Below are positions 1 to 48,942 of a stretch of DNA of 48,942 nucleotides, piece after piece. Within the stretch, counting starts at the first letter, position 1. Every line of letters starts with the position of its first letter. Both the position numbers and the translations under genes were made by a program. Under the pieces are notes generated by a model. The model worked only from the letters and a program-made list of their open reading frames with translations. It had not been told where the DNA came from and did no database searches. This DNA comes from Bacteroides sp. SM23_62_1 (lineage in GTDB: Bacteria; Bacteroidota; Bacteroidia; Bacteroidales; SM23-62): positions 1 through 48,942 of the forward strand of contig LJUQ01000004.1 of NCBI GenBank assembly GCA_001304505.1, read 5' to 3'.

Positions 1-163
1 AAGGATGAATGAGGAAGGATGAATGAGGAAGGATGAATGAGGAAGGATGAATGATGGAATGATGGAATGATGGAATGATGGAATGATGGAATAATGGAAT
101 GATGGAATGATGGAATGATGGAATAATGGAATGATGGAATAATGGAATAATGGAATGATGGAG
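1..163. repeat. Simple tandem repeats at the window start
   Basis: The first ~52 bases are nearly four copies of a 14-bp unit (AAGGATGAATGAGG). They pass into about fourteen copies of an 8-bp unit (TGGAATGA, some TGGAATAA). The same 14-bp and TGGAAT-type words return at 48196-48276 and 48583-48942 and, briefly, at 20096-20136. No gene is visible. The location at the very edge suggests the assembly stopped inside a repeat. Confidence 0.9.
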
Positions 164-261
164 GATAAATGATGGTTTAGTGATAAATTGATATTGTGGT
201 ATTTGAGGAGTGAGGAATGTGAGAATTTGATCAACATCATGAAAATTGATGCAGTAATGAA

Positions 262-324
262 ATTGCGACAATTGTTACCATTGCGACCATTGCGACAATT
301 GTTACCATTGCTACTATTGTGACC
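262..324. repeat. 9-bp tandem repeat, seven copies
   Basis: Seven consecutive 9-bp units begin ATTG and end in AC plus one base (ATTGCGACA, ATTGTTACC, ATTGCGACC and so on). They form a roughly 27-bp higher-order period. The unit is unrelated to the TGGAATGA repeats just upstream. In the rest of 164-402 I see only AT-rich spacer ahead of tmk and no clear promoter. Confidence 0.85.
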
Positions 325-402
325 ATTACAGCAAGAGGGTATATTTATACATTGATTTCTCTTGAACAAGAAACTGTCTTTTAATCGTAAGTACCATATT
401 CA

Positions 403-1077
403 ATGAGATTCATTGTTATTGAAGGCCTGGATGGTTCCGGAAAGTCTACCCAGATAAAATTACTATCGAATTATCTGGAGAGAAGGGATTACTTGTATAA
501 ATATCTGCACTTTCCCAGGACAGAATCACCTGTCTATGGCGAGCTTATTGCCAGGTTCCTGAGGGGTGATTTTGGGAAGCTTGAAGCAGTTCACCCTTAT
601 CTTGTTGCTTTGATTTATGCCGGGGACAGGAATGATGCAAAAGAATTAATTAACGGATGGCTTCGGGATGACCATTATGTGATCGCTGACAGGTATGTGA
701 ATTCAAATATTGCCTTTCAGTGTGCAAAGCTGGGAAACAAGAGGGAGCGTGAAGAACTGAAAAATTGGATACTTCATCTTGAATATGACTATCATAAGAT
801 CCCACAACCTGACATCAGTCTGTTTCTGGATGTACCTTTTAACTTTACAGAAAAAAAATTGACTGTAAAAAGAACGGGCGATGATCGCAGGTATTTGAAC
901 GGACAAATGGATATTCATGAACAAAGCCTTGAATTTCAGAAAAGGGTGAGAGATATGTACCTTGAGATAACACAATCTGATCCCAAATTCATAAGAATCG
1001 ATTGCAACAATGGTGCCGATGGAATATTGCCCCAGGAAGAAATTTTTGAACGCATAATCGATCAACTAAAAATTTGA
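403..1077 (+). CDS. tmk: Thymidylate kinase (dTMP kinase)
   Basis: It phosphorylates dTMP to dTDP with ATP in the cytoplasm, the committed step of dTTP supply. The N-terminus carries the kinase P-loop GLDGSGKST (residues 8-16), and the DRYVNSNIAFQ segment near residue 98 matches the DRY/substrate-binding motif of the family. A basic lid region with KRTGDDRRYLNG follows near residue 155. At 224 residues it is slightly longer than the usual 205-215. The ATG start places the P-loop at the expected distance from the N-terminus. It is the first gene of a + strand run with tpiA; the 107-bp gap to the next gene means co-transcription is uncertain. No Shine-Dalgarno is visible, which is normal for Bacteroidota. 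Confidence 0.95.
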   Translation: MRFIVIEGLDGSGKSTQIKLLSNYLERRDYLYKYLHFPRTESPVYGELIARFLRGDFGKLEAVHPYLVALIYAGDRNDAKELINGWLRDDHYVIADRYVNSNIAFQCAKLGNKREREELKNWILHLEYDYHKIPQPDISLFLDVPFNFTEKKLTVKRTGDDRRYLNGQMDIHEQSLEFQKRVRDMYLEITQSDPKFIRIDCNNGADGILPQEEIFERIIDQLKI

Positions 1078-1184
1078 GTTTTAAGGTGTAGTCCGTTTAG
1101 TATACCCGCATACATAAGCTTAGTAATTTCTGAATAGGGTGTTACAGACTGTGAATGAATAGTAAAATATTAATTTAAATTTTC

Positions 1185-2420
1185 ATGAAAGTTATTAATC
1201 TCATCAGCAGGATCATTGTCGGTGCAGTTTTTGTTTTCTCCGGTTTTGTTAAAGCTGTTGATCCACTTGGTTCAACCTATAAATTTTCTGATTATTTCAG
1301 TGCATTTGGTATGGCATTTCTCAATCCGGTGGCACTTCCACTGGCCATCCTTCTTTCTTCCACCGAATTCCTGGTTGGTATTTCACTATTATTCGGATAC
1401 AGATACAGACTGGCTACCTGGATACTGGTAATTTTTATGTCATTTTTTACCGTATTAACATTGATACTGGCGATTACCAATCCGGTTTCCGATTGCGGAT
1501 GTTTTGGGGATGCTATTATCTTAACAAACTGGGAAACCTTTTTCAAAAATATCTGTCTCCTTCCTTTTGCGATTTTTATCTTTTTCTATCGCACTAAAAT
1601 AACAGCATTATATTCAGCGCTGAAAGAGTGGTTATTTGTTGCTCTATATGCAACGATCATTGTAATGCTGCAGTTTTACAGTCTTAGACATCTACCTCCT
1701 ATGGATTTCAGACCTTACAGCATAGGCACATATATACCTGACAAAATGATGATTCCTGAAGCTGCACCACTCGATGAATACAAGACCTATTTATACTATG
1801 AAAAAGATGGGAGGATAGAGGAATTTAATGAAGAGAATTACCCGTGGCAGGATACAACCTGGAAATTTGTTGAAAGCAAACATGTCCTGGTCAGGAAAGG
1901 ATATGAACCCCTTATCCATGATTTTACCATGTATGATGATGATGGATACGATCATATTGAAGCTATGCTGGCAGATAAAGGCTATACCTTTTTACTTGTT
2001 TCCCATAACCTGGCAAAAGCTGATATGAGTGGACTTGAGAAGGCTGATCTTCTGGCAACATCAGCGTATAATTATAATTATTCATTCTATTGCCTGACAG
2101 CTTCACCCAAACCGGAAATTGATGAAATCTCTTTATCACTTGGACTCCAGTATCCCTTTCTGACCTCGGATGAGATTGCTCTTAAAACCATCATAAGATC
2201 AAATCCCGGACTCCTTTTAATCAAGGAAGGAGTGATAGTAAATAAGTGGCATTACAGGGATTTTCCCGATCCTGAAGAATTGAACACCATCAATCTGTCA
2301 CAATCATTAACAAGGTTAAGAAAGGATAGTGAAAGGAGTACAGTTTTCTATTTTATAGCATTTCTATTCCTGGTGGCCCTTTCAATAAGGGTCTTATTTC
2401 CCGACCGTTCTCTGGAATAG
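1185..2420 (+). CDS. DoxX/MauE-like integral membrane protein (BT_3928-like)
   Basis: The N-terminal ~150 residues hold four predicted membrane segments with the DoxX-type start (about residues 5-25, SGFVKAVDPLGS just after). A CGCFGD motif after the third segment (about residue 103) resembles the cysteine pair of MauE/DoxX redox-linked membrane proteins. One further hydrophobic segment follows near residue 150. Then comes a soluble extracytoplasmic domain of ~200 residues, and a final membrane helix at about 386-405. The two-part plan matches a Bacteroidota family often annotated BT_3928. The CxC pair suggests a role in electron transfer or disulfide handling, but that is inference. It lies between tmk and tpiA on the same strand. 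Confidence 0.75.
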   Translation: MKVINLISRIIVGAVFVFSGFVKAVDPLGSTYKFSDYFSAFGMAFLNPVALPLAILLSSTEFLVGISLLFGYRYRLATWILVIFMSFFTVLTLILAITNPVSDCGCFGDAIILTNWETFFKNICLLPFAIFIFFYRTKITALYSALKEWLFVALYATIIVMLQFYSLRHLPPMDFRPYSIGTYIPDKMMIPEAAPLDEYKTYLYYEKDGRIEEFNEENYPWQDTTWKFVESKHVLVRKGYEPLIHDFTMYDDDGYDHIEAMLADKGYTFLLVSHNLAKADMSGLEKADLLATSAYNYNYSFYCLTASPKPEIDEISLSLGLQYPFLTSDEIALKTIIRSNPGLLLIKEGVIVNKWHYRDFPDPEELNTINLSQSLTRLRKDSERSTVFYFIAFLFLVALSIRVLFPDRSLE

Positions 2421-2534
2421 TATGGGAGGTTATAAATGTGACACTAATTAATTTTTCACACAATCATAGTATTTCATTAAATCAGTTAAATTATAATTTT
2501 GATATTTTAATAAACAAATCCAATACACCCTTAA

Positions 2535-3284
2535 ATGAGAAAAAAAATTGTTGCCGGTAACTGGAAAATGAATACCACAATAGATGAGGGTCTTCAGCTT
2601 GCCAGGGAAGTCAACCGGCTGGTGGATAATGATCCTGGTGATGTGCTTGTTATTGTTGCCCCACCATTTAGTCATCTTAGTGAAATTAAGAAAGTACTTT
2701 CAGTTGTTGCCCTTTCAGCACAGAACTGTGCTTCTGAGAACAGAGGAGCTTTTACAGGAGAAGTCTCAGCCGAAATGATTAAGTCAACCGGCGCAGAATA
2801 TGTGATCATCGGACATTCAGAACGCCGGACCCTTTTCAGGGAAGAGGATGAGATATTATTGAAAAAAGTTAAACTGGCCCTGGAGTCTGACCTGATTCCA
2901 ATATTCTGTTGCGGGGAAAAATTATCTGAACGGGAGCAAGGTAAGCATTTTATAACCGTTCAGGATCAACTTGCATCAACCCTTTTCATGCTTGAGGATA
3001 AGAATTTCAGGCAAATCATTATTGCTTATGAACCGGTATGGGCAATTGGAACAGGCCTTAATGCAACCCCGGAGCAGGCACAGGAGATGCATGAATTTAT
3101 CAGGAGATTAATCGGGCAACATTTTAATACGGATATTTCAGATGCTGCATCCATTCTGTATGGTGGTAGTTGTAAACCTTCAAATGCGAAAGAATTGTTT
3201 GATAATCCTGATGTTGATGGAGGACTGATCGGTGGAGCATCACTCAATGCAAATGACTTTTTTGCTATTGTCAAATCAATCTGA
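2535..3284 (+). CDS. tpiA: Triosephosphate isomerase
   Basis: It interconverts dihydroxyacetone phosphate and glyceraldehyde 3-phosphate in glycolysis and gluconeogenesis. All three active-site blocks are present: GNWKMN with the catalytic Lys at residue 11, IIGHSERR with the electrophilic His near residue 95, and AYEPVWAIGTG with the catalytic Glu near 166, the last running into the mobile loop 6. The C-terminal phosphate-binding stretch (LYGGSCKPSN and GLIGGASL) is intact. The length of 249 residues is standard. The gene ends 26 bp before a GTG-started ORF on the same strand, so the two probably share a transcript. Confidence 0.97.
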   Translation: MRKKIVAGNWKMNTTIDEGLQLAREVNRLVDNDPGDVLVIVAPPFSHLSEIKKVLSVVALSAQNCASENRGAFTGEVSAEMIKSTGAEYVIIGHSERRTLFREEDEILLKKVKLALESDLIPIFCCGEKLSEREQGKHFITVQDQLASTLFMLEDKNFRQIIIAYEPVWAIGTGLNATPEQAQEMHEFIRRLIGQHFNTDISDAASILYGGSCKPSNAKELFDNPDVDGGLIGGASLNANDFFAIVKSI

Positions 3285-3310
3285 GTTAACATAACTTATT
3301 TATTTTAAGA

Positions 3311-6300
3311 GTGAAAAAAATAATCTTTCTGCTTTTTTTAATCATAGCCGGATGGCAGATGACTTCTTCCCAGGTGGTATCAAATTTCTCCTCTGATCCG
3401 GGTAAGTATACAGCGGAACTTCGGAGTTTTATGGAGACTGCCCTAACAGATGAAGATGACCTGATACTGGGTAATTTCACAACTGCATGGGACAGCGGGA
3501 TGGTGTCTGTGGATGAGAAAAATGAAATAATCCTTCTGTCAAATAAACTGCTTCGCAAAAATGCCCGTCCTAAACCTCATTTCATTCTCTTCATTGTAAA
3601 CCTCAATTTATTATGGGAAAGCTCGCAGAGTGAGGAGAGTTATAGTGCCTGGAAACAAGGACTCGAATACCTGGCGGATAATCAGAGCATGCAGATTACT
3701 GAGATAAATAACTATTTACAGGCCACTTATAACCTCTTCCGGAAAAACATTCTCAATCAGTCAACATCCACCCAATGGATAGCCAGTCAGCCGGAGTTTT
3801 ATTTTGAATTTAAAGATTCCATGCGGATTATTTTCAAAACCACAACCATAACATGTAAGTTCCTCCGGGACAGTATCAAAATATATGAAACGGAAGGGAT
3901 TTTTGCTCCATTTACACAGACCTGGTCGGGAAAAGGAGGTATTGTAACCTGGGAAAGATCCGGTTTCCCCAGGGATCAGGTCTATGTTGAATTGGGAAAA
4001 TATAATATTAATTTGAGATTGTCAGAGTATCTTGCTGATTCAGTTACCTTTTACAATACGATGTATTTCGATTTCAGCATGCACGGAAGGCTGGAAGAAA
4101 AGGTAGAATCATACAATTCTCCTGACAATGTTCATTATCCCAGGTTCATTTCTTATCGGGATAATTATATTGTCAATAACATATTTCCCAACATAAATTT
4201 CAGAGGTGGGTTATCCATGCTTGGGTCGGATCTGATTGGCTCAGGGACAAAAACCAGGAAGGCAAGATTATCATTCCTCAGGAATGATTCCATCAAACTT
4301 ATTGCTCAATCAGAGAATTTTGCTTTTCGTCCTAACAGGCTATCGGGTGCTGGTGTCGAAGTATCAATTCCTATCGGGACAGATTCAATTTATCATCCCC
4401 ACCTGGGTATGAATTATTTTCAGGAGGATAATATAATTTCACTATACAGAAGCGAGGATTTCCAGTCCCGGTCACCTTATTATAATAATTACCACAGGAT
4501 TGAAATGAACTTTGATCAGCTTCGCTGGAAGCTTGATGAAAACCGGATCCTGTTTAAATCAAGGGAAGGTGCCGCTTCAGGAATGGCTAATTTTCAATCG
4601 GATAATCTTTTTGATGCCCAGTTATATGCCAGGTTACAGGGTATCGATGAAGAAAATCCGTTAACCATTCTGCGGCGATTTTCAGAACAACAATTTTCGG
4701 TATCATTCAAAGGGGCTGATTTTGCCAGGTTCATGAGAACCCGCCCCAATCAGGCACAACAAATACTTAAGAGACTCTCAACCCTCGGATTCATTATTTA
4801 TGATCTGGAAGATGACATTGTCACTACCCGGCAAAAATTATATGACTGGGTGTATGCCAGTGTGGATTATATTGATTATGACGTTATTAACTTCATATCA
4901 GAGACACATTCCCCCTTGGAAAATGCAAGCCTTGACCTGTCGACATATGATTTAACCATTAACGGCATTCCGGTCATCAGACTGAGCAATGCTCAGAATG
5001 TTGCCATTTTTCCTGAAAGTGCCAGTATTATTCTTAAAAGAAACAGAAGTTTTCAGTTTAATGGTGTTATTGCTGCAGGCTTGTTTAACTTTCATGGTAA
5101 AAAATTCTTTTTCGATTACCAGGATTTCAAACTTGATCTGCAGGATATCGATTCACTTTCCTTAAGAGTCAGATCTGAAGATATGGATGCATATGGCAGA
5201 GCTACCCTGCTGAATATTCAAAGTATTATTGAAAATATGACGGGTGAACTTCTGATTGACCAGCCGGATAATAAGTCAGGGCGAAAAAATTACCCGCATT
5301 ACCCGGTATTTACAAGTAAGGAAAACTCATTTGTGTATTATGATGATCCTGATATTCAGGGAGGCGTATATGAAAAAGACCGTTTTTATTTCGAAATATT
5401 CCCGTTCACCTTCGACAGTCTGGATAATTTTTCCACCAAGGGCTTACGGTTGGATGGCCGCTTTGTATCTGCCGATATATTCCCACCTTTTGAGCAAACA
5501 CTTATAGTTCAGAATGATAATTCTCTGGGATTCAAATATATTACGGAGCCTGACGGAATGGAGCTGTATGGTGGAAAGGGTCAGTATTATGATCACCTGG
5601 AAATGAGCAACCGGGGATTAATCGGCTCCGGATGGTTCGATTATCTTACTTCAACCGGAAAATCAGATAATATTATGTTTCACCCGGATAGTATGTTCGC
5701 TACGCTCTCTGAATTTGAAATCAATCAACAGCTTGCAGGGGTTCAATTCCCTGAAGTAAACTCAAGAAATAACAATGTAGTATTTTATCCATATGAAGAT
5801 CAATTAGTTGTTGAACAGGGTACTCAGCCGTTCACGATCCTGAATGATAGCACTTATCTGGATGGTGACCTGCTGCTCACCTCTTCAGGGCTTATAGGTT
5901 CTGGCAAAATGGAGCTGACAAATTCTGTTTTAACGTCAGATGAGTTTACCTATACCGCCTATATGTTTAATGCAGATACAGCAGATTTCAAACTAAAATC
6001 GCTCCATACCGACGGTTTTACCCTTGTTACAGATAATGTAAATGCACATGTTGATTTTGAAAGCCGGTCAGGTTTATTCAGAAAAAATGAAGAATCCACG
6101 CTCGTTGAGTTTCCTGAAAATAAATATATCAGTCATCTTGATCTCTTTATCTGGGATATGGATGAAACACTACTGGAAATGTTAGCCAGTACAAGTCAAG
6201 AAGGACCACCGGAGGTATATACAGATATCTATGGAGAGGAAAACCTTATCGGACCAAGATATATATCTATCGATCCATTGCAGGATTCGCTGAGTTTTGT

Positions 6301-7786
6301 ATCCACCAAGACCTTGTACGACTATCGGCAGAATCTGATCCTTGCATCGAATGTAACATTTATAAAGGTTGCCGATGCTTATATATATCCAAAAGATGGG
6401 GAAGTAATTGTTAAACCGGATGGTTATCTGCAAAAACTCGAAGAATCGCAAATCCTGGCTAACCGACAATCAAGGCTTCATACAATTTACGGTGCATGGG
6501 TGGAAATACAGGGTAAGCTCAAATATAATGGAGGCGGGGATTATGATTATATTGATGAAACAGGTGACAAACAGATTATTTTCTTCGATGATATCCAGGT
6601 TGATAATTCGTTGAATACCATTGCATCGGGAATGATTGACGAAACACAGGAATTCACTTTAAACCCATATTTTGGTTACCATGGCAAGGTCACCCTGCTC
6701 GCACCCAATCCATTTCTTACTTTTAACGGGGGTGTGAAAATATTCCATGAGTGTGAGGAGCTCGAACAAAACTATTTCAAATTTGAATCTGAAATTAATC
6801 CTGAAGAAATCTATATACCTGTCCCGGATCAGCCTTTCGATATTAATATGAATAGTATTTATTCCGGAATTTTTATCACACGTGATTCTTCTCATATATA
6901 TCCTTCTTTTTTCAGTAAGAAGAAGTTACCCAGTGACAGGTATATTATCACCGCAGATGGTTATTTATTTTATGATAAGGAATCAGAAGAATACAAGATC
7001 GCCAGTATGGAGAAGCTGCATAATTATAATTTGCCTGGTAACTGGCTGCAGCTCCCCCGGACAGATTGTATTGAATATGGTGAAGGAGATATTGATCTGG
7101 TAATTCGACTGGGACAGGTGAGCCTTTCCTCGGTTGGAGATGTGGAACATAATATGGCAACTGGGGAATCGAAGCTTGGAGCTATCATTGCCATGGATTT
7201 CTTTATGTCTGACCAGGCTTTTCTTATCATGTCGCAGGAAATTGATAGCCTTCAGGGACTTGAACCTTTTGATCTGATTGACGGGGCATATGTGAAACGG
7301 ATCTCAGAAATAATTAGCAGGGATCAGACTGAAGCACTCCAGGCAGACCTGGGATTGTATGGTGCGTATCAGGAACTACCGGAAGAACTTAAACATACCT
7401 TATTCTTTTCCAGGGTAGATCTTATATGGAACCAGGAAACCAGGTCCTATCGATCAACCGGAAAAATTGGAATAGGAAATATTAATGGCCACCAGATTCA
7501 TAAAATGGTGGATGGGTATATGGAATTATCGAAGCGGCGTAGTGGTGATCTTTTTGATCTTTATTTACAACTCGACAGGACCACCTGGTATTATATTGGT
7601 TATACACGCGGTGTCCTGCATGTTCTATCATCAAACAGGGAGTTTAACATGGCCATCAATAATATGAAGACAAGTCAACGGCAATTGAAGACAAAGCGTA
7701 ATGAAGAACCGTATATTTTCGTTATTACCACAGCGCAAAAAAGAGATATGTTCCTGAGAAGTTTCCTTGAAGAAAGCGAAGAGTAG
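3311..7786 (+). CDS. Very large secreted protein of unknown function
   Basis: I do not recognise a named function. The GTG start gives a clean Sec signal peptide (MKKIIFLLFLIIAGW, cut likely after TSSQ), so the 1491-residue product should enter the periplasm or outer membrane; no lipobox or C-terminal sorting domain is evident. Imperfect internal repeats occur: GLIGSG followed by a short beta-like stretch appears near residue 770 and again near 860, and a related LIGSG lies near 310. The rest looks like long beta-rich sequence with many aromatic and acidic residues. The reading frame is intact. It follows tpiA by 26 bp. Similar giant exported proteins of unknown role are common in Bacteroidota, but I cannot name the family. 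Confidence 0.8.
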   Translation: MKKIIFLLFLIIAGWQMTSSQVVSNFSSDPGKYTAELRSFMETALTDEDDLILGNFTTAWDSGMVSVDEKNEIILLSNKLLRKNARPKPHFILFIVNLNLLWESSQSEESYSAWKQGLEYLADNQSMQITEINNYLQATYNLFRKNILNQSTSTQWIASQPEFYFEFKDSMRIIFKTTTITCKFLRDSIKIYETEGIFAPFTQTWSGKGGIVTWERSGFPRDQVYVELGKYNINLRLSEYLADSVTFYNTMYFDFSMHGRLEEKVESYNSPDNVHYPRFISYRDNYIVNNIFPNINFRGGLSMLGSDLIGSGTKTRKARLSFLRNDSIKLIAQSENFAFRPNRLSGAGVEVSIPIGTDSIYHPHLGMNYFQEDNIISLYRSEDFQSRSPYYNNYHRIEMNFDQLRWKLDENRILFKSREGAASGMANFQSDNLFDAQLYARLQGIDEENPLTILRRFSEQQFSVSFKGADFARFMRTRPNQAQQILKRLSTLGFIIYDLEDDIVTTRQKLYDWVYASVDYIDYDVINFISETHSPLENASLDLSTYDLTINGIPVIRLSNAQNVAIFPESASIILKRNRSFQFNGVIAAGLFNFHGKKFFFDYQDFKLDLQDIDSLSLRVRSEDMDAYGRATLLNIQSIIENMTGELLIDQPDNKSGRKNYPHYPVFTSKENSFVYYDDPDIQGGVYEKDRFYFEIFPFTFDSLDNFSTKGLRLDGRFVSADIFPPFEQTLIVQNDNSLGFKYITEPDGMELYGGKGQYYDHLEMSNRGLIGSGWFDYLTSTGKSDNIMFHPDSMFATLSEFEINQQLAGVQFPEVNSRNNNVVFYPYEDQLVVEQGTQPFTILNDSTYLDGDLLLTSSGLIGSGKMELTNSVLTSDEFTYTAYMFNADTADFKLKSLHTDGFTLVTDNVNAHVDFESRSGLFRKNEESTLVEFPENKYISHLDLFIWDMDETLLEMLASTSQEGPPEVYTDIYGEENLIGPRYISIDPLQDSLSFVSTKTLYDYRQNLILASNVTFIKVADAYIYPKDGEVIVKPDGYLQKLEESQILANRQSRLHTIYGAWVEIQGKLKYNGGGDYDYIDETGDKQIIFFDDIQVDNSLNTIASGMIDETQEFTLNPYFGYHGKVTLLAPNPFLTFNGGVKIFHECEELEQNYFKFESEINPEEIYIPVPDQPFDINMNSIYSGIFITRDSSHIYPSFFSKKKLPSDRYIITADGYLFYDKESEEYKIASMEKLHNYNLPGNWLQLPRTDCIEYGEGDIDLVIRLGQVSLSSVGDVEHNMATGESKLGAIIAMDFFMSDQAFLIMSQEIDSLQGLEPFDLIDGAYVKRISEIISRDQTEALQADLGLYGAYQELPEELKHTLFFSRVDLIWNQETRSYRSTGKIGIGNINGHQIHKMVDGYMELSKRRSGDLFDLYLQLDRTTWYYIGYTRGVLHVLSSNREFNMAINNMKTSQRQLKTKRNEEPYIFVITTAQKRDMFLRSFLEESEE

Positions 7787-7788
7787 TA

Positions 7789-8289
7789 TTATTTTAATCC
7801 CCGTTTTCCCAACTCGATAACCTCAAGATTCCGGATATCGGTTTCCTCAATCACAAACCTGAGGACTGTCCTGGTCTGATGAAGACCGGATTGTCCGGCA
7901 GCACCGGGATTCATGTACAGCATATCATACTTCCTGTCATACATTACTTTCAGAATATGTGAGTGGCCACAAATAAATAATCGTGGTGGACCATTCTCAA
8001 GCATGCTTAAGATATTTCTTTCATATTTCCCCGGTCTTCCTCCGATATGGGTAATCCAGACGCTGATTTGCTCACAATCAAAGATCTGAAATTTTGGATA
8101 TTGCTGACGAATATCATGTCCGTCAATATTACCTGTTACTGCCCTCAGAGGTTTAAGCAATGATAATTGATGAGCTGTCTCGAGGGTTCCTATATCCCCA
8201 GCATGCCAGATCTCATCCACCCCGACGAATATCTCAGATAAACGGGGATCGAGGTAGCCATGTGTGTCCGATAATAATCCTATTTTCAT
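7789..8289 (-). CDS. YfcE/MJ0936-type metallophosphoesterase
   Basis: This small calcineurin-like phosphoesterase has the five metal-binding blocks in order: SDTHG at residues 7-11, HAGDIG near 30, GNIDGHD near 54, a THIGG block near 80, and CGHSH near 105. An NPGA(A)G closing motif lies near 126. The family includes phosphodiesterases with two metal ions (Mn or Ni) and broad in vitro activity; the physiological substrate is unknown. At 166 residues it is of normal length for the YfcE group. It is convergent with the 1491-residue gene, ending 3 bp from it, and divergent from rsmE. Confidence 0.9.
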   Translation of the reverse strand: MKIGLLSDTHGYLDPRLSEIFVGVDEIWHAGDIGTLETAHQLSLLKPLRAVTGNIDGHDIRQQYPKFQIFDCEQISVWITHIGGRPGKYERNILSMLENGPPRLFICGHSHILKVMYDRKYDMLYMNPGAAGQSGLHQTRTVLRFVIEETDIRNLEVIELGKRGLK

Positions 8290-8465
8290 GAGTTATGTGT
8301 TTCTCACGATATACAGCGAAAATAGTGATAATTCTGTTCCTTTACTGCCCCGTTGCATATCAATAATTTCAATATAGGCAGATAAGTTATGAAATGATTT
8401 AAAAAAATCCGGTTCATTCATGTATCATTCCATAAATGATTTAATTTAGGGTAAAATATTCAGTC

Positions 8466-9173
8466 ATGCATTTTTTTTTCCTGCCTGCTATTACCGGTGA
8501 AGAGGTAACATTAAGCCCTGAAGAATCGAGACATTGTATCAGTGTACTGAGGTGCAAAAAGAACGATCAAATCAGACTCATTAATGGGGAAGGTGTTCTG
8601 GCAAATGCGGTCATATTAAAACCTGATACGACGGGAACAAAAGTAAGGGTAATTGAAAAAATCGTTGATTACAGGAAACGAAATAATCATCTTCATATAG
8701 CAATTGCTCCGACAAAAAAAGCGGACCGGTTCGAATGGTTTCTGGAGAAGGCAACTGAGATTGGGATTGATGAAATAACCCCCCTGATATGTTCAAGATC
8801 AGAGCGCCCGCGCATCAATATGGAAAGGGCCTCCAGAATAATCATCGGGGCAATGAAGCAATCACAACGGGCATTCCTTCCGAAACTTAATCCTTTGCAG
8901 GACTTTCGAAGTTTTATCACGGATAATAGATGTAAATCAAAGATTATTACACATTGCAATTCACAGGCCCTTCCACGTATCGCAAAATCTCTAATTCCAA
9001 TTACTCCTGTGGCAATAATGGTTGGCCCGGAGGGAGATTTCACCATGGAAGAGGTCAATCAGGCAACCATTCAAGGATTCAGGGCAGCCAGCCTGGGTGG
9101 TTTTGTTTACAGAACAGAAACTGCCGGAATCATGGCCTGTCACCTGTTTAATCTCATTTATGATCAATTATAA
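8466..9173 (+). CDS. rsmE: 16S rRNA m3U1498 methyltransferase RsmE
   Basis: This is a SPOUT-class methyltransferase that methylates N3 of U1498 in 16S rRNA using S-adenosylmethionine. The N-terminal PUA-like region has the typical HCISVLRCKKNDQIRLINGEG stretch (about residues 23-43). The central block EKATEIGIDEITPLICSRSE (near residues 95-115) and the C-terminal knot motif MVGPEGDFTMEE (near 186-197) are family hallmarks. SLGGFVYRTETA near 215 forms the SAM-binding turn. The length of 235 residues is as expected. A strong hairpin terminator overlaps its stop codon. Confidence 0.95.
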   Translation: MHFFFLPAITGEEVTLSPEESRHCISVLRCKKNDQIRLINGEGVLANAVILKPDTTGTKVRVIEKIVDYRKRNNHLHIAIAPTKKADRFEWFLEKATEIGIDEITPLICSRSERPRINMERASRIIIGAMKQSQRAFLPKLNPLQDFRSFITDNRCKSKIITHCNSQALPRIAKSLIPITPVAIMVGPEGDFTMEEVNQATIQGFRAASLGGFVYRTETAGIMACHLFNLIYDQL

Positions 9174-9210
9174 AAATGGCTGCCTGTTCAATATCCAAGC
9201 AGCCATTTTT
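9172..9210. terminator. Bidirectional intrinsic terminator after rsmE
   Basis: A 12-bp perfect stem (AAAAATGGCTGC paired with GCAGCCATTTTT) encloses a 15-nt loop and carries A/T tracts on both flanks. It sits between the convergent rsmE and the small minus-strand ORF, so it can serve both. Confidence 0.85.
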
Positions 9211-9237
9211 GATTGACATTCAATTTTTTTTGATTTC

Positions 9238-9432
9238 TTAAAGCTGACTAATCTGGGTCATTATTTTTTTTACAATATCCTGATCAACCTCATAAAGAAG
9301 ATTGTCAAGAAAATCCCATACTTCCCGGTACTCAGCACCTTCTTTTTTTATAATCGGATCTAAATCAATAAGTTTTTCCTCATAACTCTCCAGATTGTCA
9401 CAAATGTAGAGGAGCGTAGAGATTTTCACCAT
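9238..9432 (-). CDS. Small protein of unknown function next to the ECF sigma gene
   Basis: A 64-residue ORF starts at ATG 9432; an in-frame TTG two codons upstream is less likely. It has no membrane segment or signal peptide. The sequence is acidic and helix-prone, with YEEKLIDLDPIIKKEG in the middle and a VDQDIVKKIM tail. It lies 109 bp downstream of the sigma factor gene on the same strand and ends at the shared bidirectional terminator, so it may be co-transcribed. Lack of a membrane helix argues against a typical ECF anti-sigma factor. It could still be a small regulator or a conserved orphan. Confidence 0.55.
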   Translation of the reverse strand: MVKISTLLYICDNLESYEEKLIDLDPIIKKEGAEYREVWDFLDNLLYEVDQDIVKKIMTQISQL

Positions 9433-9541
9433 AGGCAATTTTAGGGATCGTTAAACATATTATGTTAACGGTTTATGAAAAAAAAAATTATTCGGAAGTA
9501 TAAAAATTTTAAAAAGTTGTACACTCTCTCAACTAAAACAA

Positions 9542-10129
9542 TTAACTTATTGTAAGGTTTATTTTGTTTTCCCTGATAAGTTTTCTCAGGTTGATAAGGG
9601 CATATCTCATACGCCCAAGTGCCGTGTTAATACTGACATTGGTTTGTTCAGCTATCTCTTTGAAGCTCATTCCACCATAATGTCGTAATAATATGACCTG
9701 TTTCTGATCTTCTGGAAGCTCATTTACAAGCAGCCGGACATCATTGATGATTTGTTCCCTGATCAGGAATTCTTCAATGTTCCCTTCAGAAAGTTTTTTA
9801 GAATTAAAGATATCAGCTTCATAATCTTCACTTGTAAATGTGTTGATCTGCTTTTCTTTCCTGAAGTGATCAATGATGAGATTATGAGCTATTCGGATAA
9901 CCCAGGATAAGAATTTTCCGTCATCTCGGTATTTCCCTTCATGAAGGGATTTGATGACTTTAATGAAAGTATCCTGAAAGATGTCTTCAGCAAGATGCTG
10001 ATTTTTAACAGTAAGGATTATGTAGGTATAAACCTTGTTTTTATGCCTGTTGATCAGGACTTCAATACTGGCATTATCACCTTCAAGGAATCTTTGAACC
10101 AGCTCCTGATCGGATAGTTTCTTCAACAT
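9542..10129 (-). CDS. ECF-type RNA polymerase sigma factor
   Basis: The 195-residue protein has region 2 (about residues 24-93, with HLAEDIFQDTFIKVIKSL and the following FLSWVIRIAHNLIIDHFRK) and region 4 (about 130-185, LPEDQKQVILLRHYGGMSF then a helix-turn-helix). This is the usual two-domain plan of sigma-70 family ECF factors that redirect RNA polymerase to a dedicated regulon. No anti-sigma gene with a transmembrane helix is adjacent, so its control is not evident. The start is fixed by AAGGAGG at 10138-10144, eight bases before ATG, a rare strong Shine-Dalgarno for this genome. Confidence 0.92.
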   Translation of the reverse strand: MLKKLSDQELVQRFLEGDNASIEVLINRHKNKVYTYIILTVKNQHLAEDIFQDTFIKVIKSLHEGKYRDDGKFLSWVIRIAHNLIIDHFRKEKQINTFTSEDYEADIFNSKKLSEGNIEEFLIREQIINDVRLLVNELPEDQKQVILLRHYGGMSFKEIAEQTNVSINTALGRMRYALINLRKLIRENKINLTIS

Positions 10130-10137
10130 AGTAACTA

Positions 10138-10144
10138 CCTCCTT
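10138..10144 (-). promoter_or_regulatory. Strong Shine-Dalgarno of the ECF sigma gene
   Basis: The minus strand reads AAGGAGG eight bases before the ATG at 10129. Most genes in this window lack such a site, so it marks efficient initiation and fixes the start. Confidence 0.8.
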
Positions 10145-10251
10145 CTTTGTTTACAGAATTAGGTAGAGATGTTCAATAGGCTTCCTCCCGGTTATTCGTT
10201 AGACATTAAGACATGCAAGAAAGCTAAAAAAAATCATATCACAAAAAATAC

Positions 10252-10259
10252 TACTTTTG
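10252..10259 (+). promoter_or_regulatory. Candidate -7 element for uvrA
   Basis: TACTTTTG matches the Bacteroidetes -7 consensus TAnnTTTG. No TTTG is found at the ideal -33 distance. The implied transcript start near 10265 falls after the possible TTG start at 10264 and ahead of the ATG at 10306, which supports the shorter reading of uvrA. Confidence 0.4.
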
Positions 10260-10305
10260 AAATTTGTTTAAAGCCTTCGTGCATTCAAATTTTTATGCAA
10301 TTTTC

Positions 10306-13134
10306 ATGCCAGCAAGAGTCAAAAATACAAAAAAAAATATTTATATCAAAGGTGCCAGGGTTCATAATCTTAAAAATATAGATGTTCAGATACCCAGAAA
10401 TAAACTCGTAGTCATTACCGGTCTGTCGGGTTCAGGGAAATCATCCCTGGCTTTTGACACACTTTATGCAGAGGGTCAGCGTCGTTATGTTGAGAGCCTG
10501 TCGGCCTATGCCAGGCAATTTCTGGGCAGGATTAATAAACCTGATGTTGAATATATTAAAGGTATTCCTCCTGCGATAGCTATTGAACAAAAGGTTAATA
10601 CGCGGAATCCACGATCAACCGTAGGTACTTCAACGGAGATATATGATTACCTGAAACTTCTTTATGCCAGGATTGGGAAGACTTATTCTCCTGTTTCCGG
10701 CAGGAGGGTAAAAAAACATACAGTTACGGATGTTATTAACTATCTCGCCTCACTTGGTGAGGGATCCGGTGTTCTGATTTTAGCTCCATACAGTTTTTCT
10801 ACAAGCAGGGATACAAAAGAGGAAATGGGATTACTTCTTAAGCAGGGTATTACCCGTATTGAAGCGGATGGTGCATTATACCGTTTGGAAGAGTTAATGG
10901 CTGGTTCACTTCCTTTCAATCCTCATAATAAGGTATACATTATCGTTGACAGGATAAAAATTCATCTGGATGAGGATTCTTTGGCACGATATGCCGACTC
11001 GGTGCAGACCAGCTTCAGCCTGGGTAAAGGAGAATGTCTGATTAAAATTATAGATGAAAATAAACCATCCGTCTGCCCGTTCTCCGATAGATTCGAAGCA
11101 GATGGTATCACATTTGATGAACCGGATGTTCATATGTTTAGCTTTAATAATCCTCTGGGTGCATGTCCTTTATGCGAAGGTTATGGCAAAGTAATTGGAA
11201 TCGATGAAGATCTTGTAGTTCCAAATAAAAGCCTTTCGATTTATGAAGATGCCATTATATGCTGGAGAGGTGAGAAAATGAAGAGTTGGAAAGAAAGGCT
11301 GATTCATCATGCTGATATATCCGGCATACCCATTCATAAACCTTTTTATCAGCTCACTCCCGAACAGAAACAACTGATATGGAATGGTAACAGATATTTT
11401 AAAGGCCTGAATAGCTTCTTCAAACATCTTGAAGAAAAGAAATACAAGATTCAGTACAGGGTAATGTTATCCCGGTATCGCGGTAAAACAAATTGTCCTG
11501 AATGCAATGGTACGCGGTTAAAGAAAGAAGCTTCCTATGTAAAGGTTCATAAGAAAGCCATCCAGGAGCTTGTTACCATGCCCGTAGTGGAATTGTATAA
11601 ATTTATTAATAACCTGAATCTGAATGAGAATGAAGTAAAGATTGCAGGAAGGGTTGTAACAGAACTTAAACACAGACTGAAATATCTCGTTGAGGTAGGA
11701 TTGAGTTATCTCACATTAAACAGGTTATCCTCCACTCTTTCAGGAGGCGAATCCCAGCGTATAAATCTTGCTACTTCACTGGGCAGCAGTCTGGTTGGTT
11801 CGCTCTATATTCTGGATGAACCCAGCATTGGACTTCACCCGAGAGATACCCACCTGCTGATTAATGTATTAAAAAATCTTCAGCGACTTGGGAACACTGT
11901 TTTGGTTGTTGAACATGATGAGGAAATCATCAGGTCGGCGGATGAGATTATTGATATCGGTCCGCTGGCAGGATTACAGGGAGGGCGAATCGTTTTTCAG
12001 GGATCTCCCGATAATCTTTTAAAAACCGATCAAAGTCTTACTGCAAAATATTTGAAAGGTGAAGAAAAAATTGAACTTCCTTCACTCAGAAGAAAATGGA
12101 ATAATTATATAATGATCTGTGGTGCAAGGGAAAATAATCTTAAAAACATTGATGTGAAGATTCCTCTGAACATCATGACTGTTATTACCGGAGTGAGTGG
12201 ATCAGGGAAAACATCCCTCGTGAAGAATATTTTATTTCCGGCCTTGGGTAAATTATATAATGGTTATGGTGACAGGTCAGGGGCGCATGATTATCTGGAT
12301 GGTGATATACATTTGCTTGAGGGGATTGAACTTGTTGATCAGAATCCTATTGGTAAATCATCCAGATCCAACCCGGTTACCTATATGAAAGCGTATGATG
12401 AGATCCGCAAGATATATGCTGAACAGCAATTATCAAAAATAAACGGATTTAAACCAGCCCATTTTTCTTTTAATATTGATGGGGGAAGGTGTGAAGAATG
12501 CCAGGGCGAAGGAATTATCAAAGTTGAAATGCAGTTTATGGCAGATATCAGTCTGGTTTGTGAAAGTTGCAAAGGAAGAAGATTCAAGGATGAATTACTG
12601 GAGGTAAAATACTGTGAAAAGAATATTTTCGATTTGCTGAATTTAAGTGTCAGTGAGGCAATTGAGTTTTTCAAACAGTCAGATGGCAGTTTAGAAAGAA
12701 AGATTATTGAGAAGCTCAATCCCCTTGAAAATGTAGGACTTGGTTATATTAAGCTTGGGCAATCTTCCAGTACCCTGAGCGGTGGTGAAAGCCAACGCGT
12801 TAAACTGGCATCTTACCTGGTAAAAGAGCAAAAACAGAAACCAACACTTTTTATATTTGATGAACCAACAACCGGTCTGCATTTCCACGATATCAGGCGT
12901 TTACTCGATGCTTTCAATGCTTTAATTGAGAATGGCCATAGTGTTCTTATTATAGAACATAACCTGGAAATTATAAAATCAGCTGACTGGATCATAGATC
13001 TCGGGCCGGAGGGGGGGATCCAGGGGGGGTACATCGTTTTTGAAGGCAAACCGGAACAGCTGACAAAAGAAAAAAATTCCTTTACCGGCAAATTCCTGTC
13101 AAAAAAAATACAAAAAAAGCCTATTCGCGAATAG
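10306..13134 (+). CDS. uvrA: Excinuclease ABC subunit A
   Basis: UvrA is the damage-recognition ATPase of nucleotide excision repair and loads UvrB on DNA. Two ABC modules are present. Module I has Walker A GLSGSGKSS (residues 39-47) and signature LSGGESQRINLA with Walker B LYILDEPSIGLHPRD. Module II has GVSGSGKTS, then the zinc finger C729-x2-C732 ... C752-x2-C755, then LSGGESQRVKLA and LFIFDEPTTGLHFHD. The first zinc site is incomplete: the position that is normally CxxC reads CPFS (C257), while the partner pair C287-x2-C290 is kept. ATG 10306 gives 942 residues, the usual length; an upstream TTG at 10264 would add 14 atypical residues. Bacteroidota often carry more than one UvrA, so this could be either paralogue. 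Confidence 0.93.
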   Translation: MPARVKNTKKNIYIKGARVHNLKNIDVQIPRNKLVVITGLSGSGKSSLAFDTLYAEGQRRYVESLSAYARQFLGRINKPDVEYIKGIPPAIAIEQKVNTRNPRSTVGTSTEIYDYLKLLYARIGKTYSPVSGRRVKKHTVTDVINYLASLGEGSGVLILAPYSFSTSRDTKEEMGLLLKQGITRIEADGALYRLEELMAGSLPFNPHNKVYIIVDRIKIHLDEDSLARYADSVQTSFSLGKGECLIKIIDENKPSVCPFSDRFEADGITFDEPDVHMFSFNNPLGACPLCEGYGKVIGIDEDLVVPNKSLSIYEDAIICWRGEKMKSWKERLIHHADISGIPIHKPFYQLTPEQKQLIWNGNRYFKGLNSFFKHLEEKKYKIQYRVMLSRYRGKTNCPECNGTRLKKEASYVKVHKKAIQELVTMPVVELYKFINNLNLNENEVKIAGRVVTELKHRLKYLVEVGLSYLTLNRLSSTLSGGESQRINLATSLGSSLVGSLYILDEPSIGLHPRDTHLLINVLKNLQRLGNTVLVVEHDEEIIRSADEIIDIGPLAGLQGGRIVFQGSPDNLLKTDQSLTAKYLKGEEKIELPSLRRKWNNYIMICGARENNLKNIDVKIPLNIMTVITGVSGSGKTSLVKNILFPALGKLYNGYGDRSGAHDYLDGDIHLLEGIELVDQNPIGKSSRSNPVTYMKAYDEIRKIYAEQQLSKINGFKPAHFSFNIDGGRCEECQGEGIIKVEMQFMADISLVCESCKGRRFKDELLEVKYCEKNIFDLLNLSVSEAIEFFKQSDGSLERKIIEKLNPLENVGLGYIKLGQSSSTLSGGESQRVKLASYLVKEQKQKPTLFIFDEPTTGLHFHDIRRLLDAFNALIENGHSVLIIEHNLEIIKSADWIIDLGPEGGIQGGYIVFEGKPEQLTKEKNSFTGKFLSKKIQKKPIRE

Positions 13135-13141
13135 GCTTTTT
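13114..13141. terminator. Palindromic bidirectional terminator overlapping the uvrA stop
   Basis: A perfect 28-bp palindrome (arms AAAAAGCCTATTCG and its complement) contains the uvrA TAG stop at 13132-13134. The A and T ends give a U-tract on either strand, so it suits both uvrA and the convergent gene ending at 13160. Confidence 0.85.
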
Positions 13142-13159
13142 AAGTTAATGGAGGGATTA

Positions 13160-13600
13160 TTATTTTTCTTTAAATCCAAACATGATCGCAACACAACCTC
13201 CGAGTATATCTTCAGGTAAACCTTCTGTTGCAGGAACAAGAATAAATATTTTAAGTTGCTGGCTTGCTTCAAGTCTGAAATCCCAGATTCGTGAATAATC
13301 ATTGGATTTGTTTGTATACAGCACATTCCGGTCTGAATCAATCACCCTGAATTCAATATCCGGCAATTCATCACTACCGCAAACAGAGATCCTGTAATCG
13401 GTATCGGAATAAAAAGTTTTATAAAGCTCGGCTTCCTCACCAATGGTTAACATGGCTGCATGGTAATTTCCGTCATGAATATATGGAGTTAGCTCTACTT
13501 TACAAATTTTCTTTGCGAATCCCTTGCATTGTGCATTTAAGGTAAATGGTACGAATGCAACGGCAGCTATAACGACTATCTTAAGAATTATCCTTTTCAT
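13160..13600 (-). CDS. Small exported protein of unknown function
   Basis: The 146-residue product has a Sec signal peptide (hydrophobic residues 5-20, likely cut after TLNAQ). The mature part of ~120 residues contains four cysteines and a beta-rich pattern (YRISVCGSDELPDIEFRVID, then a DFRLEASQQLKIFILVP stretch). That pattern resembles a small periplasmic binding or carbohydrate-interaction fold, but I recognise no family. It begins 11 bp after the stop of the lipoprotein gene at 13612, so the two almost certainly form one operon and may act together at the cell envelope. Confidence 0.7.
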   Translation of the reverse strand: MKRIILKIVVIAAVAFVPFTLNAQCKGFAKKICKVELTPYIHDGNYHAAMLTIGEEAELYKTFYSDTDYRISVCGSDELPDIEFRVIDSDRNVLYTNKSNDYSRIWDFRLEASQQLKIFILVPATEGLPEDILGGCVAIMFGFKEK

Positions 13601-13611
13601 AAAGCGATGTT

Positions 13612-14535
13612 TTAAGAAATGAAATTTTGTCTCAGAGTCCTGATTTTTTCCGAAAGTTCATTAAAGATTGCAGGTGTAATTCTTATGGTTGATTCTGACT
13701 TAAGAATGGTAACATTAGACTCTTCATCAGGTACCGGTTGAATCTTGGATGTAGTAATGGTAATTTTATCAAAGGTGGATTTTAAATCATTAATACCCTC
13801 CATAATTGCAATAACATCAGGATGATCCTGGTTATCCTCGAGTAGTTTAAGAACCCATTCGAAAGAAAGCTTCTGATCAACAATCCTTTCAACCAGTTTA
13901 TTGTCTTCTATGGGACTGTCACCCACAAGACTTGTTGCAATATATAATCCTTCTATCCATCCACCGACAAGGACAATAGAAGCAAGTGCAGGTCGTTCAT
14001 TTTCAGTCAAAAATGAACTTGAACTCATGATGGTTTCAGAGATAATATCCATGATAACATCACGGTTATTAATGTTCTCTTCAAGCCTCTCAATGGTATT
14101 GTTATCAATGGCATCGAGTATCCCCAGTCCGTCAGCCATCTGTTTGGCAGCATTCATGTAATCAATGGAAGTCTGGGTTTGATCAAAGAGACTGGCAAAA
14201 CTAAGATCGGTTGTATAGATCCCAAGATTCAATGCCATGGTCCTGTTCGTGGTGTAATTTGAAGTATTGGATACAGGATTTAAAAGTTCTTCATTGTAAG
14301 TAGCTCCGGCACTTTTCAGAAGCATTGCCGTTTCTAGGGGAGAAGGCAGAGAATAAAAAATCTGCTTGGCTGTACCGATATCATCCAGAAGATCTTCACT
14401 GATCTCGGTAGAGTCCAGGCCAAAGTCTTCATCAGTTCGTCTTTGTTTATCAGATGCACAGCCTGAAAACATAACTGCAGCAAGAAATATGGCAATTAGT
14501 TTAACAGGAATTGACAGGAAGATTTTCTTGCCCAT
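13612..14535 (-). CDS. Putative lipoprotein of unknown function
   Basis: Residues 1-26 form a lipoprotein signal with the lipobox FSGC (acylated Cys at 26). The mature protein of ~280 residues is largely alpha-helical by eye, with many acidic and Ile/Leu heptad-like stretches (about residues 120-260), and has no recognisable enzymatic motif. It is upstream partner of the 146-residue exported protein (11-bp gap). The SDK after the Cys gives no clear inner- or outer-membrane sorting prediction for Bacteroidota. Function not assigned. Confidence 0.72.
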   Translation of the reverse strand: MGKKIFLSIPVKLIAIFLAAVMFSGCASDKQRRTDEDFGLDSTEISEDLLDDIGTAKQIFYSLPSPLETAMLLKSAGATYNEELLNPVSNTSNYTTNRTMALNLGIYTTDLSFASLFDQTQTSIDYMNAAKQMADGLGILDAIDNNTIERLEENINNRDVIMDIISETIMSSSSFLTENERPALASIVLVGGWIEGLYIATSLVGDSPIEDNKLVERIVDQKLSFEWVLKLLEDNQDHPDVIAIMEGINDLKSTFDKITITTSKIQPVPDEESNVTILKSESTIRITPAIFNELSEKIRTLRQNFIS

Positions 14536-14787
14536 AGGTCAGATTTTAATGATAATTGTCGAAAAGGATTTTATAATCAGTAGTAAAATTAACACTTTTT
14601 TTTAAAAAACAAAATTGATGAAAGAAATCATATAGCTGTAAATTATTAATATTGAACATGTTATAAATTGGCATTCCGAAACTATGTCTGGATACTCATT
14701 TTATGATATTAAAAACAATACTATTCATTCTGATAAACAATGTTTGCTGGTAGGAAGAGTTGTATCGTTGCCAGACCGAAATAATTT

Positions 14788-16995
14788 TTAATGTATGGTA
14801 ATTTTGACCGATTTATCATCAAGAATATGACCTATGATGGCTGCGTTTTCGACGCCTGCATCCCGGAGATGATGAAGAAATTTTTCACTTTCTTTTTCAG
14901 GAACTGAAAACAACAGGCCACCTGAAGTCTGGGCATCAGAGAGAATATACTTCTGGTTTTCCGGGAAGCCTTCCTTGAATTGCAGCCATTTCTTATAAAA
15001 TTCCATGTTCTTTTTTGTCCCCCCGGGAAGTAGTCCAAGTCTTGTCAGGTCATTTGTTCCATTCATGATGGGCACTTGGTCATAAAATATTTCAGCCGAT
15101 TTATGGCTGGCTTTAAGCATCTCATACAAATGACCAAGGAGACCAAATCCGGTAATATCCGTACATGCATTTACAGGATAGAAACTGGCTATTTGAGCAG
15201 CTGTTTTATTCAGCTGCTTCATTAGTTCGGTGGCCTTCCGGATAATTGTTTCACTTGCCTGGCCTCTTTTAATTCCTGCACTTATTATACCTGTACCGAT
15301 TGGTTTTGTAAGGATAAGCGCATCTCCCTGCCTGGCATTGCTATTTGTAAGAATTTTGTCCGGATGAGCAACTCCTGTAACAGCCATTCCAAACTTCGGT
15401 TCAATATCTTCGATTGTATGTCCCCCCAGAATATTAATTTCTGCTTCAGCAGCAACTGCTTTAGCACCTTCCAGAATTGTTTCAAGAATTGATAACGGTA
15501 ACCTGTTTACCGGAAATCCAACAATATTTAAAGCAAATAAAGGTTTTCCACCCATAGCATAAATATCACTTAACGCATTGGCAGCGGCAATTGCCCCAAA
15601 ATCATATGCATCATCCACCACAGGAGTAAAAAAGTCGACTGTCTGGATAATGGCAATATCCTCACTTATTTTATATACAGCAGCATCATCAGCGTTTCTT
15701 GCGTCCACAAGTATATCCTTATTTTCAGTCAAAGGCAGACCTGCCAGTATTTGTTCAAGATCATCCGGGCTTATTTTGCAGGCACAGCCCAGACCGTGGG
15801 AGTAATGTGTTAACTTAACTCCTGTTTCCTGTCGTGCCTTTGTGATGGTTGTTTTATCAAGCATAATCCTGGATGCATTTTCAACAATCATTCCGGCAGC
15901 ATTCTCTATATCTTCAAAAGTTGTGTATTTGCCGGTTGAGAAGCGTACGGTTCCCATGGCAATATCAGGATGTACCTGCATGGATTGCAGGACATGGGAG
16001 ACCGTTTGTTTATCTGCATGGCAGGCAGCTCCGGCGGATGCAGCAATCTCAGGCATGGATGAGAGAAGCTGATCTGCTTCTATTCCGGGAAACCCCACAC
16101 TCAATGTATTCGGCAGACAACGGTCAGGATCACCTATCCTGACCACTTCCGGCAAATTACTTTGAATGATATCATACAAATGGTCACGGGTTGTTTTCAT
16201 TTGATCGTAATATGTATCAGCATCCCTTCTTGCTATTTCGCAGGCTTTACCCAAACCAACAATTTCCATCACATTTTCTGTACCGGCTCTCCTGTTTTGC
16301 TCGTGATCTGCACCGTGTATAAGCTTTTCAAGATCGATTCCGGAACGTATATAGAGTGCTCCAATTCCTTTGGGGCCATAAAGTTTATGCCCGGCAAGTG
16401 AAAGCAAATCAACACGAAGCTTCTGAACATCAACGCTAATCTTCCCCGTTGTTTGAGCAGCATCAGTATGAAAGAATATTTTTCGCGACCTGGCAAGTTC
16501 TGCTATCTGTTCAACTGGCTGTATAGTACCTGTCTCATTGTTTGCATGCATGATTGTTATCAGGATGGTTCCTTTACGGATGGATTTCTCAAGCCGCTCT
16601 AAATCAATAATCCCGAAAGTATCTACAGGAACATATGTGACTGCATACCCATACTTTTCAAGGTATGAACATACATTCAGGACAGCCGGATGCTCGATTG
16701 CTGATGTAATAATATGGTTCCCTTTATCACGAAGTGCATAAGCAATCCCTTTGATGGCATAATTATTCGACTCTGTACCACCACTGGTAAACACAATCTC
16801 ATCATGGTTGCAGTTTAGCAGCAATGCAATTTTTTCTCTTGCTGACTCAACTGCTTTTCTTGCCTCAAAGCCATACTGATGGGAACTTGAAGGATTACCA
16901 AAATGACCAAACAAGTATGGTTGCATAGCTGCTGCCACTTCAGGATCTACAGGAGTGGTGGCATTATAATCGAGATAAATTGTTTTTTTATCCAC
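14788..16995 (-). CDS. selD: Fusion of cysteine desulfurase (NifS-like) and selenide, water dikinase (SelD)
   Basis: The N-terminal ~380 residues are a group I/NifS-like PLP enzyme: YLDYNATTPVD at the start, HANNETG, TDAAQ, the PLP lysine in AGHKLYGPKG (K204) and the persulfide Cys in ASAGAACHAD (C325). The C-terminal ~340 residues are a complete SelD: THYSHGLGCACK with C404, C406 and K407 matching catalytic C17, C19 and K20 of E. coli SelD, then DDAAVY, TVDFFTP, LGGHTIE, TDITGFGLLGH and DAQTSGGLL. SelD makes selenophosphate; a desulfurase can release selenium from selenocysteine, so the fusion links donor and user. Start: GTG 16995 puts the conserved block at residue 5; TTG 17025 is the alternative. 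No selA, selB or selU is in the window. Confidence 0.93.
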   Translation of the reverse strand: MDKKTIYLDYNATTPVDPEVAAAMQPYLFGHFGNPSSSHQYGFEARKAVESAREKIALLLNCNHDEIVFTSGGTESNNYAIKGIAYALRDKGNHIITSAIEHPAVLNVCSYLEKYGYAVTYVPVDTFGIIDLERLEKSIRKGTILITIMHANNETGTIQPVEQIAELARSRKIFFHTDAAQTTGKISVDVQKLRVDLLSLAGHKLYGPKGIGALYIRSGIDLEKLIHGADHEQNRRAGTENVMEIVGLGKACEIARRDADTYYDQMKTTRDHLYDIIQSNLPEVVRIGDPDRCLPNTLSVGFPGIEADQLLSSMPEIAASAGAACHADKQTVSHVLQSMQVHPDIAMGTVRFSTGKYTTFEDIENAAGMIVENASRIMLDKTTITKARQETGVKLTHYSHGLGCACKISPDDLEQILAGLPLTENKDILVDARNADDAAVYKISEDIAIIQTVDFFTPVVDDAYDFGAIAAANALSDIYAMGGKPLFALNIVGFPVNRLPLSILETILEGAKAVAAEAEINILGGHTIEDIEPKFGMAVTGVAHPDKILTNSNARQGDALILTKPIGTGIISAGIKRGQASETIIRKATELMKQLNKTAAQIASFYPVNACTDITGFGLLGHLYEMLKASHKSAEIFYDQVPIMNGTNDLTRLGLLPGGTKKNMEFYKKWLQFKEGFPENQKYILSDAQTSGGLLFSVPEKESEKFLHHLRDAGVENAAIIGHILDDKSVKITIH

Positions 16996-17123
16996 AGATA
17001 ACAGGATATGATGGCAAATAATCAATATAATCCTGCAATGATATCTTCAAACAATGCAGTATTGTGTACAGATCTTTAACAGGTCAATTTAGATGGTTTG
17101 TTTATCCAATGGATATGAAACGG

Positions 17124-18008
17124 TTAAAAATTCATCATCTTATCGGTCAGATAAGGCTCGTACCTTGCGGCAATCTCATCAGTCCATCCAATCAGGTATT
17201 TTGTATACTCACTGATTTCAAGATCCCAGATATTTTTCCCGTAAGGATCCTGCATGATCTCATCTGGAAATTCATTCTGAAGAAAGCGTATCTTTTTTTC
17301 ATTTTTCCTGAAAAGAGTAGGATACATATCGGCTGCACCATACAGATGAAGGAAATTATGTGCAATTTCAGTCGGGTACTTATAGCTGACAACGGCAAAT
17401 TCTACGTCATCCGTGTTCATGGTATTCATCTGTACCGAGATATCAGATTTATAGTAATTATTAAGCAAAAATATGAGGGCGACACTTTCAACATTATTCT
17501 GATCCCGTAGATATGCAACTAGTCTTTCTTTATTTCTGGGATTTTTAATTTCAGGAATACCCTCTTTTTCATAAATAGGCATGGAACTACCTGCAATTCT
17601 GGCTATACCATCAGCCCATTTATTCATGAGTTCCCCGCCCTTCCTTATGCTGGGTTCAGTTACAGAATTGAGAATACTTCCTGAAGGTAGATTTTTCGTA
17701 ATGGTTGTATATTCTTGTCCAATATAAAAGTCGGCGATAATATTAAGTACAATATCATTTTCTTTTGCCTGCATGTGAAGCCATTGTATGGCCACTCTTA
17801 CAGAATCAATGGTCGATTGGATATCATATTCTGTCCAGGGCGAAGTCTCCCTGCTGTCAATAAATGTAAAATATAGCAGTACGTCCCCTTTAAGATCCTT
17901 GCAGACGTTGGTGTATCTTCCTTTTCTGTAATCCAGCCTTTCCAGCGAATAATTCGAGGGGATTATTGTCAATATTATTGGAAAAATTAGTAGTGCGATT
18001 ATTTTCAT
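17124..18008 (-). CDS. Exported protein with a degenerate metzincin-like motif
   Basis: The 294-residue protein starts with a hydrophobic export signal (residues 2-19). Near residue 217 it reads HNFLHLYGAAD, which has the spacing of the zinc-protease motif HExxHxxGxxD: H217, H221, G224 and D227 are present but the catalytic Glu is Asn (N218). A metal could still bind, but normal peptidase chemistry would be lost. The preceding segment (SVQMNTMNTDDVEFAVVSY, about 191-209) would be the usual edge strand of such a fold. I infer a catalytically dead or altered relative of a metallopeptidase; no family name is certain. It lies downstream of nth on the same strand (90-bp gap). Confidence 0.65.
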   Translation of the reverse strand: MKIIALLIFPIILTIIPSNYSLERLDYRKGRYTNVCKDLKGDVLLYFTFIDSRETSPWTEYDIQSTIDSVRVAIQWLHMQAKENDIVLNIIADFYIGQEYTTITKNLPSGSILNSVTEPSIRKGGELMNKWADGIARIAGSSMPIYEKEGIPEIKNPRNKERLVAYLRDQNNVESVALIFLLNNYYKSDISVQMNTMNTDDVEFAVVSYKYPTEIAHNFLHLYGAADMYPTLFRKNEKKIRFLQNEFPDEIMQDPYGKNIWDLEISEYTKYLIGWTDEIAARYEPYLTDKMMNF

Positions 18009-18098
18009 GAAGATCTGCCGGGCTTTGGATTAGAAAACAAAAATAATAAACTGCATGATAAATAATGGATTATCCTACCTACTGAACGTGGATATTGT

Positions 18099-18773
18099 TT
18101 ATTTCTTGTGTAATTTATTGTTATAATATTTACAGATACCGGTCAATCCGCATTCTTCACATTTTGGTTTTCTTGAAATACAGGTATACCTGCCATGAAG
18201 GATCAGCCAGTGGTGGGTTCTGGAGATCAGATCCACAGGAAGATATTTGACCAGTTGCCTCTCTGCCTGTAAGGGGGTTCTGGCTCCGGATGTTAAACCA
18301 AGACGTGATGAAACCCTGAAAACATGAGTGTCAACAGGCATTACAGGTATCTTATACAGGACTGCTGCGATCACATTAGCTGACTTTCTTCCAACACCGG
18401 GCAACTTTTGCAACAGGTTAACATCTTCAGGAACCTTATTATGAAAATCGTTAATGAGCACCCTGGCCATTCCGATCAGGTGTTTGGACTTATTATTCGG
18501 ATAAGAGCAGCTTCTTATGATTGACAGAACTTCTTCATGGGAGGCTGAAGCAAGCTTGTTGGCATCCGGAAACCGGCTAAAAAAATCAGGTGTGATGATA
18601 TTGACCCGTTTATCAGTGCATTGCGCTGATAAAATCACAGCAACAATAAGCTCATAAGGGTTTTTATAATGAAGCTCCGTATCCGGTTCAGGAAGAGTTT
18701 TCCTGAAATATTCAATGACAGCAGTAAATCTTTCCTTCCTGGTTACCTTTATTATTTGATCTTTTTTTTGCAT
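18099..18773 (-). CDS. nth: Endonuclease III
   Basis: This DNA glycosylase/AP lyase removes oxidised pyrimidines in base excision repair. The helix-hairpin-helix LLQKLPGVGRKSANVIAAV (about residues 118-136) contains the catalytic lysine, and PVDTHVFRVSSRLGL (about 145-159) holds the catalytic aspartate. The C-terminal cysteines have the exact C-x6-C-x2-C-x5-C spacing of the [4Fe-4S] loop (near residues 197-213). The length of 224 residues is near the usual 210-220. Its ATG at 18773 overlaps the -33 box of the divergent pheA control region, so initiation of the two transcripts may interfere. Confidence 0.95.
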   Translation of the reverse strand: MQKKDQIIKVTRKERFTAVIEYFRKTLPEPDTELHYKNPYELIVAVILSAQCTDKRVNIITPDFFSRFPDANKLASASHEEVLSIIRSCSYPNNKSKHLIGMARVLINDFHNKVPEDVNLLQKLPGVGRKSANVIAAVLYKIPVMPVDTHVFRVSSRLGLTSGARTPLQAERQLVKYLPVDLISRTHHWLILHGRYTCISRKPKCEECGLTGICKYYNNKLHKK

Positions 18774-18798
18774 AAATCAAAAAGAATGAGTAGGTTTG
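18767..18798 (+). promoter_or_regulatory. Consensus Bacteroidetes promoter driving the pheA leader
   Basis: TTTG at 18767-18770, a 20-base spacer and TAGGTTTG at 18791-18798 match the Bacteroidetes primary sigma consensus TTTG-N19-21-TAnnTTTG exactly. The predicted transcript begins near 18804, about ten bases before the first leader ORF. It is the best promoter I find in the window. Confidence 0.8.
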
Positions 18799-18814
18799 TT
18801 CAATAATAATGAAC

Positions 18815-18859
18815 ATGTATTTCTTTAAAACATATTACTTTTTTCAGGTTCGACAATAA
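18815..18859 (+). CDS. Leader peptide 1 (Phe/Tyr-rich) of the pheA attenuator
   Basis: The 14-codon ORF reads MYFFKTYYFFQVRQ then TAA; seven of its 14 residues are Phe or Tyr. It begins about 11 bases after the predicted transcript start. The aromatic run ends at 18844. Sixteen bases later GGGAC (18860-18864) can pair with GTCCC (18894-18898), the left arm of the following terminator. Known leader-peptide attenuation works this way: a ribosome stalled at Phe/Tyr codons leaves that segment free, while one at the stop covers it. The shared YYFFQ with leader 2 suggests duplication. Translation is inferred, not shown. Confidence 0.7.
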   Translation: MYFFKTYYFFQVRQ

Positions 18860-18890
18860 GGGACAATTCAATAATATGGAATAAAAATGA

Positions 18891-18920
18891 AAAGTCCCGA
18901 AATTTCGGGATTTTTTTTTA
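18891..18920 (+). terminator. Attenuator terminator 1
   Basis: A perfect 16-base palindrome (TCCCGAAATTTCGGGA, 18895-18910) extended by A-U pairs is followed by nine T residues. No + strand gene precedes it closer than uvrA (ending 13134), so it is unlikely to be an ordinary gene-end terminator. Its place between leader ORF 1 and leader ORF 2 argues for a regulated terminator. Confidence 0.8.
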
Positions 18921-18926
18921 GTCATA

Positions 18927-19028
18927 ATGATGAGAGTAAAAACCAAATATACCGGGAATTTCAGCTTCTTTTTCTTTTATTATTATTTCTTTCAGCTATC
19001 TGAGAGCCCGGGTGCATTGTATGGATAA
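18927..19028 (+). CDS. Leader peptide 2 (Phe/Tyr-rich) of the pheA attenuator
   Basis: A 33-codon ORF starts with two ATG codons and contains the run FSFFFFYYYFFQ (codons 12-23), then ends at TAA 19026-19028. Twelve residues are aromatic. It starts seven bases after the T-tract of terminator 1, leaving no room for a separate promoter, so both leaders should lie on one RNA. A ribosome stalled on the run at 18960-18992 would leave GCCCGGG (19006-19012) free; a ribosome at the stop would mask it. This is the classical geometry of pheA-type attenuation. Confidence 0.82.
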   Translation: MMRVKTKYTGNFSFFFFYYYFFQLSESPGALYG

Positions 19029-19080
19029 GTAGGTTATGCATAAAGATCAAGATCCCGGGCAAATGTCCGGGATTTTTTTT
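19006..19080 (+). promoter_or_regulatory. Attenuator 2: antiterminator and terminator before pheA
   Basis: The terminator stem is ATCCCGG (19052-19058) with CCGGGAT (19067-19073), extended by two inner pairs and followed by eight T. Its left arm overlaps CCCGGGC (19054-19060), which is perfectly complementary to GCCCGGG at 19006-19012 inside leader ORF 2. The two folds exclude each other, so ribosome position in the leader can decide termination. The terminator ends 17 bases before the pheA ATG. Confidence 0.82.
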
Positions 19081-19097
19081 ATAATATCTTTTACACT

Positions 19098-19940
19098 ATG
19101 GTACCAAAGAAGATTGTGATTCAGGGCGGCTATGGAGCATTTCATGAAATCGCTGCAAACTACTTTTTTGAAGGTGAACAGATTGAAATATTGCCAAGAA
19201 ATACCTTCAAAGATGTTATGAAGTCTTTGAAAAAGAATAATGCTGATTTCGGCATTATGGCCATCGAGAATTCTCTGGCAGGAAGTATTTTGCCAAACTA
19301 CAACCTTCTTCAGGATTCTACAATGAAGATTATAGGCGAAATATATCTCAGGATCCGACAGAATCTTGTTGCACTTCCAGGACAACAAATCAAAGATATA
19401 TCAGAAGTCTATTCTCATCCCATGGCCATCCTCCAATGCCAGAATTTTTTTGATGAATACCCAAATATCCGGGTCATCGAAAGCATGGATACAGCATTGA
19501 GTGCAAAAGAGATACGTGACAATGAAATGTATGGGGTAGGTGCAATTGCAAGTACACTTGCTGCTGAAAAGTATCAACTTGAAATTATCGCGGCAGGGAT
19601 TGAGACAAACAAAATGAATTATACCAGGTTTTTAATTATTGGTGAAAATAACCACAAAGATATGGCACCGGGTTCGGTCAATAAGGCCTCCATACACTTT
19701 GCACTGGCACATAAGATTGGAAGCCTGTCCAAAATTCTGTCAATTCTGTCTTTCTATAATATTAATCTCTCAAAAATACAATCCATGCCCATTATTGGTC
19801 GTGATTGGGAATATCAATTTTATGTGGATGTTGAATTTGAAGAATATAATTTGTACAAACAATCCCTGGATGCAATTAAACCATTTACCAGCAACCTAGG
19901 TGTCCTCGGGGAATACGAGAAAGGAAGATCAATAATCTGA
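19098..19940 (+). CDS. pheA: Prephenate dehydratase (with ACT domain)
   Basis: It converts prephenate to phenylpyruvate, the Phe branch step. The dehydratase domain (about residues 1-180) has GGYGAFHEIAA at the start, GIMAIENSLAG near 55-65 and the catalytic NYTRF near residues 174-178. A C-terminal ACT domain (about 195-275) begins with HKIGSLSKILSIL, and the allosteric ESRP-like motif reads IQSMP, so Phe feedback may be altered. There is no chorismate mutase domain; that activity is fused to the next enzyme. Length 280 is normal for the monofunctional type. Expression should be controlled by the double attenuator immediately upstream. Confidence 0.94.
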   Translation: MVPKKIVIQGGYGAFHEIAANYFFEGEQIEILPRNTFKDVMKSLKKNNADFGIMAIENSLAGSILPNYNLLQDSTMKIIGEIYLRIRQNLVALPGQQIKDISEVYSHPMAILQCQNFFDEYPNIRVIESMDTALSAKEIRDNEMYGVGAIASTLAAEKYQLEIIAAGIETNKMNYTRFLIIGENNHKDMAPGSVNKASIHFALAHKIGSLSKILSILSFYNINLSKIQSMPIIGRDWEYQFYVDVEFEEYNLYKQSLDAIKPFTSNLGVLGEYEKGRSII

Positions 19941-20425
19941 AGAGTTTCCGGTTCCCGGTTCCTGGTTCAAGGTTAGGTGTGGGTCTGAAGTGATGAACAT
20001 GATTGGAAGAAAATGTTTTGTAATTAATTTAACATCAGTTCGGTATAAAATAGATTATAAAGCACTGAATATGAATAATTTAATTATTGATAACAAATGG
20101 AATAATGGAAAAATGGAATGATGGAATAATGAAATGTATTTAAAAATCGTATATCATTAGAATCCAATATTCCATTATTCCCTTGTTTCATCAATATGCA
20201 TTAGTCTATAAATCATTTAGTTGTTAGTTAATTTATATCAAACTCACGTTAATTTAAAATATAACAACAACTGAAGCACAAAATAAATGGTTAAATTGTT
20301 AAATGGCTGAATTGTAATAAATACCCAACTCGATAAAATAATAAATTAACAATGCAGCAATTCAACAATGTAACAATTATGCTGGAATCACAACGGATTA
20401 AGATATAATTTTAATAATAACAATC
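19941..20425. other. 485-bp non-coding gap inside the aromatic gene block
   Basis: No ORF, RNA gene or promoter is convincing here. It holds a GGTTCCCGGTTCCTGGTTC stretch near 19949, a TGGAAT-type simple repeat at 20096-20136 with a partly inverted copy at about 20163-20181, and an imperfect inverted repeat (20289-20315 with 20349-20378, built of AATTGTTAAATGG-like words). In related Bacteroidota an aminotransferase gene may sit between pheA and the DAHP synthase gene; here none is present. Whether the attenuated transcript crosses this gap is unknown. Confidence 0.6.
20096..20136. repeat. TGGAATGA-type simple repeat
   Basis: A short array of AATGGAATAATGGAAAAATGG-like words, the same family that fills both ends of the window. 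It shows that this repeat is dispersed within the chromosome and not only at contig edges. Confidence 0.75.
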
Positions 20426-21532
20426 ATGGCTGATAAATTGAAATTACTGCCCTTCATCATTGACGGATTAAAGCCTGACAGGCCGATACTTGTTGCAGGG
20501 CCCTGCAGTGCTGAATCGGAAAAACAGGTTATGAATACTGCGAAACAGCTTGCAGCTTCTGGTATTAAGATTTTCAGAGCAGGTATCTGGAAACCCAGGA
20601 CAAGGCCAAATACATTTGAGGGTGTTGGATCCAGAGGGCTTATATGGCTCAAGAAAGTAAAAGAACAGACCGGTATGTTAACCACTACTGAGGTAGCGAA
20701 TGTCAAGCATGTATATGAAGCGCTCAAGTATGGTGTGGATGTGCTCTGGTTAGGTGCCCGTACCACAGCGAATCCCTTTGCTGTTCAGGAAATTGCCGAT
20801 ACACTTAAAGGAATGGATATTCCTGTTCTGGTTAAGAATCCTGTAAATCCTGACCTGGAGCTCTGGATCGGGGCAATGGAAAGGCTGAATAAGGTTGGTA
20901 TTAAGCGAATTGCAGCAATACACCGTGGTTTTTCAACATATGAAAATTCCGGATTCAGAAATAATCCTCACTGGCAGATCCCCATTGAACTAAAAAGACG
21001 GATACCTGAACTACCTATATTGACTGATCCGAGTCATATCTGTGGAAATCGCGAGGGATTATATGAAGTTTCACAGGAAGCTATGGATCTCAATTTCGAG
21101 GGTCTGTTTATTGAATCACATGAAAATCCTGATAAAGCATTAAGTGATTCGCATCAACAGATAACTCCGGAGAATCTGAATAAGCTTCTCAGCCGGCTGG
21201 TTATCAGGGATCCCAACATTGATAACGGTATTTTACTCACGATTGGCGAGCTGAGAGCAAAAATTGATGATCTGGATGATAAAATTATTGATATTTTTGA
21301 TAAGCGAATGGCAATAGCCGAAGAAATCGGACAATATAAAAAAATACATAACATTGCGATCTTACAGGCAAAAAGATGGGACAGTATATTGAGCAAAAGA
21401 CTGAAGATGGGCTTACGGCATGGACTGAGCAATGAGTTTATAGAAAAAGTATTCAAGGCTATCCATCAGGAATCCATAAATCATCAGAACAGGATTATGA
21501 ATATTGATCCAGGGCAAAATGAGAACAATTGA
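20426..21532 (+). CDS. aroF: Bifunctional DAHP synthase (type I beta)-chorismate mutase
   Basis: It catalyses the first step of the shikimate pathway (PEP plus erythrose 4-phosphate) and, through a fused C-terminal domain, chorismate to prephenate. The DAHP synthase domain (about residues 1-265) has VAGPCSAES near 24-32, RAGIWKPRTRPNTFEG near 51-66, GARTTANPFAVQ, AAIHRGFS, and LTDPSHICGNRE. The AroQ-type chorismate mutase (about 272-355) starts LRAKIDDLDDKIIDIFDKRM, with a second helix pair through AILQAKRWDS. The arrangement is common in Bacteroidota and lets mutase ligands regulate the synthase. It overlaps aroB by 14 bases, so the two are translationally linked. Confidence 0.95.
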   Translation: MADKLKLLPFIIDGLKPDRPILVAGPCSAESEKQVMNTAKQLAASGIKIFRAGIWKPRTRPNTFEGVGSRGLIWLKKVKEQTGMLTTTEVANVKHVYEALKYGVDVLWLGARTTANPFAVQEIADTLKGMDIPVLVKNPVNPDLELWIGAMERLNKVGIKRIAAIHRGFSTYENSGFRNNPHWQIPIELKRRIPELPILTDPSHICGNREGLYEVSQEAMDLNFEGLFIESHENPDKALSDSHQQITPENLNKLLSRLVIRDPNIDNGILLTIGELRAKIDDLDDKIIDIFDKRMAIAEEIGQYKKIHNIAILQAKRWDSILSKRLKMGLRHGLSNEFIEKVFKAIHQESINHQNRIMNIDPGQNENN

Positions 21533-22568
21533 CCTGAAAACACAGCATGATAAGTGCAGAATTATCATTGGAGGCCATCTGAAAGATGCCGGTAAACTCA
21601 TCCCTTCCGGACGGCTTGTAATCATTACCGACCGGAATGTCAAAGAATTATACCATTCTGAATTTCCTGAAGGATTAATCATAGATATTGAACCCGGAGA
21701 AAAAAGTAAGACCCTTGAAATGGCATCGGTGATATACAGGAAATTACTGGATTATGAGCTTGACAGGAAAGATTTTATCCTGGCCATAGGGGGGGGAGTA
21801 GTATGTGATCTGGCAGGTTTCATCGCTTCAACCTATATGCGTGGTGTCCCTTACGGGTTTGTCGCCTCAACTCTGCTTGCCCAGGTCGATGCAAGTATCG
21901 GGGGAAAAAATGGGATTAACCTGATGGGATTTAAAAACATCATAGGAGTTGTCAGGCAACCCGAATTTGTTGTTTGTGACCTGAAAATGCTTACGACACT
22001 GGAAAAGAAGGACTACATTGGTGGTATTGCTGAAGTAATCAAATACGGGGCAATGATGGACAGGGATATGTTTGAATTTTGTGAATCACATATCCAGGAT
22101 ATCCTGGCAATGAAAACAGAAATCCTGGAGGAAGTAGTTTTCAGGTCAGTGAAAAACAAGTGCATCATCGTCGAGGAGGATGAATATGAGACAGGCGCGA
22201 GGATGAAACTGAATTTTGGACATACATTTGCCCATGCCCTGGAAAAAATTACAGGTATAACCCATGGTGAAGCAGTTGCTGTTGGTATGAATCTGGCATC
22301 AGCAGTATCGGTCAAACTGGGATTTCTCAAGGAAGATGATTCATCAAGGTTGAAAACGCTGACTCAGCAAACAGGATTGCCGGTGGCTATGGAAGTTAAT
22401 CCGAATGATTTGTTTCTGGCGATCAGGAAGGATAAGAAAAAAGCAGGGTCAGGAATTCAGCTAATCCTGCTGGAAGGGATTGGCAAATCTCTTGTACACT
22501 TCACAGACATAGATATAATGAAGGAGATACTGAATGATATGTACCGTTATAGCATACAAAAGCTTTGA
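21519..22568 (+). CDS. aroB: 3-Dehydroquinate synthase
   Basis: It cyclises DAHP to 3-dehydroquinate with NAD and a divalent metal. Visible motifs are GGGVVCDLAGFIASTYMRGV (near residues 88-107), the ASTLLAQVDASIGGKNGIN substrate/NAD block (near 112-130), GGIAEVIKYG (near 168), the metal-binding HTFAHALEK (near 240) and HGEAVAVGM (near 250). I chose ATG 21519 (349 residues); a TTG at 21504 would add five unneeded residues. The start lies inside the end of the DAHP synthase gene and the stop lies 35 bases inside aroD, so coupling is tight. Confidence 0.96.
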   Translation: MRTIDLKTQHDKCRIIIGGHLKDAGKLIPSGRLVIITDRNVKELYHSEFPEGLIIDIEPGEKSKTLEMASVIYRKLLDYELDRKDFILAIGGGVVCDLAGFIASTYMRGVPYGFVASTLLAQVDASIGGKNGINLMGFKNIIGVVRQPEFVVCDLKMLTTLEKKDYIGGIAEVIKYGAMMDRDMFEFCESHIQDILAMKTEILEEVVFRSVKNKCIIVEEDEYETGARMKLNFGHTFAHALEKITGITHGEAVAVGMNLASAVSVKLGFLKEDDSSRLKTLTQQTGLPVAMEVNPNDLFLAIRKDKKKAGSGIQLILLEGIGKSLVHFTDIDIMKEILNDMYRYSIQKL

Positions 22569-23178
22569 GGAATGCCGGGAAATTATTTCCCGGGAACAAT
22601 GTGTTGAGTTACGTCTTGACCTTCTGGACCTTACAAAGGAACAGGTAGAGGAGCTGTTTTCATTACCATCCAGAAAAGTAGCGACCTGCCGTCCGGGTCA
22701 TCACTCCGATGAAGATCGCCAGGTATTGCTTGAGACAGCGGTTCGCAACGGAGCCACCTATCTTGATATTGAGCTGGAGATGCCCGGCAGGCTGCAACAA
22801 AATCTTATCAAACTTGCAAAAATACATCAGTGCAAGATCATCGTGTCCTATCATAATCATGATGGTACACCTCCACTTGCGGAACTTAAACGGATAATCG
22901 GAAAATGCAGAAAAGCAGGTGCAGATATTGTGAAAGTTGCCTGCAGGGTAAATAATCAGCATGATCTGGCTAACCTGGTCGGTTTATATGCCGGAGAAAA
23001 GGGAATCATTGCGATTGGAATGGGAAAAGAGGGATTGATATCGAGGTTGGTTGCCCCATTGCTTGGTGCTGAATTTACATATGCTTCTGCCGATGCGACG
23101 AGTGCCACTGCATCCGGACAGCTGAAAAGCGATGAGATGAGAGTGTTTTATGAACAGTATGGTCTCAATATAAATTAA
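22534..23178 (+). CDS. aroD: 3-Dehydroquinate dehydratase, type I
   Basis: This Schiff-base enzyme dehydrates 3-dehydroquinate to 3-dehydroshikimate. The class I residues are present: ELRLD (residues 26-30), the catalytic His in IVSYHNHDGTP near 108, the Schiff-base Lys in ADIVKVACR near 132, and the C-terminal substrate loop around SATASGQL near 191. At 214 residues it is slightly shorter than the E. coli enzyme (252). The ATG at 22534 overlaps aroB by 35 bases and the stop is five bases before aroC, so it belongs to the operon. Confidence 0.94.
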   Translation: MICTVIAYKSFEECREIISREQCVELRLDLLDLTKEQVEELFSLPSRKVATCRPGHHSDEDRQVLLETAVRNGATYLDIELEMPGRLQQNLIKLAKIHQCKIIVSYHNHDGTPPLAELKRIIGKCRKAGADIVKVACRVNNQHDLANLVGLYAGEKGIIAIGMGKEGLISRLVAPLLGAEFTYASADATSATASGQLKSDEMRVFYEQYGLNIN

Positions 23179-23183
23179 TCGTT

Positions 23184-24176
23184 ATGAACAGTTTTGGAAG
23201 AATCCTCAGGACTACGATCCTGGGCGAATCACATGGTCCGGCAGTTAGCATTATCCTGGACGGCTGTCCTGCCGGAATTCCTCTTGACATTGAGGATTTT
23301 TCGGAAGATTTTAATCGTAGGAAAAGTGGTATACCTGGCACAACTCCAAGAACAGAGCCAGATGTGCCGGAGATTATAAGTGGTGTATTTAAGGGTTTTA
23401 CAACAGGTACACCGATTGGGATATTGATAAAAAATGAAGATACACGGTCATCAGATTATTCCGGTGTCACAGAAGTTCCAAGGCCGGGACATGCCGATTT
23501 TGTGGCATTGAAGAAATATGGGGGCTTTGCGGATTTTCGTGGTGGTGGACATTTTTCGGGAAGGCTAACCACAGGACTAGTTGCAGCCGGGGTGATAGCT
23601 AAAAAGATCATCAAACCGGTCCACTGTCAGGCAAACCTTATCGAGGCAGGTGGTAGTACTGATATTAACGCAGCCGTAAACCTGGCAATAGAAGAAAATG
23701 ATTCAATTGGCGGAATCGTGGAATGCAGGATTATGAACGTACCTGTCGGGCTGGGAGAACCTTTCTTCGATTCGGTGGAATCTGTGATGAGTCACCTGGC
23801 ATTTTCAATTCCTGCAGTAAAAGGTATTGAATTCGGATCAGGATTTAAAGCTGCCAGGATGAGAGGGAGTGAACATAATGATCCGCTGATCAGTGCCGAC
23901 GGGAAAACAAAAACCAACCACGCCGGGGGTATCAATGGAGGTATTTCAAATGGAAATGAAATTCTTTTTCGTGTGGCGGTGAAACCTACATCAAGTACAC
24001 CGAGAACCCAGAAAACAATCAATCTCAGAACAGGAAAAATGGTTGATCTGGCTATAGAGGGAAGGCATGATACCTGTATAGCCCTCAGGGTACCGGTTGT
24101 TCTTGAAGCCTGCTCCGCCCTGGTCATAGCTGATTTTATGCTGCTTGAGCAACAAATTGATAAAATCCAAAACTGA
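23184..24176 (+). CDS. aroC: Chorismate synthase
   Basis: It makes chorismate from EPSP using reduced FMN. It begins with the signature GESHGPAVSIILDGCPAG (residues 14-31), then RRKSGIPGTTPRTEPD, TGTPIGILIKNEDTRSSDY, RPGHADF and the FMN-binding RGGGHFSGRLT stretch (near 114-124). The C-terminal block GRHDTCIALRVPVV is present. At 330 residues it is about 20-30 shorter than most AroC, but all catalytic segments remain, so I regard it as functional. It starts 5 bp after aroD and ends 4 bp before tyrA. Confidence 0.94.
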   Translation: MNSFGRILRTTILGESHGPAVSIILDGCPAGIPLDIEDFSEDFNRRKSGIPGTTPRTEPDVPEIISGVFKGFTTGTPIGILIKNEDTRSSDYSGVTEVPRPGHADFVALKKYGGFADFRGGGHFSGRLTTGLVAAGVIAKKIIKPVHCQANLIEAGGSTDINAAVNLAIEENDSIGGIVECRIMNVPVGLGEPFFDSVESVMSHLAFSIPAVKGIEFGSGFKAARMRGSEHNDPLISADGKTKTNHAGGINGGISNGNEILFRVAVKPTSSTPRTQKTINLRTGKMVDLAIEGRHDTCIALRVPVVLEACSALVIADFMLLEQQIDKIQN

Positions 24177-24180
24177 AATC

Positions 24181-24954
24181 ATGAAAATTGCAATTATTGG
24201 AGCCGGGAAAATGGGCTCATGGCTGGTTGAATCACTTTGCCTTGATTATGAAGTAGGTATTTATGACAAGGAGAAACATAAATTAAAATACTTTTTCAAT
24301 ACACACAAATTTCTAAGTCATGAGGAGATCAGGCAATTTAATCCCGACCTGCTTATTAACGCAGTTACACTGAATAATACAATCGCTGTTTTTCAGGAAG
24401 TACAGCCCTTTCTGAAATCTGACTGCATTCTTGCCGATATTACCTCTGTTAAAAATGGCCTCTGGAAGTTTTATAGAAGCTTTGGTATGCGGTTTGTTTC
24501 CACACACCCAATGTTTGGACCTACTTTTGCAAACATCAAGGAATTAGCCAGTGAGAATGCCATTATCATCAAAGAATCAGATGAAGAGGGGAAAGATTTC
24601 TTCAGAAAATTTTATGGTTCATTGAATCTGAACATCTATGAATATACCTTTGAAGAGCACGATCAGACCATCGCATATTCCTTATCAATACCTTTTTCAT
24701 CTTCTCTGGTCTTCGCAGCCTGTATGAAAAAACAGGAGGCTCCGGGCACTACATTCAGGAAACATCTGGATGTAGCCAGAGGTGTTTTATCGGAAGATGA
24801 CTACCTCCTTTCAGAAATTCTTTTCAGTCCATACGCAGCAGAACAGGTTGAGAAGATTAATGCAAAACTTGATTATCTCATAAAAATTATCAGGAACAGA
24901 GACTTTGATGAATTAAAAAGTTTTTTTGAGAAGTTGAGAAAAAATATAGAGTAA
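24181..24954 (+). CDS. tyrA: Prephenate dehydrogenase
   Basis: It oxidatively decarboxylates prephenate to 4-hydroxyphenylpyruvate, the Tyr branch. A Rossmann fold opens with IAIIGAGKMGSW (residues 3-14). The conserved active-site block reads FVSTHPMFGPTF (about 105-116), and a later HDQTIAYSLSIPF (near 160-172) matches the catalytic helix of the family. ATG 24181 gives 257 residues; an upstream TTG within aroC would only add atypical residues. It lacks chorismate mutase and ACT domains. It is the last gene of the block and is followed by two hairpins. Confidence 0.93.
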   Translation: MKIAIIGAGKMGSWLVESLCLDYEVGIYDKEKHKLKYFFNTHKFLSHEEIRQFNPDLLINAVTLNNTIAVFQEVQPFLKSDCILADITSVKNGLWKFYRSFGMRFVSTHPMFGPTFANIKELASENAIIIKESDEEGKDFFRKFYGSLNLNIYEYTFEEHDQTIAYSLSIPFSSSLVFAACMKKQEAPGTTFRKHLDVARGVLSEDDYLLSEILFSPYAAEQVEKINAKLDYLIKIIRNRDFDELKSFFEKLRKNIE

Positions 24955-24978
24955 TCTTAAAGGACAATTAAGATATGA

Positions 24979-25017
24979 ACCAACCAGGGCACGACCTCAA
25001 GTCATGCCCTGGTTGGT
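24979..25017. terminator. Hairpin 1 between tyrA and tilS
   Basis: A 13-bp perfect stem (ACCAACCAGGGCA with its complement) plus an inner GAC/GTC pairing makes a very stable hairpin followed by TCTT. It lies between convergent genes and probably terminates tyrA. It is a relative of the hairpin at 25050-25087. Confidence 0.7.
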
Positions 25018-25049
25018 CTTAAAACTTCCGGCCAGGGCTAAAAATTCAA

Positions 25050-25087
25050 ACCACTCGGGCATGACTTCGAGACATGCCCTGCGTGGT
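25050..25087. terminator. Hairpin 2 between tyrA and tilS, related in sequence to hairpin 1
   Basis: The arms ACCACTCGGGCATG and CATGCCCTGCGTGGT pair with a small internal mismatch, and TCTTTT follows on the + strand. The middle (GGGCATGAC-TC-AG-CATGCCCT) resembles hairpin 1, so this is a duplicated palindrome. It ends 3 bp before the tilS stop codon. Confidence 0.7.
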
Positions 25088-25090
25088 CTT

Positions 25091-26416
25091 TTATCTTACA
25101 GCTTTAATCCTCAGTATCTTTCGTGTTTTATCAGTAATCTTATACCTTTCGTCAATCCTCCGATTGATAACCCAGATGATATCTTCATTATTTAAGATAA
25201 GCCACAGATTTTCTTTATCAACAATGGATAATTTCTGATCCACAAGGAAATCACTCAGTTTTTTTCTGTGTTTCATACCGAGGGGGTGAAAATAATCACC
25301 CGATTGCCATTTTCTGATCAACAGTGGAAATGTGAGAAGGTCATAATCAAGGCAGGCAATACGGTGATCATGCGGTATTTGAAAAGTTGATGAACGATTG
25401 ATAACATTGAATTCAAGATATACCGGCTCAAAGATATAATCTGTACCATCTTCAATATAATATTTTCTGTACTCTTCATTCTCTATTGGTGTAATTAAGA
25501 GCTTTGACCTGTCTTTTACCAGCCGGCTGGTTGAGGAAAAGAATTGTTTGCCTGAACCGGCTGTTAAAGCCTCATCAATATCCTTGATCTGACGCGGAGA
25601 GAATTGAAATTCGGAAAGAAATTCATACAGGTATGTACGACGGTGGGGTATATCCCTGAGATGTTCAAGATTAATGGTTACAGTATCACCTGATTCTTCA
25701 ACCATCTCTCCCTTTCTTTTATTAACCTCGAAATTATAGATATCTTCTGTATCACTTAATTTATGAATGGTATCAATAAGAGAATTTCGGAAGTTTGGAT
25801 TGATGCTTTCAAACAGGGGCAGGATCTTGTGTCTGATTTTATTACGGGTATATTTTTCGGAAGCGTTGGAGGAATCTTCACGGAAAGTCAATTCATTCAT
25901 GTTTGCATATTCCTCAATCTGGCTTCTTGGAGAAAATAAAAGAGGACGAATAATATGTCCGGATTTATATTTGATACCTGTTAATCCCCGTATACCTGAT
26001 CCACGGATCATGTTGATGAAGAATGTTTCAATCACATCATCCTGGTTGTGAGCTGTAGCAATATAATGAAAGGAGTGGGATAACCTGACCTTTTCAAACC
26101 AGTCATACCGCAGTTTTCTTGCAGCCATCTGAATGGAGATTTTATTCTCTTCAGCATATTCCTCCGTACTGAATCGCTTGCAATGGAATTTTATACCACG
26201 CTCATACGCCTGCTGACGAACGAAATCCTCATCGCCATCCGATTCATCTCCACGAAGGCCAAAATTACAATGGGCTATACCACAGTGATAGCCTGCCCGG
26301 ATAAACAGGTCTAACATCACAATTGAGTCAATTCCACCACTGACTGTTAGCAGGATTTTATCGGATTTACGAATTAACTTTTTTTCTTTAATAAAATCCT
26401 TGAATTGTTCAAACAT
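25091..26416 (-). CDS. tilS: tRNA(Ile)-lysidine synthase
   Basis: TilS modifies C34 of the CAU-anticodon tRNA-Ile to lysidine, which changes both charging and decoding and is essential. The PP-loop motif SGGIDSIVMLDLF is at residues 26-38, followed by the N-type ATP pyrophosphatase segments (AHCNFGLRGDESDGDEDF near 48-65 and ATAHNQDDVIETFFINMIRGSG near 120-141). A TilS C-terminal domain with PLIRKWQSGDYFHPLGMKHRKKLSDFL near 365-390 closes the protein (written here in parts: PLLIRKWQSGD and MKHRKKLSDFLVD). The 441-residue length is normal. The start is set by AAGGAGGG directly before ATG, and a TAAATTTG -7-like box lies at 26435-26442. Confidence 0.95.
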   Translation of the reverse strand: MFEQFKDFIKEKKLIRKSDKILLTVSGGIDSIVMLDLFIRAGYHCGIAHCNFGLRGDESDGDEDFVRQQAYERGIKFHCKRFSTEEYAEENKISIQMAARKLRYDWFEKVRLSHSFHYIATAHNQDDVIETFFINMIRGSGIRGLTGIKYKSGHIIRPLLFSPRSQIEEYANMNELTFREDSSNASEKYTRNKIRHKILPLFESINPNFRNSLIDTIHKLSDTEDIYNFEVNKRKGEMVEESGDTVTINLEHLRDIPHRRTYLYEFLSEFQFSPRQIKDIDEALTAGSGKQFFSSTSRLVKDRSKLLITPIENEEYRKYYIEDGTDYIFEPVYLEFNVINRSSTFQIPHDHRIACLDYDLLTFPLLIRKWQSGDYFHPLGMKHRKKLSDFLVDQKLSIVDKENLWLILNNEDIIWVINRRIDERYKITDKTRKILRIKAVR

Positions 26417-26475
26417 ACTCCCTCCTTTCTATAACAAATTTATAGAAAATAGAAATGGGAAAAAAGGATGCTTGA

Positions 26476-28434
26476 TTAATTAAACCGGATAACATCAGGT
26501 TTATTAACCCGGAAATGTTCCGGATTCAGTCTCTTTTCTCCTGAGATATCGAGCATGAGTGGGGACTGGTCGTCAGCCAGTGTTGGATAATAGCCAATGC
26601 GGATAGATAATGTCTCGAATACAAGCCTTTCATTTCTGATTCTTATACTCAGTCCACAGCCACTATGGATTTTTTGGATGAGAAGGGGTTCACTGGATGA
26701 TATCACTCCCAGATCCAGGAAACCGGAGAAGACAAACCTGAAACCATAAAAATAATAGGGAGAAAAGATAACTGCTTCATAATTCATTGTTGCCTTACGC
26801 GTACCTTTAACCTCATCATTTTTATAGCCCCGTATGCCATCGTCCCCGTTAATAAAAATATATTCATCAGAGAATCTGTTATATCCCTTAACGTATTGAA
26901 CATTCAGAAAATGCCTGATTTTGAACCTGTTGATGATGTAGAGGTTGGAAAAATAATTAGCTTCCAGATGCAGTATTCCCTGGTCAGGAAAAAAACCTTT
27001 GCTAACAAATGCACCAAATTCTGCTTTCGTATACAAATAGCCATAATTTGCCAGAAGTTCTCCCCTGGACAGGCTGATACCTGTATAAAACCGTCTCGTA
27101 AATTCGTCGTATTCAGGTCCGAATACAAAATTCAACAATGTTCCCTGCGGGATATCCTCTGTACGGCCAAAGCTATAGATCAGGTTGCTTCTGTAAAACT
27201 GTTGTTGTGAAAGGGAAATACTTGTTAACCAGAGTGTTCTGTTATGATAGTCATAGAATGTGTTTTCTGTAACAGTGGGGCGCTTAAAATAATGGATACG
27301 CTGCAGACGCGTAGCCAGAACGAGATTAATCCTGTTAGGTGTATATTTTCTTATTGAAGTAAGGGCGAATGACCTGCCAAACCATATATCCGAGAGATTA
27401 TAGCTGATCTCGGTAGGGAGCTTAAGGGTATCGTTATAACTAATATAATGGAGGTCCTGGGTCCGCCTCAGATCCAATGCTCCGGCGTATTTGGTGCTGG
27501 GGGTAATAAACCGCCTGTCAAATGTAATCTGATAAGTTTCTTCCTCAAAGATTTTGGCATAACGAATTTTGTTGTTAATAAAACTACGGTTAATGTTGTT
27601 AATAATATAAAAAAAATCATATCCCAGCCAGGGGCTTTTTTCAGCATTCCAATGCCAGATAGTATGGATCTGATGACCCAAGCCGGCAAAATTTTTTTCA
27701 AAAAGTTCAATGTTGCCGGCATCCCAATCTTTCAGGTTACCTCCCAGTCCAATGGAGAAAGCATCTTTTGCAAGGACAATAATATCTACAAATTCCGGTT
27801 GTCCCGGCACTTCGTTAATATAAATCCTGGCATCCTCAATAAATGATAGTTGTCTGATAATCCTCTCATTATCAGAAATAATGGAAGGATTTAAACGATC
27901 CCCTTCACGGAAAAGGAGGTAGTTCCTGATAACTATTTCATGCGTCTGGTTATGGAGATTATTGCCGAATCGTTCCAGCGAACTTGTAACAATTCTGGAG
28001 GTGTCATGGATTGTTGGCCCAAATGGTTGTAATTGTTGTATGGTAATGGATCTGATAGTCTTACCACCAAAAAGTAAAAAAGGAGAAATGCTCTCAGATG
28101 TCTGCAATGTATCAAGAATAGCCTCTTTTTTTGGTGCGGTGATAACCACATTATGAAGTTTTGACGTCCATCTCTTTCTTGTTGCTCGTACTTCCAGTGA
28201 ATCAAAGAAATTCTCACTACTGGCCTCACGACTCAACCTTAATTTGTATTCCGTCCCTGAAGGCAGGATTATAAATGTATCAGTTTGAGCAGTGTATTTA
28301 TCCCGACCGATAATCAGCTTTGAACCCTTATCAAGTTTTACAGTATCAAATGCCTGGTTATAATCTATCTGTGCCCTGAGTGGGAGGGAGGTTAAATGAA
28401 GTGATAGGATGAATAATATAATTCTTGGTTCCAA
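26476..28434 (-). CDS. Omp85-family (BamA/TamA-like) outer-membrane protein
   Basis: The protein has a Sec signal (cut likely after LRAQ, residue 21), a ~140-residue N-terminal region, one POTRA-like domain around residues 160-220 (REGDRLNPSIISDNERIIRQ and a beta strand DARIYI), and a long aromatic beta-barrel region (about 230-652). GDDGIRGY near residues 530-537 matches the conserved GxxxxRGY turn of the barrel in BamA/TamA proteins. With a single obvious POTRA it is closer to short Omp85 or TamA-like members than to BamA. The start is TTG 28434; a stop codon lies two codons upstream and no ATG exists nearby. It is 43 bp after the 234-residue gene and probably co-transcribed. Confidence 0.8.
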   Translation of the reverse strand: MEPRIILFILSLHLTSLPLRAQIDYNQAFDTVKLDKGSKLIIGRDKYTAQTDTFIILPSGTEYKLRLSREASSENFFDSLEVRATRKRWTSKLHNVVITAPKKEAILDTLQTSESISPFLLFGGKTIRSITIQQLQPFGPTIHDTSRIVTSSLERFGNNLHNQTHEIVIRNYLLFREGDRLNPSIISDNERIIRQLSFIEDARIYINEVPGQPEFVDIIVLAKDAFSIGLGGNLKDWDAGNIELFEKNFAGLGHQIHTIWHWNAEKSPWLGYDFFYIINNINRSFINNKIRYAKIFEEETYQITFDRRFITPSTKYAGALDLRRTQDLHYISYNDTLKLPTEISYNLSDIWFGRSFALTSIRKYTPNRINLVLATRLQRIHYFKRPTVTENTFYDYHNRTLWLTSISLSQQQFYRSNLIYSFGRTEDIPQGTLLNFVFGPEYDEFTRRFYTGISLSRGELLANYGYLYTKAEFGAFVSKGFFPDQGILHLEANYFSNLYIINRFKIRHFLNVQYVKGYNRFSDEYIFINGDDGIRGYKNDEVKGTRKATMNYEAVIFSPYYFYGFRFVFSGFLDLGVISSSEPLLIQKIHSGCGLSIRIRNERLVFETLSIRIGYYPTLADDQSPLMLDISGEKRLNPEHFRVNKPDVIRFN

Positions 28435-28477
28435 GGATTATGTAAGATTTTGTGTTAAAATATGACCAGGAAAATTG

Positions 28478-29182
28478 CTAACTTTCTTTTGAATTTGCAC
28501 TGACATCATCAGAATTAAAACGGAATCCCAGTCTTTTTCCTGTTTTCATCAATGAAAACTGAATTCTCTGGCTGATTTGTTCAACGTTTATAATCTTTAC
28601 CGCATCATATGGAGGAACCAGGAGGTCAAATTCAAGTGAATAATGGATTGCAAGGTTCGCAATATCTGCAAGAGCTTTCTTGTCCAGTATATCTTTACCA
28701 AAATTATTATAGAAAAATCCAAGTTGTCGTTTTCCCTCCACAAAATAATGCATTTCCTTGTTTATGAAGATTCTTCCTATTAAGTAGCCAAGATCATCCC
28801 AGCGATTATATTTAAACGAATCGGACAGAAAATTATATATATTAATGATACCGCAATATGAGGCCAGCCTGTTAGACTGTACATAAGATGTTTTCCATAC
28901 ACCATGTTCCCTGTCAAACTCAAAAACGTTGGAATGCATTCCAAAAATCAGGAGATCACCTGCTACTTTAACCTGTGCACTGAAGATTCCATTATCCTTA
29001 TATTCAAGTAGAACCCTGTTATCGGCTTCAGTGAGATGATTATTATAATAATCACAAAGTTCCTGCAATACCTCTTTAAGCAAATTAAAGGAATGAAGGG
29101 TATTGTCATAAACTTTCTGTTTCAACGTGGATTTTCCCTGTATGGTCTCAAGGATTTTATTTTTCAGGTCTTGGGTTTCCAT
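28478..29182 (-). CDS. Conserved-looking cytoplasmic protein of unknown function
   Basis: The 234-residue protein has no signal or membrane helix. It has a helical N-terminus (about residues 1-55), a beta-rich middle (VLLEYKDNGIFSAQVKVAGD near 58-77) and an aromatic helical part. It ends with hydrophilic residues DDVSANSKES. I recognise no family motif. The even codon use and full-length frame argue for a real gene. It precedes the Omp85-like gene by 43 bp on the same strand, so a link with envelope assembly is possible but is inference. Confidence 0.65.
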   Translation of the reverse strand: METQDLKNKILETIQGKSTLKQKVYDNTLHSFNLLKEVLQELCDYYNNHLTEADNRVLLEYKDNGIFSAQVKVAGDLLIFGMHSNVFEFDREHGVWKTSYVQSNRLASYCGIINIYNFLSDSFKYNRWDDLGYLIGRIFINKEMHYFVEGKRQLGFFYNNFGKDILDKKALADIANLAIHYSLEFDLLVPPYDAVKIINVEQISQRIQFSLMKTGKRLGFRFNSDDVSANSKES

Positions 29183-29284
29183 AATATTTGAATCTTATAG
29201 ATGACTTGACTAAAAACCAAGAGGATTATCTAAAATTTGAGATTCTAAGAGCCAGGTTATTCATAGGCCCTTTAAATATTCATT

Positions 29285-29421
29285 TTTAATAACGCATTGT
29301 GCTATTAAATAATGTATGTTGTTGAATGTTATATTTTTATATTGGGCCGCGCCAACGGCGCGGCCCAATATAAAGGTGATTATCAATATTATCGTCTTTA
29401 ATAGCACAACACGTTTTTAAT
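29285..29421. repeat. Nested palindromic element (MITE-like) between proS and its downstream neighbour
   Basis: An outer imperfect inverted repeat (about 29285-29309 and 29397-29421, 21 of 25 bases matching, core TTGTGCTATTAAA) encloses a perfect 18-bp stem at 29336-29353/29357-29374 with a three-base loop. The inner arms contain GGGCCGCGCC, far richer in GC than the flanks. Neither side of the inner stem has a clear U-tract, so a simple terminator is not the full explanation. No ORF is inside. Confidence 0.75.
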
Positions 29422-29448
29422 ACTCTTTTGGTACAACTTTCAATCCTG

Positions 29449-30924
29449 CTAGTAGGCCTTTGCAAAAAGTACTCTTTGAGATGAATTTTTTCCAGAAAAA
29501 ATACATTTACCTTTCTCCTGCTCTTCATCCATGGGAATACAGCGGATTGTTGCCTTGGTTTCTTCTTTGATCAGGTTTTCAGTTTCAGATGATCCATCCC
29601 AGTGTGCAAGGATAAAACCTCCCTTTTCATGTAAGATATCCTTAAATTCCTGGTAATTATCCGTTTTGAAAATATTATTATTCCGGAATACAAGAGCTTT
29701 CTTAAACAGGTTGCTTTGAATATCCTCCAGTAATTTTTTCACGTATTCAATAATATTTTCTTGCGGCATTGATATTTTTTCAAGCGTATCTCTGCGCACT
29801 ACCTCAATGGTTTTGTTTTTTATATCGCGGGGGCCAAGAGCAAGTCTTACCGGTACACCTTTCATTTCATACTCGGTAAATTTCCATCCGGGTTTATGCG
29901 TGTCACGGTCATCATATTTCACCGTGACACTGTCCTCTTCCAGTTTCTTTTTCAGATGCTGCGCTATTTTACTAATTTCATCCAGTTCATCATTGCCCTT
30001 GTAGATTGGAATGATGACAACCTGTGTGGGAGCAAGTTTCGGAGGCAGGATAAGCCCATTATCATCGGAGTGCCCCATGATAAGGGCACCCATCAGCCTT
30101 GTTGACACACCCCACGATGTAGCCCAGACCCAGTCCAGTTTTCCATGCTTGTTCGTAAACTGAACATCAAAAGCTTTTGCGAAGTTCTGGCCGAGAAAGT
30201 GGGATGTCCCACATTGCAATGCTTTCCCGTCCTGCATCAATGCCTCAATAGCATATGTATCCAGTGCACCAGCAAAACGTTCACTCTCAGTCTTTCTGCC
30301 CCTGATAACAGGCAGACCCATCCAGTTTTCTGTGAAGTCGGCGTAAAGGTTAATGATTTTAAGGGTTTCCTCCATAGCTTCTGCCCTGGTTTCGTGGGCG
30401 GTATGGCCTTCCTGCCACAGGAATTCTGTTGTTCTGAGAAATAGCCTGGTACGCATCTCCCATCTGACAACATTGGCCCATTGATTAATTAAAATTGGAA
30501 GATCACGATATGATTGAATCCAGTTTTTATACGTATGCCAGATAATGGTTTCCGATGTAGGCCGGACTATTAATTCCTCCTCTAACCGGGCAGTCTTATC
30601 AACCACCATTTCACCGGTTTTTTCATCATTTTTCAGGCGGTAATGTGTGACAACAGCACATTCTTTTGCAAAACCCTCAACATGGCTTGCTTCCCTTGTG
30701 AAAAAAGACTTTGGTATAAACAGGGGGAAATAAGCATTTGCGTGACCGGTATCTTTAAACATCCTGTCTAGTGCTGACTGCATCTTTTCCCAGATAGCAT
30801 AACCATATGGTTTGATCACCATACACCCTCGTACCGCAGAATTCTCTGCCAGGTCAGCATTGATTACCAGGTCATTATACCATTGCGCATAATCTTCAGC
30901 TCTTGTTGTAAGTTCTTTTGGCAT
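29449..30924 (-). CDS. proS: Prolyl-tRNA synthetase, type 3 (archaeal/eukaryote-like)
   Basis: It charges tRNA-Pro. This class II synthetase shows motif 2 (near residue 150, [20 protein letters not shown]) and motif 3 ([17 protein letters not shown] near 272), with an anticodon-binding domain beginning near 297 ([14 protein letters not shown]). At 491 residues it lacks the editing insertion of the E. coli type and has the extra C-terminal domain of the short form used by Bacteroidota. The C-terminus ends AKAY; many family members end in a Tyr that enters the active site. The ATG at 30924 fits the [16 protein letters not shown] start. Downstream is the palindromic element at 29285-29421. Confidence 0.96.
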
Positions 30925-31307
30925 CTTTTAATGGTATCCTGTTGAATTTTGATGATTTAGAGGAAACTGCAAAGTAAATAATAAAAAAAATATTTTGAGC
31001 CCGATGTGGTTGTTTAATTCTACAGGCGAAGGATTTTTATTCTTTTTTATTATGATGTGCCGAGCGTGTATTCCGGATATCTAAAAAATTAAATATCAAA
31101 GTCTTTGTTCTGACTTCATAATCCTCCCTTATTACATATTAACCATAATTCATTTTTATTTGTGTTCATTTCTTCGTAATATAGTACTGTCGTAAAATTC
31201 TGTAATGGATAATGGAAAATTTGGAACGGTGGTTGAAAATATTTGGTACAGTATTTGCACTCCATAAAAACAGAAAAACAAAACAAAAACAACCAGGAGG
31301 GTGAACA
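30925..31307. other. Divergent intergenic region, proS to lipoprotein
   Basis: This 383-bp AT-rich stretch separates divergent genes and must hold both promoters. I see no exact TAnnTTTG box; TATTTG at about 31251 and at 31241 are near matches on the + strand. The only firm site is the Shine-Dalgarno AGGAGG at 31295-31300, seven bases before the ATG at 31308. There is no tRNA or ORF. Confidence 0.6.
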
Positions 31308-32927
31308 ATGAAAACCAAACTTACCATATTGACAGTTCTGGCAGTTTTTTTAGGTGCATGTTCTTCAACCTACAGAGCCGGAATAGCGGAGTATGATGAT
31401 CTTTACTATACACCGCGGGATGCAAAAAAACAGGCTGTCATTACAGAAAGCAGGTCAAATCCTGAAGTTTTGACAATGACCCAACCGGAGCAGGAGGTAC
31501 AGGCTCAAACACCGATCAGTGAAGAGGAAGAAGTGAGTGATTATGAAAAATACAGAATGGAACTGGAAAACCAGTATTTATCTGAATCAGATATTCCAGC
31601 TGATGAGTCATTCCAGCAGGCAGATACTGTTTATTACGATGAGTCCGGCGAAAGTGAGTACATCTATTATGAAGATCCTAATGACCAGCCTGTTGTAAAT
31701 AATCATTATTATTACGGGGATGTCTACCAGGATAATTATTCATATGCCACCAGGATAAGAAGGTTCCACTCTCCCTATATAGGATATTCTTATTATGATC
31801 CCTGGTATTACGGTAGTTACTCTTATTATGATCCCTGGTATTATGATTCCTGGTACTATGATCCCTGGTACTACAGTAGCTGGAGCCCCGGCTTTCATAT
31901 GAGCTTCTCCTATGGCTGGGGATGGGGTTGGTACCGGCCATATTATTCCAGCTGGTATTACGGATGGCATTATCCTTACTATGGTAGTTACTGGTCAGGT
32001 TATCGCCATGGCTACTGGAATGGTTACCGGGATAGCTACTACTGGGGTGGTGGATATTATCCTTACTACTATTCATATGCCGATTACCGTTATGGATATG
32101 GCAGGGATAACATATACGGAAGAAGGGTTTCAAGACATGGATATAACACTCCAAATGAAAATAATACAGGTCAGGTCAGTGGCAGAGGAAGCGATAATAT
32201 TATCAGCTCGCGGGGTACGAGGACATCAACCACAACCTCAACCGAAGGTATAACAAAAACTACCAGGCCTTCCTCAACGAATACTACAGTCACTAATTCG
32301 GGAAGAAGTTCAGCAATCACTGGCAGGGATACGCGTACGGGAACTGGAAACTATAGTTCTTCAAACAGAACAACAAGTTCACAGAACAGTTCAACTAATA
32401 TGACCAGGTCACGTACCTCTACCTCCTATTCGTCACAAAACAGGGGCAATATTACAACAACCAGGAGTAATGTACCCAACAGGAGTAGCTATTCCAACAG
32501 TAACACCAGTGGGAGGGTCAGTTCGTCAGGACAAAATACCAGTACTGTAAGAAGGAGCTATACGCCCAGCTACAGTAAACCTACTACTACATATAAACCC
32601 AGCTACAACAGCAGTTCCCGTTCCGGCTCTTACAGTAGCAGTTCAAGCGGAAGTACCAACAGAAGCAGTAGCAGCACATACAGGAGTTCAAGTTCAGGAT
32701 CCAGCTCAAGCCGTTCTTCATACTCCAGGCCGAGTAGTTCAAGTTACCGGTCATCAGGAAGTTACAGCAGTGGTTCCAGTTCCAGAAGTTATAGTGGTTC
32801 ATCAGGCAGGTCTTCAAGCAGCTATAGCGGATCGTCGAGCAGATCTTCCAGCAGTTATAGTGGATCTTCCGGTAGCAGATCATCGTCTTCTTCCTCATCT
32901 TCAAGGAGCAGCGGAGCTAGAAGGTAA
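31308..32927 (+). CDS. Lipoprotein with Tyr/Trp-rich centre and Ser-rich tail
   Basis: The 539-residue protein has a lipoprotein signal with lipobox LGAC (Cys 18). Three very different zones follow: an acidic, Gln/Glu-rich part (about 30-130); a Tyr/Trp/Gly/Pro-rich zone (about 130-270) with repeated YYDPWYY units and GWGWGWYRPYY; and a Ser/Thr/Arg/Asn zone (about 280-539) that becomes almost pure SSS/RSS/SYS. No catalytic motif exists. Such composition suggests a surface or matrix-associated, disordered or adhesive protein, possibly a target of O-glycosylation on Ser/Thr; this is inference. A strong AGGAGG site seven bases before ATG suggests high expression. The next gene (FadL-like) begins 82 bp later. 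Confidence 0.78.
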   Translation: MKTKLTILTVLAVFLGACSSTYRAGIAEYDDLYYTPRDAKKQAVITESRSNPEVLTMTQPEQEVQAQTPISEEEEVSDYEKYRMELENQYLSESDIPADESFQQADTVYYDESGESEYIYYEDPNDQPVVNNHYYYGDVYQDNYSYATRIRRFHSPYIGYSYYDPWYYGSYSYYDPWYYDSWYYDPWYYSSWSPGFHMSFSYGWGWGWYRPYYSSWYYGWHYPYYGSYWSGYRHGYWNGYRDSYYWGGGYYPYYYSYADYRYGYGRDNIYGRRVSRHGYNTPNENNTGQVSGRGSDNIISSRGTRTSTTTSTEGITKTTRPSSTNTTVTNSGRSSAITGRDTRTGTGNYSSSNRTTSSQNSSTNMTRSRTSTSYSSQNRGNITTTRSNVPNRSSYSNSNTSGRVSSSGQNTSTVRRSYTPSYSKPTTTYKPSYNSSSRSGSYSSSSSGSTNRSSSSTYRSSSSGSSSSRSSYSRPSSSSYRSSGSYSSGSSSRSYSGSSGRSSSSYSGSSSRSSSSYSGSSGSRSSSSSSSSRSSGARR

Positions 32928-33009
32928 TCGACTGAAACATAATCATTTGGAATCATAAAGCCAGCGTGGCTCAGGGATTCCCCATATGTAATTTAAAACA
33001 TACAGAGAA

Positions 33010-34515
33010 ATGAAAAACATATATTCAATACTGTTAACCATTTTGATAACACCATTAATGGTTATAGCACAAAATGAAACAGATGCCCTTCGATATTCCC
33101 GGAATTATTTCGGGGGAACGACAAGGGTATCCAGTATGGCAGGTGCCTTCGGAGCACTGGGCGGTGATTTTGGATCACTTAGCATTAATCCGGCAGGACT
33201 GGGTGTTTTCAGGACAACGGAATTTACACTTTCACCAAGCCTTTCATTTGATAAAACAAAAGGATCATACCTTGGACAGGAAACAAGCGATATCCAGAAC
33301 CAGTTTTTCCTTAATAATTTGGGTATTGTTACAACACATCTTACAGGTAAAGATAATGGTTTTGTGTCAGTCTCTTTCGGTGTGGGATATAACAGGCTGA
33401 ATAACTTTCACAGGAATGTTATTTTGCAGGCCAGGATGCCAGCGGTTACACCACCTGTCTCCACTGAACGGCCTGAAAACGGTGGTTCTTCAAGCAGTTC
33501 ATACCTCGACAATTTTGTTAACTATGCAAATGGGGCCGGCCCATTCAATCCGGATAACCTGGATCCTTTTTATGAGGAGCTTGCATGGTATGCCGATCTG
33601 ATTTATTACGACAGCTCCGCACTCAGTTACCAGAATGATATCAACTATTCGGGATATGGACAATTTCAAAGGCAGACAATCAATGAACGAGGCGGTATGG
33701 GAGAGTATACCTTTGGAGTGGGTACAAACTTCAGCAACATGGTCTATTTTGGAGCCACTTTCGGTATTGACCAGTTGCGATTCAGCCAGGATATTGTTAC
33801 ACTCGAAGAAGATGACCTGGGTTCCATTGATTACTTCAATTCCTTCCGGTTTGGTGAATATCTGAATGTATTCGGGACAGGCTATTCTGCCAAGTTTGGA
33901 ATGATCATCCGCCCCATCAGCCTTATCCGCATCGGGGCCGCATTTCATATTCCAACATTCTATAAGATCAGAGAGGAGTTTAATACGGAATTACGGGGGA
34001 CATTCGATGAGGTATCAGAAACCCATGAAGAATCACCTGTTAATACATTTGAATACTGGCTCAGAACGCCTTACAGGGCTATCGGAAGTGTAGGCTTCCA
34101 GATACCGAAAATTGCTACGATCAATCTTGATTACGAACTTGTTGATTATTCCACAATGAATATGAACAGCGGGTACATCGAAGATTTTATTGACGTAAAC
34201 CAGGGTATAAAGGATATTTATAAATTAACATCCAACCTTCGTGCCGGGGCTGAAGTTGTTATCAAACCATTCTATCTCAGAGCAGGAATTGCCTTCTACG
34301 GAAGTCCATATGTGGATGATATTCCCGGAATCAATACATATAATATGTTATATGCAGGAGGATTTGGTTTCAGAAGCGAAAAGTTTTTCTTTGATTTCGG
34401 TGCAGTCAATATCAGTAATGCGTATAAATATGATCTTTATGATGAAGATGCTTTCAATGCTACAATTGACGGAAGGAAATTGAATTTTATGACAACCCTC
34501 GGATTTAAATTCTAA
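33010..34515 (+). CDS. FadL/OmpP1-family outer-membrane transport protein
   Basis: The 501-residue protein has a Sec signal cut after MVIAQ (residue 21). Just after follow ALRYSRNYFGGTTRVSSMAGAFGALGGDFGSLSINPAGLGVFR-type residues (about 26-68), which are the N-terminal hatch hallmark of the FadL family (gene GGDFGSLSINPAGL near 51-64). The rest alternates like a 14-strand beta barrel and ends in GFKF, an aromatic C-terminal residue as needed for barrel assembly. FadL proteins pass hydrophobic molecules across the outer membrane; the substrate here is unknown. It follows the low-complexity lipoprotein gene on the same strand. Confidence 0.88.
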   Translation: MKNIYSILLTILITPLMVIAQNETDALRYSRNYFGGTTRVSSMAGAFGALGGDFGSLSINPAGLGVFRTTEFTLSPSLSFDKTKGSYLGQETSDIQNQFFLNNLGIVTTHLTGKDNGFVSVSFGVGYNRLNNFHRNVILQARMPAVTPPVSTERPENGGSSSSSYLDNFVNYANGAGPFNPDNLDPFYEELAWYADLIYYDSSALSYQNDINYSGYGQFQRQTINERGGMGEYTFGVGTNFSNMVYFGATFGIDQLRFSQDIVTLEEDDLGSIDYFNSFRFGEYLNVFGTGYSAKFGMIIRPISLIRIGAAFHIPTFYKIREEFNTELRGTFDEVSETHEESPVNTFEYWLRTPYRAIGSVGFQIPKIATINLDYELVDYSTMNMNSGYIEDFIDVNQGIKDIYKLTSNLRAGAEVVIKPFYLRAGIAFYGSPYVDDIPGINTYNMLYAGGFGFRSEKFFFDFGAVNISNAYKYDLYDEDAFNATIDGRKLNFMTTLGFKF

Positions 34516-34533
34516 CAAGATATAATATAAGGA

Positions 34534-34702
34534 TAAAAAGGAGGCTGTCTCAAAACTTTTATATGAGTCTTCACGCAGAGTTCGCAAAGTTATTGCAAAG
34601 AACGCGAAGCATTGATTAATAAATATTTAAACTTTGTGAACTTGATGTTTATCTTTGCTTACTTTGCGTGAAAATTAACTTTTGAGACAGCTCCCTTTTT
34701 TA
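34534..34702. repeat. Long palindromic element filling the gap between convergent genes
   Basis: The outer arms GGCTGTCTCAAAA (34543-34555) and TTTTGAGACAGC (34679-34691) are complementary, with A-tract left and T-tract right. Inside, TCACGCAGAG..GCAAAG (34571-34589) is matched by CTTTG..ACTTTGCGTGA (34653-34672) in inverse order, so the whole 160 bp can fold as one long hairpin. T-runs on both strands suit a bidirectional terminator. Similar GAGGCTGTCTCAAAA words are, from memory, dispersed in Bacteroidota genomes. Confidence 0.75.
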
Positions 34703-35344
34703 GGATATAATAATACTCTTTTTCAATATCTCAACAGCACCGGGTCCCTCATTGAATATCAGATCAATGATACTCAGGTTAGGAATAAAACCATGCCTGG
34801 AATTGAAAACCTGGTCGTAACCAACCGGTGAAAAGGCTGGATCGGAAAGACATGGCTTTTTAGGATGAATCAACTCTCGCATGTCTTCAAAATTTCCATG
34901 ATTATCAGCAATATACTCATCAGTAAAGCCGATAGTAACCTCAACATCCAGCATTTTTATGATTGCATAAAGGATCTCCAGGTTATAATCAAACAGATAA
35001 TCATACCGCTTTTCATAGAATCGGGCAATACCATCAATATAATATTCATAAAAAGGGGAGGACCTGTATGCAGATTCAATGCCTCTCCAGTGAAGTTTTT
35101 GCCATTGTTTCTGGTTGTCGATTCTTATATCCTTCGTAAGGATTTTATGTTCATCACCCTTCAGGACCGGAATACTGAGGGTTAATTTTCCGTTTGAGCT
35201 GTAAATAACACAACGGTTCCGGTAGGTTTGCTTCGTATAGTTATCATATCTTTCAATGCGGATTTCAGGATACAGCAGGAACTTTGTGAAGTAGTGGATT
35301 GGGCCAAAATAGGTCATGGATAATAAGGCGGTCCGTTCATTCAT
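34700..35344 (-). CDS. WbqC-like family protein
   Basis: The 214-residue protein has the opening typical of the WbqC-like family: YFGPIHYFTKFLLYPE near residues 12-27, then RNRCVIYSSNGKLTLSIPVL (about 42-61), and the WRGIESAYRSSPFYEYY block (about 87-103). WbqC homologues are found in O-antigen and surface polysaccharide gene sets, but their activity is not established. It has no signal peptide. It lies 51 bp after larB on the same strand, so it may ride on the lar transcript without sharing the function. Confidence 0.85.
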   Translation of the reverse strand: MNERTALLSMTYFGPIHYFTKFLLYPEIRIERYDNYTKQTYRNRCVIYSSNGKLTLSIPVLKGDEHKILTKDIRIDNQKQWQKLHWRGIESAYRSSPFYEYYIDGIARFYEKRYDYLFDYNLEILYAIIKMLDVEVTIGFTDEYIADNHGNFEDMRELIHPKKPCLSDPAFSPVGYDQVFNSRHGFIPNLSIIDLIFNEGPGAVEILKKSIIIS

Positions 35345-35395
35345 AGTCTGATCAAAATTGATACTTCAGGGTGAGGAACAGATTTTTATTATTTC

Positions 35396-36142
35396 CTAAA
35401 GCTTGTTTATCATACTTGCCATATATCCTGCACCAAAGCCATTATCGATATTCACGACGGCAACTCCTGCAGCACAGCTCGTGAGCATGCCCAGGAGGGC
35501 TGACAGGCCCTGAAAGTTAGCCCCGTAACCCACACTGGTTGGAACAGCGATAATAGGTTGTTCAACAAGGCCGCCAACGATACTTGGCAGGGCACCCTCC
35601 ATTCCGGCAATAACAATGATTACCCTTGCCTTCCTGATTTGCTCCATATTTTTATATAAACGGTGGATACCGGCAACACCCACATCGAAGAATCGCTTTA
35701 CCCGGTTACCAAAAATCTCAGCTGTTACTGCTGCTTCCTCTGCTACCGGTATGTCGGATGTGCCGGCAGTAAGTACTGCGATAAATGTCCTGGTGGATTT
35801 CCTTTTCTCATTTTCGACAGTGATGATCCTGGCAAGTTCATGATACCTGGCGTGAGGAATGGATTGTCTAACTGCTTCATACATTTCCCTGCTGGCCCGT
35901 GTGCCTAAAATATTTATTTTTTTGGTGGCCATATATTCCATGATGCTCTGAACCTGCTCAACGGTTTTGTTCTGACAGTAAATAATCTCCGGGTAACCGG
36001 TTCGCAATTCCCGGTGATTATCTATTTTGGTATGTCCGAGATCCTTGAAGGGAAGATCCTTTAATTGTTCAAGTGCAGCTTCTACAGATAATGTACCATT
36101 GCTTACGGAATTGAGAATATGTTTGATCGATTCACTTTTCAT
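35396..36142 (-). CDS. larB: Nickel-pincer cofactor biosynthesis protein LarB
   Basis: LarB carboxylates nicotinic acid adenine dinucleotide at C5 of the pyridinium ring and hydrolyses the phosphoanhydride, giving the dicarboxylate precursor of the nickel-pincer nucleotide. The C-terminal half resembles PurE: TAGTSDIPVAEEAAVTAE (about 125-142), VAGMEGALPSIVGGLVEQPI (about 179-198) and VPTSVGYGANFQG. The 248-residue length fits the family. It follows larE by 26 bp. No larA is in the window. Confidence 0.94.
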   Translation of the reverse strand: MKSESIKHILNSVSNGTLSVEAALEQLKDLPFKDLGHTKIDNHRELRTGYPEIIYCQNKTVEQVQSIMEYMATKKINILGTRASREMYEAVRQSIPHARYHELARIITVENEKRKSTRTFIAVLTAGTSDIPVAEEAAVTAEIFGNRVKRFFDVGVAGIHRLYKNMEQIRKARVIIVIAGMEGALPSIVGGLVEQPIIAVPTSVGYGANFQGLSALLGMLTSCAAGVAVVNIDNGFGAGYMASMINKL

Positions 36143-36168
36143 GGTCTGAGATTATACATTAAGATCTA

Positions 36169-36957
36169 TTAATTAGTCGGTCTGTATCCTTCCAGGTCAA
36201 GAGTCACGTATTTAAATCCATAACTTTTCAACTCCCCGCTTATTTTTTCCATCAGATTCTCCTGGAATATTTTGTTTATCAGGCTTGGTTCTGTTTCAAT
36301 TCGCGCAAGATCATCATGCACCCTAACCCGGACAGAGCGAATACCCAGATCGATCAAAAACTTTTCAGCTTTTTCGATGCGCCTGAGATTGTCTTTTTCC
36401 ACAGGATTGTTATATGGTATTCGCGTCAACAGACATGCATATGCTGGCTTATCCCATGTCGGCAGGTTGTTGATCCATGAATATCTCCTGATATCCTTTT
36501 TTGTAAATCCGGTTTCCTTAAGCGGGCTTTTAACATCCAGCTCTCTTAATGCTTTCATTCCCGGTCGTTCATCCTCGGAATCTTCGCTGTTTGTTCCGTC
36601 TATAATATTTGTAAATCCATGTTCTTTTGCCACACCCCTGAGCCTTGAAAAGACAAAAGTCTTGCACAGGTAACAGCGATCCGTGGGATTGTTTATAATC
36701 TGGTCTGATAGTGGTGCTTCCAGGATGATATGCCGCACTCCAAATTGTACAGCAATTTTTTTTGCCTCATCAATTTCCCAGTCCGGTATATATGGTGAGT
36801 TAACTGTTATAGCAAGAACTTTATCCCCTAGAGCATCGACGGATGCTTTCAAAAGGAATGTGCTGTCAACTCCTCCTGAAAATGCCAGGGCAGCATTACC
36901 CAGCTGCTTCAGATAATTTACTAGCTGTGTATATTTTTGATCTCCTTTAATCACCAT
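36169..36957 (-). CDS. larE: Sulfur transferase LarE of nickel-pincer cofactor synthesis
   Basis: LarE adenylates the LarB product and transfers sulfur to make the thiocarboxylates that hold nickel. The PP-loop motif SGGVDS lies at residues 27-32. The Lactiplantibacillus enzyme sacrifices one cysteine; the matching ACLLTR block here holds C175. Two more cysteines occur as C95-x2-C98 (RCYLCK). From memory, LarE with three such cysteines can bind a [4Fe-4S] cluster that carries the sulfur catalytically, so this protein may be of that kind. It overlaps larC by 11 bases and precedes larB. Confidence 0.93.
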   Translation of the reverse strand: MVIKGDQKYTQLVNYLKQLGNAALAFSGGVDSTFLLKASVDALGDKVLAITVNSPYIPDWEIDEAKKIAVQFGVRHIILEAPLSDQIINNPTDRCYLCKTFVFSRLRGVAKEHGFTNIIDGTNSEDSEDERPGMKALRELDVKSPLKETGFTKKDIRRYSWINNLPTWDKPAYACLLTRIPYNNPVEKDNLRRIEKAEKFLIDLGIRSVRVRVHDDLARIETEPSLINKIFQENLMEKISGELKSYGFKYVTLDLEGYRPTN

Positions 36958-38209
36958 CGGGGTATAGGTTTGCTATAAGCCTGTTAATTTCCTGGTATAT
37001 AACATTGACAGGTATGTTGTGTTCCTTTGCCAGCCTTACACAGTCTTCGTATTCAGGTTTGGATTTCAGTTTTTTCCCCTTATAGATCGCAGTTTTTAAT
37101 GTTACCGGACCATATTTGGTCTGAAGTTTTTGGTATTCCCGCTTTAGCAATGTTTTTTCCACCGTATATTTCCTCACGCCCAGGCTTGTGGTATGAGTGA
37201 GGAGAAGTTCAGTAAGGTCGTTCTCAATCGTTTCGCTGCATAAAACACTCAGTTTTGAGGCTGGCCTGGCTTTCTTCATAATGATCGGTGTAATAAATAC
37301 ATCATCAGCCCCCTTTTCAAATAACTGATCCATGATAAAACCAAAGATTTCAGGATTCATATCATCAATGTTGCACTCAATAAGGGAGGCAGTATGCATT
37401 TCAATTCCCGAACCGGAATGGCTTTCAAGCATACCAAGATGAACCCTGAGGACATTGGGTATATCATGATCCCTTTCCCCGATTCCGTATCCAGTTTTTT
37501 GTATCCTGAAATGCGGTTTATCTGAAAATTGATCAGTGAAAACGGCAAGAATAGCTGCACCCGTCGGAGTTGTAGTTTCCGATTGAACAGCCCCGTATTT
37601 AACAGGGATATCTTTAAGTATTTCAACGGTTGCAGGAGCAGGAACCGGCAAAATACCATGTGCACATTTTACAAAACCACCACCCAGTTCAACGCTTGAA
37701 GAAATAATTCTGTCAGGTTTAAGGTAATCAATACATATCGCAGCGCCTACAATATCCACAATGGAATCGATGGCACCGACCTCGTGGAAATGTATATCAT
37801 CAACAGACTTTCCATGGACCTTTGCTTCGGCTTCAGCTACCTTTTGGAATATTTCAAGGCTTTTTTTCTTTATGAATTCATTGAGACGGCTGTTTTCAAT
37901 GATTCTCCTTATATCATCCAGGTTCCTGTGATCAGAATGATCATGATTCTCTGACCCGTGGTGAGGGCCTGATTGACCATGTTTGCCGGATTTCTCTGTT
38001 TTTCCGGGCCCCTCGCTTATTTTAACGATTGCCCGCGTCCCGGAAATTCCCTTCCTGCTGTCAGTTACCCATTCCAGCTTAAAACCTTCCAGATTCAGTT
38101 TGCGTAATTCAGATTTAAGATGATCCGGATCAACACCCAGATCAATCAGGGCTCCAAGATTCATATCGCCGCTGATCCCCGAAAAGCAATCGTAATACAG
38201 AACAGTCAT
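36947..38209 (-). CDS. larC: Nickel insertion protein LarC, unsplit
   Basis: LarC is the CTP-dependent cyclometallase that inserts nickel into the pincer nucleotide. YYDCFSGISGDMNLGALIDLG (about residues 5-25; core FSGISGDM) is the family start, followed by a His-rich segment (about 84-98, with GPHHGSENHDHSDH) likely to hold nickel. DIHFHEVGAIDSIVDIVGA (near 142) and ETTTPTGAA are conserved. In L. plantarum larC needs a programmed frameshift; here one continuous frame of 420 residues covers both parts. ATG 38209 is used; GTG 38212 is one codon upstream. It is first in larC-larE-larB and divergent from the DUF362 gene. Confidence 0.95.
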   Translation of the reverse strand: MTVLYYDCFSGISGDMNLGALIDLGVDPDHLKSELRKLNLEGFKLEWVTDSRKGISGTRAIVKISEGPGKTEKSGKHGQSGPHHGSENHDHSDHRNLDDIRRIIENSRLNEFIKKKSLEIFQKVAEAEAKVHGKSVDDIHFHEVGAIDSIVDIVGAAICIDYLKPDRIISSSVELGGGFVKCAHGILPVPAPATVEILKDIPVKYGAVQSETTTPTGAAILAVFTDQFSDKPHFRIQKTGYGIGERDHDIPNVLRVHLGMLESHSGSGIEMHTASLIECNIDDMNPEIFGFIMDQLFEKGADDVFITPIIMKKARPASKLSVLCSETIENDLTELLLTHTTSLGVRKYTVEKTLLKREYQKLQTKYGPVTLKTAIYKGKKLKSKPEYEDCVRLAKEHNIPVNVIYQEINRLIANLYPDGD

Positions 38210-38349
38210 CACAAAAAAATCATGAAATTAAACAGGTAAAATATCAAGGCTGTAAAGTTAGTCTTTTTTGATAAAAATGCTCCCTGCTCCCTACTCCCTG
38301 CTCTAAGCCTTTATTTAGAATCTTTCAAATTATGATGTTTGGAACGAGG

Positions 38350-38385
38350 TTTGTGGATTACTATGAACTTAAAGTTTTAACTTTG
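38350..38385 (+). promoter_or_regulatory. Candidate promoter of the DUF362-polyferredoxin pair
   Basis: TAACTTTG at 38378-38385 matches the -7 consensus TAnnTTTG. TTTG at 38350-38353 lies 24 bases upstream, a little longer than the usual 19-21. The predicted transcript starts near 38391, 45 bases before the ATG. Confidence 0.5.
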
Positions 38386-38435
38386 CAGTCAGGAAATCTG
38401 TTAATCAGCTGAGGATCAATAAACTAATGTAAGAT

Positions 38436-39353
38436 ATGAAAAGAAGAGATTTTATTAAGAATGGAATCGGAGCCGGGATTATCGGCGGTTCAGCAATGGC
38501 ATTGGGTTCATATAATAAGATATTTGGAGGGACATCTGCAGAACAGTCATATGATCTTGTTGCTGTAAGGGGAGGAGATCCGGCAACAATGTTCGACAAG
38601 GCGATTTTATCGCTAGGAGGCATAAAAAGTTATGTAAAGCCAAACCAGACCGTAGTAATTAAACCGAATATCGGGTGGGATGGACCTCCGGAACGTGGTG
38701 CAAATACAAATCCGGCACTGGTGGCTAGGATTGTAGAGCATTGTTTAACTGCCGGTGCAAAAACTGTGTATGTCTTTGACCACACGATCAATGAATGGAC
38801 CAGAACATACAGTAACAGCGGTATTGAAAAAGCTGCAAAGGATGCAGGTGCGAAGATTGTTGCCGGTAACAGTGAATCCTACTATCACCAGGTAACCATC
38901 AGGAATGGCCGTAAACTGAAATCTGATAAAGTCCATGAACTTATCCTGGAGTCGGATGTGTTTATCAATGTACCGATCCTGAAAACTCATGGTGGCTCTA
39001 TTCTGACAATTTCCATGAAGAACCTGATGGGAACGAATTGGGACCGGCAATGGTGGCATGGCAATGATCTTCACCAGTGCATTGCCGATTATGCCTCCGA
39101 GATTAAACCAACTTTAAATGTTGTTGACGCATACCGTGTTATGAAAAGAAACGGCCCGAGAGGTGTATCCTTATCAGACGTTGTCGAAATGAAATCGTTG
39201 ATTATTTCAGAAGATATTGTCGCCGCTGATGCTGCAGCAGCCAAACTGATTGGCAAGGAACCTGAACAGATAGGCCATATTCGGATTGCCAGTGAAATGG
39301 GAGTTGGTAAATCAGATCTTACAGGTCTCTCGATCAACAGAATAACTATCTGA
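38436..39353 (+). CDS. DUF362 protein with Tat signal
   Basis: The N-terminus MKRRDFIKNGIGAGIIGGSA is a twin-arginine signal (RRDFIK), so the protein is folded before export, often a sign of a cofactor. The mature part carries the DUF362 pattern: VVIKPNIGWDGPPERGANTN (about residues 72-91), FINVPILKTHGGSILTISMKN (about 178-197; key PILKTH) and NLMG. DUF362 proteins are commonly associated with ferredoxin domains, but their reaction is unknown. It is 4 bp from a membrane polyferredoxin gene, so the two surely share a transcript and probably an electron-transfer role. It is divergent from larC. Confidence 0.88.
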   Translation: MKRRDFIKNGIGAGIIGGSAMALGSYNKIFGGTSAEQSYDLVAVRGGDPATMFDKAILSLGGIKSYVKPNQTVVIKPNIGWDGPPERGANTNPALVARIVEHCLTAGAKTVYVFDHTINEWTRTYSNSGIEKAAKDAGAKIVAGNSESYYHQVTIRNGRKLKSDKVHELILESDVFINVPILKTHGGSILTISMKNLMGTNWDRQWWHGNDLHQCIADYASEIKPTLNVVDAYRVMKRNGPRGVSLSDVVEMKSLIISEDIVAADAAAAKLIGKEPEQIGHIRIASEMGVGKSDLTGLSINRITI

Positions 39354-39357
39354 TTAA

Positions 39358-40923
39358 ATGAAACAGGCCCATCTTAAGAAGATCAGGGTTGTCGTGGCCC
39401 TGGTCTTTTTCCTTTCTCTTGTTTTCATCTTTCTTGATTTCAGGAAATTACTCCCGGAATTCTTTTATGATTCAATCACTTTTCTTCAGTTTATTCCCTC
39501 CTTTTTGAAGTTTATTACTGTATTCAGTATAACATATCTTGGTTTTATAATAATTCTTGTTCTGACAGTATTATTTGGAAGGATTTATTGCTCTGCTATT
39601 TGTCCCTTAGGAATTCTGCAGGATATTATTTTATGGTTCAAAAAAAAAATAAAGAAGAAATTCAGGTATAAATTCTCAAGGCCGCTTGATTATCTGAGAT
39701 ACCCTTTCCTTGCCTTACCGGTTATAACATTCCTTGCAGGAACAGTTTTTTTCATTGGATTGCTTGATCCTTTCAGTAATTTCGGGCGGATCATTTCAAA
39801 TCTTCTGCAGCCTCTTTACATTGGCTTAAATAATGCGGGTGCATGGATCCTGGAGAAAGTGCGGATTTATTTTCTTTATCCTGAAGAAATATCCTATGCC
39901 GTGCCGGTAACTTTTATATTTACCGTTTTTATTCTGGTACTTATAACCTGGATGTCGTTGAAACGGGGGAGGCTCTATTGTAACACGATCTGCCCGGTTG
40001 GAACACTTCTTGGACTTTTAGCACGTATTTCCCTGTTTCGTATCCAGATCATTGACAATCGATGTACCAGATGTGGTCAATGCAGTTTTGCTTGTAAATC
40101 GACCTGCATCAGCATAAAGGATCTTACAGTTGACTTTTCAAGGTGTGTCGGATGCTATAACTGCATCAGTATCTGTCCTGAGGATGCGATCAAATATCTT
40201 AATCCGGGGAAACAAAACGCTGCAAATCCTGAATTGGATAAGGGCAGGAGAAAGGTTATTGCATCCATAGGATTACTATTTACCGGCATTTTTGGATTGA
40301 GAAAATCCTTATCAGCCCAGGATGTTCCTCAGAATAAGCAACCCACTGAAATAGAACCTGAAAAGCATTTTGCAGTTACCCCTCCGGGATCATTGGGCAT
40401 AGGACATTATACATCTACGTGCACGGCATGTCATTTATGCGTCAGTGCCTGTCCAACACAAGTCTTGCAGCCCTCATTTCTTGAATATGGAATAACCGGC
40501 TTAATGCAACCTCATATGGATTATGAAACCAATTACTGCAATGAAGAATGTGTTATTTGCAGTGAAGTATGTCCGTCGGGAGCAATCCTTTCACTTTCAG
40601 CAGAGGCTAAGAAAACAGTTCAAATAGGGCAGGTATGCCTGATCCTCGAAAACTGTGTGGTATATACTGATCATACAGCCTGTGGTTCATGTTCGGAACA
40701 CTGTCCCACCCAAGCTGTCAGGATGGTTCCCTTTATGGGAAATCTTACAATACCGGAAATTAGACCGGAAATCTGTGTGGGATGCGGAGCCTGTGAACAT
40801 GCATGTCCGACCAGGCCTTTCAGGGCAATTTATGTCGATGGACACTATATACATCAGGTTGCAAAGAAGCCTGAAGAGGAAGAACTTGAGCAACCGGCAA
40901 TCGAAGAGGATTTTCCGTTTTAG
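39358..40923 (+). CDS. NapH/CcoG-like membrane polyferredoxin
   Basis: The 521-residue protein has about four membrane helices in its first half (about residues 8-26, 45-72, 118-138 and 178-202). The CxxxCP motifs CSAICPLG (near 78) and CNTICPVG (near 212) are typical of NapH/NosR-type electron-transfer proteins. After that come ferredoxin-type cysteine groups: CTRCGQCSFACKSTC (near 235), CVGCYNCISICPEDA (near 263), CTACHLCVSACPT, CNEECVICSEVCPSG, CGSCSEHCPT and CVGCGACEHACPT. Up to six [4Fe-4S] clusters could form a wire through or along the membrane. With the Tat-exported DUF362 partner it may pass electrons to or from the periplasm. Confidence 0.9.
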   Translation: MKQAHLKKIRVVVALVFFLSLVFIFLDFRKLLPEFFYDSITFLQFIPSFLKFITVFSITYLGFIIILVLTVLFGRIYCSAICPLGILQDIILWFKKKIKKKFRYKFSRPLDYLRYPFLALPVITFLAGTVFFIGLLDPFSNFGRIISNLLQPLYIGLNNAGAWILEKVRIYFLYPEEISYAVPVTFIFTVFILVLITWMSLKRGRLYCNTICPVGTLLGLLARISLFRIQIIDNRCTRCGQCSFACKSTCISIKDLTVDFSRCVGCYNCISICPEDAIKYLNPGKQNAANPELDKGRRKVIASIGLLFTGIFGLRKSLSAQDVPQNKQPTEIEPEKHFAVTPPGSLGIGHYTSTCTACHLCVSACPTQVLQPSFLEYGITGLMQPHMDYETNYCNEECVICSEVCPSGAILSLSAEAKKTVQIGQVCLILENCVVYTDHTACGSCSEHCPTQAVRMVPFMGNLTIPEIRPEICVGCGACEHACPTRPFRAIYVDGHYIHQVAKKPEEEELEQPAIEEDFPF

Positions 40924-40939
40924 AAGCTTCCAGAATTTA

Positions 40940-41224
40940 ACTGCATTAGAAGATAGAAGTGCTTTACTGCATTAACAGGTATCAGAGTTTAACTGCTTTG
41001 AAGGCAGAAAAGTCTTACTGCTATAGCAGGCATAAGAGTTTGACTGATCTAACGGAAAGCAGAGTCTTACTGCTTTTGCAGGCATATGAATTTGACTGAT
41101 CTAACGGATATCACAGTTTTACTGCTTTGGCAGGCTTAAGAGTTTGACTGATCTAGTGGATATCAGAGTTTTACAGCTCCAGCAGATATCAGAATGTGTC
41201 AGTTACAGGAGCTATCAGATTTTA
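40940..41224. repeat. 26-bp imperfect tandem repeat, eleven copies
   Basis: Eleven head-to-tail units (one of 25 bp, the rest 26 bp) start with ACTG or a close variant and end in AGAGTTTT-like sequence. Alternate units resemble each other (ACTGCTTT-GCAGGC type and ACTGATCTAACGGATATC type), giving a 52-bp higher-order period at 41017-41172. The unit is not a multiple of three and no ORF runs through it. The last copy covers the lepB stop at 41215. It fills the whole gap between convergent genes. Confidence 0.88.
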
Positions 41225-42651
41225 TCTGTTGATTTGAACATCCTTTTCCACCGGATCTTACCCAGGAATTTTTTATCCTTGTCGAGTGATAACCAGATGA
41301 ATTTGGGCTTTCCAAGGATATGGTCCTCTGGGACAAATCCCCAGTACCGGCAATCGGATGAATAGTGCCGGTTATCCCCGATCATAAAATAATAATCCAT
41401 CCTGAAGGTATAATGATCGGCTTGTTCACCATTAATATAGATGGTGCTGTCAATGATAGCCAGTTTATTGTCCTCATACTTTTCTATGATTCTTTTATAA
41501 AGTGGCAGGTTATCATGATCCAGGTTAATGGTTGCCCCTTTTTCGGGTATCCATAGTGGTCCGAAATTATCAAGTGTCCATGGATAATTGGGATGATGAG
41601 GGAATATCTGGAAATTATAAATGTTTTCAAGGGATTCATATTTTTCTATGCTGATAACATTGGAGTATCCTCTGAGTGTTTCAACATTTTCGTCTGTAAG
41701 AGGCAGGATATATGTATTTCCCATTTGCTCCCTGTCATCCCGTGCAATGCCGAGCTGGTCAAACCGCTTGGGATTGATCGGATTTCCATCGGTTACCACA
41801 AAATACCTGTGCTGGTTGCCTTTATAATTGGCTGAAGGTTGCCCATTAATATAAATCTGTCCGTGGATAAGCTTTAGTGTATCGCCGGGGATCGCAACAC
41901 ATCGTTTGATATAATTGTCTCTTTTATCGACAGGTCTTGAAACGATCTCAAAATCATTCCAGACCCTTTCCCTTCCCTCATTAAGATATTCTTCCCAGGT
42001 TCTGAGAGGATTATTTCTTATTTTATCGGCTTCCCGGATCTGATCAGCATAATCTCTCACAATGGAATAATAACTTCTTTCACTATGTACCAGAACAACT
42101 GTATCACCTGCGGGAAAATTGAATACCACAACATCATCCCGCTTTACCTTTCCAAAACCAGCAAGTCGCTTATATGGCCGATGAATCCATTCAAGATATG
42201 ATTTGGTTTTGATAATGGGCATCGTGTTATTGGTAAACGGGAAAGACAATGGTGTATTAGGCATCCGGGGTCCATATGCGACCTTGCTGACATACAAATG
42301 ATCCCCCACCAGCATGGATTTTTCCATAGAGGGGGTGGGTATTTTGTAGTTCTGAAAGAGAAAAATATTGATGATTGTAACAGCTATTACAGCAAATATC
42401 AGTGCATCAAGCCATTCTATCCAGACACTGTTTTTCTGATTTCGTTTTTTCCAGAAAGCCCAGTTGACTTTTTTGGTAATATATATATCAAAGATAATTG
42501 CCACGCCGAAGAAAAACCAGTAATTTTTCAGCCAGACAACCCACAAAATGTATATTACTGAAGTAAAGCCAAATCTGAAATATTTATTTTTCAGAAAAGC
42601 AACAATCCTTTTATACGTGGTTAGGAAATTCTTTTGAACATTCGATTCCAT
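41215..42651 (-). CDS. lepB: Signal peptidase I (first of two paralogues)
   Basis: It cleaves Sec and Tat signal peptides at the outer face of the inner membrane. Membrane segments lie at about residues 28-58 and 84-100. The Ser/Lys dyad is S108 in [10 protein letters not shown] and K249 in [13 protein letters not shown]; the C-terminal box reads [23 protein letters not shown] (key GDNRHYSSD). The 478-residue length, far above the ~320 of E. coli, reflects a long insertion between the boxes, usual for Bacteroidota. ATG 42651 overlaps the 3' end of the paralogue by 31 bases, so the pair is translationally linked. Confidence 0.95.
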
Positions 42652-43949
42652 CTGAATTTTTTAAATGAACTCTTGGTTTTATCAATTGAGAGCCATATTA
42701 AAATGGCTTTTCCGACAATGTGGTCTTCAGGCACAAAACCCCAGATTCTTGAGTCTGCTGAATTATGCCGGTTATCTCCCATCATAAAATAATAATTCAT
42801 TTTAAATGTGTAGGAGGATGCCGGGCTATTGTTAATATAAATGATGTTGTCCCTCTGTTCCACCTTGTTTTGTTCATATACCAGAATAATCCTTTTATAC
42901 AGGGGAAGTAGCCTTGGTGTTAGTGCTATTGTCATTCCTTTTTTTGGAATTATCAGGGGGCCGAAATTATCTTCATTCCAAAGAAAATTGGGATCGTAAG
43001 GGAAATAGGAAAGGTAGGATAGCTGCCTGTTGGTGTTTTCCAGTTTGGTTACTGTTGAAATACCCGAGAGATCCTTAATATTTTCGGCCTGTTTCCTGGT
43101 GAGGGCGAAGACATAACTTTCGTGGTCAGGATTATATAGCCTGTCTGTGGTAGTAATTTCAAAATTTTCAAGTTTATCTGTACCAATCTGTTCACCATTT
43201 GTCCTTACATAATAATTGAATTGTACACTTTCAGGATCTTTCAGAATTTGGTTGTTGATATAAATAACAGAATGCAGAATTTTTAACGTATCACCTGGCA
43301 GACCTACGCAACGTTTGACAAAATTTTCCCTTTTATCAACAGGACGTGTTATAATATCATACTGGTTCAAAATAGAATTTCGACCGTAGTTCCGCAAAAG
43401 ACTATAATAGTTCTGATCGGGAAACTGGTTAACTACTGTATCTCCCTCAGGGAAATTAAAGACAACAACATCATTATAACGGATATCGCGCAAACCTGCA
43501 AGCCGTTTGTATGGCCACTGTATCCTTGTACTGTAAGATTTCTTATGAGAGATGGGCATTGTGTTATGTGTAAAAGGGAATGCGAGAGGTGTATTCGGAA
43601 GTTTCGGACCATAACTGATTTTACTTACAAAAAGATAATCACCAACCATGAGTGTTTTTTCCATTGATGGGGTTGGTATAGTATAGGCTTCTATGATAAA
43701 AGTCCTGATAATAATTACAAAGATCAGGGCAATCAATATGGTGCCTGCCCAGTCAATGAATTCCTGTAATAATCTGAATTGTGACAGGATCTTTCGGGGA
43801 TATTTCCAGCTAATCAGTTTTGTAAAATATGCATCAAAAATCAATAGAAGACCGAGTAACAGCCAATAAAATCCAAACCAAACAACAACCAAGCTGTAGA
43901 TAACACCGGCAACAATGAATTTAGTTATATTTTTTTTGTTGATTATCAA
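42621..43949 (-). CDS. lepB: Signal peptidase I (second paralogue)
   Basis: This is a full-length relative of the downstream lepB with the same layout: membrane segments near the N-terminus, catalytic Ser in [11 protein letters not shown] (S95 with the TTG start), Lys in [13 protein letters not shown] (K212), and [23 protein letters not shown] at the C-terminus (key GDNRHNSAD). Both copies have intact catalytic dyads, so neither looks dead. No ATG start exists: TTG 43949 lies 10 bases after dapB, while GTG 44009 would overlap dapB by 50 bases. The two enzymes may divide substrates; that is inference. Confidence 0.92.
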
Positions 43950-43959
43950 AATGATGTCA

Positions 43960-44679
43960 TTATGTAAGGTTGAGAACTTCTTCCATTGAGTAAAGCCCTT
44001 TCTTATCACTTATAAATTCTGCTGCCAGCAGCGCACCTATTGCAAAACCTTTTCTTCCTTTTGCTGAATGTTTGATAGATAATGTATCGAAATCAGATTC
44101 ATAGGTAATCTCGTGTATGCCTGGAATATTATCTGCACGGATAGCTTTAACCGGGATGGTTCGTGCATTTGGCTTATCAGTAAGTTTCCAGTCATCATAC
44201 CGGGTTATTTCTTTAAGTATTCCCTGCGAAAGGGAAATTGCCGTTCCACTTGGAGCATCAAGCTTTCTGGTATGATGGATCTCCTCGATAGCTGGCTTAT
44301 ACTGGTTGTAACTATCCATGATCCGGGCAAGATAGCGGTTTAGGGCAAATAAGATATTAACTCCGATACTGAAATTTGAGGCATAAACAAGTGCCTGATT
44401 TTCTTTCAGGCACCTTTCCCTGACCTGTTCAAATTTTTGAAGCCATCCTGTTGTGCCTGAAACAACGGGAATATGCGCATCAAAACATAAAGAAATATTG
44501 TCAAAGGCAGCTTCGGGAGTAGTAAATTCGATTGCAACATCATGTTTGGAAAGATTTTGTGGTGTAAGATCTCCCATGTTTTCGATGTCGATGACCAGGC
44601 CTATTTGATGCCCTATATCAATCGCAGTCTCCTCGATCATTTTACCCATTTTACCATAACCGATGATAGCAATTTTCAT
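43960..44679 (-). CDS. dapB: 4-Hydroxy-tetrahydrodipicolinate reductase
   Basis: It makes tetrahydrodipicolinate with NAD(P)H in the lysine and diaminopimelate pathway. The nucleotide-binding start is IAIIGYGKMGKMIE (residues 3-16). GTTGW near 76 and ASNFSIGVNILF near 100-111 are conserved, and the catalytic block reads EEIHHTRKLDAPSGTA (about 131-146). At 239 residues it is short, as in other Bacteroidota. A TATTTTTG box at 44726-44733 on this strand is a possible -7 element. It is first in the dapB-lepB-lepB run. Confidence 0.95.
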   Translation of the reverse strand: MKIAIIGYGKMGKMIEETAIDIGHQIGLVIDIENMGDLTPQNLSKHDVAIEFTTPEAAFDNISLCFDAHIPVVSGTTGWLQKFEQVRERCLKENQALVYASNFSIGVNILFALNRYLARIMDSYNQYKPAIEEIHHTRKLDAPSGTAISLSQGILKEITRYDDWKLTDKPNARTIPVKAIRADNIPGIHEITYESDFDTLSIKHSAKGRKGFAIGALLAAEFISDKKGLYSMEEVLNLT

Positions 44680-44775
44680 GGTTTTCAGGTTGAACGGTCT
44701 TATTTATTCACACTTCTTAATTATACAAAAATATTTTTTTTTTAAATACTTCCTTCTGTAGTATTATGAATAAAT

Positions 44776-44821
44776 AAAACCGCAGAGCAATAAGGATTAT
44801 CCATGTCTGCTCTGCGGTTTT
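44776..44821. terminator. Intrinsic terminator of the thrS-infC-rpmI-rplT operon
   Basis: A 14-bp perfect stem (AAAACCGCAGAGCA with its complement) has an 18-nt loop and an A/T flank on each side. On the minus strand the U-tract follows rplT by about 40 bases, so it closes the ribosomal operon. Confidence 0.85.
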
Positions 44822-44863
44822 ATTCATTGATAAGAAACGGTGAAAATAAAATCTAAATAAGTA

Positions 44864-45211
44864 TTATGATTTTACTTCGTTCAGCACAGCTTCAAATGCT
44901 TTTGGATGATTCATAGCGAGATCTGCCAGAACTTTTCTGCTCAGGGCGATATTTTTTTTCCTTAGTTTTCCCATGAATTCTGAATAGGACATTCCATATT
45001 CACGTGTTGCTGCATTGATTCTCTGGATCCAGAGTGATCTGAAATCACCCTTTTTCTTTCGCCTGTCGCGATAGGCGTATATTAATCCCTTTTCCAGGGT
45101 ATTTATTGCTGCTGAATAAACATTTTTCCGTGATCCAAAAAAACCTTTTGTTTGTTTCAGGATCTTCTTACGCCTTCTTCTTGATGCTACTGTATTAACT
45201 GATCTGGGCAT
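44864..45211 (-). CDS. rplT: 50S ribosomal protein L20
   Basis: An early assembly protein of the large subunit that binds 23S rRNA; in several bacteria it also represses its own operon. The N-terminal basic tail ([21 protein letters not shown], about residues 8-28; core [14 protein letters not shown]) and the globular part ([20 protein letters not shown], about 62-81) are typical. The length of 115 residues is standard. It is the last gene of the operon; the 139-bp spacer from rpmI is long enough for a control structure, though I see no definite one. Confidence 0.97.
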
Positions 45212-45350
45212 TGTTTGAAATTTATGAATGCAAGCGATCCTCTTGTTCAGAATTTCCCGGATATTAGCCTATGCCGGTTAATGAGGCTGAAACGGATAGG
45301 ATTCTTAGTTGCTATGACATTCTGGTTAATGGATAAATCAAAGAACTTAA

Positions 45351-45548
45351 TTATTTCATTCCAAGTAATAATTTTACATTTTTCAAATCGGTTTTATGGA
45401 CTTCTCCGAAATATCCAAGATTTCTTTTTCTTTTTTTAGACTTCTTGGTTAGAATATGGCTCTTATATGCATGTTTTCTTTTAATTTTCCCTGTTCCCGT
45501 TAAGGAAAATCTCTTTTTTGCACCACTATTTACCTTGACTTTAGGCAT
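45351..45548 (-). CDS. rpmI: 50S ribosomal protein L35
   Basis: A small basic large-subunit protein of 65 residues, the normal size. It begins [20 protein letters not shown], followed by the [22 protein letters not shown] stretch (about residues 21-42; core [11 protein letters not shown]) that defines L35. It lies 20 bases downstream of infC and upstream of rplT in the classical order. Confidence 0.97.
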
Positions 45549-45568
45549 CGTTCAAAATTTAAAAGTTA

Positions 45569-46135
45569 TTATTTTTTCCCCTTCACAACCCTTGGTGAGA
45601 TCAACATTGTCATCCTTTTGCCTTCAAGTTTAGGCATTTGTTCAACCTTTCCCAGCTCTTCAAGATCTTGCGCAAATCGCAGCAGAAGTATCTCTCCCTG
45701 CTCAGAATATATAATTGAACGTCCTTTGAAGAAGACATAGGGTTTTACCCTTGCGCCATCTTCTAGGAATTTTTTTGCATGTTTCAGCTTGAAGTTATAA
45801 TCGTGATCATCTGTATTGGGCCCGAAGCGGATTTCTTTCACCACTATTTTTGCCGTTTTGGCCCTGATTTCTTTTTGTTTCTTTTTCTGCTGATAGAGGA
45901 ACTTCTGGTAATCAATGATCTTACATACAGGTGGATCGGCTTTTGGAGAAATTTCAACCAGATCTAATTCCAGATCATCAGCTATTTCAAGGGCTTGTCT
46001 GAGCGGGATAATGCCTACATTACTGACATTTTCACCCACCACTCTTACCATCGGAGCCCTGATCTCGTTGTTTATCCTGTACCTGGGTAGTTGATCCTTA
46101 TTGTGTCGCCCAGGACGGTATTGTGTTCCTGCTAT
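45569..46135 (-). CDS. infC: Translation initiation factor IF-3, apparently with an AUA start
   Basis: IF-3 binds the 30S subunit, prevents premature 50S joining and checks start codons. The first ATG (46051) would remove the conserved N-terminal RINNEIRAP block. Reading upstream in frame gives that block in full and then ATA at 46135, exactly eight bases after GGAGG. An in-frame TAA lies upstream, and no ATG, GTG or TTG intervenes, so ATA is the only sensible start. The resulting 188-residue protein has the N domain ([16 protein letters not shown]) and C domain ([20 protein letters not shown]; core KEIRFGP). Non-AUG starts of infC underlie autoregulation by IF-3 in E. coli (AUU). Confidence 0.93.
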
Positions 46136-46143
46136 TTGTAAGT

Positions 46144-46150
46144 CCTCCTT
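46144..46150 (-). promoter_or_regulatory. Strong Shine-Dalgarno that fixes the infC AUA start
   Basis: The minus strand reads AAGGAGG here, followed by ACTTACAA and then ATA. The site lies just after the thrS stop codon (46165-46167). Strong sites are rare in this genome, so its perfect placement before a non-AUG codon is informative. Confidence 0.85.
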
Positions 46151-46164
46151 CTTTAGTTATACAA

Positions 46165-48114
46165 TTATTTAATATTGAGCTCTTCTTCTTCCTGGTTCCT
46201 GATAAATTCTGCAAACTGCTTTAATTTCATCGATCCTTTATCACCCTCTCCCTGCTTTCTTACTGAAACAGATTCACTTTGCAGTTCTTTTTCTCCCACG
46301 ATTAAAAGATAGGGAATTTTCTTTAACTCATTGTCCCTTATCTTTTTACCCACCTTCTCACTCCTTTCATCAATCAGAGTGCGAATATCGTAATTATTTA
46401 GAAAATTTAAAACTTTTTCTGCGTAATCATTGAATTTTTCACTTACCGGAATAATGACAACCTGATCAGGTACAAGCCACAGGGGGAATTTCCCGCCTGT
46501 ATGTTCAATCAGGATCGCTACGAACCTTTCCATTGAGCCGAAGATAGCACGATGTATCAGCGCAGGCTGGTGTTTCTGGTTATCAGCACCCACAAATTCC
46601 AGATCAAAGCGTTCGGGGAGATTATAATCTACCTGGATCGTTCCCAGTTGCCATTTCCGGCCGAGAACATCTTTCACCATAAAATCAAGCTTTGGGCCAT
46701 AGAAAGCTGCTTCACCGATAACAGTGACAGCTTCCAGGCCTTTTTCTTCAGTGGCTTCAATAATTGCACGTTCAGCTTTCTCCCAGTTTTCATCACTTCC
46801 GATATAGTTTTCTTTATCATCAGGATTACGGAGCGAAATCTGGGCAATATAATCCTTGAAATCCAGTGCTTTGAATATATAAAGTATGATGTCTATGACC
46901 TTAATAAATTCCTCTTTTAACTGATCGGATCTGCAAAATATATGCGCATCATCCTGTGTAAATCCACGCAATCTCACAAGCCCGTGCAGTTCCCCTGACT
47001 GCTCATAACGATAGACGGTGCCAAATTCAGCGTATCGGACAGGAAGATCTTTATAGGATCTGGGTTTATGTTTATACATTTCACAATGATGCGGACAGTT
47101 CATCGGCTTCAGCATGAATTCTTCTCCTTCAACAGGGGTTTTCATTGGCATGAATGAATCTTTACCATATTTTTCATAGTGTCCGGATGTAATATATAAC
47201 TCTTTCTGTCCAATGTGTGGTGAAATAACCGGCACATAACCATACTTCACCTGTACACTTTTAAGGAAATTTTCAAGCTTTTGCCGCAGAATTGCTCCTT
47301 TGGGAAGCCACAGGGGCAGACCAGCCCCTACTTTTTGCGAAAAAGTAAATAATTCAAGATCCCTTCCAATCCTTCGGTGGTCCCTTTCCTTTGCCTTTTC
47401 AAGCATTTCAAGGAATTCATCAAGCATATGCTGCTTTGGAAAGGTGATGCCATAAACTCTTGTTAGTTGTTTCCTGCTGATATCTCCTCTCCAGTAGGCT
47501 CCGGCAATACTTAACAGTTTAATTGCTTTGATCCTGCCCGTGTCAGGAAGGTGCGGACCACGGCAGAGATCCGTGAATCCCCCGTGTTTGTATAAACTGA
47601 TTGAACCATCTGCAAGTTCTGATATTAACTCTATTTTATACTCATCGCCTTTCTTTGAAAAAAAATCAAGAGCATCAGTTTTGGATATTTCAGTTCTCTG
47701 GTAAGTATTCTTTTTTTCTGCCAGTTCTTTCATCTTGGCTTCAATCCTAGGAAGGTCTGCATCGGTAATAACTTTGCCATTCGGAGGATCCACATCATAA
47801 TAGAATCCTTGCTCAATAGGAGGTCCTATACCAAACTTTGTACCGGGGTATAGGATTTCTAATGCTTCCGCCATCAGATGGGCGGATGAATGCCAGAAAG
47901 CATGTTTTCCCTCCTCATCCTCCCATTTATGTAATTTAATTCTGGCATCCTGATTTATCGGACGGGTCAAATCCCACAGTTCATCATTGACTGAAATTGA
48001 TAACACTTCCCTGGCGAGTGATTGGCTTATACTTTCTGCGATTTTGTATCCTGTAACACCACGATCGTATTCTTTAATGGAAGCGTCAGGGAATATGATT
48101 TTTATTTGATCCAT
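46165..48114 (-). CDS. thrS: Threonyl-tRNA synthetase
   Basis: It charges tRNA-Thr and edits Ser-tRNA-Thr. Domains in order are TGS (about residues 1-62), the editing domain with the [12 protein letters not shown] zinc/editing motif (HxxxH, near 75), the class II core with motif 2 ([20 protein letters not shown], about 349-368) and zinc ligands in [12 protein letters not shown] (near 331), and the anticodon domain starting at [13 protein letters not shown] 48114 gives 649 residues, the usual length. The TTG at 48141 lies upstream of the predicted transcript start, so it is rejected. It heads the thrS-infC-rpmI-rplT operon. Confidence 0.97.
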
Positions 48115-48138
48115 ACAGATTTTTCTGAAAAAATTATG

Positions 48139-48170
48139 CAAAGATAAGATTATTGAAGAAAATCAACCAA
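48139..48170 (-). promoter_or_regulatory. Promoter of the thrS operon
   Basis: On the minus strand TATCTTTG (48146-48139) matches TAnnTTTG and TTG (48170-48168) lies 21 bases upstream, close to the consensus. The predicted start of transcription near 48132 gives an 18-base leader before ATG 48114. Confidence 0.65.
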
Positions 48171-48195
48171 TTAATCGAACCTAAATAAGGAATGG

Positions 48196-48276
48196 GATGA
48201 TGAAGGATGAATGATGAAGGATGAATGATGAAGGATGAAGGTTGAAGGATGAATGAAGAAGAATGAATGAAGAAGG
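48196..48276. repeat. 14-bp GATGAAGGATGAAT simple repeat
   Basis: About five to six degenerate copies of a 14-bp unit (GATGAAGGATGAAT). The same word family opens the window at positions 1-52. It lies just upstream of the thrS promoter and is non-coding. Confidence 0.8.
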
Positions 48277-48347
48277 TCAGTTCCTGAAATAGGTTGACTG
48301 GCAAAAGCTTAAGGGTACAGGGTAGGTTTGACTGACATACTGAAAAA

Positions 48348-48415
48348 GCTTCCGGAGGAAGCGGAATGCTTGTAGCAATAGGATGATCCTCTCTACAAAA
48401 GCCCCCGGAGGGGGC
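48348..48415. repeat. Pair of CCGGAGG hairpin elements
   Basis: GCTTCC-GGA-GGAAGC (48348-48362) and GCCCCC-GGA-GGGGGC (48401-48415) are two 6-bp stems with identical GGA loops, 53 bases apart, each followed by a CGxxATG word and with GTAG/CTAC near. Such CCGGAGG palindromes with nearby TGTAG words are, from memory, repeated in many Bacteroidota genomes. The surrounding 48277-48582 holds no gene. Confidence 0.65.
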
Positions 48416-48582
48416 GTCATGTGAACTAAACGAGGTCAGGAAAAGCAACGGACAATGAACTGTGTAAAATAACAATCAATATTTATTAACAAAAAGAAGT
48501 GTTATCCAAAATCAGGACGGCATAGGGTGAGTGAAAGATAATTTGCGAAGGAACAGGGACATGGGTATGGAATCTATATGAT

Positions 48583-48942
48583 TGGAATACTGGAAGAATG
48601 GAGTGGTGGAATACTGGAAAAATGGAATGGTGGAATACTGGAAGAATGCAATGGTGGAATACTGGAAAAATGGAATGGTGGAATACTGGAAGAATGCAAT
48701 GGTGGAATACTGGAAAAATGGAGTGGTGGAATACTGGAAAAATGGAATGGTGGAATACTGGAAAAATGGAGTGGTGGAATACTGGAAAAATGGAATGGTG
48801 GAATACTGGAAAAATGGAATGGTGGAATACTGGAAAAATGGAATGGTGGAATACTGGAAGAATGGAGAGGTGAAATACTGGAAGAATGGAGAGGTGAAAT
48901 ACTGGAAGAATGGAATGATGGAATACTGGAAGAATGGAATGA
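48583..48942. repeat. 24-bp tandem repeat, about fifteen copies, running off the window end
   Basis: The unit GGTGGAATACTGGAAAAATGGAAT-like (shown as GGAATACTGGAAAAATG core) repeats with few changes to the last base of the window. Because 24 is a multiple of three, an open frame coding MEWWNTGK units survives at 48598-48873, but there is no ribosome site, signal or promoter, and variation is not codon-biased. I treat it as non-coding repeat and as the probable cause of the contig end. Confidence 0.9.

Follow-up and report, generated by a model that had tools for sequence, protein, structure and literature searches.

Attenuation of transcription by leader peptides is a textbook mechanism of the Proteobacteria, in which it is best known, and the pheA, trp, and his leaders of Escherichia coli are ribosome-mediated attenuators of amino-acid operons. 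Tandem arrangements exist among other leader RNAs, such as the tandem trp T-boxes. For the Bacteroidota, a transcriptome study of Flavobacterium psychrophilum reports hints that leader peptides attenuate amino-acid operons and describes a structured element 5' of pheA that is conserved in other Flavobacteriaceae and has no Rfam match (PMC9723704), and sORFs reminiscent of leader peptides were reported for Bacteroides thetaiotaomicron (PMC7366714). The tandem attenuators of the Salmonella mgtCBR leader, which respond to different signals, were called a singular example and were contrasted with metE, which has two terminators (PMC3641672); in B. clausii, metE carries tandem riboswitches (cited in PMC3641672). 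Our search of the open-licence literature found no description of two leader-peptide attenuators of the same pathway in series.

Here we analysed a stretch of 48,942 nucleotides (the window) from Bacteroides sp. SM23_62_1, a metagenome assembly that is 92% complete and 7% contaminated. Positions 18809-18919 very probably form the upstream member of a pair of ribosome-mediated transcription attenuators in series on one pheA leader RNA, both of which would sense charged tRNA-Phe and tRNA-Tyr. As in the E. coli pheA, trp, and his leaders, an ORF with codons for the end product and a 2:3 antiterminator competing with a 3:4 terminator stand before a biosynthetic gene; unlike those leaders, the locus has two complete serial modules, no Shine-Dalgarno sequence, and no evident 1:2 pause hairpin in module 1. 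The F. psychrophilum element, here compared by description only, belongs to the same gene in the same phylum, and unlike our locus it comes with no mention of a tandem arrangement in the text consulted (PMC9723704). With mgtCBR the locus shares the two short ORFs per leader, which in mgtCBR act independently; whereas these read ATP and proline, both ORFs described here read aromatic codons, each with its own terminator (PMC3641672). As in tandem riboswitches and T-boxes, two serial units would sense and terminate, deepening or steepening control, but a translating ribosome would act as the sensor in place of an aptamer or a tRNA-binding RNA. Single attenuators are known, and the recurrent tandem form appears to be new and undescribed.

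The Rfam model Phe_leader (RF01859) gave 25.0 bits for module 1 and 21.2 bits for module 2, against a gathering score of 55, and Leu_leader also scored below gathering for the modules. Other weak Rfam matches (rimP, MicC, and so on) were set aside, as they look like generic terminator matches. No T-box match reached gathering level in the window, nor E<=5 over 18760-19110. Two other operons of the same genome, hisG and trpE, were sampled. At hisG (L201:876-996, G000:C293) a His leader, MRFSPAYYHHAHHHFGDRE and a stop codon, is followed by the terminator AAAAGGTTTGCAGCATCTGCAAACCTTTT, and at trpE (L202:1337-1438, G000:C225) a Trp leader, MSWWWRNEHPDGT and a stop codon, is followed by the terminator AGAGGCTTACC...GGTAAGCCTTT; both are single modules. 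At least three operons of this genome seem to be under leader-peptide attenuation, with the double form at pheA.

Parts of the leader between nth and pheA

The + strand of the interval of about 325 nt between the divergent genes nth and pheA carries both attenuator modules (Table 1). The score of pheA against PRK11898 lies just below the curated cut-off of that model. The aro and tyrA genes behind pheA probably form one transcription unit with it and would be gated together with it. The 485-nt gap that separates pheA from the DAHP synthase gene (19941-20425) contains short imperfect repeats (GGAATAATGGAA and similar) and is missing in the relative L007, in which the genes almost touch; co-transcription across it is uncertain. 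To the left, as the sequence-only reading had stated, the nearest upstream + strand gene stops at 13134 and all intervening genes are on the minus strand; a + strand ORF at 17064-17510 overlaps a minus-strand gene and was dismissed as not credible. The minus-strand sequence at 14788-17025 is a single 745-aa ORF, a NifS-SelD fusion in which residues 16-377 match cysteine desulfurase NifS/IscS and residues 404-712 match selenide water dikinase SelD. A strong hairpin at 13114-13141, AAAAAGCCTATTCGCGAATAGGCTTTTT, lies between convergent genes at 10264-13134 (+) and 13160-13600 (-) and is probably a two-way terminator common to both.

Table 1. Features of the pheA leader and its neighbours in the window.
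Feature	Positions	Strand	Remarks
nth, endonuclease III	18099-18773	-	divergent from pheA
Predicted -33 element TTTG of leader promoter	18767-18770	+	Bacteroidota consensus TTTG/TAnnTTTG (PMC6847099)
Predicted -7 element TAGGTTTG	18791-18798	+	TAnnTTTG consensus (PMC6847099)
Leader ORF 1, MNMYFFKTYYFFQVRQ, stop	18809-18859	+	16 aa; in-frame ATG 18815 alternative (14 aa)
Region 2 of module 1, GGGAC	18860-18864	+	immediately 3' of ORF 1 stop codon
Terminator 1 (regions 3 and 4) and T tract	about 18889-18919	+	GTCCCG-AAATTT-CGGGAT, then T9
Leader ORF 2, MMRVKTKYTGNFSFFFFYYYFFQLSESPGALYG, stop	18927-19028	+	alternative start 18930
Region 2 of module 2, GCCCGGG	19006-19012	+	inside ORF 2
Terminator 2 and T tract	19049-19080	+	region 3 CCCGGGC 19054-19060; hairpin ATCCCGGGC-AAAT-GTCCGGGAT
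pheA, prephenate dehydratase, gated gene	19098-19940	+	PRK11898 match 1.3e-58
DAHP synthase/chorismate mutase, aroB, aroD, aroC, tyrA	20426-24954	+	3' of pheA

The + strand module that had been proposed from the letters, an ORF ending at 18859 followed by GGGAC and a terminator, is present in the sequence with its coordinates confirmed. The -33 element of its predicted promoter falls within the start of nth. In Flavobacterium data the -7 element occupies -12 to -5 (PMC6847099), and therefore +1 is expected at about 18803, in agreement with the start near 18804 suggested before. The promoter match alone is weak, since the window holds five TTTG/TAnnTTTG pairs against 3 expected by chance. TAGGTTTG has GG at the site where F. 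johnsoniae data disfavour G (PMC6847099). The predicted 5'UTR of module 1 is just 6-12 nt long, which counts against the attenuator reading. Both candidate starts of ORF 1 have A at -3, in agreement with the preference reported for Bacteroidota, and the missing Shine-Dalgarno before the leader ORFs is expected because Bacteroidota mRNAs lack such sequences (PMC6847099).

Phe or Tyr account for 7 of the 16 residues of ORF 1, whose TAA stop lies at 18857-18859. In terminator 1 the region 3 core GTCCCG spans 18894-18899 (GTCCC, 18894-18898), the region 4 core CGGGAT spans 18906-18911, and the T9 tract spans 18911-18919; the computed folding energy of this hairpin is -14.7 kcal/mol (z = -4.5), and 0/200 shuffles were equally stable. 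The antiterminator of module 1 had been predicted to be a short one, of five base pairs perhaps with some additional pairing, and module 1 to be the weaker of the two modules, a ranking that the computed energies support. It consists of GGGAC/GTCCC plus TTCA/TGAA and reaches -9.2 kcal/mol, in the weakest 6% of 167 modules, against -22.8 kcal/mol for that of module 2, which is among the strongest 11%. ORF 2 has 12 aromatic residues out of 33, and terminator 2 ends 17 nt 5' of the pheA start.

Both modules are far beyond chance. Under a strict criterion (an ORF with 6 or more aromatic codons in 8, then a hairpin of -10 kcal/mol or lower and a T tract), none appeared in 3000 dinucleotide-preserving shuffles, for module 1 and module 2 each; when a Phe/Tyr/Trp-rich ORF with hairpin and T tract was sought in shuffles of 18800-18921, the result was 1/3000 with loose and 0/3000 with strict settings.

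Predicted pairing of region 2 with region 3 and signs of leader translation

In each module, pairing energies were computed between the left arm of the hairpin and the stretch that separates the hairpin from the last aromatic codon. The mean energy was -14.2 kcal/mol with the module's own left arm, -10.2 kcal/mol with a left arm taken from a different leader, and -6.8 kcal/mol when the own left arm met shuffled sequence; 0/5000 permutations among leaders, which ignore relatedness, were as good as the own-module pairing. When the two modules of one leader were made to exchange their region 2, the own pairing was better in 22/22 tandem leaders, in L048/L049 by just 0.2 kcal/mol. Relatedness is corrected only in part, by this swap and by the 9 switches of state counted on the PheA tree below. 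The two arms also change together across leaders, GTCCC occurring with GGGAC or GGGGC, ATCCC with GGGAT, and CCCGGT with ACCGGG, so that the covariance of GGGAC and GTCCC proposed as a check on the sequence-only reading was borne out.

The median distance from the last aromatic codon to the start of region 2 is 11 nt (quartiles 9-14), and region 2 lies close to the stop codon, a position that would leave it free when a ribosome waits on an aromatic codon and covered when the ribosome is at the stop. In folding calculations, in which the ribosome masking distances are assumed values, the antiterminator formed in 167/167 modules with a stalled ribosome versus 21% when the ribosome had reached the stop codon. 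As computed, antiterminator and terminator compete for region 3, and a ribosome at the stop masks the antiterminator; clustered Phe/Tyr codons, an intrinsic terminator between ORF and gene (by sequence and fold), and pathway genes downstream are likewise found. In the 55 nearest leader pairs, differences at the first, second, and third codon positions numbered 124, 134, and 197 in the ORFs versus 117, 106, and 116 over the 15 nt that follow the stop, a modest third-position excess whose direction is the one expected for translation.

Distribution in the Bacteroidota

PheA was found in 7/7 genomes of the family, 180/393 of the order, and 107/395 of the class, and 80 named loci were fetched; the family of the window is made up of metagenome genomes labelled 'Bacteroides sp.', e.g., SM23_62, and the relatives compared are mostly metagenome assemblies. 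At least one module was present in 145/176 non-identical pheA upstream regions of Bacteroidota (one in 123 and two in 22), and the detector gave none in 31. These counts are lower bounds, as modules with short T tracts are overlooked, and by visual reading about 12 of the 31 still carry a module (e.g., L020, L022, L029-L031, L077, and L086). A relaxed detector was left unused for the counts because it fused hairpins with T-rich ORFs. Looser criteria applied to 1.28 Mb of strand sequence around the relatives' pheA yielded 60 modules within the pheA leaders being tracked and a further 53 outside them; of these 53, 24 are pheA leaders of duplicate loci, and about 29 remain elsewhere, roughly 0.016 per 700 nt. 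A chance origin of the modules is ruled out by the shuffles and by this low rate outside pheA leaders.

Within the family, relatives that keep the hairpin and not the leader ORF, named beforehand as evidence against an attenuator, did not turn up, and the opposite was found. Both modules occur in 5/6 relatives (L003, L004, L005, L006, and L007), with a first leader MKRNFEYNYFYFN or close and a second leader MNAGLFAYFYFFFFWVHAGPGSL or close, and the sixth, L002, has the second module only, having lost both the start codon of ORF 1 and terminator 1. The first ORF of L002 reads ATAAAAAGG, that of the other family members ATGAAAAGG or close. The core TTTGAATATAACTATTTTTATTTCA of the first leader is identical in L002-L007, third codon positions included, in genomes whose PheA is 72-78% identical to that of the window; a requirement for Phe/Tyr codons would not by itself account for so strict an identity. 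In the other family members the antiterminator of module 1 is stronger, at -14.8 to -17.2 kcal/mol.

Tandem leaders were also found outside the family, in L041, L048/L049, L060, L062/L111, L105 (Saprospiraceae), L122, L154, L157, L167, L168, L172, L180, and L197, and in cultivated Chitinophaga (C. varians, C. qingshengii, and C. fulva: L107, L109, and L110, with L107 and L110 coming from a different detector run); L105, with a poor T tract in its first terminator, and L157, with modules 149 nt apart, are less certain. A quick PheA tree of 116 rows shows at least 9 switches between the single and the tandem state, indicating that the second module was repeatedly gained or lost. This turnover, the loss of module 1 in L002, and the low rank of its antiterminator in the window would all fit a module 1 that is decaying here, with a 5 + 4 bp antiterminator too weak to act, terminator 1 as a constant partial block, and regulation left to module 2. 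Against such decay, the frame of ORF 1, its aromatic codons, region 2, and terminator 1 are all intact, and region 2 keeps five Watson-Crick pairs with region 3, whereas the pairing with region 4 includes a G-U at that position. We therefore consider a remnant unlikely and prefer a module 1 that still works as an attenuator.

Two modules, probably in series, before pheA

In tandem leaders ORF 2 often begins 8-25 nt after the first hairpin. A TAnnTTTG motif lies within 60 nt before ORF 1 in 13/22 of them and before ORF 2 in 0/22, with a background of about 7%; with a variable last base the counts become 18/22 and 1/22, with a background of 20%. The motif before module 1 only joins the parts, geometry, co-variation, and recurrence as an in silico observation, and because the -7 element never stands before module 2, the two modules are probably on one transcript, in series. 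A promoter of its own for module 2 was rejected on the same 0/22. Trp codons occur in 13/22 second leaders versus 3/22 first leaders, counts in which related genomes enter several times.

It could also be supposed that an independent small transcript, either an sRNA or the mRNA of a micro-ORF, stops at the terminator at 18891-18920 and that pheA has a second promoter behind that terminator. A short RNA ending there follows from either model, and the terminated form would be a stable small RNA. The motif counts before ORF 2 and ORF 1 argue against it, however, and the T tract and the start of ORF 2 lie only 7-10 nt apart in the window, which makes an independent transcript highly improbable beside a first attenuator of the pheA leader. 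That the hairpin serves a minus-strand RNA, or is a protein-binding DNA palindrome, is scarcely credible: a pattern scan does give a minus-strand match at 18910-18895, but the T9 tract is on the + strand where the minus side has just CTTTTCATTT, to the right there is no minus-strand gene ahead of the operon itself and the nearest begins past tyrA, so that the RNA would cross the whole operon antisense, and the recurrence with ORF and region 2 would be left unexplained; a minus-strand terminator was rejected on the strand of the T tract and the gene layout.

Under attenuation in series, plentiful charged tRNA-Phe and tRNA-Tyr would let the ribosome reach the stop codon of ORF 1 and cover GGGAC, whereupon GTCCC would pair with CGGGAT and RNA polymerase would stop in the T tract near 18919. 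If either tRNA were scarce, the ribosome would stall on the upstream Tyr/Phe codons (5' of about 18845) and region 2 would be free to form the antiterminator GGGAC/GTCCC plus TTCA/TGAA, so that the polymerase would continue into module 2, where ORF 2 and its terminator would repeat the same test before pheA. From this arrangement we infer ribosome stalling, termination, the tRNA signal, and a multiplicative output of the two gates, which would be tighter and steeper.

A tandem form once called singular recurs here before one gene across a phylum. We lean towards regarding these leaders as a recurrent Bacteroidota class, in which aromatic operons have two serial attenuators, each with its own peptide and terminator, that are repeatedly gained and lost and give a steeper, multiplicative response, the second module possibly adding Trp. 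If the two gates multiply, the response would be steeper than that of a single attenuator. Natural pairs of single and double leaders exist (L002 vs. L003-L007; L051/L059 vs. L062/L111; L173 and L175 vs. L168/L172/L180), and this change in module number makes it testable what a second serial attenuator adds to the control of the operon, be it greater depth, a steeper response, or sensitivity to another amino acid.
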